DNA of 64,000 nucleotides from Leuconostoc pseudomesenteroides KCTC 3652 (GTDB lineage: Bacteria; Bacillota; Bacilli; Lactobacillales; Lactobacillaceae). The position numbers and the translations under genes were made by a program. The notes under the pieces were generated by a model. The model made no database searches. It had not been told where the DNA came from and worked only from the letters and a program-made list of their open reading frames with translations. Below, piece after piece: positions 1 to 64,000 of the stretch; the stretch's first letter is position 1; each line of letters opens with the position of its first letter. The stretch is from assembly GCF_014634745.1 (NCBI RefSeq), contig NZ_BMBP01000001.1, positions 248,001-312,000 of the forward strand, in the 5' to 3' direction.

Positions 1-1
1 A

Positions 2-313
2 CCGCGCCCAACACCTCATTTGGTTCCTGCATCTGGGTTTAGTTTTCCTTCGGGACACGCGATGGTAGCCGTTTTACTATATGGCAGCCTAATTATCATT
101 TTACATCGTCACCTAAAATCTAATTGGCTACGCCACTTAGCTTCCTATATGCTGATTGGATTAATCATTTTAATTCCCATTAGTCGCGTCTACGTCAATG
201 TTCACTATCCGAGTGATATCTTAGCTGGCATGACAATAGCATATACCATGCTCTTTGCCAGTCAACAACTATTTTTCAAAAATAAAGGAGTACATGATGA
301 TTCCGTCAAGTAA
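2..313 (+). CDS. PAP2-family phosphatase, C-terminal part (5' end outside window)
   Basis: This is the C-terminal part of a type 2 phosphatidic acid phosphatase-like membrane enzyme, which hydrolyses lipid phosphates or pyrophosphates at the membrane. The reading frame is open from base 2, so the TTG at base 20 is not the true start. Two PAP2 motifs are visible: PSGHA, and the downstream SRVYVNVHYPSD block, which carries the Arg, His and Asp of the active site. Two hydrophobic membrane segments follow PSGHA. The last bases overlap the next gene by 20 nt, which implies co-transcription. The substrate (undecaprenyl pyrophosphate, PA or PGP) cannot be read from this fragment. Confidence 0.85.
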   Translation, partial: PRPTPHLVPASGFSFPSGHAMVAVLLYGSLIIILHRHLKSNWLRHLASYMLIGLIILIPISRVYVNVHYPSDILAGMTIAYTMLFASQQLFFKNKGVHDDSVK

Positions 314-818
314 TACATTTACACATCAATTAATTGAACAAAATATTAAAATTGGTGATTTGGTTTTGGATGGGACAACAGCTAATGGCGTTAATACACG
401 CTTTTTAGCAACGCGTGTTGGTAACGAAGGCCATGTATTGAGCTATGCAACCACAAAAGATAACGCCAACGCCGCAGCCGCCTCACTCTTCATGAGCGGT
501 TTATCAGAACGTGTCACTTTGCTTGGCCACCAAATTACACCACAATTACGTACTGATATGGGCGAACGAAAACAAATTAGTGTTGCAATTTTTGATTATT
601 CGTCTGATACAGAAAACACACATGATCAGCCCTCAAATCTGATTGATCAAATTTCGTTAGTTTTGCCAAAACTAACGCATGGTGGTCTCTTGATTACAAA
701 ATTTAATGCAACGCCAGAAGATTGGCTAGATTATTTGTCAGAACTTATTCCAGAAGATTTCAGTCAAGCTAACTATACGACATCCACAACTCAGACATTT
801 ATCATCGAAAGGATTTAA
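294..818 (+). CDS. YtqB/MnmM-like SAM-dependent methyltransferase
   Basis: This is a 174-residue class I methyltransferase of the YtqB (MnmM) type. Characterised members methylate the wobble uridine of certain tRNAs. The glycine-rich SAM motif is present near residue 25 as LDGTTANGVNTRFLA, and an acidic strand end and a C-terminal Phe-Asp-Tyr segment follow. The start at 294 is chosen because AAAGGAG lies 7 nt upstream; an in-frame ATG at 255 has no ribosome site and lies inside the PAP2 gene. The gene overlaps the PAP2 gene and is followed 2 nt later by the cyclophilin gene, so the three form one operon. The sequence is diverged, so the tRNA role is inferred. Confidence 0.65.
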   Translation: MMIPSSNTFTHQLIEQNIKIGDLVLDGTTANGVNTRFLATRVGNEGHVLSYATTKDNANAAAASLFMSGLSERVTLLGHQITPQLRTDMGERKQISVAIFDYSSDTENTHDQPSNLIDQISLVLPKLTHGGLLITKFNATPEDWLDYLSELIPEDFSQANYTTSTTQTFIIERI

Positions 819-820
819 TC

Positions 821-1588
821 ATGAAAAAATTCGCCCCACAAATCATAATGGCAGTGATTCTTGTACTGCTAATCGCTGGTATTGTTGGCTACCAGCATTT
901 CGCTAACTCATCAAACTCAGAGACGTCAACCACAAAAAAGGATCCAAAGTTAGAAAAAGTTGCTTTACCTCAATTGACTAATACTGTGTCTGAGAATGAA
1001 AGTGAAGTCACGCTGCATACGAGTTATGGCGATATCACTATCAAATTATTTAACAAATATGCACCATTAGCTGTTGAAAACTTTATCACTCATGCTAAAC
1101 AAAGCTACTATAACAATACAATCTTTCACCGTGTGATTAACAATTTTATGATTCAAGGTGGCGATCCCAAGGGTGACGGCTCAGGCGGAGAGTCAATTTG
1201 GAAAGGCAAAGACAGTAGCATTGATAGTGGTAATGGTTTCAAAAATGAAATTAGCACATCACTTTATAATATTCGTGGCGCCGTATCAATGGCTAATGCT
1301 GGAGCAGACACAAATGGTAGTCAATTTTTCATCGTTCAAAACAAAAAAAATCTTTCAAAGCAAGTCGACGCCAATAATTACCCTTCAAAAATTTATAATG
1401 CCTATAAAAAAGGCGGTGTCCCTAGCCTAGATGGCGATTACACTGTTTTTGGTCAAGTAATCAAAGGCATGTCAGTAGTAGACAAAATTGCTGAAGCAAA
1501 GGTTGAAGACAGTAGTTCAGGAGAAGCTTCAAAACCAGTTGATCCTGTCAAAATTACGAACATCACGATCATTAAAGAAGCCAAGTAA
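821..1588 (+). CDS. Membrane-anchored cyclophilin-type peptidyl-prolyl isomerase
   Basis: This is a 255-residue cyclophilin that catalyses cis-trans isomerisation of prolyl bonds, probably outside the membrane. Residues 8-25 form a hydrophobic anchor, followed by a Ser/Thr/Lys linker and a cyclophilin domain from about residue 65 to the end. The domain shows FHRVINNFMIQGGDP and GSQFFIV, the family's catalytic and substrate-binding blocks. There is no cysteine after the anchor, so it is not a classical lipoprotein even though many surface cyclophilins of Firmicutes are. AAAGGA lies before the ATG. It is the last gene of the operon and is followed directly by a terminator. Confidence 0.9.
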   Translation: MKKFAPQIIMAVILVLLIAGIVGYQHFANSSNSETSTTKKDPKLEKVALPQLTNTVSENESEVTLHTSYGDITIKLFNKYAPLAVENFITHAKQSYYNNTIFHRVINNFMIQGGDPKGDGSGGESIWKGKDSSIDSGNGFKNEISTSLYNIRGAVSMANAGADTNGSQFFIVQNKKNLSKQVDANNYPSKIYNAYKKGGVPSLDGDYTVFGQVIKGMSVVDKIAEAKVEDSSSGEASKPVDPVKITNITIIKEAK

Positions 1589-1624
1589 AAACACCAAATG
1601 ATTTTCAACATTTGGTGTTTTTTT
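1588..1624. terminator. Bidirectional terminator between cyclophilin gene and uspA
   Basis: The inverted repeat AACACCAAATG / CATTTGGTGTT has an 8-nt loop. A T-run follows on the plus strand and a shorter A-run precedes it, so it can stop both converging genes. Confidence 0.85.
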
Positions 1625-2064
1625 TACTTTTCAGAAGTACGCATGATGAGAACATCTGTATTCGCAACTTGTGTCACAAATGATGGAACAGTTCCAGCCA
1701 TTGCCCGTTGTAGTCGACTCAACCCTGTTTCCCCAATCACAATCAAATCATTTTTGTGATCCTTAGGAAAGTGACGAGCAATTACTTGCTTTGGTGATCC
1801 AAAACGAACATGAACATCGACATCGGTATGACCTAAACTCTGCGCATACTCATAAGCCTTGTTGATTGAAGCTTCAGCATCTTGCTCCATCTGATATACA
1901 ACATCATCACTCATCGCAATTGAACCAAAATAGCCACCGCCATTGGTATCGACAACAGTTAAAATGTCAATATGCGCTTCTGGAGCAAATTCAATCACCT
2001 TTTTAATTAGCGTGTTCGATACCTCTGAACCGTCGATTGCTACTAAAATATTCTGATATGCCAT
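1624..2064 (-). CDS. UspA-family universal stress protein
   Basis: This is a 146-residue cytoplasmic universal stress protein. The ATP-binding signature G-2x-G-9x-G-(S/T) is intact near the C terminus (GETGLSRLQRAMAGT), which places it in the ATP-binding UspA subgroup rather than the non-binding one. The N terminus (ILVAIDGSEVS) holds the conserved first strand and Asp. It is monocistronic, bounded by a terminator downstream. A cre-like box lies about 60 nt upstream at 2120-2133, so catabolite control is possible. Its physiological role in lactic acid bacteria (acid or starvation stress) is known only for the family. Confidence 0.9.
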   Translation of the reverse strand: MAYQNILVAIDGSEVSNTLIKKVIEFAPEAHIDILTVVDTNGGGYFGSIAMSDDVVYQMEQDAEASINKAYEYAQSLGHTDVDVHVRFGSPKQVIARHFPKDHKNDLIVIGETGLSRLQRAMAGTVPSFVTQVANTDVLIMRTSEK

Positions 2065-2119
2065 GACCCAACCTCTTATCGTTCTTGATACTTTTATTAT
2101 AACGCTATTTCTTCGAAAA

Positions 2120-2133
2120 TGTAAGCGCTTTTA
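2120..2133 (-). promoter_or_regulatory. cre-like box upstream of uspA
   Basis: TGTAAGCGCTTTTA matches the CcpA consensus TGWNANCGNTNWCA at all but one position. It lies between the uspA start and the end of the preceding gene. Confidence 0.4.
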
Positions 2134-2183
2134 ATAACTTACATCATTTTCAGTAAATTTAAGTATCAATCGCAGGCATAAGA

Positions 2184-2918
2184 TTATAGAACTTTCTGTA
2201 AAAAGTCTCGTGCTCGTTCTGTTTTGGGCGTTTCAAAGAAAGTTTTTGGTTCAGCAATTTCTTGAATACCACCGTCAGCCATAAACCACACTTGATCCGC
2301 AACTTCTCGTGCAAAACCCATTTCATGCGTGACCACAATCATCGTCATGCCATCCTCTGCCAGTTGTTTCATTACTGCCAAGACTTCACCAACCATTTCC
2401 GGATCTAGTGCACTTGTTGGTTCATCAAAAAGCAACATGTCGGGGGACATTGCCAGCGCACGTGCGATTGCCACACGCTGTTTTTGACCACCAGAAAGGC
2501 TTGCAGGATATTGGTCTGCCTTGTCAGACAGTCCGACTTGTGCCAATAACCGTTTAGCTGTTTCTGTGGCAATTTTATCATCTTGCCCCTTTACTTTAAG
2601 GGGTGCTAGTTTGATGTTTTCAAGAACTGTCAGATTTGGGAATAGATTGAACCCTTGAAAAACCATACCCATTTTTTCACGAAGCTGATCAAGCTGAATT
2701 TCTTTTAAATTGGTTAGTTGGTTTCCCTCGAACAAAACGTCCCCACTTGTCGGGGCATCTAACATATTAATCGCTCTCAAAAATGTTGATTTACCTGCAC
2801 CTGATGGGCCGATGACAGCAATCACTTCACCTTTCTTTACAGTAACGTTAATATCTTTAAAAACTGTTTTGTCACCAAATTTCTTTGTTAAATTTTCAAT
2901 CACCAATAAATCAGCCAT
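2184..2918 (-). CDS. GlnQ-type amino-acid ABC transporter ATPase (orphan)
   Basis: This is a 244-residue ATP-binding subunit of the polar amino-acid ABC family. Walker A is GPSGAGKST (residues 37-45), the signature is LSGGQKQR, and Walker B is [12 protein letters not shown], followed by an H-loop in VVTHEMG. GGAGAG precedes the ATG. No permease or binding protein lies on either side: downstream is uspA and upstream a divergent 45-residue orphan. It must therefore serve components encoded elsewhere, possibly the system at 52.4-54.6 kb, although that system has its own ATPase. The substrate is not predictable. Confidence 0.9.
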
Positions 2919-3057
2919 ATCGCTCTCCGTTTCGAATTATTAATTTATATTATACACGATTTTCATATATATGCAGTTTATATACATTATAATTTGAATA
3001 AAATGTATATTTTTGCATAAAAAATAATGTAAAATTAAGAAAAAGTGGAGGACCATA

Positions 3058-3195
3058 ATGGCAAAAATTGTTAATCGTGAAGAAACTCAAACAACCCCGA
3101 TAGATGACCTTTTCGTTTTACCAAATGAAAAGGAAGATGATGTTGCACGAACGGCTGCTTTAGGTCGAGACAGCGAGACTGAGACACATAAATAA
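3058..3195 (+). CDS. 45-residue orphan small protein
   Basis: This unrecognised 45-codon ORF opens MAKIVNREETQ and is charged, soluble and acidic in its second half. Evidence that it is real: a strong GTGGAGG ribosome site sits 6-7 nt before the ATG, and a hairpin with a T-tract starts 9 nt after the stop. It is divergent from the glnQ-type gene and converges on tuf. It has no Cys and no membrane segment, so a bacteriocin or toxin role is not suggested. The function is unknown. Confidence 0.6.
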   Translation: MAKIVNREETQTTPIDDLFVLPNEKEDDVARTAALGRDSETETHK

Positions 3196-3204
3196 TCACA
3201 CCAA

Positions 3205-3234
3205 ACAGGTATGCTATTGCGTACTTGTTTTTTA
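3205..3234 (+). terminator. Terminator of the 45-residue ORF
   Basis: A 10-bp stem (ACAGGTATGC / GCGTACTTGT, two G-U pairs) with a TATT loop is followed by a T-tract. Confidence 0.75.
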
Positions 3235-3235
3235 T

Positions 3236-3264
3236 TAAAAAAAAAGAACATGCAATGCATGCCC
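3236..3264 (-). terminator. tuf terminator
   Basis: On the minus strand an 8-bp stem GGGCATGC / GCATGTTC with a 3-nt loop is followed by nine T residues. Confidence 0.8.
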
Positions 3265-3281
3265 TTTTAAAACTAATAATA

Positions 3282-4469
3282 TTAGTCTTCGATTTCAGTA
3301 ACTGTTCCGGCACCAACAGTGTGGCCACCTTCACGAACAGTAAACTTCAAACCTTGTTCAATGGCAACTGGTGAGATCAATTCGATTTCGAATGTCACTT
3401 GGTCACCAGGCATAACCATTTCAACACCTTCTGGCAATTCAACAACACCAGTAACATCTGTTGTGTGGAAGTAGAATTGTGGACGGTAGTTTGTGAAGAA
3501 TGGTGTATGACGACCACCTTCTTCTTTACTCAAGACATAAACTTCGGCCTTGAACTTCTTGTGTGTTTGAATTGAACCTGGCTTTGCCAAAACTTGACCA
3601 CGTTCGATTTCGTTACGATCAACACCACGCAACAATGCACCAATGTTGTCACCCGCTTGAGCTTCTTCCAAAGTCTTACGGAACATTTCGATACCAGTTA
3701 CAGTAGTCTTCTTAACTTCATCCTTCAAACCAACGATTTCAACTTCAGTACCAGTAGTCAATACACCACGGTCAACACGACCAGAAGCAACTGTTCCACG
3801 ACCAGTAATTGTGAAGACGTCTTCGACAGGCATCAAGAAAGGCTTGTCAGTTTCGCGCTTTGGTTCTGGAATGTATGAATCAACAGTATCCATCAATTCT
3901 TCGATAACCTTAACTTGTTCAGGGTCACCTTCCAAAGCCTTCAATGCTGAACCCTTGATAACAGGAATATCATCACCAGGGAAGTCATATTCAGACAAAA
4001 GTTCACGAACTTCCATTTCAACCAAGTCGATCAATTCTTCATCATCAACCAAGTCTGTCTTGTTCAAGAACACAACAAGATAGTCAACACCAACTTGACG
4101 TGCCAACAAGATGTGTTCACGTGTTTGTGGCATAGGACCATCAGTTGCAGCAACAACCAAAATAGCACCATCCATTTGAGCAGCACCAGTGATCATGTTT
4201 TTAACGTAATCCGCGTGACCTGGGGCATCAATGTGGGCATAGTGACGCTTCTCAGTTTCGTATTCGATGTGAGAAGTGTTAATAGTGATACCACGTTCTT
4301 TTTCTTCAGGCGCGTTATCAATTTCAGCAAAATCAGTTGCTACTTTACCTTGCTTTTCAGACAATACCTTTGAAATAGCAGCAGTCAAAGTCGTCTTTCC
4401 ATGATCGACGTGTCCAATAGTACCAATGTTAACGTGGGGCTTAGTGCGAACGTAAGTTTCCTTAGCCAA
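3282..4469 (-). CDS. tuf: Elongation factor Tu (TTG start)
   Basis: EF-Tu is the GTPase that carries aminoacyl-tRNA to the ribosome. The 395-residue product begins [14 protein letters not shown] and has GHVDHGKT (residues 19-26), DAPGHADY and NKTD as G1, G3 and G4, followed by the two beta-barrel domains. The start is TTG at 4469: GGAGGA lies 6-9 nt upstream. A longer reading from a TTG at 4484 would place the ribosome site inside the coding region and add five residues foreign to the family. Monocistronic, with a strong promoter at 4594-4622 and its own terminator. Codon use is highly biased, as expected for an abundant protein. Confidence 0.97.
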
Positions 4470-4593
4470 TGTAGTTTCCTCCAAAATTCATTTTTCAGTA
4501 ATTCTGAAAAATGTTTATAAATATATTTTACAACGCAAGCCGTCAAAAGACAACAAGTAACTTGCATTTTTCCGGCTCTTGAAGCCAAAAATT

Positions 4594-4622
4594 ATTATAC
4601 CGACTTATTAAGAAAATGTAAA
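4594..4622 (-). promoter_or_regulatory. tuf promoter
   Basis: TTTACA, a 17-nt spacer and TATAAT on the minus strand, about 125 nt before the TTG start. The leader holds a hairpin (TTTTTCAG / CTGAAAAA) just before the ribosome site. Confidence 0.75.
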
Positions 4623-4633
4623 CACTTTTAACA

Positions 4634-5569
4634 TTAATTTTCAAAAAAGCTGTTTGTAATTTCATTTACTTTATCATGCCAATATTTTTGCAGTCCAACT
4701 TCAGTATGATTTGATTGTCCATAGTAGCGATCTAGACTGCTATCAACCCAGCTGTCAGCATCAATAATCACGTCGTCAGTTTGTGGGTACAAAAGTGTTA
4801 GCTCTAATCTCATTTGATGGGCTAACATTTCCAACGCTACAGGATCTTCTTGACCCAATCGATCGTCAATTAATGTCGCAATTTTTTCAAAAACTTCGGA
4901 ACTCGTCAATGGATTAATGTGGTCAAGACGGATAGTGTAAAGTTGTTCATCTAGCCAGCGATATTGAACGGGTTCTTGAATATCTAGCTTTTGTAAATCT
5001 TCTAATAAAGTTGCGCGTATTAGCGGCAAGGCAAATGGATCAACTAATAAAAATTTAGCGCCGATAACAAAATCAGCCACCGGTAGCCTTCTAGCAGCCT
5101 CGTAACGATTACGTTGCGCATCCAAGTCGTAGTCGCTCATGTGATAAAACTGACGACTAATCGTTGCTAAAGTTGTTGCCATTGTCTCTTTGGCGTGATT
5201 TTCAGCAGTTCTAATTTCATCTAGAATATCTGACTGTGTTTGTTCATCATCCCATAACATTGCTAATTGTTGCGCGTAAACAAAGCTCTGATTTTGGACT
5301 GCCAGTGCCACTATCATTCGAAAATGTGTTTCATCGTCGAGATATTCTGCCAAAAAATCGTCAGCATAAGAGGAAGCCAATTGATATTGTTTATCCATAA
5401 ATAAAGCTGTCACTAAGCGATAATTAATGTCAAAGGTCTGCAAGTTTTCATATAAGTCAGCAAGTGTTTCCGCAGCATCGTGCCAGTTTTCTTGTTTCAT
5501 TTCTAGTTGTGCACGGTCAATAAGTGCTTGTGTTTCTGGCGTAATATGGTCGGTCATTTTTTCGGTCAC
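4634..5569 (-). CDS. TPR-like protein of unknown function
   Basis: This is a 311-residue soluble, acidic, helical protein. The first 110 residues consist of paired helices resembling tetratricopeptide repeats (LEMKQENWHDAAETLADLYE, then MDKQYQLASSYADDFLAEY), a scaffold for protein contacts. No catalytic motif is recognised. It lies directly after rnjB, a common neighbourhood for a TPR protein in lactobacilli, but a terminator separates them. The start is GTG at 5569 or ATG at 5557. Neither has a Shine-Dalgarno, while CATAAT ends 7 nt before the GTG, so a leaderless message is possible. The function is unassigned. Confidence 0.8.
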   Translation of the reverse strand: MTEKMTDHITPETQALIDRAQLEMKQENWHDAAETLADLYENLQTFDINYRLVTALFMDKQYQLASSYADDFLAEYLDDETHFRMIVALAVQNQSFVYAQQLAMLWDDEQTQSDILDEIRTAENHAKETMATTLATISRQFYHMSDYDLDAQRNRYEAARRLPVADFVIGAKFLLVDPFALPLIRATLLEDLQKLDIQEPVQYRWLDEQLYTIRLDHINPLTSSEVFEKIATLIDDRLGQEDPVALEMLAHQMRLELTLLYPQTDDVIIDADSWVDSSLDRYYGQSNHTEVGLQKYWHDKVNEITNSFFEN

Positions 5570-5633
5570 ATAACAAATTATGAAAATTAAGAATCAACTC
5601 ATAATTGTTACGATGCTCCTTTCTTTATTAGTC

Positions 5634-5664
5634 AAAAACCCAACTCACTTGAGTTGGGATTTTT
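5634..5664 (-). terminator. rnjB terminator
   Basis: CCCAACTCA / TGAGTTGGG with a 2-nt loop, flanked by A5 and T5 tracts, lies directly after the rnjB stop. Confidence 0.85.
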
Positions 5665-5665
5665 G

Positions 5666-7513
5666 TTATTCAGCCGTTTTGGGTTGCGGACGACGATTGT
5701 TAGGACGACGTGGTCCCTTCTTAACAGTCTTTGTCACCTTGGTAACATTGGGATTACCCGGTTTTTTTGGTATTTGACGCTTATTTGATTGCGCTCCTGA
5801 TTGTGTCGTTGTTGACTTATGGTTATTTGGTCGTCTGTTTTGATTAACTTCCATTACCACAGGCATCACCATTGGGCGACGACGAGTCTGTTCAAACAAG
5901 AATCTTGAAAGTACTTCTCGAACACTATTTTTCAGCTCATTCCAATCAAAATTTTTAGTATTACTAAGGTAATCTTCAATTTGTTTAACCGTTAAGTCTG
6001 AGGCTTCTTTCATCAAATCACGATTTGCTTTAACATACACAAAACCGCGCGACGTTAACTTGGGTTTTGAAACAACTTGCCTCTTTTTGCGATCAATCGT
6101 CACAACGGAAACAAAAATACCATCTTCAGATAAAATGCGCCTATCGCGAAGCACTACATTACCGATATCACCGATCCCTGCGCCATCAATCAGTGTTTCG
6201 CCAATTGTAAATGAATCTTGTAACTCAAAGTGATCATCCAACCATTTGAATTGATCACCTTTCATAGCCATCATGATATGGTCTTCGGGAATATTGACTT
6301 CCTCAGCAGCATCTTTTGCAGCTGTCATCACACGATACTCACCTTGAATAGGCATAAAATAATCCGGTTGCATGATGTTAATCATCATTTGTAAATCATT
6401 CCGAGAGGCATGACCACTTGACCGCATATCATTACTGATTTGCTTGACATCTGCTCCCTGTTTAAACAACATATCCCGCGTCTTCGCAACAACGCCCTCC
6501 ATTGCAGTTGAAGGCGTCGTCGTTATAAATACGAGGTCATCTTCACCAATATGAACGTACTTATCCTCGCCATTAGCCATCCGGTTAAGATGTTTAATCG
6601 GTTCTCCCATGCGACCGGTTTCAAGAATGACGGTTTGACTAGCCGCCAAATTTTTTGCATTTTTCAAATTCACAAAAAGCTTACTTTCAGGAATTGGCAA
6701 ATCCAACTTTTTCAAACGAATTGCTGTTCTCACGACATTTTCAATATCGTTTCCCGACAAAACCAGTTGCCGCTTTGTTGCAGCAGTGGCATTGATTACT
6801 TGCTGAATTCTTTGAATGTTTGACGCAACCGCAGCAACAATAATGCGTTTTTTCTTATTGTCTCGGAAAGTCTCTAAGATATAATCGCCAATTTTCGATT
6901 CATTAACTGAGTCAGCGCCGCCTTCTGTACCAGCCGCATCGGCCAACAATGCCAAGACTTTACTTTGGCCAACTTCCACTAGACGTGCAATATCTGTCCG
7001 GTAGTAACTTTCAGCAGTTTGGTCAAATTTGAAATCACCGGTATATACAACTTGCCCGTATTCAGTCCCTAGCACAATCCCTAGCGATTCTGGAATTGAG
7101 TGTGTAGTATTGAAAAATGATACCTTGACATCGCCAAAATCAATTTCAGTCTTTTCATTGACAACATGATAGTCGTCGTAATCTTTTAAGGCGTCTTGAT
7201 CCTTGATAGCCAGTTTAGCTAATTCAATCGTTAATTCAGAGCCAAATATTGGCACATTTACTTGTTGCAGAAAATAAGGTAATGCCCCAATCGCATCAGC
7301 GTGTCCATGTGATAAAAATACACCAGCAATTTTATCTGTATTTTTGATTAAATACTCAAAATCTGGTACAACCACATCAACACCAAGCTGATCAGTTTCG
7401 GGATATTTCAGCCCAGCGTCCAAAATAAAAATTTCGTCATTCACAGTCACAGCATACATGTTTTTCCCGTTTTCGCGGACTCCGCCAAACGGAATAATAC
7501 TTAAATTAGTCAT
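5666..7513 (-). CDS. rnjB: Ribonuclease J2
   Basis: This is a 615-residue metallo-beta-lactamase/beta-CASP ribonuclease involved in mRNA decay and RNA maturation, usually paired with RNase J1. The metal motif reads HGHADAIG (H69, H71, D73): the last His of canonical HxHxDH is Ala, as in RNase J2, which is the weakly active partner. The ELTIELAKL stretch also matches J2. A basic, Arg/Pro/Lys-rich tail of about 70 residues follows the conserved C-terminal domain and may bind RNA. AAGGAAG precedes the ATG. The message has an extended -10 promoter and a structured leader of about 150 nt. Confidence 0.9.
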   Translation of the reverse strand: MTNLSIIPFGGVRENGKNMYAVTVNDEIFILDAGLKYPETDQLGVDVVVPDFEYLIKNTDKIAGVFLSHGHADAIGALPYFLQQVNVPIFGSELTIELAKLAIKDQDALKDYDDYHVVNEKTEIDFGDVKVSFFNTTHSIPESLGIVLGTEYGQVVYTGDFKFDQTAESYYRTDIARLVEVGQSKVLALLADAAGTEGGADSVNESKIGDYILETFRDNKKKRIIVAAVASNIQRIQQVINATAATKRQLVLSGNDIENVVRTAIRLKKLDLPIPESKLFVNLKNAKNLAASQTVILETGRMGEPIKHLNRMANGEDKYVHIGEDDLVFITTTPSTAMEGVVAKTRDMLFKQGADVKQISNDMRSSGHASRNDLQMMINIMQPDYFMPIQGEYRVMTAAKDAAEEVNIPEDHIMMAMKGDQFKWLDDHFELQDSFTIGETLIDGAGIGDIGNVVLRDRRILSEDGIFVSVVTIDRKKRQVVSKPKLTSRGFVYVKANRDLMKEASDLTVKQIEDYLSNTKNFDWNELKNSVREVLSRFLFEQTRRRPMVMPVVMEVNQNRRPNNHKSTTTQSGAQSNKRQIPKKPGNPNVTKVTKTVKKGPRRPNNRRPQPKTAE

Positions 7514-7669
7514 AATTCTTCCTTATAAATGATATTTGAAAATAGCAAGCAACAGGGTTGTTTGCTTTCTCTTTTTTTCGTATAAATCATAACAGGATTC
7601 TACTGGTCTTATAACACTGAGGTCATCCTTGTTGCTTGTCTCGATACTTCACTAGCTTCTATTTTAACA
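7514..7669 (-). promoter_or_regulatory. rnjB promoter and structured 5' leader
   Basis: An extended -10 (TG-T-TAAAAT, 7661-7669) would start a leader of about 140 nt. The leader holds a hairpin between 7591-7598 and 7625-7633 and a perfect 10-bp stem with a 3-nt loop at 7544-7566 (one G-U pair), about 30 nt from the start codon. Such stems could be a target for feedback control by RNase J. Confidence 0.45.
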
Positions 7670-7787
7670 TACTTTTCTCTCATTTTCTGTTATTATTGAT
7701 GTAGCCTACGCTCGACTATTATTTGTTGATCAAATTACGTCAAGTCATTGGCAAAGTTTTCCCCACTCAGAAAGGAATTTATTTTTC

Positions 7788-8417
7788 ATGCAGCGTCAAC
7801 CTTTTAAAAAATCACATAAAAAACGGAATTTAATTATCACGTTGGTAATCGTCGTCGCACTGGTTATTGTCGGTTTTACAGTTCTTGGGCAACAATCTAA
7901 TGACAGTAAAACAACCACTTCATCATCTAGTACGAGTTCAAGTAAAAAGAAAAAAACAACTAAAAAAGCATCAACTTCTAGTACAGAATCTTCTACAAGT
8001 GAAGTTTCTAGCGCTGAAAGTTCAAGTACTGTCACTGTAACACAAGCACCAGCAAGCGCTAGTAGCGAAGTCGCAGCTGCTATTAGTAGTGCAAAACAAG
8101 ACGCAACACAAGCACCCGTTGATAGTTCAGCCAGCAGCAGTGTTTCGTCAAGTGCAGCCTCAAGCAGTGTTGCAACAACCACAGTTGGTAAGTGGACACT
8201 GTCAGCATATAACAACTTAGCCTTAGGTAGCACTTCATACAATACCATTCGTCAAACTTATGGTGACCCAACCTATTTGACGGCTGATAGCCAGTATGCC
8301 TATGCCACATGGCAGAGTCAAAGCGGTGCCAAAGTAGTCATTATATTTACACCAAGTGGCAGTGAAAATAATGTCCAATTGATTGCTAGCAGTAAATCAC
8401 AAACTGGACTTCAATAA
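7788..8417 (+). CDS. Membrane-anchored Ser/Thr-rich protein with DUF3862-like domain
   Basis: This 209-residue protein has a basic N terminus, a membrane segment (about residues 14-32), a low-complexity Ser/Thr/Ala/Lys linker of about 100 residues and a C-terminal domain from about residue 135 (WTLSAYNNLALGSTSYNTI). That domain resembles the DUF3862/BLIP-like fold of small lipoproteins. There is no cysteine after the membrane segment, so it is anchored by the helix. AAAGGA precedes the ATG. Monocistronic with its own terminator. The role is unknown; a cell-surface location is inferred. Confidence 0.75.
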   Translation: MQRQPFKKSHKKRNLIITLVIVVALVIVGFTVLGQQSNDSKTTTSSSSTSSSKKKKTTKKASTSSTESSTSEVSSAESSSTVTVTQAPASASSEVAAAISSAKQDATQAPVDSSASSSVSSSAASSSVATTTVGKWTLSAYNNLALGSTSYNTIRQTYGDPTYLTADSQYAYATWQSQSGAKVVIIFTPSGSENNVQLIASSKSQTGLQ

Positions 8418-8419
8418 AC

Positions 8420-8456
8420 AAAAAAGTCAATTTCAAAATCGAAATTGACTTTTTTG
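8420..8456 (+). terminator. Terminator of the DUF3862-like gene
   Basis: AAAAAAGTCAATTTC / GAAATTGACTTTTTT with a 6-nt loop, 3 nt after the stop. Confidence 0.9.
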
Positions 8457-8474
8457 ATGACTATTTTATGTATT

Positions 8475-8493
8475 GTTGAGCAATATGCTCAAC
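8475..8493 (-). terminator. Possible weak terminator of the WxL cluster
   Basis: A perfect 8-bp inverted repeat GTTGAGCA / TGCTCAAC with a 3-nt loop lies 16 nt after the DUF916 gene. There is no T-run on the minus strand, so termination is only possible. Confidence 0.35.
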
Positions 8494-8508
8494 ATGATTC
8501 GTTAGCTG

Positions 8509-9525
8509 TTATGACTTCTTCTCATGCCGTAAGATTTGCTTCTTTTGCTTAAAATGTTGATAAAGTTTGTAAGTGATTATAATTAACAATATGATCAAGA
8601 GCCAATACCACCAATTCATCGTCCACCTTTTGACCATTTGGGTTTTGACAGGAGTACCAACTGTAAAATGTTGCGAGAATCGCCAAATATGCCCTTGTTT
8701 ATCCTTCATCACTACTTTAGCCAAGTAACGTCCGGACTTCAAATCATTATCCCCTTTAAACACCAAATTAAAGTTAGATGTTGGCGCAATTTGACGTTGG
8801 GTTTCATGACGTGACATTATTTGTTTTTTATTTTGAAGATCTGTTATATCACCGTCAACAGTTACATCAGAAATGTTGATTTGATTTGGCGCCGACATTT
8901 TCCAGATGACATTGGGTCGATATAATTGTGTCTTTGTTTTGATGGTTTTAGCAACAATTTTTGGTTGAACCTGCTGATCATTTTCTCGTATCACACAGCC
9001 TATCACATAACTAAAACGATTCTGCATACCACCCTGCTCTTTGATCTTATCATCTAACTGTTTTGTGATATAGATACCACCTTCGATAATACCATTGAAA
9101 GGCTGTTGCGGCATGTTAACGTCAACAACGATTGTTGCTATAGTCTTAGCTGGTACAGTCACAATTTTAGGACCACTATAATTAACGATTCGATTAAAAT
9201 GAAAGTCAGCCGGTCCTGTCAAAAGACGTCCAGCATTATTCTGACTATAATCAATAATTAAATTGTCGTTGGTTACAGCAGCGTTTGCGTGAATAGCAAA
9301 CACTGCTTGTTCTTTATCGTTGTTAGAAAGCTTAAGCTTAAGCTGAGTACTGTCCTTGGGAGACAATTTTAAATCAAAATAGCTCACTTTTTTATCAATT
9401 TGATTAGGATGTTGTTCAGCTTTCACGCTAAACAGCGGTGCGGTTGCATCAGCACTAACAGATGCCTGCCACCCAAAACCTAAAGCAAAAAATGTTGTTA
9501 AAACAAGATATTTCAAATATTTCAT
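8509..9525 (-). CDS. WxLIP (DUF916/DUF3324) cell-surface protein
   Basis: This 338-residue exported protein has a signal peptide at residues 1-25, an N-terminal DUF916-type domain (residues 30-155: SVKAEQHPNQ, FNGIIEGGIYI), a second DUF3324-type domain, a membrane helix near residues 300-318 and a short basic tail. Proteins of this family bind peptidoglycan through the first domain and WxL-domain proteins through the second. It is the last of three co-directional genes and AAAGGAAA precedes the ATG. The arrangement matches a reduced csc (cell-surface complex) cluster, so it likely tethers the two upstream WxL-type proteins to the wall. Confidence 0.85.
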   Translation of the reverse strand: MKYLKYLVLTTFFALGFGWQASVSADATAPLFSVKAEQHPNQIDKKVSYFDLKLSPKDSTQLKLKLSNNDKEQAVFAIHANAAVTNDNLIIDYSQNNAGRLLTGPADFHFNRIVNYSGPKIVTVPAKTIATIVVDVNMPQQPFNGIIEGGIYITKQLDDKIKEQGGMQNRFSYVIGCVIRENDQQVQPKIVAKTIKTKTQLYRPNVIWKMSAPNQINISDVTVDGDITDLQNKKQIMSRHETQRQIAPTSNFNLVFKGDNDLKSGRYLAKVVMKDKQGHIWRFSQHFTVGTPVKTQMVKRWTMNWWYWLLIILLIIITYKLYQHFKQKKQILRHEKKS

Positions 9526-9534
9526 AGTTTTCCT

Positions 9535-10185
9535 TTAATGACTCACTTCCGCAGTTAGCCAATCCACTGTACCAGTGTAATCTCCCGCCTTAATAGGCAC
9601 ATTCGCGTCTACCTCTAACATGGCATAAACAAAAAAATGCACCAATTTGTCATTAAAATTCTGTTTTGTTGATTCTTTTGTCCAAAATATTTGTTGCCAG
9701 GTGCCATAAATATTTAATGGTTTAGCAGCCGTGCAGTTATAACCCCATTGAAATTTTTCTGATTCTTGATAATCAGAAGCTATCAAATTAAAAGACAAAA
9801 TTGGCAAACTCGTTCCCGTTCGATTCATTTTCATAGGGGACGCTTTAGCTGATACCGTGATGCCTGTTCGCTTACCAGATGGATAAGCAGTTTTACCGCC
9901 AGACCATATTTCAATCCTGTTATCGATAACGCTTGGACCCGATAAATCTGGTGAACTTTTACGATAAATCAAGCGATTACCCACTAATTGTTTATTTTGT
10001 AGTGCGATAACGCCAATATCAAATACGGGCACTTTATCAAGTGAAATCGGATCTTTGGCGCCATGCTTGATATCTGCTGAATAAACAGCAACATGGGTGT
10101 CAAAAAAAGCCACCATTATTCCAAATACGGTCAGAAAGCAGAACAGCCAAATTGAAAATTTTTGTCTCGTCCGCTCTACCATCAT
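9535..10185 (-). CDS. WxL-like surface protein
   Basis: This 216-residue secreted protein has a hydrophobic signal or anchor at residues 12-30 and a C-terminal beta-rich region ending AGDYTGTVDWLTAEVSH. That ending carries the D-W-L form of the distal WxL motif; a YGTWQQIFW segment occurs upstream. It starts 2 nt after the stop of the preceding WxL gene (translationally coupled) and is followed 9 nt later by the DUF916 gene. The WxL domain mediates non-covalent wall attachment in the family. The sequence is diverged, so the assignment rests on context and tail motif. ATG 10185 and ATG 10182 are both possible starts. Confidence 0.7.
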   Translation of the reverse strand: MMVERTRQKFSIWLFCFLTVFGIMVAFFDTHVAVYSADIKHGAKDPISLDKVPVFDIGVIALQNKQLVGNRLIYRKSSPDLSGPSVIDNRIEIWSGGKTAYPSGKRTGITVSAKASPMKMNRTGTSLPILSFNLIASDYQESEKFQWGYNCTAAKPLNIYGTWQQIFWTKESTKQNFNDKLVHFFVYAMLEVDANVPIKAGDYTGTVDWLTAEVSH

Positions 10186-10187
10186 TG

Positions 10188-10799
10188 TTAGGCTTTAACA
10201 TCTAACAGGGTATAGTCGATTGTGCCACTATACTCAAGTGCCTTAACACCTGTATTGGCAAAGTCAACAGCCGCACTCACTAAACCAGTACTATTTAATC
10301 CGTTGGAATTAGCATCTCCAGTGGCAATTGTGTTAGCAACCGTATAAATTTCGCTATTTTGACTTCCAAGAATTGAACCACCAATCGAATTTGTATTACC
10401 ATTACCAATCGTCAACTTAAAACTACTAATTGGTAAAGTTAAACTCGAACTTTGTCCAGGGACAGCAGCCGAAGCAGTCTTCATTTGCGACGCTTTTGCT
10501 TGTACTTGATAGCCCTGATCACCACCACGCGTATCCTCAACTGAGATAGAATAATCACCAAGTACAGTCATTGTATTCGTTCCTGATCTTAGTTCGGATG
10601 AACCAAAATCAAAACTAGAAACTCGTGTTAACTTCAAACTACTGGCAGGATCTGTGTTACCAGTAAAAGTCACGCGCGAGTTTCCTGACAATGAATTGGC
10701 GGAAACATTTTGGGTTGCTACATACGTTGCATTACTCAACAATGTCATTGTTGCCAAACTACCTAATGCTACACTTATACGCTTAACTGTTCTCATCAT
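10188..10799 (-). CDS. WxL-domain surface protein
   Basis: This 203-residue secreted protein has a signal peptide of about 33 residues ending near VSA, then a Ser/Gly/Thr/Asn-rich beta domain. Its C terminus (YSGTIDYTLLDVKA) follows the WxL pattern with Tyr replacing the usual Trp. It is the first gene of the three-gene surface cluster. The start at 10799 is chosen because AGGAGA lies 7 nt upstream; an in-frame ATG at 10862 would put 21 non-signal residues in front. Divergent from the TetR gene, with a perfect palindrome between the two. Confidence 0.8.
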   Translation of the reverse strand: MMRTVKRISVALGSLATMTLLSNATYVATQNVSANSLSGNSRVTFTGNTDPASSLKLTRVSSFDFGSSELRSGTNTMTVLGDYSISVEDTRGGDQGYQVQAKASQMKTASAAVPGQSSSLTLPISSFKLTIGNGNTNSIGGSILGSQNSEIYTVANTIATGDANSNGLNSTGLVSAAVDFANTGVKALEYSGTIDYTLLDVKA

Positions 10800-10858
10800 A
10801 ATATTTCTCCTAAAATATTTAAAAATGCTCTCTTGTCGTTCAAATAATGACTGATAAG

Positions 10859-10874
10859 TCATTTGGCCAAATGA
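10859..10874. promoter_or_regulatory. 16-bp palindrome, candidate TetR operator
   Basis: TCATTTGGCCAAATGA is a perfect palindrome located between the divergent WxL cluster and the TetR-type gene, 60 nt before the WxL start and 139 nt before the regulator. It is the expected size and place for an operator controlling the surface cluster. Confidence 0.55.
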
Positions 10875-11012
10875 TTTCTACTTGTAAAGTCTTTCTTGAA
10901 CACATTCTATTTTGACAAATAATGTTATAAAATGTTATGGTCAATTATATTCATATTTGTCCTTTTTAAATTCACACAATATTCATTTTTAGTATTATTT
11001 GGAGGTAAAATC

Positions 11013-11636
11013 ATGGAAAATAGCAACTATCGCAATGCTAAAAGACGCCAAAATGATATTTTGAACGCTGTTATTGACTTATTAAAATGTTATCCCCTTG
11101 AGAAAATTACTATTTCACAAATTGCGCGTCAATGTCATATCAACCGCAAAACTTGCTACCTTTACATTAGCGAACCTACTGATATTCTTTGCAATTATCT
11201 AACTCAAAAAATTATCACGGAAATCGAAGATACAATCAATCATTGTCAAATTCACGAAGGTCCGGTAACCTTTGATATTCGAAATCGGGCTTTGCGGCAG
11301 CACGTGCTTGAAGTTTTGTCTGCAAATCAGTCATCTCTAATTACTGTTTATCAACAATTAGGTCCAGATTTTGAACTGTTTAATTTATTAATCAGCTATT
11401 TCAAAAAGCACTGGGCACCATTTAATCTAATTCGTCACGATGATTATGGCGCCAATTTTATCGTCGATCAACAACTACACTTTTTAGGTCAGTCCACTGT
11501 GTCTTGGTTAATGTCTGATCCTCTCTTGCCTGTTCATGAAGCCGCATACCTCAGTGAGCTTTTAATTAGCACTTCGATTAGTGATACTAGTTTTTTAACA
11601 ACACATTGGCATGATAATATTTCAAAAACGCAGTAG
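11013..11636 (+). CDS. TetR/AcrR-family regulator
   Basis: This is a 207-residue one-component regulator. Residues 10-58 form the TetR DNA-binding domain (ILNAVIDLL, then the helix-turn-helix ITISQIARQCHINRKTCYLYI). The rest is a helical ligand domain without recognisable motifs. The start at 11013 is supported by GGAGG 8 nt upstream; an in-frame ATG at 10932 would add a hydrophobic stretch alien to the family. It is divergent from the WxL/DUF916 cluster, which it probably controls through the palindrome at 10859-10874. No terminator is obvious downstream. Confidence 0.88.
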   Translation: MENSNYRNAKRRQNDILNAVIDLLKCYPLEKITISQIARQCHINRKTCYLYISEPTDILCNYLTQKIITEIEDTINHCQIHEGPVTFDIRNRALRQHVLEVLSANQSSLITVYQQLGPDFELFNLLISYFKKHWAPFNLIRHDDYGANFIVDQQLHFLGQSTVSWLMSDPLLPVHEAAYLSELLISTSISDTSFLTTHWHDNISKTQ

Positions 11637-11800
11637 TTTGTGCATCAATGTAATAGCAAATAAATGGTCATATCATAATCGTTTGACCAATAAATCCATT
11701 TCTAAATCGTTTAATCATCATTTTTTTCAATAAAAAATACTGAATCAATCCCTGAAATATGATAATTCATCGGAATATTACATATTTTTTAACAGAATAC

Positions 11801-11826
11801 AAATAAAAAAACCGCCAATGCGGTTT
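11801..11826 (-). terminator. Terminator after ECF S gene 1
   Basis: AACCGC / GCGGTT with a 4-nt loop, followed on the minus strand by a T7 run. Confidence 0.8.
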
Positions 11827-11832
11827 GATTTT

Positions 11833-12447
11833 TTATCCGTGAATACCAGCTCGCTGTGCAATCGGTAAAATGATATTACCAATGACAGATACAAGTATAA
11901 TGCCAGTAATAATTTCGAACAGGCTGTTAAAGGATACAAGCCCTAAAAGCCAGCCTAACAAATTGTGATTTGGAATACCGGTAAAATTGGTTTTCATGAC
12001 TGTAAAACCAACTACCGTGAATAATACCACACCCACTGTATTGATGAGAGCTGATAATGCGCCAAGTGCACCTAAACCAATTGTACGAAAACCGGACTTT
12101 TTCTGACGGAGCCACCGATTAAACAGCCAGCCTACAACAGCGCCAATCAAAATCCTTGGTACAAGTGCTGTGAAAGGATTCTGAAACATCAATGAGCCAA
12201 TCGTACCAGGGGTTGACCAGGCTTGCCATAAAGTAATCACACCCCAAAAACCACCCAAGAACGCACCCCACTTGCCACCTAAAATAATAGCGGCTAGTGC
12301 CACAGTAAATTGAATAATTGTTGGTTGTGCACCAACAATAACAGCGCCTAACGGAATGTACCCGAGCCATGGCACTAAGACTTGCAGTAAAATAATCGCC
12401 ATAAAAAACGTCGCTACAATCAAATATTTTGTCTTATTATTTGTCAT
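11833..12447 (-). CDS. ECF transporter S component, paralog 1
   Basis: This 204-residue integral membrane protein has about six hydrophobic segments and resembles the PF12822-type substrate-binding (S) subunits of energy-coupling factor vitamin transporters. These work with a shared EcfAA'T module encoded elsewhere. The segment PLGAVIVGAQPTIIQFTVALAA is shared with paralog 2. The start at 12447 is set by AGAGGTG 6-9 nt upstream; a longer GTG start would lie inside that ribosome site. Paralog 2 lies upstream on the same strand, with a tRNA gene between. The substrate is unknown, and no riboswitch is seen upstream. Confidence 0.8.
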   Translation of the reverse strand: MTNNKTKYLIVATFFMAIILLQVLVPWLGYIPLGAVIVGAQPTIIQFTVALAAIILGGKWGAFLGGFWGVITLWQAWSTPGTIGSLMFQNPFTALVPRILIGAVVGWLFNRWLRQKKSGFRTIGLGALGALSALINTVGVVLFTVVGFTVMKTNFTGIPNHNLLGWLLGLVSFNSLFEIITGIILVSVIGNIILPIAQRAGIHG

Positions 12448-12556
12448 GATGATCACCTCTTATACTTATCTATTGTTAGTATACATTATTCGATTGAAGA
12501 TTTCTCAATATAATATTTGTTTTTATCATCTAAAATCGGTATAATTTATGAGTACC

Positions 12557-12629
<73 letters not shown>

Positions 12630-12634
12630 TTTAA

Positions 12635-13249
12635 TTACCCTTTAATATCAGCTTTCTCTGCAATGAGTAACAAAATACCAGCAACAAGGCCGACTTCAAT
12701 AAAACCAACTATTATCTCAAAAATTGCATTGAATGATACAATACCGACTAACCAAGGCAAAATACCATGCGTTGGAATACCAGTGAAATTGGTATGCATA
12801 ACGGTAAAACCCACTGTCGTTAGCAATACAACACCCGTTGTGTTAATGATAGCCGCGACTGCGCCTAGTAATCCCAATCCAAAGACTTTCGTGCCTACTC
12901 GACGATTTCGGAATAGTGCATTGAATAGATAGCCAACTAACAAACCTACCAAGAGTCTCGGTACAATCGCCGTTAATGGATTTTGAAACATCAATGAACC
13001 GATAGTCCCAGGATGTGTTAACGCGTTTATAAATGATAACACACCCCAGAAGCCACCAATAAATGCGCCATACTTAGGTCCTAAAATAATCGCCGCAATA
13101 GCAACTGTAAATTGAATAATTGTTGCAGAAGCGCCAACAACAAATGCGCCAAGTGGCAACATGCCTAACCACGGCACAATCATTTGAACTAACACAATCG
13201 CCATAAAAAAGGTTGTTACAACCAAATATTTTGTTTTTTTGGTACTCAT
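12635..13249 (-). CDS. ECF transporter S component, paralog 2
   Basis: This 204-residue membrane protein is collinear with paralog 1 and clearly a duplicate. They share KYL(I)V(A/T)TFFMAI, GTIGSLMFQNP and TNFTGIP blocks and nearly identical membrane topology. It is a substrate-capture subunit of the ECF type. AGGAGA precedes the ATG. The gene ends 5 nt from the tRNA-Arg 3' end on the opposite strand. Retention of two diverged copies suggests two substrates or two conditions of expression. Confidence 0.8.
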   Translation of the reverse strand: MSTKKTKYLVVTTFFMAIVLVQMIVPWLGMLPLGAFVVGASATIIQFTVAIAAIILGPKYGAFIGGFWGVLSFINALTHPGTIGSLMFQNPLTAIVPRLLVGLLVGYLFNALFRNRRVGTKVFGLGLLGAVAAIINTTGVVLLTTVGFTVMHTNFTGIPTHGILPWLVGIVSFNAIFEIIVGFIEVGLVAGILLLIAEKADIKG

Positions 13250-13309
13250 GTTATTCTCCTAAATAGTTTATGCCATATACTATACATTCAAAAGATAAGT
13301 TTGTCAATA

Positions 13310-13348
13310 AAAAAATGTCTGTTTATAGATTCAAAACAGACATTTTTT
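13310..13348 (-). terminator. Terminator after the MacB-like ABC genes
   Basis: AAAATGTCTGTTT / AAACAGACATTTT with a 9-nt loop and runs of A and T on the two sides. Confidence 0.85.
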
Positions 13349-13400
13349 ATAAGCTTATTGTAATCAACATTAACGAAAGATGATATGTTTGACAGTAAGT

Positions 13401-14060
13401 TCAAACAACTGAAAACTGCCGATTTTTAAGACTGATTTGAATATCAGCAGCTTTGGCAACGTTTGGTTCGTGGGTAACAATAATGACTGTTTTCCCAACT
13501 TCATGAGCCAGTTCTTGAAATATGCTAATTACCTCTTGTGTATTTTCTTCATCTAGGTTCCCAGTCGGCTCATCAGCAATGACAATTTTTGCATCTACTG
13601 CCAAAGCTCTAGCAATCGCCACACGTTGTTGTTGCCCACCAGATAATTGTTGCACGTTTTTATCAGCTAGTGTTCGATCAATGCCTAACTTATTGAGCGT
13701 ACTATATATATATTCTTTATCACCAGTATGCTTTGATTTTGTCATTGACAACGCTGAGGCAACATTTTGAGTTGCGGTCATATAATTCAAAAGATTGTAT
13801 GCTTGAAATATAATGGCCACCTTTTGGTTACGATATTTCGTTAAACCATAGGATTTGATATCCTGATCATCCAAAGTAATTGTTCCCTCAGATGGTGTGT
13901 CCAATCCTGCCAAAAAACTTAATAATGTTGTTTTACCAGAACCTGATTGACCGACAATACTATACAGTGTGCGTGGCTCGAATGTCATATTCACATTTTC
14001 ATATAAGGGACGTTCCTGCGCATTATATTGATGTGTCAAATTTTTAATTGCTAATGTCAT
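13401..14060 (-). CDS. MacB/LolD-type ABC transporter ATPase
   Basis: This 219-residue ATPase has Walker A GQSGSGKTT (residues 37-45), signature [15 protein letters not shown], Walker B IVIADEPTGNLD and an H-loop IIVTHEP. The ADEPTGNLD form is typical of the LolD/MacB/FtsE branch that drives FtsX-fold permeases. It follows the permease gene by 33 nt on the same strand and ends at a terminator, so the pair is one transport unit. No two-component system of the bacitracin-sensor type is adjacent. The export substrate (peptide, lipid or antibiotic) is unknown. Confidence 0.9.
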   Translation of the reverse strand: MTLAIKNLTHQYNAQERPLYENVNMTFEPRTLYSIVGQSGSGKTTLLSFLAGLDTPSEGTITLDDQDIKSYGLTKYRNQKVAIIFQAYNLLNYMTATQNVASALSMTKSKHTGDKEYIYSTLNKLGIDRTLADKNVQQLSGGQQQRVAIARALAVDAKIVIADEPTGNLDEENTQEVISIFQELAHEVGKTVIIVTHEPNVAKAADIQISLKNRQFSVV

Positions 14061-14093
14061 TGACTAACTCCTTTTATTGTTTCAAGTGAGACT

Positions 14094-15554
14094 CTATTCA
14101 TTTGACAAAATCTTTTTTGGCTTCAATCGGAAGATTGGTGTTGACCCTGCAACAACTGCGATAGCAATAATACCCAAGCCTAATCCACCGAGTTCAGCCA
14201 TGGCTGAGCCACTTAACTTTGTTTTTAAGTTTTGTACTTGACTACCCGTTGCTGTCATTGTGCCGCGATTTGCACCGCCAGCAGTTGGTGCACCAGATCC
14301 ACCGCCACGCCCACCACCAAATCCAGCACCGGCTGTGGTTGTTTGTGTAGCTGTTGTTTGCTGTGAAACTAGTTGCTTACCCACGGCATTACCAACAAAA
14401 TTACCAGCAACACCCGCAATGACAAGTGAAACAACCAATATTGCAAATAGTTCAGAGAATAATTGCAGTACAATTTTAACTTTGCTTTCACCTAATGACA
14501 TTAACACGCCAATTTCATGACGCCGTTCACGAATCATCAATACAGTAATTAATGCAAGAATAATTGTACCGGCAATACCAACAACCCACACGATCTTATT
14601 AGCAAAGCTTTGAACGTTTTTCATTGGTTTCATTAGCAAAGCATAGGTCTCAGCACTTGAGGTTAAACTGAAACTACTTGAGACTAACTTTTTAGCGGCT
14701 TTGGTAAAGGCAGCTTCCTTTGAAGAGTCTGTCAATGTGTACACAACACTGGTAACTGTGGTGCTATCACCATTTACCGTACCGGCGAATGTATAACTAC
14801 TGAAAATAGTATTAGATGGATCAGATTGTTGACCAGGTCCACCTTGTGCCGCACTGCCAGAAGTTGTCTTGGCTTTGTAGATACCGACAATTTTCATTTC
14901 GTAAGTCTTAGACGTCGTGGCAGTTGTTTTAACTTTAATGGTATCGCCAACTTTTAGCTTGTTGCTTGTTGCTAATTCACTTTCGATTACCACATTATTC
15001 GTATTTTTATCTGCTGATGTTATGCCTCGACCAGAAGTAATTGTATAGGATTTTGACTTAAAATTAGTTTCGGCGGCCGTCGTTGAAACACCGCTGATAG
15101 TAATATCGCCTTGGGTTGAAGTATCACCGGAAGGTCCACCTTTGAAACCACCACTTGATGATGTTGTTGTAATCGCTGTGAAACCACTGGCATTTACTGA
15201 AGCACTATTGCTAAATTGATATCCCGCCACGTTGCTTAGTGCAGCTATTTTTTCAGCTGTGGTTATACTAACCCCAGGTAATGAAATACTTGGTCTAGTT
15301 GTGGAACTGCTGCTCGATGATGACGCACTTTCCTGACTTTTTCGCATTGCTGCGAAAGCTTTCTCACGGTTAGCACTCAACGTAACAGTGGTTCCTGCAG
15401 CGTTTTTAGCACTATTAGTTGCTTGAATCGCTGCATTTTGGATAATAATGCCCGCCAAAACAAAGATCATAATCGCACTCATCACCAAGGTAATGAGTAA
15501 AGTTCGACCAATTTTTTGCCGTAAATACAAACCAGCTCGTTTGATAAAATCCAT
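14094..15554 (-). CDS. FtsX/MacB-type ABC permease
   Basis: This is a 486-residue permease with the MacB layout: one N-terminal membrane helix (residues 18-40), a large extracellular domain (about 45-310) and three C-terminal helices with the FtsX core (RRHEIGVLMSLGESKVKI). The extracellular domain is low in complexity and rich in Ser/Thr/Gly, and a Gly/Arg/Ala-rich insertion (GAGFGGGRGGGSG) interrupts the loop between the last two helices. AAGGAG precedes the ATG. It pairs with the ATPase downstream. The insertion is unusual for the family. Confidence 0.88.
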   Translation of the reverse strand: MDFIKRAGLYLRQKIGRTLLITLVMSAIMIFVLAGIIIQNAAIQATNSAKNAAGTTVTLSANREKAFAAMRKSQESASSSSSSSTTRPSISLPGVSITTAEKIAALSNVAGYQFSNSASVNASGFTAITTTSSSGGFKGGPSGDTSTQGDITISGVSTTAAETNFKSKSYTITSGRGITSADKNTNNVVIESELATSNKLKVGDTIKVKTTATTSKTYEMKIVGIYKAKTTSGSAAQGGPGQQSDPSNTIFSSYTFAGTVNGDSTTVTSVVYTLTDSSKEAAFTKAAKKLVSSSFSLTSSAETYALLMKPMKNVQSFANKIVWVVGIAGTIILALITVLMIRERRHEIGVLMSLGESKVKIVLQLFSELFAILVVSLVIAGVAGNFVGNAVGKQLVSQQTTATQTTTAGAGFGGGRGGGSGAPTAGGANRGTMTATGSQVQNLKTKLSGSAMAELGGLGLGIIAIAVVAGSTPIFRLKPKKILSNE

Positions 15555-15720
15555 GATAACACTCCTTAAACTTACTTAATGACGACAATATATCAATCAA
15601 AAATTAAACTTATATCAATTAAATGAAAATTAAATGAACAAAACTGTTAATATGTTGGTAAATCAACGGTTATCCTGTATGATAGAGTTACATTATATTA
15701 GTAAGATTAGAGGATATTTT

Positions 15721-16101
15721 ATGTTATCAGAATTTAAAGCCTTCATTATGCGCGGGAACGTTCTCGATTTAGCAGTTGGTGTTATCATTGGTGGTGCATT
15801 CACTGGTTTGGTAAAGTCATTGACAACCAACTTGATCGGGCCAATCATTGCTTTTGCGACTGGTGGTCATTCAGACTTAGACAAACTACAATTAGTCATT
15901 AGCAAAACGCTAACCTTCAAGTATGGGGCTTTCTTAAACGATTTGATTAACTTCTTGATTACAGCATTTGTTGTTTTCATACTTGTCAAAGTGATTAACC
16001 GCGTCTTCAAAGCTAACAAAGAGGAAGCCGTTCAAGCTAATCCTGAGCTTGAAGTTCTGACAGAAATTCGTAATTTATTGGAAACAGAGAAAAAAGCTTA
16101 A
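15721..16101 (+). CDS. mscL: Large-conductance mechanosensitive channel
   Basis: MscL is a homopentameric membrane channel that opens under osmotic downshock. The 126-residue product starts [27 protein letters not shown], the conserved amphipathic S1 helix plus TM1 with its Gly/Ala packing face, and has TM2 ([18 protein letters not shown]) and a cytoplasmic helix at the end. The start at 15721 has AGAGGA upstream; a longer in-frame ATG at 15634 would add 29 residues before S1, unlike any MscL. Monocistronic with a terminator. Confidence 0.97.
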
Positions 16102-16112
16102 TAGATACTTTT

Positions 16113-16145
16113 GACCTACCACAATGAACGTGGTAGGTTTTTTTG
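16113..16145 (+). terminator. mscL terminator
   Basis: ACCTACCAC / GTGGTAGGT with a 7-nt loop and a T7 tail. Confidence 0.9.
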
Positions 16146-16148
16146 TTC

Positions 16149-16174
16149 AAAAAAAAACACCACAACATGGTGTC
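16149..16174 (-). terminator. Deoxynucleoside kinase terminator
   Basis: ACACCA / TGGTGT hairpin followed by nine T residues on the minus strand, 5 nt after the stop. Confidence 0.8.
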
Positions 16175-16178
16175 AATA

Positions 16179-16811
16179 TTAACGAATCGCTTTTAGAGCA
16201 TCATCAATTTGGTTTAGAATCACCTGTTGGTTATCCTTTTGCTCCAAATCGTATGTTTGTAAATCAATTTTAAGTTTTGGTGAAGCATCATAAGCATCAA
16301 ACCAATCACGATAGGCCGACCACATCTTGAAATAGTAGTCACGCAATCCTTGATTGTTATCAAATTGCTCATAGTTGCGACCACGCTTTTTAATGCGATA
16401 CAAAATGGTGTCAAAATCCGTTTCGGCGTATACCATCAAGTCAGGTGCTTTTTTAGGCATTTTTTGCAGTTCAGCCATCATATTATCAAGTAAACTCGTA
16501 TAGACATCCATTTCAGCATCAGAAATATTACCATCTTTATGATTTTCCTCAGTAAACAAAGCGTCTTCATAGATAGAACGATCTAACACATTGTTGTCAT
16601 CTGCAAGTGCTTGTTTAATCATATCAAAACGACGATTCAAAAAATAAATTTGAAGCAAGAAGCCGTATTGTTTTGGATCTGAATAGTAAAGTGGTAGCAC
16701 AGGATTATCACCTACTGGCTCATAAAATGCTTGTGTACCCATATGCTCTGCAATTAAGCCTGTTAATGTCGTTTTTCCAACGCCGATCATGCCCGCAGTA
16801 ATAATCACCAT
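16179..16811 (-). CDS. Deoxynucleoside kinase (dAK/dGK family)
   Basis: This 210-residue kinase phosphorylates deoxyadenosine and/or deoxyguanosine for nucleotide salvage. The P-loop GMIGVGKTT occurs at residues 7-15, the ERS-type motif as DRSIYEDALF, and the lid region as RIKKRGRNYEQ. The length is typical. The start at 16811 is chosen because GGAGGT sits 6 nt upstream; a TTG four codons earlier overlaps that site. Lactic acid bacteria usually carry a linked dAK/dGK gene pair, but only one copy is present here. It is transcribed behind the ruvA terminator, probably from its own promoter. Confidence 0.88.
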   Translation of the reverse strand: MVIITAGMIGVGKTTLTGLIAEHMGTQAFYEPVGDNPVLPLYYSDPKQYGFLLQIYFLNRRFDMIKQALADDNNVLDRSIYEDALFTEENHKDGNISDAEMDVYTSLLDNMMAELQKMPKKAPDLMVYAETDFDTILYRIKKRGRNYEQFDNNQGLRDYYFKMWSAYRDWFDAYDASPKLKIDLQTYDLEQKDNQQVILNQIDDALKAIR

Positions 16812-16851
16812 AACGACCTCCAATAATTTATTAGCCTACCTATCATACAAA

Positions 16852-16889
16852 AAAAACGCCCAAATAACAAGGTCAATTGTTGGACGTAT
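16852..16889 (-). terminator. ruvA terminator
   Basis: ACGTCCAA / TTGGGCGT (one G-U pair), 16-nt loop, T8 tail on the minus strand. Confidence 0.75.
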
Positions 16890-16906
16890 TGACAGTAAAA
16901 GCCGAA

Positions 16907-17497
16907 CTATTTCACTAACATCTTTAAGCCAGATCGAATATAACCATCTGTCGAATCGCTCGTTTGACTTAATTGCTCACCTACGACTTTAATATCTTTT
17001 TTAGTATATCCCAATGCCAAAAGTGCCTCAAGCGCGTCATCAAGTGCTCGAGAATCATTTGTCGCTGTGGCTGGTGTTGCCGTACTATTTTCAACTGCTA
17101 AATCGTCTAATTTTCCTTTTAAATCTAATACAATTTGTTGCGCAGTTTTTTTACCAACACCTGGAAACTGCGTTAAGTATGCGCTATCGTTATTCTCCAC
17201 CGCATTAATCAATCCAGTAGCATCAGCGCTAGCCAAGATTGCCAAGGCACTTTTGGGTCCAATACCAGAAACATTTAATAGCTTATTAAACAATGCTTTT
17301 TCATTCGCATCAATAAAGCCAAACAAGCTGATATCATTTTCTCTGACAATTTGTTGCACATAAACATGTGATTCAACATTCTCCTCAAAACGATAAGGAT
17401 TTGCAGTGTAAAGACGATACCCGACGCCACTCCGTGAGGCAATCACGATATAAGCTGGTGTAATATTCGTAATTAATCCGTTAATATATTCGTACAT
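16907..17497 (-). CDS. ruvA: Holliday junction helicase subunit RuvA
   Basis: This 196-residue protein binds Holliday junctions as a tetramer and loads the RuvB motor. It begins MYEYINGLITNITPAYIVI (OB-fold domain I), has the two helix-hairpin-helix repeats of domain II (LLNVSGIGPKSALAIL and LTQFPGVGKKTAQQIVLDL) and the small RuvB-binding domain III at the end. The start at 17497 matches family length; longer in-frame starts add a tail not seen in RuvA. It is the last gene of a block starting at ruvB, from which it is separated by three genes. Confidence 0.95.
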   Translation of the reverse strand: MYEYINGLITNITPAYIVIASRSGVGYRLYTANPYRFEENVESHVYVQQIVRENDISLFGFIDANEKALFNKLLNVSGIGPKSALAILASADATGLINAVENNDSAYLTQFPGVGKKTAQQIVLDLKGKLDDLAVENSTATPATATNDSRALDDALEALLALGYTKKDIKVVGEQLSQTSDSTDGYIRSGLKMLVK

Positions 17498-17648
17498 ATT
17501 CATACTCTCTTTCACTATTAGTGTCATTCAATCAGAAAATTAGTTCTTAGCAGATTAAACTATCTGTTTTTTCATAATTTTTCTTGACGTCAGCTATTGA
17601 ATCAACTTACTTGAATTACCACCCAAACAAAGCGTTTAATAACGCGAC

Positions 17649-18563
17649 CTATAATACATGCTGTTTCAAAAATGCAGCAACTCGTTCAATATATTCTTGC
17701 GGATATTCTTCAAAAGCAGCAACATGCCCTGCGCCCTGCGGCAACCACACATCATGCTCTCCGTGATGCAGTTTAATCAATTCATAAACCATTTTGGTCG
17801 GCACAAAATCATCAGCTAAGCCATGAATAAACAGCGTTGGCAATTGACTTTTTCCAATTAAAGGACGGGCATCTGCCTGAGAATACTGAAAGCCAGCCCG
17901 CCAACCAGACATCCAATTTAAAACGTTTAAAAAAGGGAATGCCGGCAAATGAAACATATGTCCAGCCTGATATCTGAGTTCATCGTAGGCGCTTGTATAG
18001 GCCGAATCAGATATCACGGCTTTGACATTATTTGGTAGCTTTTCACCACTTACAGACAAAACCGTTGTCGCGCCCATGGACATGCCCATCAAAACAATTT
18101 TCTGCTGTTTATCTTTTTGACACACCATATCAATCCACTGCAAATAGTCAAAGCGATCCAAATAACCAAACCCAATAAATTTACCACCCGACTCACCATG
18201 TGCCCGATTATCTGGCACTAAAACGTTAAAGCCTAAGCTGTAAAACAAATCACCATAAGTTGCCATTCTAGCTTTTGTTATACGCCAGCCATGACTTAAA
18301 ATGACAGTTTTTTCACTGTGCTGATTAGCAACATACCACGCTTTCAATTTCAAACCATCAAACGAAGTTATTGTCCAAGTTTCTCGTGGTAGTCGATTAA
18401 ACCTTTCTTGATTAGCAAATAAAACGTTATCTGGATACACATCATCTGGCACAACTGTTTTTTCACTAGCCACTGTGGCCATTCTAAAAAGTTGATTTGT
18501 ACCAAGAATAGCACCACCTAAAGCCAGACTCGCAGCTAAAAGCGTTGTTGTTCTTTTTTTCAT
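17649..18563 (-). CDS. Alpha/beta hydrolase, membrane-anchored
   Basis: This 304-residue serine hydrolase has a basic N terminus and a hydrophobic segment (residues 6-28), which suggests anchoring with the domain outside. The nucleophile elbow is GMSMGA (Ser about 154), the Asp is in HGLADDFVP and the catalytic His in GAGHVAAF. It resembles YqkD-type hydrolases of Firmicutes, whose substrates are unknown. AGGGGT lies 10 nt before the ATG. It sits 15 nt after queA in the ruvB-queA block, and a gap of about 150 nt without a terminator separates it from ruvA. Confidence 0.85.
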   Translation of the reverse strand: MKKRTTTLLAASLALGGAILGTNQLFRMATVASEKTVVPDDVYPDNVLFANQERFNRLPRETWTITSFDGLKLKAWYVANQHSEKTVILSHGWRITKARMATYGDLFYSLGFNVLVPDNRAHGESGGKFIGFGYLDRFDYLQWIDMVCQKDKQQKIVLMGMSMGATTVLSVSGEKLPNNVKAVISDSAYTSAYDELRYQAGHMFHLPAFPFLNVLNWMSGWRAGFQYSQADARPLIGKSQLPTLFIHGLADDFVPTKMVYELIKLHHGEHDVWLPQGAGHVAAFEEYPQEYIERVAAFLKQHVL

Positions 18564-18578
18564 TCATTTATACCCCTA

Positions 18579-19640
18579 TTATTTGTGAATGAACATGGCA
18601 TCTCCAAAACTAAAGAAGCGATATTTATCTGCAACAGCGTGCGAATAAGCATTCAAAATATTATCACGGCCAGTAAAAGCAGCCACCAGCATAACAAGCG
18701 TTGATTTAGGCAAATGAAAATTGGTTATGAATGCATCCACAACAGTCCAATGATAACCAGGCTTAATGAAAATATCAGTCCATCCAGAATCAGCTTTTAG
18801 GTCACCATCAAACTTTGACCCAATTGTTTCTAACGTCCTGATTGATGTCGTACCAGTAGCAATAATACGTCCGCCATTAGCACGCACTTCATTCAATTGA
18901 TCCGCTGCCTCTTGACTTAATTGATAAAACTCACTGTGCATTTTGTGATCGTCAATATTTTCTTCATCAACTGGTCTAAATGTTCCCAGCCCAACGTGAA
19001 GTGTTAGCTCGACTGTTTTAACTCCCTTAGCTCGAACCTTGTCTAATAATTCAGGCGTCCAATGCAGCCCTGCAGTTGGCGCAGCAGCGGAACCATCTAC
19101 TTTTGAATAAACAGTCTGATATCGCTCTTGGTCATCTAACTTTTCTTTAATATAAGGTGGCAACGGCATTTCACCTAACTGCTCCAATAATTCCATGAAA
19201 ATGCCATCGTAATGGAATTCAACATAACGACCACCGTGCTCCAACTCACCAACGACCGTAGCTGTCATAATCGGATTATCCAAGTCATCCCCAAAAACAA
19301 TTGTTGAACCAACTGGTGATTTTTTTGCAGGTTTCACCAACGTTTCCCAAACATCACCGTGATCTTGACGCAACAATAATACTTCGGCATGACCGCCTGT
19401 TTCTGGTCTAGCTCCATGTAAACGTGCCGGTAAAACGCGTGAATTATTCATCACAATTGCATCCCCAGCGTTGACATAGTCCAAAATATCATAAAAATGC
19501 TTATCCTCATATTGACCTGTCTCTGCGTTAAGAACTAACAAACGTGAGGCATCGCGCTGTTTTAGCGGTGTTTGCGCAATCAATTCTTCCGGTAAATCAT
19601 AATCAAAATCTGATAACGTGTAGTGTTTCTCTGTTGTCAT
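18579..19640 (-). CDS. queA: tRNA preQ1(34) S-adenosylmethionine ribosyltransferase-isomerase
   Basis: QueA transfers the ribosyl part of SAM to preQ1 at tRNA position 34, the second-to-last step in queuosine formation. The 353-residue protein is full-length and shows [15 protein letters not shown] at the N terminus, [16 protein letters not shown] and FHLPKSTL, all family signatures. GGAAAAGGAAA precedes the ATG. It begins 2 nt after the metallophosphoesterase. ruvB-queA linkage is common; here the order and an inserted phosphoesterase differ from the usual ruvA-ruvB-queA. Confidence 0.96.
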
Positions 19641-19642
19641 TA

Positions 19643-20503
19643 TTAGTTTCCTTTTCCGCCGCTGTTCCCAGCTAGCCCCGTTGCTTTTTCAAATTCATAT
19701 CCCGTTTGTGAAACAGCCATTTTTTCATCAAGTGACAGCTGTTTATTCACGTTCGGTATGTCAAAACGCTCTAGTACGTCTGCATAAGTTAAATGATTCT
19801 TGTTGAGATATTCAACCAATAAAGCGAGTTCATGACGTTGTGTGGGTGTCGGTTTGTTGATGGTGATGACTTCATCAAATGCCCGCTCGACTTGTCGGTC
19901 AAATCGCTTATTTTCCGACTCAATAGCATATGATTGTTCAATCATTTCTAACCGCTTTTTTAATTCCAGCCATAACTTATCAAATGACAAGGGTTGACCA
20001 AAAGGATATTGCTGCATCAAAACAGAGTCAAGCGATAAATTGACCATACCGTGGTTTTCATACTCTGCTTCGTGAATGTGACCATGTACCGACAAAATTG
20101 GATATGGCAAATCAATTGCGTAATGGCTTAACCAAACCTGAATGCCATTTATTTTAATAGCCTTCGCTGTATCGACCACCTCAATGAGTTTTGTTTCAGG
20201 CGCCTTCAAGGCTGCTTTAAGTTGATCAGAATGGTCATGGTTGCCTTTGAAAAAAACTTTTTGTCCTTTTAGACGAGCCAATTGTGCAACAAAGTCCTGT
20301 TTCTTACGAAACATACCTAAATCACCCAAGAAATACACAACATCATCATCGTTTACCGTATCGTTCCATTGGTTTTCAAGATACTGATCCATATTGGAAA
20401 CTGTAGGCTCAATGTCTAAGTTCCGCAACGCATCTGCTCTTGATTTATCAAAATATAAAATTTTTTCGTGGTTAAAATGCGTATCAGAAATAATAAAATT
20501 CAT
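19643..20503 (-). CDS. Calcineurin-like metallophosphoesterase
   Basis: This 286-residue phosphoesterase contains all metal-binding motifs in order: [29 protein letters not shown] and HGHIHEAE. The first 150 residues form the catalytic domain. The last 130 are a helical, charged extension of unknown function, longer than the small YfcE-type enzymes. It overlaps the end of ruvB by 4 nt and is followed by queA, so it is translated with both. The natural substrate is not known. Confidence 0.82.
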
Positions 20504-21558
20504 GATAGTTCCTCTTGATAAGGTACGCCAAGATGTTCGTAAGCTGCCTGCGTCACCACCCGTCCACGCGGGGTACGTTGCAAAAAACCAATTTGCAGCA
20601 AATAAGGTTCAACCATAGACTCCAATGTTTCAGCTTCTTCACCAATATTAGCTGCAATTGTATTTAATCCCACTGGTCCACCATGATAATAGGCAATCAT
20701 AGTATCTAAAAATTTATGATCTGTTTCGTCTAAGCCACGATTGTCAACACGTAGTTTGTCTAGACCAACTCTAACAATTTCTTTGTCAATTGCTTGTTTC
20801 CCTTGTACTTGCGCAAAGTCCCTTACCCGTTTTAATAAACGATTGGCAATTCGGGGTGTCCCGCGTGACCGCAAGGCAACTTCATAAGCTCCTTCTGGCT
20901 TAACAGGCGCGTGCAAAATATCGGCTGTGCGAACCACAATATGTTGCAACTCTTCTGGTGTATAAAACTGGAGCGCGTTAATAATACCGAACCGATCCCG
21001 CAAAGGTTTCGATAGCATGCCAGGTCTAGTTGTCGCACCAATTAACGTAAACGGTGGCAAGGGAAAATGGACTGCTCGAGCGGTTGGTCCCTGTCCAACC
21101 ATAATATCCACAAAATAGTCTTCCATTGCCGAATACATCATTTCTTCAATGTTAGTTGGCATACGATGAATTTCATCGATAAATAAAATATCTCCTGGCT
21201 CAAGTTCGTTTAGCAATGCCACTAAATCACCTGGCTTCTCAATAGCAGGACCTGATGTCGTCTTGATATGAACCCCCATTTCATTAGCAATAATCATCGC
21301 TAACGTAGTTTTTCCTAGTCCTGGTGGGCCAAATAACAGTACGTGATCTAACGCTTCTTCTCGTTGCTTGGCAGCAGCAATATAGACAGACAGCTCATCT
21401 TTGAGCGGTGTCTGTCCAATATATTCTCGTAAATATTGTGGTCTCAATGATAATTCGTCATGACGCTCCGCCTCATTTGCTTCTGCATCACGTAATAGTT
21501 CATCAACTTCAGTATTTTCTTCATACCATTGGTTAAATTGTGGTTCTGTTTCTGTCAT
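20500..21558 (-). CDS. ruvB: Holliday junction helicase subunit RuvB
   Basis: RuvB is the hexameric AAA+ motor that drives branch migration with RuvA. Walker [10 protein letters not shown], Walker B LFIDEIH, sensor GATTRPGML and the winged-helix tail ([11 protein letters not shown]) are all present; length 352 residues. Two ATGs are possible (21564 and 21558). Neither has a Shine-Dalgarno. TATAAT at 21566-21571 ends 7 nt before the 21558 ATG, so initiation on a leaderless message at 21558 is favoured. It heads the block ruvB-phosphoesterase-queA-hydrolase-ruvA. Confidence 0.95.
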
Positions 21559-21565
21559 ACACATT

Positions 21566-21571
21566 ATTATA
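21566..21571 (-). promoter_or_regulatory. -10 box immediately before ruvB
   Basis: A perfect TATAAT on the minus strand ends 7 nt before the ATG at 21558. The -35 is weak (TTTTTA at a 16-nt spacing). It would give a message starting at or next to the ATG. Confidence 0.45.
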
Positions 21572-21588
21572 CACGTTTATCATAACGT

Positions 21589-21626
21589 AAAAAAGCCATT
21601 CTATCGACGATACAATGGCTTTTTTG
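21589..21626. terminator. Terminator between yfcE-like gene and ruvB
   Basis: AAAAAAGCCATT / AATGGCTTTTTT with a 13-14 nt loop. It ends the minus-strand yfcE/rdgB/murI unit. Confidence 0.85.
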
Positions 21627-21644
21627 AACAACAACACGCTACTC

Positions 21645-22181
21645 TTATCGTGCGACAATCACTGTTAAATCTGGTAGAGCTTCATGCCGACGATTATAAA
21701 ATGTCACTGTAAACTTAGTCTCATTAACTGACAATACAGCATACGTGCCGCCTAAGTTAGCGTGTGATCCTTTTGGAATGGTTGTAGAACCAGGATTGAT
21801 AAACAATTTACCTTGGTAAGTGACAGCACCTTCTTTATGTGTATGACCAAAAAGCACTACTTGCGCGTTTGCTTCATCCGCCGCTCGGCTCATTTGCTGT
21901 AAATTAGCCCAACCTAGTAGGGAAGTAGCATCATACAGATGACCATGTGTTTGGAAAAAAGTAACGCCGTCAATCGTTGTTGCGCGTGCATCAACGAAGT
22001 CAGGATCATCATCCATATTGCCAATCACGGTAGAAACGCCTTCAAACACTTTATCATCAGCAGGTAGTTCCGAATCACCATCATAAAAAATACCATCAAC
22101 CCGTGATTGCCATTGCTTTAAAATATCCAAAAAGATAGCACGATCACCATGAATATCTGATACGATTAAAAATTGACTCAT
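21645..22181 (-). CDS. YfcE-family metal-dependent phosphodiesterase
   Basis: This 178-residue small phosphodiesterase has motifs SDIHGD, YDGDSE, GNMDD, QTHGHLYD and FGHTHKE in the usual order. Start at ATG 22181, supported by AAAGGAT upstream; an in-frame ATG at 22283 lies inside rdgB and has no ribosome site. It is third in the operon murI-rdgB-yfcE, an arrangement repeatedly seen in Firmicutes. Family members act on bis-p-nitrophenyl phosphate or cyclic nucleotides in vitro; the true substrate is unknown. Confidence 0.88.
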   Translation of the reverse strand: MSQFLIVSDIHGDRAIFLDILKQWQSRVDGIFYDGDSELPADDKVFEGVSTVIGNMDDDPDFVDARATTIDGVTFFQTHGHLYDATSLLGWANLQQMSRAADEANAQVVLFGHTHKEGAVTYQGKLFINPGSTTIPKGSHANLGGTYAVLSVNETKFTVTFYNRRHEALPDLTVIVAR

Positions 22182-22209
22182 AATATGAATTATCCTTTCA
22201 TTGCTAAAC

Positions 22210-22812
22210 TTAATTTTCTGCCAACCATTGTGGGAGTTGTTTGCCAAGTGACTGCAACGCAAGGCCACGATGACTAACAGCATTTTTTTCTGAAGCCGTT
22301 AATTCAGCAAAAGTTCGATTGAACTGTGGCACCCAAAAAATGGGATCGTAGCCAAATCCATTATCACCATGTCGTTGCGTTGTAATAACACCATCAATGG
22401 TACCAGAAGTGACCAGCCGTTGCCTGTTAGGCGATAACAATACAATTACACTGTGAAAATGTGCCGCACGGTTAGTAGTATCACCCATCTTAGAGAAAAC
22501 TTTTTCTATATTTGCGTCGTCATCATGATCACCTGCATATCTAGCAGAATAAACACCCGGTTCGCCGTTTAAAGCATCAATCGTCAAACCCGAATCATCA
22601 GCTAAAATATAGTCATTAGGCGCGATTTTTGCGATTGTGGTAACTTTTTTTGTGGCATTTTCTTCAAACGTTTGACCGTCCTCAATGATTTCTGGCACAT
22701 TATCTAATTCCCGCAACGGTACGACTTTCAAATCAACATTGATATCACGTAATATCGATTCTAATTCTTGCATTTTGTGTTCATTATTACTGGCAATGAT
22801 CAATCTTTTCAT
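22210..22812 (-). CDS. rdgB: XTP/dITP (non-canonical purine NTP) pyrophosphatase
   Basis: This 200-residue HAM1/RdgB house-cleaning enzyme hydrolyses dITP, dHAPTP and XTP to the monophosphate. Signatures: IASNNEHKMQELESIL at the N terminus, LADDSGLTIDALNGEPGVYSARYAG with the catalytic Asp, and the C-terminal GFGYDPIF and SHRGLAL. AGAGGA precedes the ATG. It overlaps the end of murI by 4 nt, so the two are coupled. Confidence 0.95.
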   Translation of the reverse strand: MKRLIIASNNEHKMQELESILRDINVDLKVVPLRELDNVPEIIEDGQTFEENATKKVTTIAKIAPNDYILADDSGLTIDALNGEPGVYSARYAGDHDDDANIEKVFSKMGDTTNRAAHFHSVIVLLSPNRQRLVTSGTIDGVITTQRHGDNGFGYDPIFWVPQFNRTFAELTASEKNAVSHRGLALQSLGKQLPQWLAEN

Positions 22813-23648
22813 ACGCTTTCGTCCTCTAAATGATTATTGGTTATCACTAAATGACGAACATCCAGTGGCTGTGCTCGTGACAACCAGTTCGTCGCAATTT
22901 TCTGGAATGTTACTTTATCACCAGTCGTATGATAAATATCTTGATCATGTCCATGAACAACATCTGAATGCAGGTTGTATGTATCAAGATATTGCCTAAC
23001 AACTGTCACTGTTTCAGCACCAGCATCAATTAGCTTGACTTGGCTCCCCACGGCTGACTGTATAAATGGTGATAAAAGCGGAAAATGTGTACACCCTAGA
23101 ATAAGCGTATCAACTGTGTCATCACCAAAATGACTTAAGTGATCTGCCACTAATTTTTGGGCGTATTCGGATTCATAGTCATCGTCTTCCACCAACGTAA
23201 CAAAATCAGGTTCAGGTTGGGCCTGCACTATAACATTCGGCGCCAAGTTAGCCACTTCTTTTTCATAAATACCACTTGTTACCGTACCTTGGGTAGCAAT
23301 TAAACCAATATGGTTACTTTTAGTCATACGAACTGCTGCTTCAGCACCAGATTGAATTACGCCAATGACGGGAATTGGTAACTTTGTCTGTAACAGTGGT
23401 AGTGCTCGGGCCGTCGCAGTATTGCAGGCAATCACCAGTAATTTAATCTTTTTTGTTTCAATCAAAAAATTGGCCATCTGAAAAGTATAATCGATTACTT
23501 CTTGAGCTGGCCGAGGACCATACGGCATACGTGCTGTATCGCCAATATACATAAATTGTTCGTTAGGTAGTTGTTCTTGGGCAGCCTTAACAACGGTTAA
23601 ACCACCAATGCCAGAATCAATGAACCCAATTGGATTATTTTTATTCAT
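22809..23648 (-). CDS. murI: Glutamate racemase
   Basis: MurI supplies D-glutamate for peptidoglycan. The 279-residue protein opens with GFIDSGIGGLTV, has the first catalytic Cys in ACNTATA and the second in LGCTHFPLL, and Asp and His in the expected places. Start chosen at ATG 23648. There is no Shine-Dalgarno; CATAAT ends 7 nt before the ATG and TTGCAT lies 16 nt further up, so a leaderless message is plausible. A longer in-frame ATG at 23687 also lacks a ribosome site. First gene of murI-rdgB-yfcE, divergent from the YslB-family gene. Confidence 0.94.
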   Translation of the reverse strand: MNKNNPIGFIDSGIGGLTVVKAAQEQLPNEQFMYIGDTARMPYGPRPAQEVIDYTFQMANFLIETKKIKLLVIACNTATARALPLLQTKLPIPVIGVIQSGAEAAVRMTKSNHIGLIATQGTVTSGIYEKEVANLAPNVIVQAQPEPDFVTLVEDDDYESEYAQKLVADHLSHFGDDTVDTLILGCTHFPLLSPFIQSAVGSQVKLIDAGAETVTVVRQYLDTYNLHSDVVHGHDQDIYHTTGDKVTFQKIATNWLSRAQPLDVRHLVITNNHLEDESV

Positions 23649-23655
23649 ATTATTA

Positions 23656-23683
23656 ATTATGAACGGCTTAATTAAAAATGCAA
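23656..23683 (-). promoter_or_regulatory. murI promoter (leaderless layout)
   Basis: TTGCAT, a 16-nt spacer and CATAAT, then 7 nt to the ATG. Confidence 0.5.
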
Positions 23684-23734
23684 GCATTTCACAGTCATAA
23701 TTGTGTATAATGAAATGAAAGGATTACCGCACTT

Positions 23735-24436
23735 ATGGACATCAATGATTACGATAAAATTTTACGAACAAATTTTCAAGTCAATAGCTTCGCACTTAGC
23801 CTTTTACGCGATGGTTTACTCGTTAATTTATTACAAGAAGACTATCCTCACATTCTGTACTGGGCTGGAAAAGAGATTGCACGCCAATTTCCAACTGATA
23901 CTTTAACTTCTGTCAAAGAATTTTTTGCTGATGCTGCTTTCGGCGATCTAGAAATCAAATCTCAAGATAGTAAAAATCAGCGCTGGGAGTTGACTGGCGA
24001 TCTAGTCAAGCAACGTCTTAGTCTGAATAAGAATGCTGATTTTAGTCTAGAAGCAGGTTTTTTAGCACAACAGCTTGAAGTTCAGACTGGTGCTATTGCT
24101 GAGGCAAATTTCAAGTATCTCAAAAAAAATGAAGGCGTTTCATTTGAAGTCGTAACTGACTTAACCGAAACAGTTAATGTCGAAGATATTAAGCAACGCG
24201 TTGCAGCTCGTGAAACTTTTTTAAAGAAAACACACGATACAACAGAAAATGCTACTATGATTGAGGTTCGCAATGATGATGACATTTCCCGCGAACAATC
24301 AATTACCGATTCCCTCTTAGCCTTTAATTTTGATGACACATTGATGCCCACCGAGGAACACTCTAGTCTGAGTGCTTTGTCCGGTGAAGAAATTGATCCA
24401 TTCAATGTACCCTCTCATCCAAATAAGAATCAATAA
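23735..24436 (+). CDS. YslB-like (DUF2507) protein with C-terminal extension
   Basis: This is a 233-residue cytoplasmic protein. Residues 8-140 match YslB/DUF2507, a V4R-like family (ILYWAGKEIARQFP, then FSLEAGFLAQQLE). The remaining 90 residues are acidic, Ser/Thr/Asp-rich and probably disordered; ordinary family members end near residue 150. AAAGGA precedes the ATG, and TATAAT lies 21 nt before it. Linkage to murI is conserved in Firmicutes, but the function is unknown. The gene ends at a large-loop terminator. Confidence 0.8.
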   Translation: MDINDYDKILRTNFQVNSFALSLLRDGLLVNLLQEDYPHILYWAGKEIARQFPTDTLTSVKEFFADAAFGDLEIKSQDSKNQRWELTGDLVKQRLSLNKNADFSLEAGFLAQQLEVQTGAIAEANFKYLKKNEGVSFEVVTDLTETVNVEDIKQRVAARETFLKKTHDTTENATMIEVRNDDDISREQSITDSLLAFNFDDTLMPTEEHSSLSALSGEEIDPFNVPSHPNKNQ

Positions 24437-24506
24437 AAACCACTAATTTTTATACATTACAGTGCCTCTTCCAGCCGCTTGTACATGTTTAAATTAGTGG
24501 TTTTTA
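24434..24506 (+). terminator. Large-loop terminator of the YslB-like gene
   Basis: A perfect 15-bp stem AAAAACCACTAATTT / AAATTAGTGGTTTTT encloses about 41 nt. Confidence 0.75.
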
Positions 24507-24524
24507 TTATTATATTTTTTTATA

Positions 24525-24661
24525 ATAAAAAATCCCTTGACCTAAGAGGGGGATGGTCAAGGGAATTGATAGCCGAAGCTATCGGTGTTCAACCAGTAAT
24601 TGGGGGAACTGATTGAAACATTACTGGGGGGAGTAATGAAACTCAAATGTTATTTGAGTAT
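24525..24661 (-). ncRNA. Candidate small RNA with three C-rich hairpin loops
   Basis: This 137-nt intergenic RNA reads on the minus strand. TATAAT at 24668-24673 places the start near 24661 (the -35 is weak). In order from the 5' end: stem ACTCAAAT/ATTTGAGT (24641-24659); a 7-bp stem with an exact CCCCCC loop (24619-24638); an imperfect 8-bp stem with loop TCCCCCAATT (24590-24615); GATAGC-TTCG-GCTATC, a stable UUCG tetraloop only in this orientation (24568-24583); and a 10-bp stem with loop ATCCCCCTCTTAG (24532-24564) followed by T6, an ideal terminator. No ORF is present. The C-rich loops could pair with Shine-Dalgarno sequences, as known for Listeria LhrC, streptococcal csRNAs and staphylococcal UCCC-loop RNAs. 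Homology to those is not claimed. This stretch and the flanking terminator fill the 323-nt gap between genes. Confidence 0.7.
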
Positions 24662-24667
24662 GTTTCT

Positions 24668-24673
24668 ATTATA
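24668..24673 (-). promoter_or_regulatory. -10 box of the candidate sRNA
   Basis: A perfect TATAAT on the minus strand, 7 nt upstream of the first hairpin region. No good -35 is visible. Confidence 0.45.
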
Positions 24674-24759
24674 GACCAACTATGACCAAAAAAAGTATCT
24701 ACATTTTGACAAAAACATTACAGAAAAATTACGTTAAAACTTGTCACATAAGTTAACAA

Positions 24760-26115
24760 TTACACAATTAGATTCAACAATAGAACCATTCCCAGTCCCA
24801 CAACAGCAATGATTGTCTCTAATACAGTCCATATTTGCAGTGTTTGCTTAACATTTAAATCAAAATATTCTTTAAACATCCAAAAGCCAGCATCATTGAC
24901 ATGTGAAAATGCTAACGATCCAGCTCCAATAACCAATACCATCAAAGCGGGATTGATACCTGAAGCCGCCATCAACGGCTGGACAAGCCCTGCCGCGGTT
25001 AAGGCAGCTACCGTAGCAGACCCCAATGCAACACGTAATAATACAGTAATTAACCAAGCCAAGATCAGAGGCGAAATTGCTGAATGAATGAACAAATCGG
25101 AAATTTGTTTTGAAATGCCACCATCAATCAATATTTGTTTGAAAGCAGCACCTCCACCAATAATCAATAACAACATAGCGATTGATTTAACAGCATCTTC
25201 AACCGTTACCATCATATCTTTTGTAGCACGACCTTGATGCCATCCCATTGCCCACAAAGCAAATACCAAAGAAATAATCATTGCAGCAACCGGGTTTCCA
25301 ATCATAGTAATGAAAGCGTCAATTCCCTTCGGGTTTTTAAAAGGTTGACCATCATTGTAGATAATTGTGTAAATGGTCGTAATTCCCATTAATAAAACAG
25401 GAAACAATGACGTCAAAACTGAAATACCAAAACTGGGTGTCTCATTAATTTGAAAAGTCTTTTGTTGCCCAAATGCCGTTAATTGCTTTTTAACTACAAA
25501 AGCATCTGGTGCAAATTTCTGTGCTAATTTTGTAAAAATCGGTCCCGCAATAATAGCAGCCGGAATGGCCACGATTAAGCCATACACTAATACAGTTCCC
25601 GGATTAGCACCTAGTGCCCCCGCAATCGCTGTTGGTGCTGGATGAGGCGGCAAAAAACCGTGCGTTACTGACAAAGCAGCAGCCATTGGAATACCAAGAT
25701 AAAGTAAAGGCACTGAAGCTTCTAAAGCAATCGCAAAAACAATCGGAATCAGTAACACCATGCCCACTTCAAAGAATAACGCAATACCTATGATAAAAGC
25801 CGCGACCATAATTGCTAACTGAACACGCTTTTTTCCAAATTTAGCAATCAGTGTGTGTGCAATACGATAAGCACCACCGGCATCAGCGACTAATCTTCCT
25901 AATACTGCACCAAAGCCAAACACAATGGCCAATTCACCAAGGGATGAACCAATACCATTTTGAATTGAAGTGGGAATTTGATCCAGTGGCATACCTAATC
26001 CCGCGCCAACTAGAGCAGCAGTTAAAATCAGTGAAATAAAAGTATTAATCTTAAACTTGATAATCAAGACTAATAAAAATAGGATGCCCAATCCTAAAAC
26101 AACAAATGACATCAT
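24760..26115 (-). CDS. Gluconate:H+ symporter (GntP family)
   Basis: This 451-residue permease imports gluconate or a related sugar acid with protons. It has 12 or more hydrophobic segments and the GntP signatures FGFGAVLGRLVADAGG, ALFFEVGMVLL, THGFLPPHPAPTAIAG and FSHVNDAGFW. Starts at 26121, 26115 and 26112 are in frame; AGGAGA is 6 nt before 26115, while 26121 abuts it. No gluconate kinase or GntR regulator is adjacent. A perfect cre site lies upstream, so CcpA repression is likely. The candidate sRNA lies downstream on the same strand. Confidence 0.9.
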   Translation of the reverse strand: MMSFVVLGLGILFLLVLIIKFKINTFISLILTAALVGAGLGMPLDQIPTSIQNGIGSSLGELAIVFGFGAVLGRLVADAGGAYRIAHTLIAKFGKKRVQLAIMVAAFIIGIALFFEVGMVLLIPIVFAIALEASVPLLYLGIPMAAALSVTHGFLPPHPAPTAIAGALGANPGTVLVYGLIVAIPAAIIAGPIFTKLAQKFAPDAFVVKKQLTAFGQQKTFQINETPSFGISVLTSLFPVLLMGITTIYTIIYNDGQPFKNPKGIDAFITMIGNPVAAMIISLVFALWAMGWHQGRATKDMMVTVEDAVKSIAMLLLIIGGGAAFKQILIDGGISKQISDLFIHSAISPLILAWLITVLLRVALGSATVAALTAAGLVQPLMAASGINPALMVLVIGAGSLAFSHVNDAGFWMFKEYFDLNVKQTLQIWTVLETIIAVVGLGMVLLLNLIV

Positions 26116-26145
26116 ACGCATTCTCCTAAACAATATGTTATTTTT

Positions 26146-26159
26146 TGTAACCGCTTTCA
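26146..26159. promoter_or_regulatory. cre site upstream of the gluconate permease
   Basis: TGTAACCGCTTTCA matches every position of the CcpA consensus TGWNANCGNTNWCA, 31 nt before the start. Confidence 0.75.
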
Positions 26160-26202
26160 TTTTATCACACAATTCATATTTGTGGTTAAATTTTGTCGCA
26201 AA

Positions 26203-26230
26203 AAAAAGCACCTCACATGGAGATGCTTTT
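26203..26230 (-). terminator. rplS terminator
   Basis: AGCATCTC / GAGGTGCT (one G-U pair) followed by eight T residues on the minus strand. Confidence 0.85.
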
Positions 26231-26239
26231 TGCAGTAAC

Positions 26240-26599
26240 TTAAACGTCGCGACGACGTTCTTTAATACGAGCTGCCTTACCTTGCAATGCACGCAAGTAG
26301 TACAACTTTGCACGGCGAACCTGACCAAAGCGAACAACTTCAATCTTGTCAACACGTGGTGAGTGCAATGGGAAAGTACGTTCCACACCAACACCTGAAG
26401 AAATCTTACGAACAGTGTAAGTAGATTGGATACCAGCACCCTTGCGCTTGATCACAACACCTTCAAACAACTGAATACGTTCGCGTGAACCTTCAACGAT
26501 CTTAGCATACACTTTAACAGTGTCACCGGCACGGAATTCAGGAATATCAGTACGCAATTGTGCTGATGTTACATTTTCTAAAATACTATTTTGACGCAT
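26240..26599 (-). CDS. rplS: 50S ribosomal protein L19
   Basis: L19 lies at the 30S-50S interface. The 119-residue protein shows [33 protein letters not shown] and the Arg-rich tail [27 protein letters not shown] precedes the ATG. It is monocistronic. The roughly 100 nt upstream contain potential stems (GCCTACGGGC) that could be an autogenous leader, but I cannot assign a known leader family. Confidence 0.97.
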
Positions 26600-26722
26600 T
26601 GGTCATTCTCCTATTCGACAATCTTGCACTTGCCCGTAGGCTAAACGCACAGCGGATTATCGTTAATATGGCAATTATCAGCCACATAACAGTATATCAG
26701 ACACAATGCCCCGTGTCCAGTA

Positions 26723-28423
26723 TTACTTAGCACGGGTCATTAAATCACTTGCAATTTTATCAATTTTAGCTTGAGATATTGCTTGTGTATCGGAAACGAC
26801 GCCAATATAAAACTTTAGTTTTGGTTCTGTACCGGAAGGTCGAACCGCAACCCATGAACCATCTGCTAGCCAATATTTCAAAACATTAGCTTTTGGTTGC
26901 TTGAGTGTGACCGTTTCACCTGTGTTATCAGTTTCTAGTGAAGACAAGAAATCCTGTACACGCGCTACACTGACACTGCCAATCGCGTCTGGTTGATTAT
27001 TTCGGAATTCAGAAATGATGGCTGCCATTTCATCGTTACCATGAATACCCGGAAAGTCCAAACTAATGGTTTTTTCTTCAAAGTAACCAAACTTTTCAAA
27101 CAATTCGTGAACACCATCGGCAAATGTTTTGCCTTGTGACTTATAGTATGCCGCGACTTCAGCAAATAACACTAGTGCCTGAATTGCGTCTTTATCATGA
27201 GCAAAGGGCTTTACCAAATAGCCGAAACTCTCTTCAAATCCAAACAAAAACTCATGTGATTTTGTTGCTTCGTATTCATCAATTGTTGCTGCAATATATT
27301 TAAATCCAGTCAACACGTCCGCAGTCTCAACACCAAAGCTTTCAGCAACAGTTGATGCAAATCTTGATGAAACAATTGACGTCACAATGGCGCCATTTTC
27401 AGGCAATGATTTCGTATTTTTCTTCGCCGTCAAGAGATAATTGACTAATACAGCAGCAATTTGATTGCCCGTAAGCACTTGGAAACTACCATCCGCCAAC
27501 TTAACCGCGGCACCCATCCGATCGGCGTCAGGATCAGTCGCGACCACCGCATCAGCACCCTCGCGCTTTGCATATTCAATCGCAAGTGTTAAAGCTGCTG
27601 CATCTTCAGGATTGGGCTTTTTGACTGTCGGAAAATCACCGTCAATGACAGCTTGTTCTTTAACGACAGTATAGTTAGTGAAACCAGCCTGTTGAAGAGC
27701 CTTTTCACCAATATACTGACCAGTGCCGTGAAGTGGTGAATAAACAAATTTGAGTGAAGCCCCCTCACGTGCTACTAGTTCAGGATCAACTGTTACTGTT
27801 TTCATTTTTGATAAATAAAGGTTATCAATATCGTCATCAATCATTTGAACATTGGTGTTTTTCTCATCCAATGAGATATCAAAAATATCAGCAATACCTT
27901 CCAACTCTTTCACAACTGCTGCAACAGCGTCGGGAACCATTTGGCCACCATCTTCACCATACACCTTATAACCATTGTATTCTTTAGGATTATGTGAAGC
28001 AGTAATCATGATACCGGCAAATGCGTTCAATTCGCGCACAGCAAATGATAGTTCAGGTGTTGGACGCAATGATGTAAACAAATAACTCTTGATACCATGT
28101 GCAGAAAGTACCTGTGAAGCATCTGCCGCAAATTCAGGAGAAAAATGACGAGAATCAAAACTGATTGCCACGCCACGCTGTTTTGCTGTCTCCCCTTGCG
28201 AAGCAATATAACGTGCCAATGCTTCAGTCACCTGACGAACAGTATAAATGTTCATGCGATTAGTACCGGCACCAAGTAGGCCACGCATACCCGCTGTACC
28301 AAAACTCAAGTTTTGATAAAAAGCATCTTCCTGCTCTTCAGCTGAATATGATACCAAATCAGAAGCTAGATAGTCAGGCAAATTCGCCGATTGCCACTGT
28401 GCCAATTTTTCTTGATAACTCAT
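26723..28423 (-). CDS. pgcA: Phosphoglucomutase/phosphomannomutase
   Basis: This 566-residue alpha-D-phosphohexomutase interconverts glucose-1-P and glucose-6-P, linking glycolysis with UDP-glucose and wall polymer synthesis (galU is 5 kb away). Signatures: phosphoserine loop ITASHNPKEYNGYKVYG, metal loop DPDADRMGAAV, sugar loop GFEESFGYL and phosphate loop RPSGTEPKLKFY. The length fits the PgcA type rather than the shorter GlmM. AAGAAGG precedes the ATG. Monocistronic. Confidence 0.95.
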   Translation of the reverse strand: MSYQEKLAQWQSANLPDYLASDLVSYSAEEQEDAFYQNLSFGTAGMRGLLGAGTNRMNIYTVRQVTEALARYIASQGETAKQRGVAISFDSRHFSPEFAADASQVLSAHGIKSYLFTSLRPTPELSFAVRELNAFAGIMITASHNPKEYNGYKVYGEDGGQMVPDAVAAVVKELEGIADIFDISLDEKNTNVQMIDDDIDNLYLSKMKTVTVDPELVAREGASLKFVYSPLHGTGQYIGEKALQQAGFTNYTVVKEQAVIDGDFPTVKKPNPEDAAALTLAIEYAKREGADAVVATDPDADRMGAAVKLADGSFQVLTGNQIAAVLVNYLLTAKKNTKSLPENGAIVTSIVSSRFASTVAESFGVETADVLTGFKYIAATIDEYEATKSHEFLFGFEESFGYLVKPFAHDKDAIQALVLFAEVAAYYKSQGKTFADGVHELFEKFGYFEEKTISLDFPGIHGNDEMAAIISEFRNNQPDAIGSVSVARVQDFLSSLETDNTGETVTLKQPKANVLKYWLADGSWVAVRPSGTEPKLKFYIGVVSDTQAISQAKIDKIASDLMTRAK

Positions 28424-28463
28424 GATTAACCTTCTTTTCCCATTTTCTTAAATTATAACAAAA

Positions 28464-29123
28464 TTATTTCCGTGTGAACAATGTCAAAATCCAGTTTCTA
28501 AACTTTTTCGTACGCAAAACAGTAATTGCTATCACAGCAATTATGATAAAAATGGTCACAGTCACTGCCTTTGGTATCTCTAAATGACCGACAAAATAAC
28601 CAATTGAGACAATACTGGCTGACCACAAAACACTAGCAAAAGCAGCCATTCGTAAATAAACTGGAAAAGCTAACCCCAACCGATGTGCTAGCAATGGGAC
28701 AGCGACACGAATAAATGGCAAAAAACGACCCAATACAACGAATAGTAACCACCTTTTTGGATGAAAATCTTTAGCAATTTCATCAGTCAAGTTACTGTGT
28801 GAATATTTTTTAATCCAAGGTATTTTAGCTACTTGTGTCGTAATCAATGCCCCCAACCAATAATTAACAGCATCTCCTAAAAACGAAGCAATCGCAAAAA
28901 TACTAATCGCCAAAAATAATTCCCAAATATTGTGATGGGCACCAGCCAAGCTACCTACTGTAATCAAAATAGTATCACCAGGAATAAAACCTGTCACAAT
29001 CCCAGCAGTTTCAATGAATATCAAGGCAAACATGATGGCAAATGCCGTTAATGTGAAATGGTGATCACTGGCAATTAAATGATCTAGCCAGTTGGGCAAT
29101 GCAGTGATTGAATTTAGAAACAT
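28464..29123 (-). CDS. DedA-family membrane protein
   Basis: This 219-residue inner-membrane protein of the DedA/VTT superfamily carries the hallmark ETAGIVTGFIPGDTILI near residue 40 and the LGRFLPFIRVAVPLLAHR block (Arg-rich re-entrant loop) near residue 135, with four to five hydrophobic segments. Some members recycle polyprenyl phosphate or translocate phospholipids; which applies here is not known. AGGAGG precedes the ATG. It is flanked by pgcA and the broken LacI gene on the same strand. Confidence 0.88.
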   Translation of the reverse strand: MFLNSITALPNWLDHLIASDHHFTLTAFAIMFALIFIETAGIVTGFIPGDTILITVGSLAGAHHNIWELFLAISIFAIASFLGDAVNYWLGALITTQVAKIPWIKKYSHSNLTDEIAKDFHPKRWLLFVVLGRFLPFIRVAVPLLAHRLGLAFPVYLRMAAFASVLWSASIVSIGYFVGHLEIPKAVTVTIFIIIAVIAITVLRTKKFRNWILTLFTRK

Positions 29124-29149
29124 TTTCCCCTCCTAAATGTCACCAAAAG

Positions 29150-30129
29150 TTAGTCTTTTGGTAAATACAGTGACACTGGCAACAAACTATCAGTTGGCAC
29201 AGTCGTTCTTGGTGTTTTAATCAGTGCAAACAATACTTCTATCAATTGTGATGCAGCCGCCGCAATCGGCTGCACAATTGTTGGCAAATTTGGATGCAAA
29301 CGTCGAACAATTGGCGTACCATCGTACCCAATAATGTTAATATCCTCTGGCACTTTTTTACCTGCTCTCTGCAGCGCATTTTCTAGCTGAATAGCAGCCA
29401 CGTCGTTATAGGCAAAGACCCCCTCAATGCCATTTTCAACGATATAAGACACCATATTGTTGATGTCTTTATTTGTAGCAAACCCTTGTAAACTATAATT
29501 TTGTCTGACAACAGGAATAGAATTCTGTCGTGTAGCGCGTAAAAATCCTGCATATCGTTGATGAGTTGGTGATTCTGAGCCATCATCATCGCTCAGCATT
29601 AACAGTTTTTTGCACCAGTAGACAACAAATACTCGCCAGCTAAGTAGCCCCCTTGTTCATTATCCTCGCTTACAATTGGCACATTATCCGCCAAATATCG
29701 ATCATAAGAAACAATTGGTAAATAGGTGTTTTGATACTCACCAATCCCCAAATTATGAGAAGAGGTAATGATTCCTTCAACTTGATTTGCGGCAAGCATT
29801 TGAAGATACTGACGCTCTTTTTCAACATTATTAGCTGAAGTTGCAATAATGACCTTATATCCTAGCTCAAATAGTTGTTGTTCAATTTCGCTGGCTAAAG
29901 CTGTAAAAAAAGGGTTTTCCATGTTTGGAAAAATCAATCCGATAAATTGCGATGATTTTCCTTGCAGCGAGCGAGCCATGGCATTAGGCTGATAGTGCAA
30001 CTCTCGCATAGCTTCGTGAACTTTATTAATTGTTTTTTGGCTCAATGAACCATAGTTATTGATGACACGCGATACCGTTGTTACTGAAACACCAGCCAAC
30101 GCCGCGACATCACTTAATTTTGCTACCAT
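29150..30129 (-). pseudogene. LacI-family regulator interrupted by a frameshift
   Basis: A LacI/GalR regulator is split in two frames. The first part (29599-30129, 176 residues) has the HTH MVAKLSDVAALAGVSVTTVSRV, the hinge and half the sugar-binding domain, ending STGAKNC-stop. The second (29150-29599) continues the fold (MLSDDDGSES, GVFAYNDVAA, NIIGYDGTPI). The break is at a run of six T (A on the coding strand) at 29606-29611: one extra base would read AKKLLMLSDDDG and restore a protein of about 326 residues. It is divergent from mannitol dehydrogenase, its probable target. Either the gene is inactive, it is slippage-prone, or the base is a sequencing error. Confidence 0.85.
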
Positions 30130-30196
30130 TGCAATCCTCCATACTCTCTTAATATTCTATCACATGGTCTACTCCCCTTACTAAAATAAATGTGAT

Positions 30197-30231
30197 AAAC
30201 GTTTGACTTTATCTTGTTAAAGGTTTACCAT
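30197..30231 (+). promoter_or_regulatory. mannitol dehydrogenase promoter with overlapping operator-like palindrome
   Basis: TTGACT (30203-30208), a 17-nt spacer and TACCAT (30226-30231) form a promoter. AAACGTTT at 30197-30204, a LacI-type half-palindrome pair with central CG, overlaps the -35. Confidence 0.5.
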
Positions 30232-30277
30232 TGTCCTCGTAAGTTAATTTAATCACAAAGTAAAAAGGAGAACAAAC

Positions 30278-31294
30278 ATGGAAGCACTTGTGTTAACTGG
30301 TACAAAAAAATTAGAGGTTGAAAACATTGAACAACCTGAGGTAAAGCCGAATGAAGTGTTGATTCATACAGCATTCGCTGGTATTTGCGGTACTGATCAC
30401 GCTTTGTATGCCGGTCTTCCTGGCTCAGCCGATGCTGTGCCACCAATCGTTTTGGGGCATGAAAATTCTGGTGTTGTAGCTGAAATTGGTTCTGATGTTA
30501 CAAACGTTGCGGTGGGTGATCGTGTCACAATTGATCCCAATATTTACTGTGGTCAATGCAAGTATTGCCGTACAGCACGTCCAGAGCTTTGCGAAAACTT
30601 GTCTGCAGTTGGTGTAACACGCAATGGTGGCTTTGAAGAATACTTTACTGCGCCCGCATCAGTTGTTTACCAAATTCCAGATAATGTTTCACTTAAGTCA
30701 GCTGCCGTGGTTGAGCCGATTTCATGTGCTGTTCACGGTATTCAACTTCTTAAAGTGACACCATACCAAAAGGCATTAGTTATTGGTGACGGCTTCATGG
30801 GTGAACTCTTTGTTCAAATTCTGCAAGCTTATGGCATTCACCAAGTCGACTTGGCTGGTATTGTTCCTGAAAAGCTTGCTATGAACAAAGAAAAGTTCGG
30901 CGTGAAAAATACGTACAATACAAAAGATGGCGACAAAATTCCCGAAGGCACTTACGATGTTGTTGTTGAAGCAGTTGGCCTACCACAGACACAAGAAGCC
31001 GCAATTGAAGCCTCAGCTCGTGGCGCTCAGGTTTTGATGTTTGGTGTTGGCGGTCCCGACGCAAAGTTCCAAATGAACACTTACGAAGTCTTCCAAAAGC
31101 AATTGACGATTCAAGGATCATTTATCAATCCAAACGCATTTGAAGACTCATTGGCATTGTTATCATCAGGCAAGTTAGACGTCGAATCGCTAATGTCACA
31201 CGAATTAGATTACCAGACTGTTGATGACTTTGTGAATGGCAAGTTAGGTGTCGTTTCAAAGGCAGTCGTTAAGGTTGGTGGCGAAGAGGCATAA
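30278..31294 (+). CDS. mdh: Zinc-dependent mannitol 2-dehydrogenase
   Basis: This 338-residue medium-chain dehydrogenase is of the type that reduces fructose to mannitol with NADH in heterofermentative Leuconostoc, regenerating NAD+. The catalytic zinc site is GICGTDH and GHENSG; the structural zinc site has four Cys in CGQCKYCRTARPELC. The nucleotide fold starts ALVIGDGFMGEL. Length and N terminus match the Leuconostoc enzyme as I recall it; a polyol dehydrogenase of another specificity cannot be excluded from motifs alone. AAAGGAG precedes the ATG. It is followed 2 nt later by a membrane protein and is divergent from a broken LacI gene. Confidence 0.88.
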   Translation: MEALVLTGTKKLEVENIEQPEVKPNEVLIHTAFAGICGTDHALYAGLPGSADAVPPIVLGHENSGVVAEIGSDVTNVAVGDRVTIDPNIYCGQCKYCRTARPELCENLSAVGVTRNGGFEEYFTAPASVVYQIPDNVSLKSAAVVEPISCAVHGIQLLKVTPYQKALVIGDGFMGELFVQILQAYGIHQVDLAGIVPEKLAMNKEKFGVKNTYNTKDGDKIPEGTYDVVVEAVGLPQTQEAAIEASARGAQVLMFGVGGPDAKFQMNTYEVFQKQLTIQGSFINPNAFEDSLALLSSGKLDVESLMSHELDYQTVDDFVNGKLGVVSKAVVKVGGEEA

Positions 31295-31295
31295 A

Positions 31296-32030
31296 ATGGC
31301 ACAAAACGCGCAACATCATAATCCGCGAAGCATTTCAATGAGCAAATCACTTATGTTTTTTGCCATCTCATTGATTTTAAATGCGATGGGAAATGTTTTG
31401 ACGCTCGTCACAGCTTCACATATAAAACCCGCTTTTTTGGGATCAGCTTATTGGACTGCTGCAGAGGCTAATCTAGGTCAAGCTTTATTAGGAAATAATT
31501 CACTTGTCTTGTTTTGGGCATTTTTAGTTCTTGGCATGCTTATTTCATTCCTGAATGCGTTATTAATGAAAAAGTTAGATTGGCATCGTATCATTGGTAA
31601 TTTCTTGTTTATGTTACCATTTTCAATTTTTATTCAATGGTTTTCAAATATTTTCAATCAAATTATGCCAAATGCTAATTCAGTGGCAGCAACTGTGTTA
31701 TATACAGTAATTAATTTTATTGGTGTTGGCTTGATCGCCGTTGCTATTTCGATTTATCAACGTGTGAATTTAGTGTTACACCCTGCCGATGATTTGATGC
31801 AAATTTTACGTTTCAAATATTTTCACGGGTCGGCTTTCAAGGCTATGTGGGCGTCCTATATTCCGCCAACGATTTTTGCAATTATTGCCTTTGTGATCAC
31901 TTTCCCTAATTTGTATAATTTCGGGTTAGGAACTATTTTTGCATTCTTATTCCAGGGTGGCATCACAGGAATCGCGGACAAGTACGTCTTTAAGAATTTA
32001 AAGCATCAGGCAATAGATGTTGGTAATTAA
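31296..32030 (+). CDS. Multi-spanning membrane protein, YczE/YitT-like
   Basis: This 244-residue protein has six or so hydrophobic segments (from residue 15 to about 225) and an extramembrane motif LHPADDLMQILRFKYFHGS that recalls the YczE/YitT family. It begins 2 nt after the mannitol dehydrogenase stop and is thus translated with it, which suggests a role in fructose or mannitol movement. That is inference from position only. AGAGG precedes the ATG. The start could also be the ATG 14 codons later (MSKSLMFF). Confidence 0.75.
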   Translation: MAQNAQHHNPRSISMSKSLMFFAISLILNAMGNVLTLVTASHIKPAFLGSAYWTAAEANLGQALLGNNSLVLFWAFLVLGMLISFLNALLMKKLDWHRIIGNFLFMLPFSIFIQWFSNIFNQIMPNANSVAATVLYTVINFIGVGLIAVAISIYQRVNLVLHPADDLMQILRFKYFHGSAFKAMWASYIPPTIFAIIAFVITFPNLYNFGLGTIFAFLFQGGITGIADKYVFKNLKHQAIDVGN

Positions 32031-32087
32031 CGCAATTATTACGTAAAATGAACATATCAGTAGCAATACTACTAGAAAGGTATTATT

Positions 32088-32471
32088 ATGACATTTTCAG
32101 ATTATTACAGTGGTGTACAACACATTGGTATTCCCACATCATCTTTGACACAATCAGAGGCTTTTTGGACGAAATTAGGATTTAAAAAAACTGGCGATTT
32201 TCCTGCTGGTAAAGTTATCTTCATGCAGCGTGACAATTTAGTCATCGAAACTTGGGCCGGAGATGAAGTTGTTGGTAAACCAGGTGCAATCAATCATATT
32301 TCAATGGATACAACTGATGCTGATGCTGCTTTTTCGGCAGCAAAGTCAGAAGGGTTTGATTTGCTTAACACGGAAGTGCAACATTTACCATTTTGGGAAA
32401 AAGGAATTAAATTCTTTAACTTGCAAGGACCCGATGGCGTTATTGTAGAGTTTTGCGAAATAGTTAAATAA
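32088..32471 (+). CDS. VOC/glyoxalase-family protein
   Basis: This 127-residue vicinal-oxygen-chelate fold protein has two beta-alpha-beta-beta-beta halves (HIGIPTSSLTQSEAFWTKLGF; INHISMDTTDADAAF). It ends with GPDGVIVEFCEI, which carries the usual metal-ligand Glu. It could be a lyase, dioxygenase or resistance-type binding protein; no substrate can be given. AAAGGT precedes the ATG. It lies 57 nt after the mannitol operon with its own terminator. Confidence 0.82.
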   Translation: MTFSDYYSGVQHIGIPTSSLTQSEAFWTKLGFKKTGDFPAGKVIFMQRDNLVIETWAGDEVVGKPGAINHISMDTTDADAAFSAAKSEGFDLLNTEVQHLPFWEKGIKFFNLQGPDGVIVEFCEIVK

Positions 32472-32473
32472 GC

Positions 32474-32500
32474 AAAAAGCGCCTTTTGGCGCTTTTTAAT
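32474..32500 (+). terminator. VOC-gene terminator
   Basis: AAAAAGCGCC / GGCGCTTTTT with a TTTT loop. Confidence 0.9.
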
Positions 32501-32517
32501 TCTATAATTAAATCGAC

Positions 32518-32548
32518 AAAAAATGCGCACAATACTGTGCGCATTTTT
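32518..32548 (-). terminator. trxB terminator
   Basis: TGCGCAC / GTGCGCA with a 6-nt loop and T6 on the minus strand, touching the stop codon. Confidence 0.88.
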
Positions 32549-33510
32549 CAGTCAGTTGTAGTTGTTTGAACAGCAGTTTGTAAATGGCTGATGTAGTCAT
32601 AAACTCCTTGTCCAGCCAAGCCGCCATCACCAACAGCTGTCGTAATCTGACGCAAATCCTTGACTCTGACATCTCCTACTGCAAAAATGCCAGGAATTGT
32701 CGTCTGCATCTTATCATCAGTTAATATCCATCCCTCAGAGTCAGTAATGTCTAGATTTTCGAACCCTTGATTGTTTGCTTTTAGGCCAACATAAATAAAG
32801 GCACCAGCTGCATCAATATGCGATTTTTCCTTTGTTTGATTATTGATAACATCCAGTCCTGTGACTTTGTCATTATCACCAGTAATCGCTTCTACTTCTG
32901 TATGCCACATAAATGACATCTTTGGGTTCGCAAATGCCCGATCTTGAATAATTTGTTGGGCACGCAATTTATCACGGCGATGTAGAACAGTAACAGACTT
33001 TGCCAGGTTAGTAAGATAAAGTCCTTCTTCAATTGCCGAATCTCCACCGCCAACAACAACAACATCCTCATCACGGAAGAACGCACCATCACAGACTGCA
33101 CAATAACTCACGCCACGACCTTGATATTCTTCCTCGCCATCGGCTCCTAAATGAATATGCTCAGAGCCCGTCGCGATGATAACCGCTTTGGCAACATAAT
33201 CGTCCATGTCAGTATGAATATACTTCAAGTCATCCTTTAATTCAACACGTTCGACTGTCCCAAAACCATATTCCGCACCAAATTGTGTTGATGATGAGTA
33301 CATTTTTTCAGCTAAGTCGGGGCCTAAAATCGAATCAAAACCAGGATAATTTTCAACTTCTGCCGTATTATTCATTTGCCCACCGTAAATCCCGCGATCA
33401 AGCATTAGAACTGATAAATTGGCACGTGAAGCATAGGTAGCTGCTGTCATGCCGGCAGGACCTGCTCCAACGATAATAACATCATATATTTTAATATTTT
33501 CTGGCATCAT
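32548..33510 (-). CDS. trxB: Thioredoxin reductase
   Basis: This 320-residue FAD/NADPH enzyme reduces thioredoxin. It has an FAD-binding GAGPAGMTAATYASRA near residue 15, the redox pair CAVC near residue 137, NADPH-binding GGGDSAIEEG and the C-terminal FAVGDVRVKDLRQITTA. AGGTG precedes the tandem ATGs. Monocistronic with a terminator; a plus-strand terminator of the VOC gene faces it. Confidence 0.95.
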   Translation of the reverse strand: MMPENIKIYDVIIVGAGPAGMTAATYASRANLSVLMLDRGIYGGQMNNTAEVENYPGFDSILGPDLAEKMYSSSTQFGAEYGFGTVERVELKDDLKYIHTDMDDYVAKAVIIATGSEHIHLGADGEEEYQGRGVSYCAVCDGAFFRDEDVVVVGGGDSAIEEGLYLTNLAKSVTVLHRRDKLRAQQIIQDRAFANPKMSFMWHTEVEAITGDNDKVTGLDVINNQTKEKSHIDAAGAFIYVGLKANNQGFENLDITDSEGWILTDDKMQTTIPGIFAVGDVRVKDLRQITTAVGDGGLAGQGVYDYISHLQTAVQTTTTD

Positions 33511-33605
33511 TACACCTACACTTACTTTTTGTTATGACTATTGTACTCGTTATTATAGAAAATGTCGAGGGCAAAACCTGTCATTAAATCGTTTAATGAT
33601 TAATA

Positions 33606-33635
33606 TGAAAAAACGAGAGCTAGTCTCGTTTTTTA
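33606..33635 (-). terminator. galU terminator
   Basis: AAAAAACGAGA / TCTCGTTTTTT with a 5-nt loop just after the galU stop. Confidence 0.85.
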
Positions 33636-33639
33636 GTAA

Positions 33640-34515
33640 TTAAAGTTTGGCCGCTAACTCCTTGATATAAGCACGCAGTGCATCTTTAGTCTGTGGGTGT
33701 TTCAAACCGAATTCAATGTTTGTCTCTAAGAAACCAATCTTTGAGCCAATATCGTAACGACTACCCTTGAATTCATGAGCATAAACGTGTTGGCGATTAT
33801 TCAAAGAATCAATTGCGTCTGTCAATTGAATTTCATTGCCCTTGCCAGGCTTTGTGTTTTCCAATTCTTCAAAAATTTCTGGTGTTAACAAGTAACGTCC
33901 AATAATTGCCAAATCTGAAGGTGCTTCTTCTGGCTTTGGCTTTTCCACAAAACTCTTAACACGGTACAGACCGTCGTCGTTCACTTGAGCCGCTGGATCA
34001 ATCACACCATATTCTGATACTTGATCATGAGGCACTTTCATGACGGCCAAAGTTGATTCTCCCGTTTCTTCATATCGATCAATCAACTGCTTTGTCAGTG
34101 GCACCTCATCTTGCATCAAATCATCACCAAGTAGCACAACAAAAGGTTCATCACCAATGAAAGCCTTGGCCGTCAATACAGCGTCACCTAGGCCTTTAGG
34201 ATGTGATTGACGTATGAAATACATATTGATATCTGTTGTTTCTTCAACAACCTTGAGCAAAGCATCTTTACCTTTTTCGCGCAAATTATTTTCCAATTCA
34301 GGATTTGAATCAAAATGATCTTCAATTGAACGCTTTGACTTACCGTCCACGATAACAATATCTTCAATACCAGATTCAATTGCTTCTCTTACAATATATT
34401 CAATTGTTGGTGTATCAACAATTGGTAGCATTTCTTTTGCTAATGCTTTTGTTGCAGGTAGAAAACGTGTACCTAACCCTGCTGCTGGAATAATTGCCTT
34501 ACGTACTGGTTTCAT
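33640..34515 (-). CDS. galU: UTP-glucose-1-phosphate uridylyltransferase
   Basis: GalU makes UDP-glucose from UTP and glucose-1-P for lipoteichoic acid, glycolipid and exopolysaccharide synthesis. The 291-residue protein starts [32 protein letters not shown], the nucleotidyl-transferase loop, and has [19 protein letters not shown] and [10 protein letters not shown]. Start at ATG 34515; a longer in-frame ATG at 34542 overlaps gpsA and precedes the AGAGAA ribosome site. It follows gpsA by 16 nt, forming the tail of YvlD-hprK-gpsA-galU. Confidence 0.95.
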
Positions 34516-34531
34516 AATTTTTCTCTTTTCT

Positions 34532-35542
34532 TTAATCTTCACTTCGCAAATTTCGTTGCATTAATTGTGTAATCGCATTTTGCAACGGCAGTTGTTCATA
34601 CAATACTTGATAAATTGCTTTTGTAATGGGCATATCCACTTGATGTTGTACAGAAAATTCATAAACAGCTTTCGTCGTGCTAACACCCTCAATGACCGTT
34701 CCCATGGTGTTTTCCACTTCAGCTAGCGATTTGCCGGAACCTAATTCTCGACCTGCTCGATAGTTTCTGGAATTTGGTGACATGCCTGTCACAATCAAAT
34801 CACCAATGCCTGCCAACCCCAAAAACGTTTCTGGCTTAGCACCCATTGCCTGACCTAACGCGCGCATTTCTACTAATCCCCGTGTTAGCAATGCCGCTTG
34901 GGCATTAGCGCCATATCCTAACCCGATTAATGCCCCTGAACCAATCGCGATAATATTTTTTAACGCAGAAGCTAATTCAGAACCCAATAAATCGTGGTTC
35001 GTATATGGTCTAAACACATCATTTGCAAAAACTGATTGCATTAATTTGGCTGCATTAGGATCATCACTAGCAATTGAAACAGCTGTCAAATCATGTTTGA
35101 TAACATCCTCAGCGTGTGACGGGCCCGATAACATGGCCAAAGCTGTACGGTATTGTGCCGGTACTTCTTCGGACAGCATCTCTGAAATACGTTTAAATGT
35201 AACAGGTTCTAATCCTTTTGTTGCATGCGCTAAAATAACACGATGGTTTTGTTTTACCAAAACATCTGCTAATTGATGTGCAACTTGGCGAACTGCTTTA
35301 GTTGGCACAACACTTAGTACAATATCGACGTCTGAGACCGCTAGTGCCATATTATCAGTGGCCATCAAGTTATCATTTAATATTGCTGTTGGTAGATATT
35401 TCTGATTTGTATGCTGATCGCTTATTTCTCTGGCTTGAGCAGGGTTATGAGTCCACAAACGAACGTCCTGGTTATTTTCAGCAACAACATTAGCCAAAGC
35501 TGTTCCCCATGATCCAGCACCTAATATGGCAATTTTAGTCAT
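34532..35542 (-). CDS. gpsA: NAD(P)+-dependent glycerol-3-phosphate dehydrogenase
   Basis: GpsA makes glycerol-3-phosphate for phospholipid and teichoic acid synthesis. The 336-residue protein has [17 protein letters not shown] at the N terminus, the VPTKAVR and [24 protein letters not shown] catalytic blocks with the Lys, and [19 protein letters not shown] precedes ATG 35542, which lies inside the end of hprK (8-nt overlap), so coupling is expected. A longer ATG at 35572 is inside hprK with no ribosome site. Confidence 0.95.
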
Positions 35543-36500
35543 TTTTTTCACCTGCTGCATCAATCTTTTCATTTTTCGCCATTTCGGCCGTCATGCGTTG
35601 TTCTAATGTTTGTAGCGCGTCAATTCCCATATTTGCTGTTCTAAATTTAACAGCAGCTGCATCAATCACACTGGCCGTATTACGTCCTGGGGTGACCGGT
35701 ACAACCATGCGCTTGATTTGAACACCCATGATTTCTAATGAATCATTATCATTTCCTAATCGGTCAAAATTAGCTTCACCAATTTTTCCATTTGAAAGAT
35801 GAATGTTCAAAGCGATGGTGGCATGCGACCGAACGGATACGGCACCATAAACTTGCTGAACATCAATAATGCCCACACCACGAACTTCCATCATGTTTCG
35901 CAAAACACCATTGGGTTCACCGATTAAGCGTTCTTCATCTTCTTGATAAATATCAACACGATCATCAGCCACTAACCTGGCTTTCCCTTGTTGAATTAAT
36001 TCAAGCGCAGATTCCGTTTTGCCAATGCCCGCATCTCCTGTAATCAATACACCAAGACCATGAACATCAATTAAAACACCATGGACGTTTTCTCTTGGGG
36101 CCAGTTGCCCACCCAGATAATAAGTCATATTTGATAAAATACGAGATGACGTCAACGTTGAAGTCAAAATCGGAATATGTGCTTCCTCTGCCGCTTGCTT
36201 TAATTCATCACTAATCGGTAAGCCTGTTGAGACAACAAACGCTGGTGTTGTCTTATCGGCCATTCGTCGATAAACCATCAACAATTCGTCATGATTCATA
36301 CGTTCTGAAAAGGATGTTTCTGTTATGCCTAACAACTGAACACGTTCTGGTGCATAATAGTTGAAATATCCGGTCATTTCAAGACCGGGACGTGAGATGT
36401 CAGCCGTCGTGATTTCTCTGTCAAGAAACTGCTCACCTGAAACAATTTTCAGGCGCGTGTTAGCCACTAGTTGTTCTACTGTTACTGAGTTTTGTGCCAT
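35535..36500 (-). CDS. hprK: HPr kinase/phosphorylase
   Basis: HprK phosphorylates or dephosphorylates HPr at Ser46, which feeds CcpA-mediated catabolite control. The 321-residue protein has an N-terminal sensor-like domain (1-130), the P-loop GDAGIGKTES (residues 155-164) and the signature EVRGVGIIDVQQVYG, followed by the C-terminal helix. It begins one base after the YvlD-type gene and overlaps gpsA. A cre-like box upstream of the operon (36882-36895) suggests feedback by its own pathway. Confidence 0.95.
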   Translation of the reverse strand: MAQNSVTVEQLVANTRLKIVSGEQFLDREITTADISRPGLEMTGYFNYYAPERVQLLGITETSFSERMNHDELLMVYRRMADKTTPAFVVSTGLPISDELKQAAEEAHIPILTSTLTSSRILSNMTYYLGGQLAPRENVHGVLIDVHGLGVLITGDAGIGKTESALELIQQGKARLVADDRVDIYQEDEERLIGEPNGVLRNMMEVRGVGIIDVQQVYGAVSVRSHATIALNIHLSNGKIGEANFDRLGNDNDSLEIMGVQIKRMVVPVTPGRNTASVIDAAAVKFRTANMGIDALQTLEQRMTAEMAKNEKIDAAGEKND

Positions 36501-36501
36501 T

Positions 36502-36858
36502 TTAATTTCTTTCTACTTGCACATGCAAATCATTGGTTAAAATTGTATTGATAATTGATAGGATGAAAGCAATCAACATTGCCCAGCCGAAACTGGTAAA
36601 TTCAAAGCCACCAACGAGATTAGCCGTTATTTCAAGGAGAAACGCATTAACAACGATGGCAAAAAATCCGAATGTTAAAATAGTTAACGGCAATGTTAAA
36701 ACCGTTAAAATCGGCTTGATGATAGCGTTTAATATTGATAATACAAACGCTGCAAACAATGCCGAAACCCAATTATCAACTCGAAATCCAGAAGTGAATA
36801 TCATTGATAAAACCAAAAAACTTAACATGTTTGTTGCTAATCGAACAATAAAGCGCAT
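36502..36858 (-). CDS. YvlD-like small membrane protein (phage-holin superfamily IV type)
   Basis: This 118-residue protein has four membrane segments and matches the PF04020-type family. The conserved block NAIIKPILTVLTLPLTILTFGFFAIVVNAFLL is visible. Despite the family label there is no phage context. It opens the operon with hprK, gpsA and galU. The function is unknown; family members are often in envelope-stress operons. Confidence 0.82.
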   Translation of the reverse strand: MRFIVRLATNMLSFLVLSMIFTSGFRVDNWVSALFAAFVLSILNAIIKPILTVLTLPLTILTFGFFAIVVNAFLLEITANLVGGFEFTSFGWAMLIAFILSIINTILTNDLHVQVERN

Positions 36859-36881
36859 TTAAACCCCCGTAAAATTTTCTA

Positions 36882-36895
36882 TGAAAACGGTTACT
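36882..36895 (-). promoter_or_regulatory. cre-like box before the YvlD-hprK operon
   Basis: TGAAAACGGTTACT on the plus strand fits the CcpA consensus at 13 of 14 positions. A TATAAT on the minus strand near 36925-36930 would place it about 30-40 nt inside the transcript. Confidence 0.45.
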
Positions 36896-36946
36896 ATATT
36901 GATACAATAACACTTTCACATTACAATTATACCAAATGTAGACTAT

Positions 36947-36974
36947 AAAAAAAAGCGCCTTACAGACGCTTGAC
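36947..36974 (-). terminator. phoU terminator
   Basis: AAGCG / CGCTT stem with U-G extension, then eight T residues on the minus strand. Confidence 0.7.
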
Positions 36975-36976
36975 TG

Positions 36977-37651
36977 TTAAATAAAGAAATTGTAGCCTGG
37001 ATTCAATTCGATGATCTTACCAGTACGCTTATAGACAATCCATTCTGCAATATCAGTCGTGTAATCACCAATACGTTTCAAGTAACCAGCAATCACTAAA
37101 TAATCAGCAGCAGAATCAACCAAATCAGCATTTTCTTTCATACCATTTACGGAATCAGTTCTGACTTTAGCAGCACTTTGTGACAACTTATGGTTAGCTT
37201 CAGCTATTGATTCAGCACCGAGGGCATCGTTTTTAACATAATATTCCATCACTTGAGAAACCATATTGGCTACCATTTCTCCGATAACCCCAAGTTCTTG
37301 TTCAATGCTAGCAATATGCTTTGTCCCTTTCACTCGAATAGTTGAGTTAGCAATATTACGTGCCTGATCACCCATTCGTTCTAAAACCGAGACAGCTTTC
37401 AAAATTGTGACAATTTCACGTAAATCTGTGGTCACAGGTTGATATAGTGCAATCATCTCAAAGGTTTTCTTTTCAATAGCAGCTTCTCGTTCATTAATTT
37501 GATGATCATTTTCTAAAATTTGACGCGCACCCTCGCGGTCATGATCCACAAATGACTGAACAGCTTTTTGAATAGTTTGAGACACTAGCATACCCATTTC
37601 TGTAAATGAGCTATCTAAATCTGCTAATTCTTCATCAAATAATCGACGCAT
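36977..37651 (-). CDS. phoU: Phosphate transport regulator PhoU
   Basis: PhoU is a peripheral metal-binding protein that links PstB activity to PhoR signalling. The 224-residue protein has two PhoU repeats: residues 8-100 with KKTFEMIALYQPVTTDLREI, and 115-215. Both carry the E/D-rich metal clusters. Start at ATG 37651, with GGAGG 7-9 nt upstream; the ATG at 37666 would include that ribosome site. It closes the pst operon and ends at a terminator. Confidence 0.94.
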   Translation of the reverse strand: MRRLFDEELADLDSSFTEMGMLVSQTIQKAVQSFVDHDREGARQILENDHQINEREAAIEKKTFEMIALYQPVTTDLREIVTILKAVSVLERMGDQARNIANSTIRVKGTKHIASIEQELGVIGEMVANMVSQVMEYYVKNDALGAESIAEANHKLSQSAAKVRTDSVNGMKENADLVDSAADYLVIAGYLKRIGDYTTDIAEWIVYKRTGKIIELNPGYNFFI

Positions 37652-37706
37652 AACAAACTCCTCCATGACTTTGTATAGTGTGGTCTTGCAATTTTTTTGG
37701 TTTTAA

Positions 37707-38477
37707 TTAACCAAAACGTCCAGAAACATAATCTTGTGTTTCTTGCTTTTGTGGATTAAGAAAAATGTGCTTCGTCTGATCAACTTCAATCAGATCCCCA
37801 CTCAAGAAGAAAGCAGTACGGTCAGAAATTCTTGAAGCTTGTGACATTGAGTGTGTCACAATAATCATGGCATAATCTTCTCTTAATTTCAACAATGTTT
37901 CCTCGATATTACGACTCGAAATAGGATCCAATGCTGAAGTTGGTTCGTCAAGTAAAAGTAATTCTGGTGACATTGCTAATACACGTGCAATTGAAACACG
38001 CTGTTGCTGCCCACCAGACAACCCCAATGCCGATTTGTGTAAATCATCTTTGACTTCATCCCAGACTGAGGCTTGCTTTAATGAGCGTTCTACTGCTTCA
38101 TCTAATACTGCTTTGTCTTTAACGCCATCTAAACGCAATCCAAAAATAACGTTTTCATAGATTGAGAATGGAAATGGGTTAGGTTGTTGAAAAACCATCC
38201 CGATTCGCTTGCGTAAATCAACTGTGTCAGTCGTTGGTGCATATATATCAGTCCCATTGAAATTAAATGAACCTGTTACAGTCACACCATCTTCCAAATC
38301 GTGCATTCGGTTTAATGCGCGTAAATAGGTAGTTTTCCCTGAACCAGAAGGACCAATTAAAGCTGTGATTCCCTTGTTTGGAAAGTCCAAATCAATACCA
38401 TGTAGGGCTTCTTTTTGACCATACCAAAGACGAACATCACGTGTGGATAAAATTGTTTTTTCTTGTTTGTCTGTCAT
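37707..38477 (-). CDS. pstB: Phosphate ABC transporter ATPase PstB (copy 1)
   Basis: This 256-residue ATPase has Walker [10 protein letters not shown] (residues 38-46), [10 protein letters not shown] typical of PstB, signature [16 protein letters not shown] and Walker [17 protein letters not shown]. It overlaps the next pstB gene by 4 nt. Together with the copy upstream it could form a heterodimeric motor on PstC-PstA. Lactic acid bacteria commonly carry tandem pstB genes. Confidence 0.94.
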
Positions 38478-39316
38478 CCGAAATTACCTGATATATAATC
38501 ATTTGTCAAAGCAACTTTAGGTCGCGTAAATATTTTACGTGTTAAATCATATTCAATGACTTTACCTAAATGGAAGAAAGCCGTGTAATCACTGATACGG
38601 GCAGCCTGTTGCATGTTATGTGTCACAATGATGATTGTGTATTGATTTTTTAATTCAATCAATGTGTCTTCAACCTGAGCAGAAGAAATTGGATCCAACG
38701 CGCTTGAGGGTTCATCCAGCAAAAGAATATCGGGCTTTAGTGCCAAGGCACGTGCAATAACCAATCGTTGCGCCTGTCCACCTGACAAGGCTAAGGCTGA
38801 TTTATTTAATTCATCTTTAACTTGATCCCACAATGCCGCTTGTTTTAAACTGGTTTCAACTATTTCGTCAAGTTGTTCTTTCGTGTAGTTGCCACGTTGC
38901 GTTAGCGCGAAGGTTATGTTGTCATAAATTGATTTAGCAAATGGATTGGGTCGTTGGAAGACCATACCAATGTGACGACGCATCTCATAAACATCAATAT
39001 TTTTAGTGTTAATGTCAACACCACGATACATAATTTGACCATTAACAGTAGCAACATCGTCGTTCATACGATTCAAAGATCTCAAAACTGTTGACTTACC
39101 AGAACCAGACGCACCAATAAGGCTCGTAATCTTATAGCGTTCAAATTCCAAATCACCTTCACTCAAAGCGAGGTTATCGCCATAAGACACTTGTAAGTCA
39201 TGTGTAGAAATTGCAATTTCATGCTTGTCAGAAGCCATATTATAGATATAACGTTCGGGAGCGTCTTCTCTAATAAAATCACTGGCAGGTTTAAATTCAA
39301 AGTTAGGATTTGTCAT
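38474..39316 (-). CDS. pstB: Phosphate ABC transporter ATPase PstB (copy 2)
   Basis: This 280-residue ATPase has Walker [19 protein letters not shown], signature [16 protein letters not shown] and Walker [17 protein letters not shown]. It has a 30-residue N-terminal extension relative to copy 1. It follows pstA by 7 nt. The signature motif differs (GGQAQR instead of GGQQQR), consistent with two specialised half-sites. Confidence 0.93.
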
Positions 39317-39323
39317 AGTCGCC

Positions 39324-40208
39324 TCACGAACTAGTTAGTTTCTTATACAACTTGGTACCTAATTTACGCGCACTAAAGTTGAACAGTAATACAACAATAA
39401 TTAACACTGCTGATGCACCCGCAGAAACTGCGTTAACATCTGGCATGATGCCTTCAGAATTAATTTTCCAAATATGAACTGCTAAAGTTTCTGCTGGACG
39501 CATTGGATTCAAGGGACTTGAAATATTGAACGGATTCCAATCCCCAAAGTTCAAAGCTGGTGCAGATTGTCCAGCAGTATAGATTAGTGCGGCAGCTTCA
39601 CCAAATACACGACCTGCTGACAGAACAACCCCTGTCACAATTGAAGGCACAGCCGCTGGCAAAATTACATGTAGAACCGTTTCCCAACGTGACAATCCCA
39701 GTGCAGATCCCGCTTCACGTTGTAAGTCTGGAATTTGAGCCAAACTTGTCTCAATCGAACGTGTTAACAATGGTAAATTAAACAAAGTTAATGCAATGGC
39801 ACCAGACAAAATTGAAAATCCCAATTTGAATTGAACAACGAACAATAGAAAACCAAACAAACCAACAACAACAGATGGTAACGAACTTAGAATTTCAATT
39901 GCCGTTCGGACAATCGCTGTAAAATAATTTTTCTTAGCATATTCATTTAAGTAAATTGCTGCGCCCAATGCGATTGGGAAGCTAATTACCATAGCCAAAA
40001 TCAATAAATAAAATGAGTTAAAGAGTTGCACACCTACACCGCCACCCGCCTCAAAAGCTCGGGCCGGTGAAGTCAGAAAATGCCATGACAAGTGTGGTAC
40101 TCCTCTTACGAGGATAAATGACAGCATCGCAAACAAAATTAATGCGACAATACCTGAAATGGCATAAATAAAGCCGGTGGCTATTTTATCAGCAGTTTTT
40201 GCTTTCAT
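39324..40208 (-). CDS. pstA: Phosphate ABC transporter permease PstA
   Basis: This 294-residue permease has six membrane segments, a hydrophilic loop before helix 2 and the EAA motif EAGSALGLSRWETVLHVILPAAVP. Pairs with PstC to form the phosphate channel. It overlaps pstC by one base (stop and start share a base). Confidence 0.94.
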   Translation of the reverse strand: MKAKTADKIATGFIYAISGIVALILFAMLSFILVRGVPHLSWHFLTSPARAFEAGGGVGVQLFNSFYLLILAMVISFPIALGAAIYLNEYAKKNYFTAIVRTAIEILSSLPSVVVGLFGFLLFVVQFKLGFSILSGAIALTLFNLPLLTRSIETSLAQIPDLQREAGSALGLSRWETVLHVILPAAVPSIVTGVVLSAGRVFGEAAALIYTAGQSAPALNFGDWNPFNISSPLNPMRPAETLAVHIWKINSEGIMPDVNAVSAGASAVLIIVVLLFNFSARKLGTKLYKKLTSS

Positions 40209-41131
40209 TACTTCATCGCTCCTCTACGTCCAATTGCACGCACAATTAAGTTAAATACCAATGACATGATTAACAAAATCATTGCCAAGGTCCATAATAC
40301 GTCATTCTGTAATGATCCCATGACAGTATTACCAATTCCCATCGTCAAGACAGAAGTTAATGTTGAGGCAGGCGTCGTCAAACTGTGTGGCATCAGAGCA
40401 GCATTTCCAATAACCATCTGAACCGCCAAAGCTTCACCAAATGCTCGGGCCATTCCAAATACAATGGCCGTCAGTATTCCAGGTGTTGCAGCCCGTAAAA
40501 CAACCTTGTAAATCATTTGCCAACGCGTAGCACCAATCGCTAAAGCAGACTCGCGATAATGGCGTGGCACAGATCTCAATGTGTCGACGGTCATCGAAGT
40601 AATAGTTGGCAAAATCATAACAAAAAGTACAATTGTACCTGACAAAATACCAAATCCTGAACCACCCGCAATTGTTCTTATAACTGGCACAACGACCGTT
40701 AAGCCAATAAAACCATAGACAACTGATGGGATACCAACCAATAATTCAACAATAGGTTGCATAATTTTGGCGCCGCGCTTTTGTGCAATTTCAGTCATGA
40801 ACAAAGCAGTACCGATTGCAAACGGTGTTGCAACAATGGCTGCCAAGAACGTTACTAAAAATGAGCCCAAAATCATTGGCAAAGCCCCAATATAAGGCTT
40901 TTTAGTTGCAGGATCAGTTACAGAAGGATTCCATGTTGTGCCAAATAAGAAATCTTTCACATTGACACCATCTTTATAAAAAGTGGACAGGCCGCGACTC
41001 AAAACGAAAACGAAAATTGAAACAACAACGATTGCAATCAAGATCAATGCTGTCATGCTGATTGCACGACCAATAGTATCTTTTCGAGTTGATTCAGAGC
41101 GTTGCATTAGTTTTTTTGTGATATTATCCAT
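40208..41131 (-). CDS. pstC: Phosphate ABC transporter permease PstC
   Basis: This 307-residue permease has six membrane segments, an external region with TTWNPSVTDPATKKPYIGALPMI typical of PstC, and the EAA loop ESALAIGATRWQMIYKVVLRAA. Start at ATG 41131, with GGAGA 5-7 nt upstream; the longer ATG at 41161 precedes that site. Follows pstS by about 50 nt. Confidence 0.94.
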   Translation of the reverse strand: MDNITKKLMQRSESTRKDTIGRAISMTALILIAIVVVSIFVFVLSRGLSTFYKDGVNVKDFLFGTTWNPSVTDPATKKPYIGALPMILGSFLVTFLAAIVATPFAIGTALFMTEIAQKRGAKIMQPIVELLVGIPSVVYGFIGLTVVVPVIRTIAGGSGFGILSGTIVLFVMILPTITSMTVDTLRSVPRHYRESALAIGATRWQMIYKVVLRAATPGILTAIVFGMARAFGEALAVQMVIGNAALMPHSLTTPASTLTSVLTMGIGNTVMGSLQNDVLWTLAMILLIMSLVFNLIVRAIGRRGAMK

Positions 41132-41183
41132 GTTTTCTCCACGGTGAGTGTTGTTGCGCAATCAGCGTCAGCAACGAACACGC

Positions 41184-42065
41184 TTATTTTTCAACCACTT
41201 GACCATTAACATTACGACTAATTTTCATATCATGAATTGAAATATAGCCCAGCTTTGGAACCAAAGTAGATTGAATTTTTGTTGATGTGAGATATTTTAA
41301 AAATTTACTAACCTGAGCATCGGGTTTCCCCTTAGTGTAAACATGCTCATATGACCAAATGGCGTATTTTCCAGTGGCAACATTTTGATTATTAGGTTTT
41401 ATGCCGTTAACACTAGCAGCTACAACAGATGAATCGATGTAGCCAAAAGCAGCATATGAAATCGCACCAGGCGTTGTTGCAACGATCGAACGTACCATAC
41501 CTGACGAATCTTGCTCCTGCGCTGAGATGCTTTCAGCACCATCTAAGGCCCATTTTTCAAAAGTCGCCCTTGTACCAGAACCAGTTGCACGATTGATAAT
41601 GACAATGTCAAGGTTTTTACCACCCACTTCTTGCCAGTTCGTTATTTTACCGGTAAAAATAGCTTTTAATTGCGCCGTTGATAGATTTTTGACCCCATTG
41701 TCTTTATTTAACAAGGGTGCTATACCGACAACAGCAACCTGATGATCTACTAACTGGCTGGCTTTAATGCCTTCTTTTTCTTCAGCGAAAACATCCGAAT
41801 TACCTAAATCTACGGCGCCTTGAGAAACTTGACTGAGCCCTGTTCCCGTACCACCACCTTGAACATTAATAAATGTACCAAGATTTTCTTTAGCATATTC
41901 TTCACCAGCCGCTTCAACAAGTGGTTGAAGTGCGGTCGATCCAACAGCTGTGATTGAAGTGCCAGATGCGCTTTGATCACGCGTGGCATAAGCTGTTCCG
42001 AGTGCTGCAACAATAGCCACGACAACGATTGAAGATACAATCGCGCCGCGATGTGATTTCGACAT
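41184..42065 (-). CDS. pstS: Phosphate-binding protein PstS (copy 1, with transport genes)
   Basis: This 293-residue phosphate-binding protein has an N-terminal hydrophobic anchor (residues 10-28) and then the phosphate-contact motifs AVGSTALQPLVE, QGGGTGTGLSQV and NRATGSGTR. There is no cysteine after the anchor, so it is not a lipoprotein as in most Gram-positives. GGGAGG precedes the ATG. It heads the pstS-C-A-B-B-phoU operon behind an 11-bp-periodic Pho box (42105-42165). Confidence 0.93.
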   Translation of the reverse strand: MSKSHRGAIVSSIVVVAIVAALGTAYATRDQSASGTSITAVGSTALQPLVEAAGEEYAKENLGTFINVQGGGTGTGLSQVSQGAVDLGNSDVFAEEKEGIKASQLVDHQVAVVGIAPLLNKDNGVKNLSTAQLKAIFTGKITNWQEVGGKNLDIVIINRATGSGTRATFEKWALDGAESISAQEQDSSGMVRSIVATTPGAISYAAFGYIDSSVVAASVNGIKPNNQNVATGKYAIWSYEHVYTKGKPDAQVSKFLKYLTSTKIQSTLVPKLGYISIHDMKISRNVNGQVVEK

Positions 42066-42104
42066 GTTTAATGCCTCCCAAGATTTACTACTACGTTTTA
42101 ATTA

Positions 42105-42165
42105 TCTTAAACTTGTGTAAATATCAGAACGCCTTTTTGTAAAGTTTGTGTAAAGGAATTTAAAA
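42105..42165 (-). promoter_or_regulatory. Pho box array upstream of pstS copy 1
   Basis: TTTACA (minus strand) occurs at 42116-42121, 42138-42143 and 42149-42154, i.e. on an 11-nt grid. Degenerate copies occur at 42105 (TTAAGA) and 42160 (TTTTAA). This matches PhoP direct-repeat sites; GATAAT follows as a likely -10. Confidence 0.7.
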
Positions 42166-42232
42166 TATGGAAACTATATGTTCTCTTTTATGGACTGACA
42201 TCACGATTTATAAGTTCTATAATTTTTTAAAC

Positions 42233-42263
42233 ACAAAAAAAGAAGATAGTCACAATATCTTCT
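42233..42263 (-). terminator. phoR terminator
   Basis: AGAAGATA / TATCTTCT with a 7-nt loop and a T7 run on the minus strand, directly after the phoR stop. Confidence 0.85.
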
Positions 42264-43604
42264 TTACAAAGGCAACGTCAGTGTAATAGTTGTTCCAACG
42301 CCTACTTGAGATTTCACTTGCAGTTGACCGTTATGTTTGGTCACAATTTCGTTTACTATTGCCAGCCCAAGACCAGTACCACTGGCAATTTTGCGCTGTC
42401 TAGACTCGTCACCACGATAGAACCTTTCAAAAATACGTGATTGTTGACTCAAAGGAATACCAATCCCAGAATCTCGAACACTTAAAGTCCATTGTGATTT
42501 ATCTTTTTTGGCCGTCACCCACACTTCACCATTTTCAACATTGTACTTCACGGCATTAGTCAATAAATTTTGAATAATCGTCGTGGCATCTTCAGAAACA
42601 CCCACCACTTCGAATCTATCTGCAACATCATTGTGAATTTTAACGCGTTGACTATTAATTTTTTGAATTTGTTGATTGATAATTTCAGAGACTTTAATCA
42701 TTGACACTTCTCCATCAGCCTTATGTTTGAGACGAGACAGAGACAAAATATCATTTACTAAATCAGAAAGACGCTGCGACTCATTTGCTACGATTGTCAA
42801 AAACTGAGCTCGCGTTTTAGGGTCATCCCCGGCAGGGCCTTGTAACGTTTCAACAAATCCCGTGATCGCAGTCAGCGGTGTTTTAAACTCATGCGAAGCG
42901 TTGGCCAAAAAGTCTGCCTGCATACGTTCAATTTGCAAAACACTCGTCAAATCATAAAGCATAATCATGACTTCACCCTCTGCGCCAGATTGATGGTATA
43001 GTGTGCTGGCATCGTATTGACGCGTTTCGCCATTGATTGTTAGGTTTAGAATTGATTGTTGCTTTGATTGTGTATTAAATGTTTGGCTAATTAACTCCGA
43101 TAATGTAAATTGACGAATTATCAAATTTTCTGAAATCGGTAATTTTGGTAAAGAAACCCCCAATAAATCAGCAGCTTTCTGATTAAAAACATCAATCGTA
43201 TGATGTCGATCAACATTGATCACGCCAACAGGTAAGCTAGTAAGTAATGTTTGATAATTGCCAACATCACGTTTATTATCATATTGAGAATGCCGAACAT
43301 ATGTCTGTAATGCGTTAAAAGATTGCAACAAGTCATAGTAAGGTGATTCAGGTGATACTAATACACCTCTAGGTGTCTCGCCGTCTAACGTGTCCTGCAT
43401 CCTTTTTTTCATCACAGCTAATTCAGTCGCATCACTCATTTCCCAAAGTTGAGAGAGCCAAGCCTCGACAATTGAAATCAAAATCACAATAAAAATTAAA
43501 GCAGTCAAAGTCTGCCTTGTCAATGACACTATTTGAGTTAAGGAGATCAGTAAAATCAAGTTTAAACCCAAAATAATAATGAATTTTTCAAATTTATTTT
43601 TCAT
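42264..43604 (-). CDS. phoR: Sensor histidine kinase PhoR-like
   Basis: This 446-residue membrane sensor kinase has two close membrane helices (residues 8-48) with almost no external loop, a cytoplasmic PAS domain (about 105-205), HisKA with phospho-acceptor FLANASHEFKTPLTAITGF, and HATPase with N, G1 and G2 boxes (NLLTNAVKYN, RDSGIGIP, GTGLGLAIV). The absence of an external domain fits PhoR, which senses through the Pst/PhoU complex. It is separated from phoP by a pstS gene. No Shine-Dalgarno is seen; TATGAT ends 6 nt before the ATG. Confidence 0.9.
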   Translation of the reverse strand: MKNKFEKFIIILGLNLILLISLTQIVSLTRQTLTALIFIVILISIVEAWLSQLWEMSDATELAVMKKRMQDTLDGETPRGVLVSPESPYYDLLQSFNALQTYVRHSQYDNKRDVGNYQTLLTSLPVGVINVDRHHTIDVFNQKAADLLGVSLPKLPISENLIIRQFTLSELISQTFNTQSKQQSILNLTINGETRQYDASTLYHQSGAEGEVMIMLYDLTSVLQIERMQADFLANASHEFKTPLTAITGFVETLQGPAGDDPKTRAQFLTIVANESQRLSDLVNDILSLSRLKHKADGEVSMIKVSEIINQQIQKINSQRVKIHNDVADRFEVVGVSEDATTIIQNLLTNAVKYNVENGEVWVTAKKDKSQWTLSVRDSGIGIPLSQQSRIFERFYRGDESRQRKIASGTGLGLAIVNEIVTKHNGQLQVKSQVGVGTTITLTLPL

Positions 43605-43653
43605 ACGTTTATCATATCATCTTCGTTACAAAAATCAGCACTAATTTGATTAA

Positions 43654-43680
43654 CAAAAAAACAGGTATTACCCTGTTTTG
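43654..43680 (-). terminator. Terminator after pstS copy 2
   Basis: AAACAGG / CCTGTTT with a 6-nt loop and a T7 run on the minus strand, 50 nt before phoR. Confidence 0.85.
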
Positions 43681-43699
43681 AATTAATAATATCATTTAG

Positions 43700-44608
43700 T
43701 TATTTGTCAGTGACTTTTCCGCTTGAATCACGTGTTACTTTCATATCTGTCAAACCAATGTAACCCAACTTTGGCACAATCGTCTTTTGAACTGATTTTG
43801 TTGAGAAGTAATCCAAGAATGCCTTAGTGGCACCAGTTGCCTTACCCTTTGTATACATGTGTTCGTATGCCCAGATAGGCCATGAATTGTCTTCAACATT
43901 TGCTTTGCTAGGCTTAACGTTGTCCAATTTAAGTGCCTTGATACCATCAGCATCTAAGTAAGCAAATGCTAGATATGAAATAGCACCGGGTGTAGTTTTA
44001 ACAATTTTTTGAACAGTACCATTTGAATCTTGTTCAGTTGCTTGCACGGCATTTTGACCATCTAAGATATTCTTTTCAAACACAGCACGTGTGCCTGATC
44101 CAGTTGCACGGTTAATCACAACGATCTTTTCATCTTTTCCACCGACGTCTTTCCAGTTCGTTATTTTGCCAGTGAAAATCTCACGCAATTGCGTCTTTGA
44201 AATATTGCTAATTTGAACATCACTATTGACAACAGGTGCAATACCAACAACAGCAACCTTATGATCAACTAACTTGCTTGCATCTACGCCTTCTTTTTCT
44301 TCAGCGAAAACATCTGAGTTACCAATTTGCGCTGATCCGTCTGATACTTGGCTAAGACCCGCACCTGAACCACCACCTTGAACTGTCACTGTAACATCTG
44401 GATTCTTATCTTGAAACGAGGAAGCAACTTGTTCTGCCAATGGCTGCAAAGCAGTTGATCCCAAAGATAGCACTTTACCACTAACTTTCGTCGATGACGT
44501 TGATGATGATTTGCTGTCACTCGACTTGTTATTAGCAGAGGTATATAACGCAATCCCTGCCGCAATGACAACGATTCCTCCAATAATACCTGCAACTTTT
44601 TTGTTCAT
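43700..44608 (-). CDS. Phosphate-binding protein PstS (copy 2, between phoP and phoR)
   Basis: This 302-residue paralog of the PstS copy at 41.2 kb shows the same motifs (LGSTALQPLAE, QGGGSGAGLSQV, NRATGSGTR, EEKEGVDAS). The N terminus is a membrane anchor (4-22) with a Ser/Thr/Lys linker and no cysteine. It is a single-gene unit, flanked by the phoP terminator upstream and its own terminator downstream, with TTTACA repeats and a hairpin leader. Its position between response regulator and kinase is unusual. It may supply a high-affinity or sensing variant. Confident as a family member; the role is inferred. Confidence 0.9.
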   Translation of the reverse strand: MNKKVAGIIGGIVVIAAGIALYTSANNKSSDSKSSSTSSTKVSGKVLSLGSTALQPLAEQVASSFQDKNPDVTVTVQGGGSGAGLSQVSDGSAQIGNSDVFAEEKEGVDASKLVDHKVAVVGIAPVVNSDVQISNISKTQLREIFTGKITNWKDVGGKDEKIVVINRATGSGTRAVFEKNILDGQNAVQATEQDSNGTVQKIVKTTPGAISYLAFAYLDADGIKALKLDNVKPSKANVEDNSWPIWAYEHMYTKGKATGATKAFLDYFSTKSVQKTIVPKLGYIGLTDMKVTRDSSGKVTDK

Positions 44609-44639
44609 GATGTACTTCTCCCTTTGGATTATGTAATGA

Positions 44640-44682
44640 AAACAAGGTCGTAGTAGAGGCTCTTGGGGGCCACTCCTTGTTT
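44640..44682 (-). promoter_or_regulatory. Hairpin leader of pstS copy 2
   Basis: An outer 8-bp stem AAACAAGG / CCTTGTTT encloses an inner GGC / GCC hairpin with loop CCCCAAGA. The outer arm is followed by TTTTC, so it looks like a weak attenuator 30 nt before the start. Confidence 0.35.
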
Positions 44683-44740
44683 ACAAGTTATATAATACGG
44701 TGCCATTGTTAGGAATAGTAACCTATTTTCGTCGTGTTTA

Positions 44741-44756
44741 TGTAAATAATTGTAAA
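44741..44756 (-). promoter_or_regulatory. Pho-box-like repeats upstream of pstS copy 2
   Basis: Two TTTACA elements on the minus strand, 10 nt apart, lie between the phoP stop and pstS copy 2. Confidence 0.45.
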
Positions 44757-44765
44757 GACATATTT

Positions 44766-44788
44766 ACAAAAAAACGGTCTAGGACCGT
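44766..44788 (-). terminator. phoP terminator
   Basis: ACGGTC / GACCGT with a 3-nt loop and a T7 run on the minus strand, overlapping the phoP stop. Confidence 0.8.
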
Positions 44789-45474
44789 CAATTAATCATT
44801 GTATAGCCAAATCCACGAACTGTTTTCAATATTTCCGGGGACTTGGGATTTGTTTCTATTTTTTCACGTAGATTACTAATATGCATATCGACCATACGGC
44901 TTTCACCAGTATACTCATAGCCCCAAACTGCGGTCAAAATAGTTTCGCGATCGATCACGCGACCCAATCGCTGGGCGAAATACAATAATAAATCATATTC
45001 ACGTGGTGTCAATGCAACACTCTGACCAGCCTTAGTAACAATCTTTTTGCCATCGTTAATATTCAAGTCTTGAATCGTAATCACAGTTTCTTCTGATTCA
45101 ACGGTGGGTATTTGTGAACGGCGTAACACTGCTTTTAATCTGGCAATCACTTCTCGTGGGCTAAACGGCTTGGTAATATAATCATCAGCACCAAGTTCCA
45201 AACCAAACACTCGGTCAAATTCGTCCCCTTTGGCCGTCACTAAAATGACTGGTGTTGTGATTTTATCTTGACGAATTTGTTTTAAAACTGTCATGCCATC
45301 CACGTTAGGTAACATTAAATCTAGTAAAATTGCATCAAATTGTTCTGATTTCGCTAATTGATAAGCGGAACTACCATCCCCTGCCGTTGTCACCTCAAAC
45401 CCATTTTGCTCCAAATTATATTGCAACAACGTTGAAATTGCTACTTCATCATCGACAACCAATATTTTAGTCAT
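44788..45474 (-). CDS. phoP: OmpR-family response regulator PhoP-like
   Basis: This 228-residue regulator has a receiver domain (DDEVAIS acidic pair, phospho-Asp in ILLDLMLPNVDGM, Lys in VTAKGDEFD) and a winged-helix C terminus (TPREYDLLLYFAQRLGRVIDRETI, then RTVRGFGYTM). Start at ATG 45474 with GGAGA upstream. Partner kinase phoR lies two genes away. It should bind the TTTACA repeats before the two pstS genes. It is transcribed after the recA terminator. Confidence 0.92.
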   Translation of the reverse strand: MTKILVVDDEVAISTLLQYNLEQNGFEVTTAGDGSSAYQLAKSEQFDAILLDLMLPNVDGMTVLKQIRQDKITTPVILVTAKGDEFDRVFGLELGADDYITKPFSPREVIARLKAVLRRSQIPTVESEETVITIQDLNINDGKKIVTKAGQSVALTPREYDLLLYFAQRLGRVIDRETILTAVWGYEYTGESRMVDMHISNLREKIETNPKSPEILKTVRGFGYTMIN

Positions 45475-45510
45475 GTTAATCTCCATGGAATCTATTATCT
45501 GCATTGTAAC

Positions 45511-45538
45511 AAAAAAAAGAAAAACGCCCTAGCGTTTT
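45511..45538 (-). terminator. recA terminator
   Basis: AAAACGC / GCGTTTT with a 4-nt loop followed by T-rich sequence on the minus strand. Confidence 0.8.
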
Positions 45539-45557
45539 CCTAAAATGTTTACATAAC

Positions 45558-46712
45558 TTATACAATTGGTTCATCTGTTAGATCATCATCAATGCCCAAA
45601 TCCAAGTCTGCAGTTTGACTAACCGCACCATCCTTTTCTACAGGCACATCTGAGGTTGGCGCAACATCATCGCCATCACCATTGATGCCATACGCTTGGC
45701 GAACTTTAATATAAAGTTCCTGTCTTAAATCAGCGTGTTCAGGATCATCAAGGTAATCTTTAGCTTTTTCTCGCCCTTGACCAATTCGCTCACCTTCGTA
45801 TGCATACCAAGCACCGGCCTTATCAATAATATCTTGATCAACTGCCAAATCCAAAATCTCACCGGTCTGTGAAATTCCTTTACCATACATTATGTCTACT
45901 TCTGCTACCTTAAACGGTGGGGCAACCTTATTTTTTACAACTTTAACCTTCGTTAAATTACCAGTTACATCAGTACCATCTTTAATTTGTGTCGAGCGAC
46001 GAACTTCTAGGCGAACCGTTGAATAAAACTTAAGTGCACGACCACCAGGTGTTGTTTCTGGGTTACCAAACATGACACCGACTTTTTCTCTGATTTGATT
46101 AATGAAGATAGCGATAGTCCCTGTTCGATTTAGAGTCCCAGCAAGCTTTCTCAAAGCCTGACTCATTAAACGAGCCTGAAGACCGACATGTGCGTCGCCC
46201 ATTTCACCCTCAATTTCAGCGCGAGGCACTAGCGCAGCAACTGAATCAATCACAATCATATCAACCGCTCCAGATTGTACCAAGGCATCGGCAATTTCTA
46301 GTCCTTGTTCACCTGTATCAGGCTGAGAAAGTAATAGTTCATCCTTTTTGACACCTAAAGCCTCTGCGTACTTAACATCTAAGGCATTTTCAGCATCAAT
46401 ATACGCTGCTGTCCCCCCTTGTTTTTGTACTTCAGCAACAGCATGTAGTGCAATGGTTGTTTTTCCAGAAGATTCTGGCCCGTAAACCTCAATAATACGC
46501 CCTTTAGGGTAGCCACCAACGCCCAAAGCAATGTCTAACTTAACAGATCCCGAGGGAATTGTTTCCACTTGGGTCAGCGCATTGTCTCCTAGAGTCATCA
46601 CAGAGCCCTTACCAAAATTTTTTTCAATTTTTTTTAGCGCTTCATTAAGTGCAGCCTGTCGGCCATCCTTTTTAGCTTTATCATCTTTTTTTGTCGTCTT
46701 TTTTGTTACCAT
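45558..46712 (-). CDS. recA: Recombinase RecA
   Basis: RecA forms filaments on ssDNA, drives strand exchange and activates LexA cleavage. The 384-residue protein has a Lys-rich start, Walker [10 protein letters not shown], the L1/L2 loops ([44 protein letters not shown]) and an acidic tail ending [16 protein letters not shown]. Upstream are a TTGCTT-17-TACACT promoter and a perfect LexA box. cinA, which usually lies between pgsA and recA, is absent. Confidence 0.98.
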
Positions 46713-46741
46713 GCGGCGAACTCCTTTTATCTTACTTGATT

Positions 46742-46770
46742 AGTGTAACTGTTTCTAGAACCAAAAGCAA
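46742..46770 (-). promoter_or_regulatory. recA promoter
   Basis: TTGCTT, a 17-nt spacer and TACACT on the minus strand, 30 nt before the start codon. Confidence 0.65.
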
Positions 46771-46778
46771 GTCTTTTT

Positions 46779-46792
46779 CGAACATTTGTTCG
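46779..46792. promoter_or_regulatory. LexA (SOS) box upstream of recA
   Basis: CGAACATTTGTTCG is a perfect palindrome of the Gram-positive SOS-box type, just upstream of the recA -35. Confidence 0.8.
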
Positions 46793-46821
46793 TTGTCTTT
46801 TGTTCATACTTTGTTATACGA

Positions 46822-46846
46822 AAAAAGCGCTTTCCGCGCTTTAAAA
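46822..46846 (-). terminator. pgsA terminator
   Basis: AAAGCGC / GCGCTTT with a 5-nt loop and T6 on the minus strand. Confidence 0.85.
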
Positions 46847-46851
46847 AGGTA

Positions 46852-47433
46852 TTATAAACCGTCAGAAAAAACAACTCTGTTTTGCCAAAAATAGTCCAAT
46901 CCTGAATAGATCGTAAATATGACTGCTATCCACAATAAGACATCTCCTATTGGAAAGCCAATCACGGCGAACGGTGCATTATGAATATACAAAAAGAAAA
47001 TTGCAAACATTTGAGAAAAAGTTTTGATTTTACCGGGCATTTGTGCAGCTAATACTTGACCATTATTTTCAACGATCAGTGTTCTTAAGCCAGTAATAGC
47101 CAGTTCACGAATGACGATAACGGCAGTCATCCAAGCTGGCACAACCCCAAAACTAGTCAGAAAAATCAAAGCAGTCATCACTAATAATTTGTCCGCTAAT
47201 GGATCTGCAAACTTACCAAAATTTGTTACTAAGTGTTGACTCCGTGCAATTTTACCATCTAGAAAATCAGTTATTGCAGCAATTGCAAAGACAATTGCCG
47301 CAATCAACCATGTGGTGGGCACTGCAGTACCCACCAACTTTACGTTTCCCCAATCTAATGGCAGTGTTAATAACAAGATAAAAATCGGAATTAAAATAAT
47401 ACGAAAAACGGTTAATTTATTAGGTAAATTCAT
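46852..47433 (-). CDS. pgsA: CDP-diacylglycerol-glycerol-3-phosphate phosphatidyltransferase
   Basis: PgsA commits CDP-diacylglycerol to phosphatidylglycerol. The 193-residue membrane enzyme carries the CDP-alcohol phosphotransferase motif D-x2-DG-x2-AR-x8-G-x3-D-x3-D as DFLDGKIARSQHLVTNFGKF followed by ADPLADK. AAGGAT precedes the ATG. It is the last gene of cls-yfmF-yfmH-rodZ-pgsA. Having cls and pgsA in one block places both cardiolipin steps together. Confidence 0.95.
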   Translation of the reverse strand: MNLPNKLTVFRIILIPIFILLLTLPLDWGNVKLVGTAVPTTWLIAAIVFAIAAITDFLDGKIARSQHLVTNFGKFADPLADKLLVMTALIFLTSFGVVPAWMTAVIVIRELAITGLRTLIVENNGQVLAAQMPGKIKTFSQMFAIFFLYIHNAPFAVIGFPIGDVLLWIAVIFTIYSGLDYFWQNRVVFSDGL

Positions 47434-47444
47434 GGGACATCCTT

Positions 47445-48332
47445 CTATTTATTTAGATTAAATAACACATTCCAAAAAGCAGTTGTCGCACCATCTACTG
47501 GTACAGATTCACCGTCCACAGTTAAGGTTGCATTGCTAACGTTGGTAAATTGCACGTTGAAAGAGTTCGTACCGGATGGGATTTCGACTGTTTTATCAGT
47601 ACCAGCCGAAACCGTCTCATTCAACAATATGGCGTTATTCCCATCGCTAACCTTGACAGTTGTCCCTGTACTTTGTGCTTTAATCACAACAGTATGCTTT
47701 TTTGCGTTCTCATCAGATAAATTAAAAATCGTTGTTTGTAGACTGGCATTTGTTTCTGGAGAACCCAAATCCAACTTTTTTGCACTAGAGCTAGAGGCAG
47801 ATGTTGAGGAACTTGATTTTTTAGATGAAGTGTTACTTGACGAAGATTTTGGTACAGCCGAAGACGAAACAGAAACATTCCCGCCATCACTGTTTTGTGA
47901 CGTCCCAGTACCAACGTGAGTCAGAACAAACCAAATCACCGCAAGTGCAATAATAATCAGCAGACCTATCCATATTGTCGGCATAAAGTTGGACAATCTA
48001 GACCTAGCCGTCATTGTGTGATCAATTCCGGCGCGCATAATCCCATCATCATCTTGGTGCGCACGACTCAAATCACTACTACGTGAAATCGACACTGGTG
48101 GCTTTTCCCCTAAAACCTCGTCTGGATGTAAACCCACAGCTAAGGCATATTGACGAATAAAAGCGCGTACATAAAAATCTCCCGGCAAGACGCTGAGATT
48201 GTTTTCTTCAATCGCCACCAAATAGCGACGTTGAATCTTGGTAATATCCTGAATATCATCCAATGATAAATTTTTGGCTTGGCGAGCAGCTTTTAACTGC
48301 TCGCCAATTTGATTGGTTAATGTTTCACTCAT
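47445..48332 (-). CDS. rodZ: RodZ/YmfM-like cytoskeletal HTH membrane protein
   Basis: This 295-residue protein has an N-terminal HTH_25 domain (IGEQLKAARQAKNLSLDDIQDITKIQRRYLVAIEE), a single membrane helix (about residues 118-138), a Ser-rich linker and a C-terminal beta domain of the DUF4115 type. RodZ anchors MreB to the membrane; mreBCD is 7 kb away. AGGAC precedes the ATG. The neighbours YfmF/YfmH and PgsA are the standard Firmicutes context. Confidence 0.88.
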   Translation of the reverse strand: MSETLTNQIGEQLKAARQAKNLSLDDIQDITKIQRRYLVAIEENNLSVLPGDFYVRAFIRQYALAVGLHPDEVLGEKPPVSISRSSDLSRAHQDDDGIMRAGIDHTMTARSRLSNFMPTIWIGLLIIIALAVIWFVLTHVGTGTSQNSDGGNVSVSSSAVPKSSSSNTSSKKSSSSTSASSSSAKKLDLGSPETNASLQTTIFNLSDENAKKHTVVIKAQSTGTTVKVSDGNNAILLNETVSAGTDKTVEIPSGTNSFNVQFTNVSNATLTVDGESVPVDGATTAFWNVLFNLNK

Positions 48333-48346
48333 AAATGTCCTAAAAC

Positions 48347-49618
48347 CTATTTTTGCAACACAAATCGTTGCAGCACTGCATTCTGAAAAATTTTATCGGC
48401 TGTTACAAGAATGTCATCAAATGTTAAATCTTGTAACAACTCTATCTTATCAAAAAGATTAACCCCAGACAAGGCATCATCTCCTCGAAGTGCTATATTT
48501 TCAAGTGAATTCAGGCGTTGTATGCCTTCACCGATTGTTGCTCGTTTAAGTTGTTCAAAACTGTGGACCTGATTTTTTAGCGCACTTCGATATTGAATAG
48601 TTTGCGTTTGAATCGCCTTTTCTAAAGCCTGATAGGCTGTTGTTTCAGCGAAGATAGTGATGAACTGATACTCTCGTATTAAATCAAAAGATGTGTCAAA
48701 TTCTGAATCAATAATACCTTCATTATACAACTTTTGATACCAGTCCGTTTGCTCACCAAAAAGTAAATCTAATAGTAAGTCTGCCGCTAAAGTACGCTTC
48801 GTAATATTTGTCCCGTTTAATGGTTTGCCATCAATGCGAATTCCAAATGCAACTTTGGGGCGTGAAATATTAAACTGACGTGTGGTAGATAGACTACTAA
48901 GTGGTTGAACATTTGGCACTAACCGCTTAATTTCTGAAGAGGTGGTTGAAAAAGATTGTTGTGTTTGACTAATTGTTTCTAAAATTTCGTGTGCATCAAA
49001 ATGACCAATTACTTGCAGTGTGAGTTGGCTAGGTTGGTAAAAAGCGTGGTGCACATCATATAATAATTCTGGTGTAATCGTAGCAATAGATTGTTGTGTA
49101 CCCGCGATATCGTGCGCCATTGGCGAGTCAGGATACATCATAGACAAGATGCCCATGTAAACAGCCCAATTTGGATCATCTTGGTACATTTGAATTTCTT
49201 GCCCAATAATGCCTTGCTCCTTTGCAACCGTTTTATCGCTAAAATAAGGTGTTTGGACAAATTGCAAAAGATGCTGGAGTGCGGGTACAACATGTTGCGT
49301 CGTAGAAAATAAATAACTGGTTTGATATGCATTTGTAAAGGCATTAGCATCCGCCCCTAATTGACCAAAACGCGTAAACGCATCCTCATTTTCTTTTTCA
49401 AAAAGTTTATGTTCTAAAAAATGAGCAGTGCCAGCAGGAATTTGCTTCGGTGAGTCATGTCCTATCTGATATTTTTCATCAAGTGAACCATAGTCGGTTG
49501 TCAAAACAGCAAATGTCTTGTGGTACTCCGGTTTTTGCACCATCACCACATTTAACCCATCCGGCATTGTTTCGATTAATACTTTTTCTTTTAATTGTTT
49601 GTAATACTTTTCTAGCAT
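48347..49618 (-). CDS. M16 peptidase-like protein (YfmH type)
   Basis: This is a 423-residue insulinase-fold protein. The inverted zinc motif HxxEH is present as HFLEH (about residue 68), and the downstream Glu region (KEQGIIGQEIQMYQDDPN) is intact, so peptidase activity is possible. The substrate is unknown. It starts one base after the YfmF-type partner. Such pairs probably form a heterodimer like mitochondrial processing peptidase. Confidence 0.88.
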   Translation of the reverse strand: MLEKYYKQLKEKVLIETMPDGLNVVMVQKPEYHKTFAVLTTDYGSLDEKYQIGHDSPKQIPAGTAHFLEHKLFEKENEDAFTRFGQLGADANAFTNAYQTSYLFSTTQHVVPALQHLLQFVQTPYFSDKTVAKEQGIIGQEIQMYQDDPNWAVYMGILSMMYPDSPMAHDIAGTQQSIATITPELLYDVHHAFYQPSQLTLQVIGHFDAHEILETISQTQQSFSTTSSEIKRLVPNVQPLSSLSTTRQFNISRPKVAFGIRIDGKPLNGTNITKRTLAADLLLDLLFGEQTDWYQKLYNEGIIDSEFDTSFDLIREYQFITIFAETTAYQALEKAIQTQTIQYRSALKNQVHSFEQLKRATIGEGIQRLNSLENIALRGDDALSGVNLFDKIELLQDLTFDDILVTADKIFQNAVLQRFVLQK

Positions 49619-49619
49619 G

Positions 49620-50882
49620 CTATTCCTTAGGCAACAATATAAATCTGCTCTGTATCTGAAGTTTTTTTGCTACAAGTCGAATATCATTGGTAGTGACCGC
49701 CTGTACTTGGCTAATCCATTCAGACTCACTAGTCTCACTACCAGTCAGCAAACGTGAAAAAGCAATTTCTATTTGGCTATTAGGCGAATCCTGCTGACTG
49801 AGATAATCATTTATCAAACTTTTTTTAATTGAGGTTACTACCTTGTCCTCAAAGTCACCGTTTTGAATTGCCAGAATCTCTTCGTCAATCATTTTTTCTG
49901 CTTGCACCACTTTGTCAGCATCTAAGCCGGCCGCAATCAATAAGAAACCAGTATCATATTGCCATTTTGAATAAATGCTGTATGCCAACGACGCTTTTTC
50001 TCGTACATTCATAAACAACTTAGACAAAGGAGATCCGCCCAACAAAGCATTCATCACCATAGCCGCAAATCTTTGTTTATCCAACGGTGGTACATTCAAA
50101 CGCATTGCTAATGTCAACATTGCTTGGTTAATGTCCCGCTGATATTGCTTCTTTTCAACAGTGGCTGGCCGTAGCGCCTGACGATAAAATGGCTGCAATA
50201 CTGGTAGCCTTCGTGGAGAAATCGACCAGTCCTTGATTATTGATTCAACATCACTTTCATTGACATTACCCAAAACAACAATATTAACAAGATCACTTAA
50301 AATCATATTCCGGTAAGCAGTGTAGAGCGACTCAGATGTCAAATTTTTGACCAAATCAATGTCACCTGCTGATGATGATTGTAAATTTGGCACATCGTAA
50401 GTGATATTTCGTAATTGACTAATTGCATAGCGTGATTTATCGTCTTTAATGCTTTCTAATTCATTAATCAGGCTTTGTTGCTCTTTGGCAAAGACGTTTC
50501 GGTCAAATTTTTGACCATCTAGAAGCGGGTCAAAAATCATTTCTTGTAAAAAACTAAACGCATCGACTAACAAATCATTGCCGTCATCAACGTAATCAGG
50601 AGCTGGCAATTGCAGTGTCACGCGCACATGATGTGTTTGACCAAAGCGATACACATCAGTTTGATATTGTGCCCCGTATAAATCAATTGTTTTTTGCGCC
50701 ACGTCTTGTTGTGTCGGATATTGCCGTGCACTAACTGCCATAAGATAAGATAAAAGCGATCTCGCACTAATATTAGAGGTTAATGCAGGTGCCACAAAAT
50801 CAATGGCAATATGCAGTGTTTTAAATTGTGTGGTGGGTAAAACAACTAAATTTACCCCTGAATTAATTCTGTATTTTTTCAT
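49620..50882 (-). CDS. M16 peptidase-like protein (YfmF type, no zinc motif)
   Basis: This 420-residue insulinase-fold partner shows two repeated alpha/beta domains, with LNVPPLDKQRFAAMVMNALLGGSPLSKLFMNVREKASLAYSI as the C-terminal signature. The HxxEH motif is missing at the expected place (LLSYLMAVS), so it is probably the non-catalytic half. It overlaps cls by 4 nt and precedes the YfmH-type gene. Confidence 0.86.
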   Translation of the reverse strand: MKKYRINSGVNLVVLPTTQFKTLHIAIDFVAPALTSNISARSLLSYLMAVSARQYPTQQDVAQKTIDLYGAQYQTDVYRFGQTHHVRVTLQLPAPDYVDDGNDLLVDAFSFLQEMIFDPLLDGQKFDRNVFAKEQQSLINELESIKDDKSRYAISQLRNITYDVPNLQSSSAGDIDLVKNLTSESLYTAYRNMILSDLVNIVVLGNVNESDVESIIKDWSISPRRLPVLQPFYRQALRPATVEKKQYQRDINQAMLTLAMRLNVPPLDKQRFAAMVMNALLGGSPLSKLFMNVREKASLAYSIYSKWQYDTGFLLIAAGLDADKVVQAEKMIDEEILAIQNGDFEDKVVTSIKKSLINDYLSQQDSPNSQIEIAFSRLLTGSETSESEWISQVQAVTTNDIRLVAKKLQIQSRFILLPKE

Positions 50883-52333
50883 AATATTGGCGAGAATAAT
50901 CGACTAAACTTTTGCTTGAATTTCATCCAGACAGACTGTTGATCAAAATAATCCGCTGTCAAAAGTGTTGATTCCTCAATATCCTTTATAAAGAGTTCCT
51001 CTAATTGTACCGCAAATTCGGGATCATAAATGAACGCATTAGCTTCAAAATTAAGTGAAAACGAGCGAATATCCATGTTAGCAGATCCCACTGTGGCCAC
51101 CTCATTATCAATCATCACCACTTTACTGTGTAGAAAGCCACCGTCATAACGATAAACAGTCGCTCCTAAGTCAATTAATTCCTTTGCATAGTACTGAGTT
51201 GCACGATAAACTAACGGATGATCCGGCATGCTTGGAATCATCAAGCAAACCTCAACGCCTGACAAAATCGCAATTTCCAATGTTTCTAAAACTGGTGAAT
51301 CAGGAATAAAATAAGGTGTTTGAATCATTATTTTTTTTCGTGCAGAAGCAAACATCCGCATAAAACCTTGTTTAATTTGCTTCATATCATTATCAGGTCC
51401 ACTTGAAACAATTTGAATCATAGATTTACCCGGTAATGAAAAATTTTCAGGAAAATACGCTGTCGTTTGTGTCAATATTTCTTTGCCTTCAGCTGTGGCA
51501 TTCCAATCCATCAAAAAACGACTTTGTAGTGACAATACCGCATCACCAGAAATTCTGGTATGTGTGTCACGCCAATTGCCAAATCTTTTGAATTTGCCTA
51601 AATATTGATCTCCAACATTGAAACCACCAATGTAACCAATTTTTCCGTCAATTATTGCAATCTTTCTGTGATTTCGGAAATTAAAACGCAAAGTCAGAAC
51701 TTGAAAACGACGCATCAAAAAGGGTACGGCTACCCCACCAGCAGCCCGTAACCGTTTATACATGTCAACATGCTGCCCATGAGAACCAAACTGGTCAAAA
51801 ATAACTCTCACTTCAACACCTTCACTGGCTTTTTTGGTTAACAAATCAATTAACTGATTACCAATGGTGTCATCATAAATCGTAAAATATTCTAAATGAA
51901 TATGTTCCTTTGCCATACGTATATCGTCAAATAAAGCTTCAAACTTACTTTCACCATTAGTGAATGTCGTAATCTTGTTACCACGTGTTAATACAGATTT
52001 GTCAGAAGTCAAAAATAAACCCAATAGCTCGCTAGCGCTTTCAGGAATAGGCAATAATGTTTCAATATCAGCCAATTGATGACGTTGGTTAATCGCAATT
52101 TGTTCAAGACCACGTTGCTCTTGTGTTCTCAAACGAAAAATTTTTTTACTGGAGATACGACTGCCCGCTAGGAAAAAAATAGCAAATCCAATTACTGGTA
52201 GAAAAAGCAATACTAACATCCATGCCCAAATTGTCGCAATATCTCGCTTCTGGCGAAAAACTGTAATAAAAGCTACTATCGTATTGACAACTAAGGTAAA
52301 AATTATCATAATCCAAAATGAATCTCTAAGCAT
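50879..52333 (-). CDS. cls: Cardiolipin synthase
   Basis: Cls joins two phosphatidylglycerols to cardiolipin. The 484-residue protein has two N-terminal membrane helices (residues 5-25 and 35-55) and two phospholipase-D HKD motifs: HRKIAIIDGKIGYIGGFNVGD and HSKVVMIDNEVATVGSANMD. It is the first gene of the block leading to pgsA. A terminator separates it from the amino-acid transporter upstream. Confidence 0.94.
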   Translation of the reverse strand: MLRDSFWIMIIFTLVVNTIVAFITVFRQKRDIATIWAWMLVLLFLPVIGFAIFFLAGSRISSKKIFRLRTQEQRGLEQIAINQRHQLADIETLLPIPESASELLGLFLTSDKSVLTRGNKITTFTNGESKFEALFDDIRMAKEHIHLEYFTIYDDTIGNQLIDLLTKKASEGVEVRVIFDQFGSHGQHVDMYKRLRAAGGVAVPFLMRRFQVLTLRFNFRNHRKIAIIDGKIGYIGGFNVGDQYLGKFKRFGNWRDTHTRISGDAVLSLQSRFLMDWNATAEGKEILTQTTAYFPENFSLPGKSMIQIVSSGPDNDMKQIKQGFMRMFASARKKIMIQTPYFIPDSPVLETLEIAILSGVEVCLMIPSMPDHPLVYRATQYYAKELIDLGATVYRYDGGFLHSKVVMIDNEVATVGSANMDIRSFSLNFEANAFIYDPEFAVQLEELFIKDIEESTLLTADYFDQQSVWMKFKQKFSRLFSPIL

Positions 52334-52375
52334 ATCTCCCCCGTTAAACTGATTTAGGCATAATCATATTTTAAC

Positions 52376-52404
52376 ACAAAAAAAGGCGCCAATTCGGCGC
52401 TTTC
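52376..52404 (-). terminator. Terminator of the amino-acid ABC operon
   Basis: AAGCGCC / GGCGCCTT with a loop of 4-5 nt and a T7 run on the minus strand. Confidence 0.82.
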
Positions 52405-52414
52405 ATGATTTTAA

Positions 52415-53269
52415 CTACTTTCCAAACCACTTTGTACTCAACTTCTGTAAACGACCATCTTTTTCAAAAATCGCTAATTCTTTGTCAACAGCCTTTCGAA
52501 GCGCCTTGTCTGATTTACGGAATCCAACACCTGTATGATCAGTTGGAAAATCCCCAACGGTCACTGTATAATCACTTGGATTAGCCTGATGTGCGACATA
52601 GTAACGGGCATAATCTTCGTCAATCAATAGACCATCAATCCGTCCAGCGTTCAAATCATTGAATGCTTTATCAAAGGTATCGTATCCTACAACAGAATTA
52701 TTCTTGACATATTGTTTTAAGACCTTTGGATATTTATTAAATCCCTCATCACCACTTGAAGCAGTTTGATCGCCTAAAACCTTATCTTTCATATCAGCAA
52801 AACTGTTAATATTATTTTTTTTCAACGTTACCAAAACCTGTGTGGCCTTGTGATATGGGGTGGAAAATGCGACTTGCTTTTTTCTGGCTGCCGTAATAGT
52901 GTAACCGTTCCAGATTGCGTCAATGTTGCCAGTATTCAATTCTGTTTCTTTCATTGACCAATCGATTGGTTGCCATTTAACTTTTATGCCCATGCTCTTG
53001 AAAATTGCGTTAGCAAGATCAACATCAAACCCGACAAGTTTACCATTTTTATCACGAAAACCCATCGGTACAAATGTATCATCTAATCCGATCGTAATCT
53101 GTTTAGCTTTTTTAATTCTCGACCACTCATCAGTCTGCACAGTCGTTTGATTACTGCTCGTGTTTGTTTGTGATGGTCGCGATAGCGCGAGACCCGCCCA
53201 CACAACGACAGCCACAAAAAGTAATCCAACAAAACTGTTGACAATAATTTTCTTTTTCAGACTCGGCAT
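52415..53269 (-). CDS. Amino-acid ABC transporter substrate-binding protein
   Basis: This 284-residue family 3 binding protein has an N-terminal hydrophobic anchor (9-28) with no lipobox cysteine, then ITIGLDDTFVPMGFRDKNGKLVGFDVDLANAIF and the IDAIWNGYTITAARKKQVAFSTPYH block. It is for polar amino acids; the exact ligand is not predictable. Its start codon shares one base with the ATPase stop. Last gene of the T-box-controlled operon. Confidence 0.92.
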   Translation of the reverse strand: MPSLKKKIIVNSFVGLLFVAVVVWAGLALSRPSQTNTSSNQTTVQTDEWSRIKKAKQITIGLDDTFVPMGFRDKNGKLVGFDVDLANAIFKSMGIKVKWQPIDWSMKETELNTGNIDAIWNGYTITAARKKQVAFSTPYHKATQVLVTLKKNNINSFADMKDKVLGDQTASSGDEGFNKYPKVLKQYVKNNSVVGYDTFDKAFNDLNAGRIDGLLIDEDYARYYVAHQANPSDYTVTVGDFPTDHTGVGFRKSDKALRKAVDKELAIFEKDGRLQKLSTKWFGK

Positions 53270-53907
53270 TAGCGTGCCACCTCCTTAGCAAAATCAAAGA
53301 TACGATCAGAGACAATCTCTGCAAAAAATTGATCATGAGTAATGATCACTTGCGTTACACCACGAGACTTTAATGTTTTCACAACTTCTGCTACTTGTTT
53401 CGTAGATGATTCATCAAGACCACTAGTGGGCTCATCGTAGGCTAATATTTTAGGATTCATTGCTAATGCCCGCGCAATTGCAACACGTTGCTTTTGACCA
53501 CCTGAAAGTTGATATGGATATAAATCCGCTTTGTCCACCATACCCAGTGACTCCAGAAGTGATAAGGCTTGTTCTTTAGCCTTTTCAGCTGGCACTTTAT
53601 TGACATTAACAGGTGCCAAAGTAATGTTATCCATTACTGTAAAATTAGGAAACAGATTAAAATCTTGAAAAATGAGCCCAATATTAGCGTCTGATCGCTC
53701 ACCATCTATACTAATTGCTTCATTGTTGATTGTAATTTCACCACCATTGGCAGGCTCTAATCCTGCCATTATTTTAATCAAAGTTGTCTTTCCAATACCA
53801 GATGGCCCGACAATACTGAGAACTTCACCCTCTTGCACTGTCAGATTTAGGTTTTTGAAGATGACATTTTGGTCATACATTTTGGTCAAATTTTTAATGG
53901 TTAACAT
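53269..53907 (-). CDS. Amino-acid ABC transporter ATPase
   Basis: This 212-residue GlnQ-type ATPase has Walker A GPSGIGKTT, signature [16 protein letters not shown], Walker B ILAYDEPTSGLDE and H-loop IITHD. It is about 30 residues shorter at the C terminus than typical GlnQ proteins. It follows the permease by 4 nt and drives import with the flanking permease and binding protein. Confidence 0.92.
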   Translation of the reverse strand: MLTIKNLTKMYDQNVIFKNLNLTVQEGEVLSIVGPSGIGKTTLIKIMAGLEPANGGEITINNEAISIDGERSDANIGLIFQDFNLFPNFTVMDNITLAPVNVNKVPAEKAKEQALSLLESLGMVDKADLYPYQLSGGQKQRVAIARALAMNPKILAYDEPTSGLDESSTKQVAEVVKTLKSRGVTQVIITHDQFFAEIVSDRIFDFAKEVAR

Positions 53908-53911
53908 CGGC

Positions 53912-54553
53912 TTACCTCCAAGTATTTAGTACTTTTTCACTACGACGTAATAGCAGCGTCACGATTGCAGTCATTAATAAATAAATCAAACCAACTAACA
54001 AGTATGGCATCAATGTCACATCACGACTTGCAGCAATATTTCCGGCCCGAAGCATATCACCTAGACCAATAACATAAACAAGTGACGTATCTTTAACTAA
54101 ATTAATCACTTCATTACCAAATGACGGAACTACAATTTTAATCACTTGCGGCAAAATGATTTTGAAAAATGTCTGAAACTTGTTGAATCCTAATACTTTG
54201 GCAGCATCATATTGTCCAACGGGTATCGCCTGTAACCCACCACGGAATATTTCCGCCAAATAAGCTGCATAATTAATAATAAATGCAATTATTGCTGCCT
54301 CAAAACGAGGAAATGTTACCCCAATCATGCCTAGACCATAATAGATAAAAATCAACTGAAGCAATAATGGTGTTCCACGCATAATCCAAATATAACCATT
54401 AATTAACCATCTGATAGTGAAATATTGTGATTTCAATCCCAAAGAAACAATGATCCCCAATGGTACTGATCCAACAATAGTTAGAAAGAAAATCCCCAAT
54501 GTCATTTTCAAACCTGATAACAAACTCGGTAATATTGTCGCTAAATAACTCAT
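53912..54553 (-). CDS. Amino-acid ABC transporter permease
   Basis: This 213-residue permease has five hydrophobic segments and the conserved EAA-type region QYDAAKVLGFNKFQTFFKIILPQVIKI. The N-terminal GIFFLTIVGSVPLGIIVSLGL and MRGTPLLLQLIFIYYGLG blocks are typical of polar amino-acid systems. AAAAGGAG precedes the ATG. First gene of the operon, directly behind the tandem T-box leader. Confidence 0.93.
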   Translation of the reverse strand: MSYLATILPSLLSGLKMTLGIFFLTIVGSVPLGIIVSLGLKSQYFTIRWLINGYIWIMRGTPLLLQLIFIYYGLGMIGVTFPRFEAAIIAFIINYAAYLAEIFRGGLQAIPVGQYDAAKVLGFNKFQTFFKIILPQVIKIVVPSFGNEVINLVKDTSLVYVIGLGDMLRAGNIAASRDVTLMPYLLVGLIYLLMTAIVTLLLRRSEKVLNTWR

Positions 54554-54604
54554 GTCCTGTACTCCTTTTAAGAAATTAATTATAATTTTGATATATCATA
54601 AAAC

Positions 54605-54976
54605 GAAAAACGTCCTCTTACAACGATTTTATCATTGCAAGAGGACGCTAAAGCGTGGTGCCACCCCAAGTTTAAGTTTTGTTCACACAAAACTTCTCAA
54701 TCAGTCAATCTACTACTAAACAAAAACGCCTTCTAAATACAATTAGTATTTAGAGGGCGTTTAACGCGGTACCACCTCTTGATTATGTTGCCATCACTGT
54801 CAACACCTCAATCAGTCAAAGACTGTATGCAATAACGGGCATCACCGGCATGACCTACTCAATTCAATCATTCACTCGCGAATGTGGTTCATCAATCATA
54901 GTTGCTTGCTCACACCAACCGCAAACTCTCTTAATACTATGAAAAATTACTCTTTCGCTCAACGTTTTATTATATG
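54605..54976 (-). promoter_or_regulatory. T-box riboswitch with duplicated antiterminator/terminator module
   Basis: A T-box leader on the minus strand, filling most of the 453-nt gap before the permease gene. Stem I: base GCGAA/TTCGC, AGTA and GAA of the specifier-loop S-turn, stem CATAGT/ACTATG, GGTTGGTG distal region. Module 1: CTCAATCAGTCAA complement (54807-54819), Stem III, T-box GGTGGTACCGCG (54765-54776), terminator 54722-54762. Module 2, 111 nt further: the same 13-nt element (54696-54708), its own Stem III, T-box GGTGGCACCACG (54654-54665), terminator 54606-54648. Only one Stem I exists. Uncharged tRNA is expected to relieve termination and turn on the transporter. Confidence 0.92.
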
Positions 54977-54982
54977 TTTCTA

Positions 54983-55010
54983 ATTATACTAGGATTATCT
55001 AATTTGTCAA
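54983..55010 (-). promoter_or_regulatory. Promoter of the T-box transporter operon
   Basis: TTGACA, a 16-nt spacer and TATAAT on the minus strand. The -35 overlaps the last codons of mreD. Confidence 0.8.
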
Positions 55011-55534
55011 CGCAAAAATTGAAAAAAAGACCATATCGGATAATAAACCACAGCTGCTAACCCAACATTTAGACAGACTGTTGGTAGCACTTCATACATC
55101 AAGAACGTCAACAAGCTAATATTAGCTAGTCCAATGATAAAACCGGCAAAATAGGTGATGAATAAATACACCACTAATCCAGCTAAATAGAGAAATAATC
55201 CACTTAATAATCTTTCATCTAAAATACGATGAAGCTGCTTCATGACTCCGACTGCGGCCAAGAATGCGCACGTATAAGTACCAAAAATGCCAGTATAGTA
55301 CATATCAAACAAAATACCCACAAGCGCAACATAAAACCATAGTGGCAAGTCATTGTCAACATCAAACTGTACACCCAGAAACGCCCATCCTAGTGTGAGG
55401 GTAGGTAAAACATGCCATGGAAAATGTGTTAATATGCCACCTAATCCTGACATCAATGTCCCATCAATAAATAATGTCAATATCAACAATATCGGATAAA
55501 TGACACGTAATCTTGTTAGTTGCCAAAAAGCCAT
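55007..55534 (-). CDS. mreD: Rod-shape determining protein MreD
   Basis: This 175-residue integral membrane protein has five hydrophobic segments and matches the length and topology of MreD, which works with MreC and MreB to guide lateral wall synthesis. The sequence is poorly conserved in general, so the assignment relies on position: it begins at the last base of the mreC stop. The downstream T-box promoter starts inside its final codons. Confidence 0.88.
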   Translation of the reverse strand: MAFWQLTRLRVIYPILLILTLFIDGTLMSGLGGILTHFPWHVLPTLTLGWAFLGVQFDVDNDLPLWFYVALVGILFDMYYTGIFGTYTCAFLAAVGVMKQLHRILDERLLSGLFLYLAGLVVYLFITYFAGFIIGLANISLLTFLMYEVLPTVCLNVGLAAVVYYPIWSFFQFLR

Positions 55535-56391
55535 TAGTTTGCTCCAATCTGAGAAACTGCAACCATCACCGTCGTGATGTTGCCCAAATCAGCAGCTGGT
55601 TCAATATAGATTTTCTTTGACAAACCATAATCATCAGTGCTGACTTTAGCAACTTTTCCAACGTATAAACCAGCAGGAATAACACCACCGAGTCCCGATG
55701 TTTCGACTAAGTCACCTTTTTTGATTTTATTATCAGAAGTCACCTGTCCCATGATCAACTGATTTTTTTCACGATTAAAGCTTGTTACAATGCCATTAAC
55801 ATCCCCATTGTCACCTTTTATAGTGATAGCAAATCGATTAGCATCAGAACTTGTATCAGAAATTAAAGCGACTTTTGAGTTAGTGGTATTAACTTCACTA
55901 ATACGTCCAATAATACCAGCGCCAGCAAGAACCGGCATACCCTTTTTTAAGCCAGCGTTCGAACCCTGATTAATAACAAGCTGTGATTGCCAGGTAGTTG
56001 GCGAGCGGCTAATTGTTACAGCTGATATTGTTTTATAATCTGTTAACGTTGCTTTCAATTTTAACTGTTCTTTAAGAGACTTATTTTCTTCTTCTACAGT
56101 TTGAAGCCTAACTTTGTCTTGCGCAAAAGCATCAATTTTTGCTTTTAAGGCTTTATTTTCTTCAAAAGTATCAAGCAAGTTTCCAATGCTGTTGGCTGTC
56201 CGACCGATTGCCGTTGTAGGAACAGCAATAACGCGACTGACGCCCCCAGCCAAATCATTCCCAAACCTCTGCAAAAAAGGGGGCGTATTTGTGCGTTTAG
56301 CCCACCAATTTGATCCTGCTATTAAACTAACGATCACAATAATGCTAACAATCAATGTGACTACAGTACGTGATGAAAATATTTTTTTCAT
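55534..56391 (-). CDS. mreC: Rod-shape determining protein MreC
   Basis: This 285-residue protein has a cytoplasmic tip, one membrane helix (about residues 10-26), a coiled coil (about 65-115, LLDTFEENKALKAKIDAFAQDKVRLQ) and two beta-barrel domains (AVTISRSPTTWQSQLVINQGSNAGLKKGMPV; GDLVETSGLGGVIPAGLYVGKV). Start at ATG 56391 with GGGG upstream; a TTG four codons earlier precedes that site. It lies downstream of mreB behind a hairpin. Confidence 0.93.
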   Translation of the reverse strand: MKKIFSSRTVVTLIVSIIVIVSLIAGSNWWAKRTNTPPFLQRFGNDLAGGVSRVIAVPTTAIGRTANSIGNLLDTFEENKALKAKIDAFAQDKVRLQTVEEENKSLKEQLKLKATLTDYKTISAVTISRSPTTWQSQLVINQGSNAGLKKGMPVLAGAGIIGRISEVNTTNSKVALISDTSSDANRFAITIKGDNGDVNGIVTSFNREKNQLIMGQVTSDNKIKKGDLVETSGLGGVIPAGLYVGKVAKVSTDDYGLSKKIYIEPAADLGNITTVMVAVSQIGAN

Positions 56392-56454
56392 GTTTTTCCC
56401 CAAAACGTGAAGTAGCAGCGTATGCCACTAACCGCAAAATAACTTAAAAATATA

Positions 56455-56482
56455 AAAGCGTAGCGCAAGCGCCACGCTCTAA
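56455..56482 (-). terminator. Hairpin between mreB and mreC
   Basis: GCGTGGCGC / GCGCTACGC with a 2-nt loop, followed by TTTTATATTTTT on the minus strand. A partial terminator could set the MreB to MreC ratio. Confidence 0.65.
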
Positions 56483-56497
56483 AACACAAAATTAAGA

Positions 56498-57505
56498 TTA
56501 ACTTTGTCGCATGACATCAATTGACTTTAATGCCTCTCCAGTACCAATCGCCACAGCATCTAGTGGTTCGTTAGCAATCAGAACAGGTACTTTAGTCGCT
56601 TCCTGAATAATTTTATCCATGTCGCGCAACAATGCCCCGCCACCAGTTAGAACCATTCCGTGATCAATCACATCAGCTGCCAACTCAGGCTGTGTTGATT
56701 CCAAAGTCTCACGAATAGCTGCAACAATTTCTTGCACTGGCTCTTGAATAGCAGCAGCAACATCTTCCGCTGTAACATCAATTGTTTTTGGTAATCCTGT
56801 CAGCAAATCGCGACCACGTACGGTTGCATTGGGTAAAGTACGCGCCAAATCTAGTGACGCAGCACCAATTTCAATTTTCAAGCGTTCGGCAGTTGGTTCA
56901 CCAATCGTAACGTTGTACTTATTACGTACAAAATTGGCAATTGCTTCATCTAACTTGTCACCAGCAATACGAATTGAGCGACTCGATACAATACCGCCTA
57001 GAGAAATTGTCGCAACATCCGTTGTACCACCACCCATGTCAACAACCATTGAACCAGTAGGATCCATAACGGGCAACCCTGCTCCAACGGCAGCGGCAAA
57101 AGGTTCTTCAATAACGTAGGCATCGCGTGCACCTGCAACGCGAGCAGCGTCAATTACAGCACGCCGTTCAACTGCTGTCACGCCAGAAGGTACACCAATG
57201 GTAACATATGGCTTACCTATACGACCCCCAAGGGCTTTTTGCAAATAATAACGAATCATTGCAACTGTTGTATCATAGTCAGCAATAACACCATCTCGCA
57301 TTGGTCTAATAGCCGCAATACTAGCTGGTGTGCGACCCAACATATCTTTTGCCTCTGAACCGACTGCAACTACTTCGTTTGTTTGAGTGTTACGCGCGAC
57401 AACTGAAGGCTCACGCAAAACAATGCCACGACCTTCAATATATACATAAGTGTTTGCGGTACCTAAATCAATACCGACATTGCGTTGTCCAAATGAAAAT
57501 GCCAC
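56498..57505 (-). CDS. mreB: Rod-shape determining actin-like protein MreB
   Basis: This 335-residue actin-fold ATPase polymerises under the membrane to orient wall synthesis. Motifs: phosphate-1 [12 protein letters not shown], connect and phosphate-2 [12 protein letters not shown], adenosine loop [12 protein letters not shown]. The start is GTG at 57505, with AAAGGGG 7-8 nt upstream. First gene of mreB-mreC-mreD. Many Leuconostoc cells are ovoid, so presence of the full set with RodZ is notable. Confidence 0.97.
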
Positions 57506-57593
57506 GTCACTGCCCCTTTAATTGCCATTTAAAATACTATTATTTTTTACTTAACTTATAACATTGTAGCATAAAAAACTTGCTTTTCGTATA

Positions 57594-57767
57594 CTAATTT
57601 GCACGGACATACGTCACCTGACCGTGGGCGTGTGCAACACCTCGAATCGCATTTTGGTACGCAAATAACGCCCACGCCTTTTGGAATGCTGGAAAGTTCT
57701 CGGGGTTGATTTTAATTTCATCTATCTTGCCATCACGCAAGTCATTCAATGCTATTGTGTAATCCAT
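57594..57767 (-). CDS. 57-residue conserved-looking small protein
   Basis: This unrecognised 57-codon ORF encodes a soluble protein beginning MDYTIALNDLRDGKIDEIKI and ending VTYVRAN. Support: GAGGTG 5 nt before the ATG, a normal amino-acid mix with Trp, Tyr and His, and a location on the mreB strand just upstream of it. Its overlap with any other gene is nil. It may belong to a small family found next to mreB in lactobacilli, but I cannot name it. No membrane segment or Cys. Confidence 0.6.
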   Translation of the reverse strand: MDYTIALNDLRDGKIDEIKINPENFPAFQKAWALFAYQNAIRGVAHAHGQVTYVRAN

Positions 57768-57803
57768 GTTTCACCTCAACTACAATTGTAACACGTTTTA
57801 TTT

Positions 57804-57830
57804 TTAGCACTCATTATTACAGAGTGCTAA
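57804..57830. promoter_or_regulatory. CIRCE element (HrcA operator)
   Basis: TTAGCACTC-N9-GAGTGCTAA, a perfect CIRCE inverted repeat upstream of clpL. Confidence 0.95.
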
Positions 57831-57856
57831 TTCAATGAACTTTTTTGCTTGCTTTA

Positions 57857-57865
57857 TGTTATAAT
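57857..57865 (+). promoter_or_regulatory. clpL extended -10 promoter
   Basis: TG-T-TATAAT, an exact extended -10, 26 nt before the ATG and 27 nt after CIRCE. Confidence 0.7.
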
Positions 57866-57891
57866 AGTCTTATAACCTATGAAAGGAGAGT

Positions 57892-59976
57892 ATGGCTTTC
57901 AATATCGTACAAGCCATACATATAGTAAATATGGCACAACAAGATCCCTTTGGTTTTAATAACTTAGACGACATGTTCCGCGCTATGAACGAGCAAATGG
58001 CACAGGTTCAAGGTCAACAAAATACACAATCAAAAAAGAATAAAAATAGCAAACATCAATTGCTGGATGAATACGGCATTAACCTAACTCAACAAGCTCG
58101 TGACGGTAAGCTCGACCCCGTTATTGGACGTGGCAATGAAGTATCACGAACAATTGAAATTTTAAATCGACGTACAAAAAACAATCCCGTACTTATTGGT
58201 GAGCCTGGAGTTGGTAAAACAGCAGTTGTTGAAGGCTTGGCCTTAGCTATTGTGGCAGGAAAAGTACCCGATAAGCTTCAACAAAAAGAAGTTATTCGTC
58301 TCGACATGTCAGCTTTGGTTCAAGGAACGAGCATGCGTGGGCAATTTGAAGCAAGAATGCGACAATTGATGAAAGAAGTGACTGACAATGATGATGTCAT
58401 TTTATTTATCGATGAAATTCATGAAATTATGGGCGCTGGTAACGCAGAGGGCGGAATGGATGCTGGCAATATTTTAAAGCCAGCTCTGGCTCGTGGTGAA
58501 TTTCAATTAATTGGTGCCACCACCTTAAATGAGTATCGTAAAATTGAAAAAGATGGCGCAATCGCTCGCCGTTTTCAACCAGTCCAAGTTGAAGAACCAT
58601 CTAAAGAAGAAACACTCACAATTTTGCAAGGAATTCGCCAACGATATCAAGATTATCATCATGTCATTTACACAGATGATGCCTTAAAGGCTGCCGTTGA
58701 TTTATCCGATCGTTACATTCCAGAACGTTTTTTACCCGACAAGGCCATTGACTTGATTGATGAAGCTGGTTCACGTAAAAACTTAACTATGAATGTTGCT
58801 GATCCACAAACGATTCAAGGTAAAATCGACGCCGCCGATCGTCTCAAGCAAGAAGCAATTGACAAGGAAGATTTTGAAAAAGCTAGTTATTGGCGTGATC
58901 AAGTGAATCAACTCGAGTCACAAAAAGCACAAGTTGAGGCACATCCCGAAATGTCGAAACCACAAAACATTAATGAAAAAGACATTTTAGATATCGTTGA
59001 AGAAAAAACAGATATTCCGGTTGGCGAATTGAAAGAAAATGAAGCCAATCAACTACAAGATCTGGATAAAAATTTGTCCAAACACGTTATTGGTCAAGAA
59101 AATGCTGTTGAAACTGTCGCTAAAGCAGTGCGCCGAAACAGGATTGGTTTGACAAAATCGGGTCGCCCTATTGGCTCATTTTTATTTGTCGGTCCAACCG
59201 GCGTCGGTAAAACCGAAACTGCAAAGCAGCTTGCCAAAGAAATGTTTGGCAGTGAAGATGCAATGATTCGTTTTGATATGTCAGAATACATGGAAAAACA
59301 CACTGCCTCAAAAATGATTGGTGCGCCTGCGGGGTACGTTGGTTATGAAGAAGCCGGTCAACTTACTGAGCAGGTTCGCCGTCACCCATATTCTCTGGTG
59401 CTATTTGACGAAGTTGAAAAAGCACATCCCGATATTATGAATATGTTCTTACAAATTCTAGACGATGGTCGCTTGACAGACGCCCAAGGTCACGTGGTTA
59501 GCTTTAAGGACACAATTGTTATTATGACATCTAATGCCGGTTCAACAGATACTGGTAATTCACCTGTTGGCTTTGCACAAGCGGACACTCAAAATCGACT
59601 GATGCAGCGTCTAGCAAATTATTTTAGACCTGAATTTTTGAATCGTTTTGATGATATCGTTGAATTTCAACCCCTATCACAGGATGACTTGCTTAAGATT
59701 GTTGATTTATTGTTGCACAATATGAACGATAATTTATCAGAAAACGGTCTACACATTGAAGTGAGTGATTCTGCAAAAAAGCAGTTAGTATCTTTAGGAT
59801 ATGATCCTTCAATGGGTGCTCGTCCGTTGCGGCGAGTGTTACAAGACAAAATTGCCGATGGCATTGCTGATTATTATCTGGCTCATCCAAATGTCCATCA
59901 ATTGTATGCCGATTGGCAAGACCAAGACTTTACCATTAACGAAGTTCAAAACGAGCCAGCCCGAATTGAAAAGTAA
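57892..59976 (+). CDS. clpL: ClpL-type AAA+ chaperone ATPase
   Basis: This 694-residue Hsp100 protein has two AAA+ domains: D1 with [13 protein letters not shown] and D2 with [14 protein letters not shown] short coiled middle domain lies around residues 320-350. The N-terminal Clp-N domain is absent and replaced by a Gln/Asn-rich stretch ([18 protein letters not shown]), the hallmark of ClpL. ClpL works as an independent disaggregase in heat and acid stress. AAAGGAG is close to ATG 57892; an in-frame ATG at 57931 matches the usual ClpL start but has no ribosome site. Under CIRCE/HrcA control. Confidence 0.92.
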
Positions 59977-59979
59977 ATT

Positions 59980-60002
59980 GAAGACCTGCGGGTCTTTTTT
60001 TG
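59980..60002 (+). terminator. clpL terminator
   Basis: AAGACC / GGTCTT with a short loop and a T7 run, 4 nt after the stop. Confidence 0.85.
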
Positions 60003-60042
60003 TTTGTGATATAATGGTGACATATTCAAAGGGGATTATTCT

Positions 60043-60735
60043 ATGGCAAATACTGCACCCGTATGGGTTTACGATAAAGATATTGCAACGGGTGAACTAT
60101 TACAGGAACCACGTCGATTAGACGGAGAATCTGGCAATGATTACCACGTATCACCTGTCGCGATTAAACAATATGAATATGTTGATAGCTCTGGTCAATT
60201 GACAGGGGTTTTTGGTAATTTACCACAAACAGCAGTCTTATATTATCGTCCTAATGACTGGCGAGCTGTACACCGTATTGATATGTTTGTAGAAACGTTA
60301 ACCAAACTGCCAGTTTATCCCACGCCTAGTGATCTTAGTCCAATTAGCACCACAATTTCTCCGAAAGAATATTGGAGCACTCACCTTCGCGTCATTACTA
60401 GTAATGGTCAATTTTGGTATCAGATAGGTGATCATCACTGGTTAAGATACGACGCAAGTCAAATGGCGCTATCAGATAACGCACCAGATCAAACAAATGT
60501 CAATTATTTCAATAATCCTGAAAAGGTTGAAAATGATCAACCTAATGCGATTGTTAACTTTCTGCCAGGACAATCAACGGAAGTTTTTGAAGCCCCATAC
60601 GGATTACCTGTTGGCAGTGTTCTAGATGGCGACTTCGTGGCTATTTCAGATGAGTTGCATGATGCTAACGGTGTCGTATGGTTAAAATTAGCTACTAAGG
60701 GTTGGATAAACGGTGTGTATATTGACCGTTTATAA
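60043..60735 (+). CDS. MucBP-like protein without signal peptide
   Basis: This 230-residue protein is built from what look like three beta modules. Residues 1-70 resemble a mucin-binding (MucBP) repeat (APVWVYDKDIATGELLQE... LPQTAVLYYRP). Residues 80-145 and 165-230 resemble SH3/GW-like modules (FWYQIGDHHWLRYDAS; VVWLKLATKGWINGVYI). Such modules normally sit in wall-anchored proteins, yet no signal peptide, membrane helix or LPXTG is present. AAAGGGG precedes the ATG, so the start is firm. Location and function are unclear. Confidence 0.65.
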   Translation: MANTAPVWVYDKDIATGELLQEPRRLDGESGNDYHVSPVAIKQYEYVDSSGQLTGVFGNLPQTAVLYYRPNDWRAVHRIDMFVETLTKLPVYPTPSDLSPISTTISPKEYWSTHLRVITSNGQFWYQIGDHHWLRYDASQMALSDNAPDQTNVNYFNNPEKVENDQPNAIVNFLPGQSTEVFEAPYGLPVGSVLDGDFVAISDELHDANGVVWLKLATKGWINGVYIDRL

Positions 60736-60770
60736 AAAAAGAAGCAAAGTATTTCTACTTTGCTTCTTTT

Positions 60771-60773
<3 letters not shown>
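60734..60773. terminator. Bidirectional terminator between MucBP-like gene and camS
   Basis: AAAAAAAGAAGCAAAGTA / TACTTTGCTTCTTTTTT with a 6-nt loop. Confidence 0.9.
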
Positions 60774-63958
<3,185 letters not shown>

Positions 63959-63964
63959 CTACCT

Positions 63965-64000
63965 CACTGATGATTGATTCGTTGCATAATTGCTGCCATG
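63965..64000 (-). CDS. C-terminal end of an upstream gene (possibly pcrA)
   Basis: The last 11 codons of a minus-strand reading frame (MAAIMQRINHQ then TGA) stop 9 nt before ligA. pcrA usually precedes ligA in Firmicutes, but 11 residues cannot prove identity. Confidence 0.3.

Follow-up and report, generated by a model that had tools for sequence, protein, structure and literature searches.

The 64,000-nucleotide stretch of Leuconostoc DNA analysed here (the window) contains, between a GntP-family permease gene and a DUF2507 protein gene, a gap whose minus strand can form a row of hairpins with C-rich loops, which raises the question of what this gap encodes, how it is controlled and on what it acts. 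It is almost certain that the gap holds a real, conserved small RNA (sRNA) gene. The best explanation of its features is an LhrC-like, trans-acting anti-Shine-Dalgarno (anti-SD) sRNA under a cell-envelope two-component system, with WalR as the first candidate regulator, a reading to which we give a probability of about 0.78. The gene, its fold, its conservation and covariation, the preference of its loops for translation starts and the match to LhrC models were computed, while transcription, repression, the regulator, the targets and independence of Hfq are what we infer.

Gene, fold and genomic setting

The features of the locus are as follows.

24525 to 24661, minus strand: small RNA gene of about 137 nt with five hairpins and an intrinsic terminator (fold z -9.07; found in 19 of 19 genomes of the genus; 122.8 bits with model R3, in whose own alignment the window sequence sits)
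24641 to 24659, minus strand: hairpin 1, without a C-loop (minimum free energy (MFE) fold; both-sided changes in 7 of 7 pairs among 33 members)
24619 to 24638, minus strand: hairpin 2, with loop CCCCCC at 24626-24631 and a near-invariant stem (MFE fold)
24588 to 24617, minus strand: hairpin 3, with loop TCCCCCAATT at 24598-24607, counterpart of LhrC stem-loop A (alignments; 8 of 8 pairs change on both sides)
24568 to 24583, minus strand: hairpin 4, with a cUUCGg loop on the minus strand only (MFE fold)
24533 to 24564, minus strand: hairpin 5, the terminator stem, with loop ATCCCCCTCTTA at 24543-24554 (12 nt in the MFE fold; 9 of 9 pairs change on both sides)
24527 to 24532, minus strand: T6 run of the terminator (sequence)
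24668 to 24673, minus strand: -10 box TATAAT, six bases before 24661 (sequence; first three letters invariant in 19 aligned promoters)
24717 to 24733, minus strand: direct repeat CGTAAT-N5-TGTAAT, a probable WalR-type response-regulator box at -56 to -72 from the assumed start 24661
24695 to 24711, minus strand: third and fourth half-sites (24706-24711 and 24695-24700), in 11-bp phase with the box (promoter alignment)
24760 to 26163, minus strand: upstream neighbour, a GntP-family permease gene (Pfam PF02447)
23735 to 24436, plus strand: convergent neighbour, a DUF2507 protein gene (Pfam PF10702)

The MFE of the RNA (24520-24665) is -46.3 kcal/mol, compared with -19.7 (sd 2.9) for 200 dinucleotide shuffles, none of which folds as low. 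The original prediction, made from the letters alone, is upheld on most points of structure: five hairpins follow one another on the minus strand in the order it gave, hairpins 2, 3 and 5 carry C5-C6 loops (the loop of hairpin 5 being one base shorter than the 13 nt it proposed), hairpin 4 has a UUCG tetraloop in the minus orientation only, hairpin 5 and its T6 run form a terminator by both sequence and fold, and TATAAT precedes the 5' end, at six bases rather than 7 nt. The UUCG of hairpin 4 is kept in 9 of 19 relatives and absent from the other 10 (alignment A2), and the loop of hairpin 5 reads CCCTCTT in 18 of 19 sequences and CCCTCTC in one.

As had been proposed, no open reading frame explains the stretch. 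Each of the three minus-strand frames is interrupted within 24525-24661, and the length of the C-runs differs between species, which would shift a reading frame, so a coding gene was rejected. A repeat or mobile element was rejected as well, the genome holding one copy (BLAST; R3 at E<=10) and its other eight BLAST matches having E values of 0.65 or worse. A simple promoter and terminator scan picked up neither the promoter nor the terminator of the sRNA, because it accepts only promoters with a -35 hexamer, poorly formed at this locus, and terminators whose loop spans 3-8 bases.

The neighbourhood is variable. Beyond the GntP permease gene, on the same strand and upstream of the window RNA, lies rplS (L19), which is the gene directly upstream of the RNA in most other Leuconostoc; gntP does not precede the RNA in 18 of 20 Leuconostoc-type loci, the exceptions besides the window being L. 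falkenbergense and L. fallax. Including the window, three lineages have a GntP permease gene adjoining the RNA (the others being L057 and L183), with different paralogues and orientations; that of the window was identified by Pfam, and those of L057 and L183 are presumed to be such from resemblance. Between the sRNA and the DUF2507 gene, 24431-24509 forms a stem of roughly 19 bp that closes a large loop, itself structured in part (minus-strand z -6.4), which in its predicted fold looks like a two-way terminator. Elsewhere in the window, a T-box leader scoring 113 bits lies at 54750-54971 on the minus strand.

Covariation of the stems and constancy of the loops

The original prediction set compensatory change in the stems against random drift, and the comparison of relatives falls on the side of the former: stems change by compensatory pairs while the C-loops stay. 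Within Leuconostoc and L. fallax alone the stems hardly vary, with both-sided changes in 4 of 31 pairs, a count that rises to 19 of 31 when five Weissella sequences are added. In the alignment of 33 members, both-sided changes occur in 26 of 31 pairs and 95.8% of cells are paired, values that none of 500 shuffles reaches and that compare with 31-39% paired for slid versions, although the alignments, including A5 and A6, were fitted to their own structure model, which favours structure. Stems 1, 3 and 5 have been rewritten, whereas stem 2 is almost constant (its seven pairs are all fixed in 19 sequences, and two show both-sided changes in the set of 33); stem 4, whose pairs lie outside the count, varies freely on visual inspection. 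Plain MFE folding without any alignment gives five or six hairpins in 51 of 52 members, and 678 of 846 bases in runs of at least four C lie inside hairpin loops, compared with 0.20-0.30 of bases overall (group means), all of these members having been found with structure models.

Distribution across the order

By BLAST, the RNA was found in all 19 genomes of the genus. Within a family sample of 201 genomes, 18 match at E<=0.01, nine of them at length (eight of the genus plus L. fallax) and nine over only 21-39 nt. A pattern scan of named genomes returned 24 stretches, comprising 13 Leuconostoc records and 11 unrelated organisms, the pattern being short enough to allow chance matches in the latter.

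Structure models extended this range considerably. Model R1, built from 19 Leuconostoc and L. fallax sequences (L035 was excluded from alignments A2 and A3 as a copy of L014), matches 30 of 350 family genomes at E<=0.05, namely 19 of the genus, L. fallax, 7 of genus g18, which is by inference Weissella, and 3 that were dropped on reading. Model R2 matches 28 of 28 genomes of g18 at E<=0.1 and 81 of 397 family genomes at E<=0.01; reading of 22 of its weaker matches, in 20 stretches from five genera, revealed CCCC- or CCUCC-type C-rich loops in 21, the match in g25 being the one without. Model R3, built from 33 members (Leuconostoc, L. fallax, Weissella and three further genera), matches 100 of 395 genomes of the order at E<=0.05, about 20 being expected by chance, whereas in a class-wide control sample 4 of 398 genomes match at E<=0.02, consisting of the window's own genome and three weak cases. 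C-rich loops are present in all 16 R3 matches chosen for reading (14 of them outside family f8), and families f5 and f9 and several genera share a loop that reads ACUCCUCCAAAGU or nearly so, containing CCUCC, the exact anti-SD. Model matches in L065, L066, L067 and L132 were dropped as ordinary terminators without C-loops. Genus g38 shows up to five matches per genome, with one in others of its genomes; L125, L170 and L179 are among the multi-copy loci.

Relationship to LhrC and Ref84

LhrC of Listeria, which the original prediction had cited as an analogue, was recovered by models built without it, and a sequence-structure relation to LhrC is detectable by covariance model. Many R3 matches in family f8 form tandem arrays of about 200 bp, such arrays, with a copy every ~200 bp, being seen in Listeria (LhrC) at L160 1038-1984 and L161 1074-1819. 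The Rfam LhrC model (RF00616) assigns, at its gathering threshold, 3 of 10 f8 loci scanned plus L161, and R3 overlaps every Rfam LhrC copy in L161 (4/4), L159 (3/3) and L145 (1/1); in L156 the LhrC copy adjoins the R3 match rather than overlapping it. Even R1, which contains only Leuconostoc and L. fallax and was run on six chosen loci, overlaps 2 of 4 LhrC copies in L161 and matches four tandem, putatively LhrC-type copies in L160. R1 has no match in L159 (0 of 3 LhrC copies) or L168, and its single match in L145 is on the opposite strand (E 0.11).

In the reverse direction, RF00616 has no match to the window at gathering (110 bits) or at E<=5, and among five lactobacillus-type loci scanned at E<=10 it matches only L141 (25.3 bits, E 5.9). 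For the window and nine relatives' loci, assignment to a known Rfam family was rejected, there being only weak matches and none at gathering. The RNA is LhrC-like, yet lies outside RF00616 by Rfam's own rule. Of the UCCC-site pattern of LhrC, the counterparts of loop A and the terminator are present, hairpin 4 replaces the single-stranded site, and hairpin 2 is an extra C-loop hairpin.

It is quite conceivable that this resemblance reflects convergence on C-rich loops and a terminator rather than common descent, an account with somewhat less than an even chance in our estimation. It would fit the missing RF00616 match and the three f8 alignments shown, in which hairpins 3 and 5 align with the LhrC-type stem-loop A and terminator and the hairpin 2 part is mostly skipped; it is opposed by the low E-values in many f8 copies, by the nearly empty class-wide control, and by two f5 loci found by R3 that may be intermediates between the families, as both also match Ref84 (45.1 and 41.8 bits, gathering 52) and, weakly, LhrC (33.0 and 31.1 bits), all below threshold.

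Promoter architecture and the candidate regulator

Neither the wide distribution described above nor the promoter repeat was foreseen in the original prediction. In 19 aligned promoters, a G is invariant at positions 44, 55, 66 and 77 of the first sequence, upstream of the -10 box, corresponding to an 11-base phase, and the autocorrelation of promoter conservation peaks at lag 11, followed by 22 (lags 3-24). In 18 of 19 promoters, YGTMAT-N5-YGTAAY describes the first pair of half-sites. TGTAAT-N5-TGTAAT is matched at 10 or more of 12 positions in 18 of the 19 Leuconostoc and L. fallax promoters (null 0.10 per promoter) and at 11 or more in nine (null 0.015), the species being related in both counts; the window box, CGTAAT-N5-TGTAAT, is one base off, and the full repeat occurs in L012, L014 and L015. 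The consensus of WalR/VicR is given in PMC4168254 as TGTWAH-N5-TGTWAH, with TGTAAT-N5-CGTAAT at Streptococcus mutans gbpB as a footprinted, high-affinity site. The hexamers of L037 and L038 are identical to that site. Judged by sequence, the promoter appears to carry the direct repeat that characterizes the WalR regulon. A genome scan for the WalR-type box found no enrichment (9 matches, compared with 10 for a reversed control), and definition of a WalR regulon by this route was dropped. A second CGTAAT-N5-TGTAAT box occurs at window positions 534-550 on the minus strand, inside a plus-strand open reading frame.

Gene order in Weissella offers a second line of evidence. In the four loci read (L180, L181, L182 and L188), the RNA gene directly follows a walK-walH-walI-walJ-htrA run on the same strand, with no walH frame called in L182 and walR inside the stretch in L181 and L188. 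In this run walR, walK and htrA were assigned by Pfam, and we take walH, walI and walJ to be such from place and sequence. Weissella promoters themselves are mixed, with the full TGTAAT-N5-TGTAAT in 4 of 26 and TTCACA-N5-TTCACA at 11 of 12 positions in 7 of 26. In other lineages, TTCACA-N5-TTCACA is found at 10 or more of 12 positions near the -10 box in 14 of 23 promoters (null 0.038), a count that leaves out the 26 of Weissella and one second g38 copy. The upstream regions of L162-L168 (Enterococcus-like and related) show this repeat shortly before a TATTAT-like -10, a geometry resembling that of CiaR with another regulator's site.

An OmpR-family regulator of the sRNA is probable, while its identity with WalR in particular, for which the repeat argues, is proposed tentatively and at slightly less than even odds. 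That the same sRNA and mechanism are driven by a different member of the family, LisR/CroR- or PhoP-like, is the less probable assignment, though one with some substance. Beyond the TTCACA repeats near the -10 of many lineages, it draws on LhrC, which requires LisR and in lhrC5 has its LisR-responsive element upstream of -53, according to PMC4132741, at the distance of the Leuconostoc box. The TGTAAT-type repeats fitting the WalR consensus in 18 of 19 Leuconostoc and L. fallax promoters and in 4 of 26 Weissella promoters, together with the walK-htrA gene order in Weissella, weigh against it.

Loop pairing and candidate targets

The original prediction also called for a comparison with ribosome-binding sites, and the C-loops do favour initiation regions over coding sequence. 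For 373 genes from 464 kb of the genome, with starts chosen mechanically, duplexes of -12 kcal/mol or lower were counted at starts and in a coding control. The three C-loop hairpins yielded 24 versus 3 (hairpin 2), 15 versus 3 (hairpin 3) and 24 versus 0 (hairpin 5), whereas hairpins 1 and 4 gave 0 versus 0 and 7 versus 6. The true 16S anti-SD yielded 21 versus 1 under the same test. For each of hairpins 2, 3 and 5 the preference exceeds that of all 10 loop shuffles, which prefer starts too, less strongly. Pairing with GGAGG, as originally proposed, needs correction: C5-C6 forms an imperfect duplex with that sequence and pairs best with GGGGG(A) and GAGGGG sites, while it is relatives in other families that display the exact anti-SD CCUCC. 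The C-loops, unpaired in the MFE fold and start-preferring, would thus expose SD-complementary sequence as an anti-SD sRNA should. Pairing of the loops with SDs is considered highly likely to be how the RNA works.

Candidate targets were sought through G-rich SDs. TGGGGG occurs 3-11 bases before ATG at 49 sites, including one on the opposite strand of the sRNA locus itself, and the reversed pattern at 16; of 30 of the 49 sites read, 14 are followed by an open frame of at least 76 aa. Within the window, the candidates are a VTT-domain gene (29123) and a PLD-domain gene (52333). The best cluster of candidates, a thiol-repair operon in L228 (1906-5741, minus strand), encoding MarR, Fe-S_biosyn, glutaredoxin, MsrA, MsrB, thioredoxin and Pyr_redox_2, has G5-G7 SDs at three starts within 2 kb, and hairpin 3 can be paired by hand with the thioredoxin start over 14 contiguous nucleotides with one G-U. 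The other 18 genomes hold only proteins 59-67% identical to its MsrA, the second copy in its own genome being 61% identical, and a crude scan of the loci of the other 18 species detected no G5 start with a frame longer than 60 aa. The operon thus seems absent from those species, as judged from the search with MsrA alone; it was rejected as a conserved target and kept as a lead.

A protein-binding decoy, in which the C-loop hairpins sequester an RNA-binding protein and pair with no mRNA, would account for a stem and loop of hairpin 2 that are almost invariant, beyond the needs of loop pairing alone. It is nevertheless improbable, given that the loop type shifts between CCCC and CCUCC, both SD-complementary, that hairpins 2, 3 and 5 all favour starts over the coding control, and that the UCCC sites of LhrC serve mRNA pairing, as stated in PMC4132741 and PMC8079631.

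Proposed mechanism and significance

In the anti-SD reading, an OmpR-family response regulator, WalR being the first candidate, would bind the 11-bp-phased upstream repeats and drive a promoter with a good -10 and no clear -35. The 137-nt RNA would then fold into five rigid hairpins, and the C-rich loops displayed by 2, 3 and 5 would each be able to capture the G-rich SDs of mRNAs independently. Loop pairing, probably without Hfq, would keep the 30S subunit from binding and may leave the mRNA open to decay, and three loops could provide either a broad target range or contact with several mRNAs per molecule. PMC8079631 describes LhrC as pairing with ribosome-binding sites through its UCCC sites and its mRNA interaction as Hfq-independent, and PMC4132741 states that lactobacilli lack Hfq. 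A reading of the RNA as a structured 3' untranslated region, or as terminators stacked behind the upstream gene (gntP, or rplS in most other Leuconostoc), would explain its same-strand position downstream of such genes, but is very improbable, as the RNA has its own conserved -10 and phased repeats, the upstream gene varies by species and is htrA in Weissella, and termination needs no conserved loops.

More broadly, and with a joint confidence just short of one half, we suggest an undescribed, order-wide family of anti-SD sRNAs (Lactobacillaceae, Enterococcus and Listeria) built round a near-invariant hairpin, UUCAUU-ACUCC(C/U)CC-AAGUAAUGAA, of which LhrC and Ref84 would be the known tips, on which OmpR-family envelope regulators would act through 11-bp-phased repeats, and which in Weissella would be the RNA arm of the walRK-htrA locus. 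Were it such an arm, a translational repressor would be built into the essential cell-wall system itself, in bacteria that probably manage without Hfq.

Neither the literature matches listed nor the Rfam scans run included a described anti-SD sRNA that acts in trans in Leuconostoc, Weissella or other lactobacilli. The searches covered Leuconostoc sRNAs, C-rich-loop sRNAs, csRNA and LhrC in lactobacilli, the sRNAs of L. plantarum WCFS1, related genera, and WalR with sRNA, in a literature mostly outside subscription journals, and the RNA is undescribed among the matches listed; no paper was found on Ref84. If real, the RNA would be a conserved post-transcriptional regulator of industrially central bacteria and a ready test system, with three separable binding loops and a single copy, so that one deletion suffices. 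The WalRK system may be tied to such an RNA, and the findings suggest that LhrC, known as a virulence-related RNA of Listeria, is part of an older cell-envelope stress design common to harmless relatives.

Comparison with known systems

Several known sRNAs share parts of this design. RsaE/RoxS and other UCCC-motif sRNAs of Staphylococcus and Bacillus have an SD-pairing C-rich motif (PMC4132741), and no RsaE/RoxS-type family is among the Rfam matches of the window. The regulator of the streptococcal csRNAs belongs to the OmpR family. Like the window RNA, the csRNAs, which form part of the CiaRH regulon, are small, SD-complementary and under a regulator that binds a hexamer-N5-hexamer repeat (PMC3091779); unlike it, they use an unpaired stretch between two stem-loops, and the CiaR box (NTTAAG-N5-TTTAAG, set some ten bases before the -10) is absent from the sequence upstream of 24673 as read directly. 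Ref84 of Enterococcus (RF02846) is linked to the RNA by the two f5 loci with sub-threshold matches and by the loop ACUCCUCCAAAGU, and differs in having two hairpins, a CCUCC loop and TTCACA repeats.

LhrC (RF00616; LhrC1-5, Rli22 and Rli33-1) comes closest. According to PMC4132741 and PMC8079631, it consists of two stem-loops joined by a single strand and occurs in five almost identical copies, whereas the window RNA is single-copy, folds into five hairpins and has no Rfam LhrC match. LhrC is induced by LisRK in envelope stress, and the box of the window RNA resembles WalR sites instead. Both carry several redundant C-rich sites, including the terminator loop, and a two-component regulator element at about -55 to -75, and loop A of LhrC, UUUCCCCUUUUA in L161 and UUCCCCCUAUUA in an f8 copy of L145, has its counterpart in UUCCCCCAAUUA of hairpin 3. 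The locus is very probably a gene for a C-loop regulatory RNA that blocks ribosome docking and links Leuconostoc and Weissella to a stress-response RNA of Listeria.
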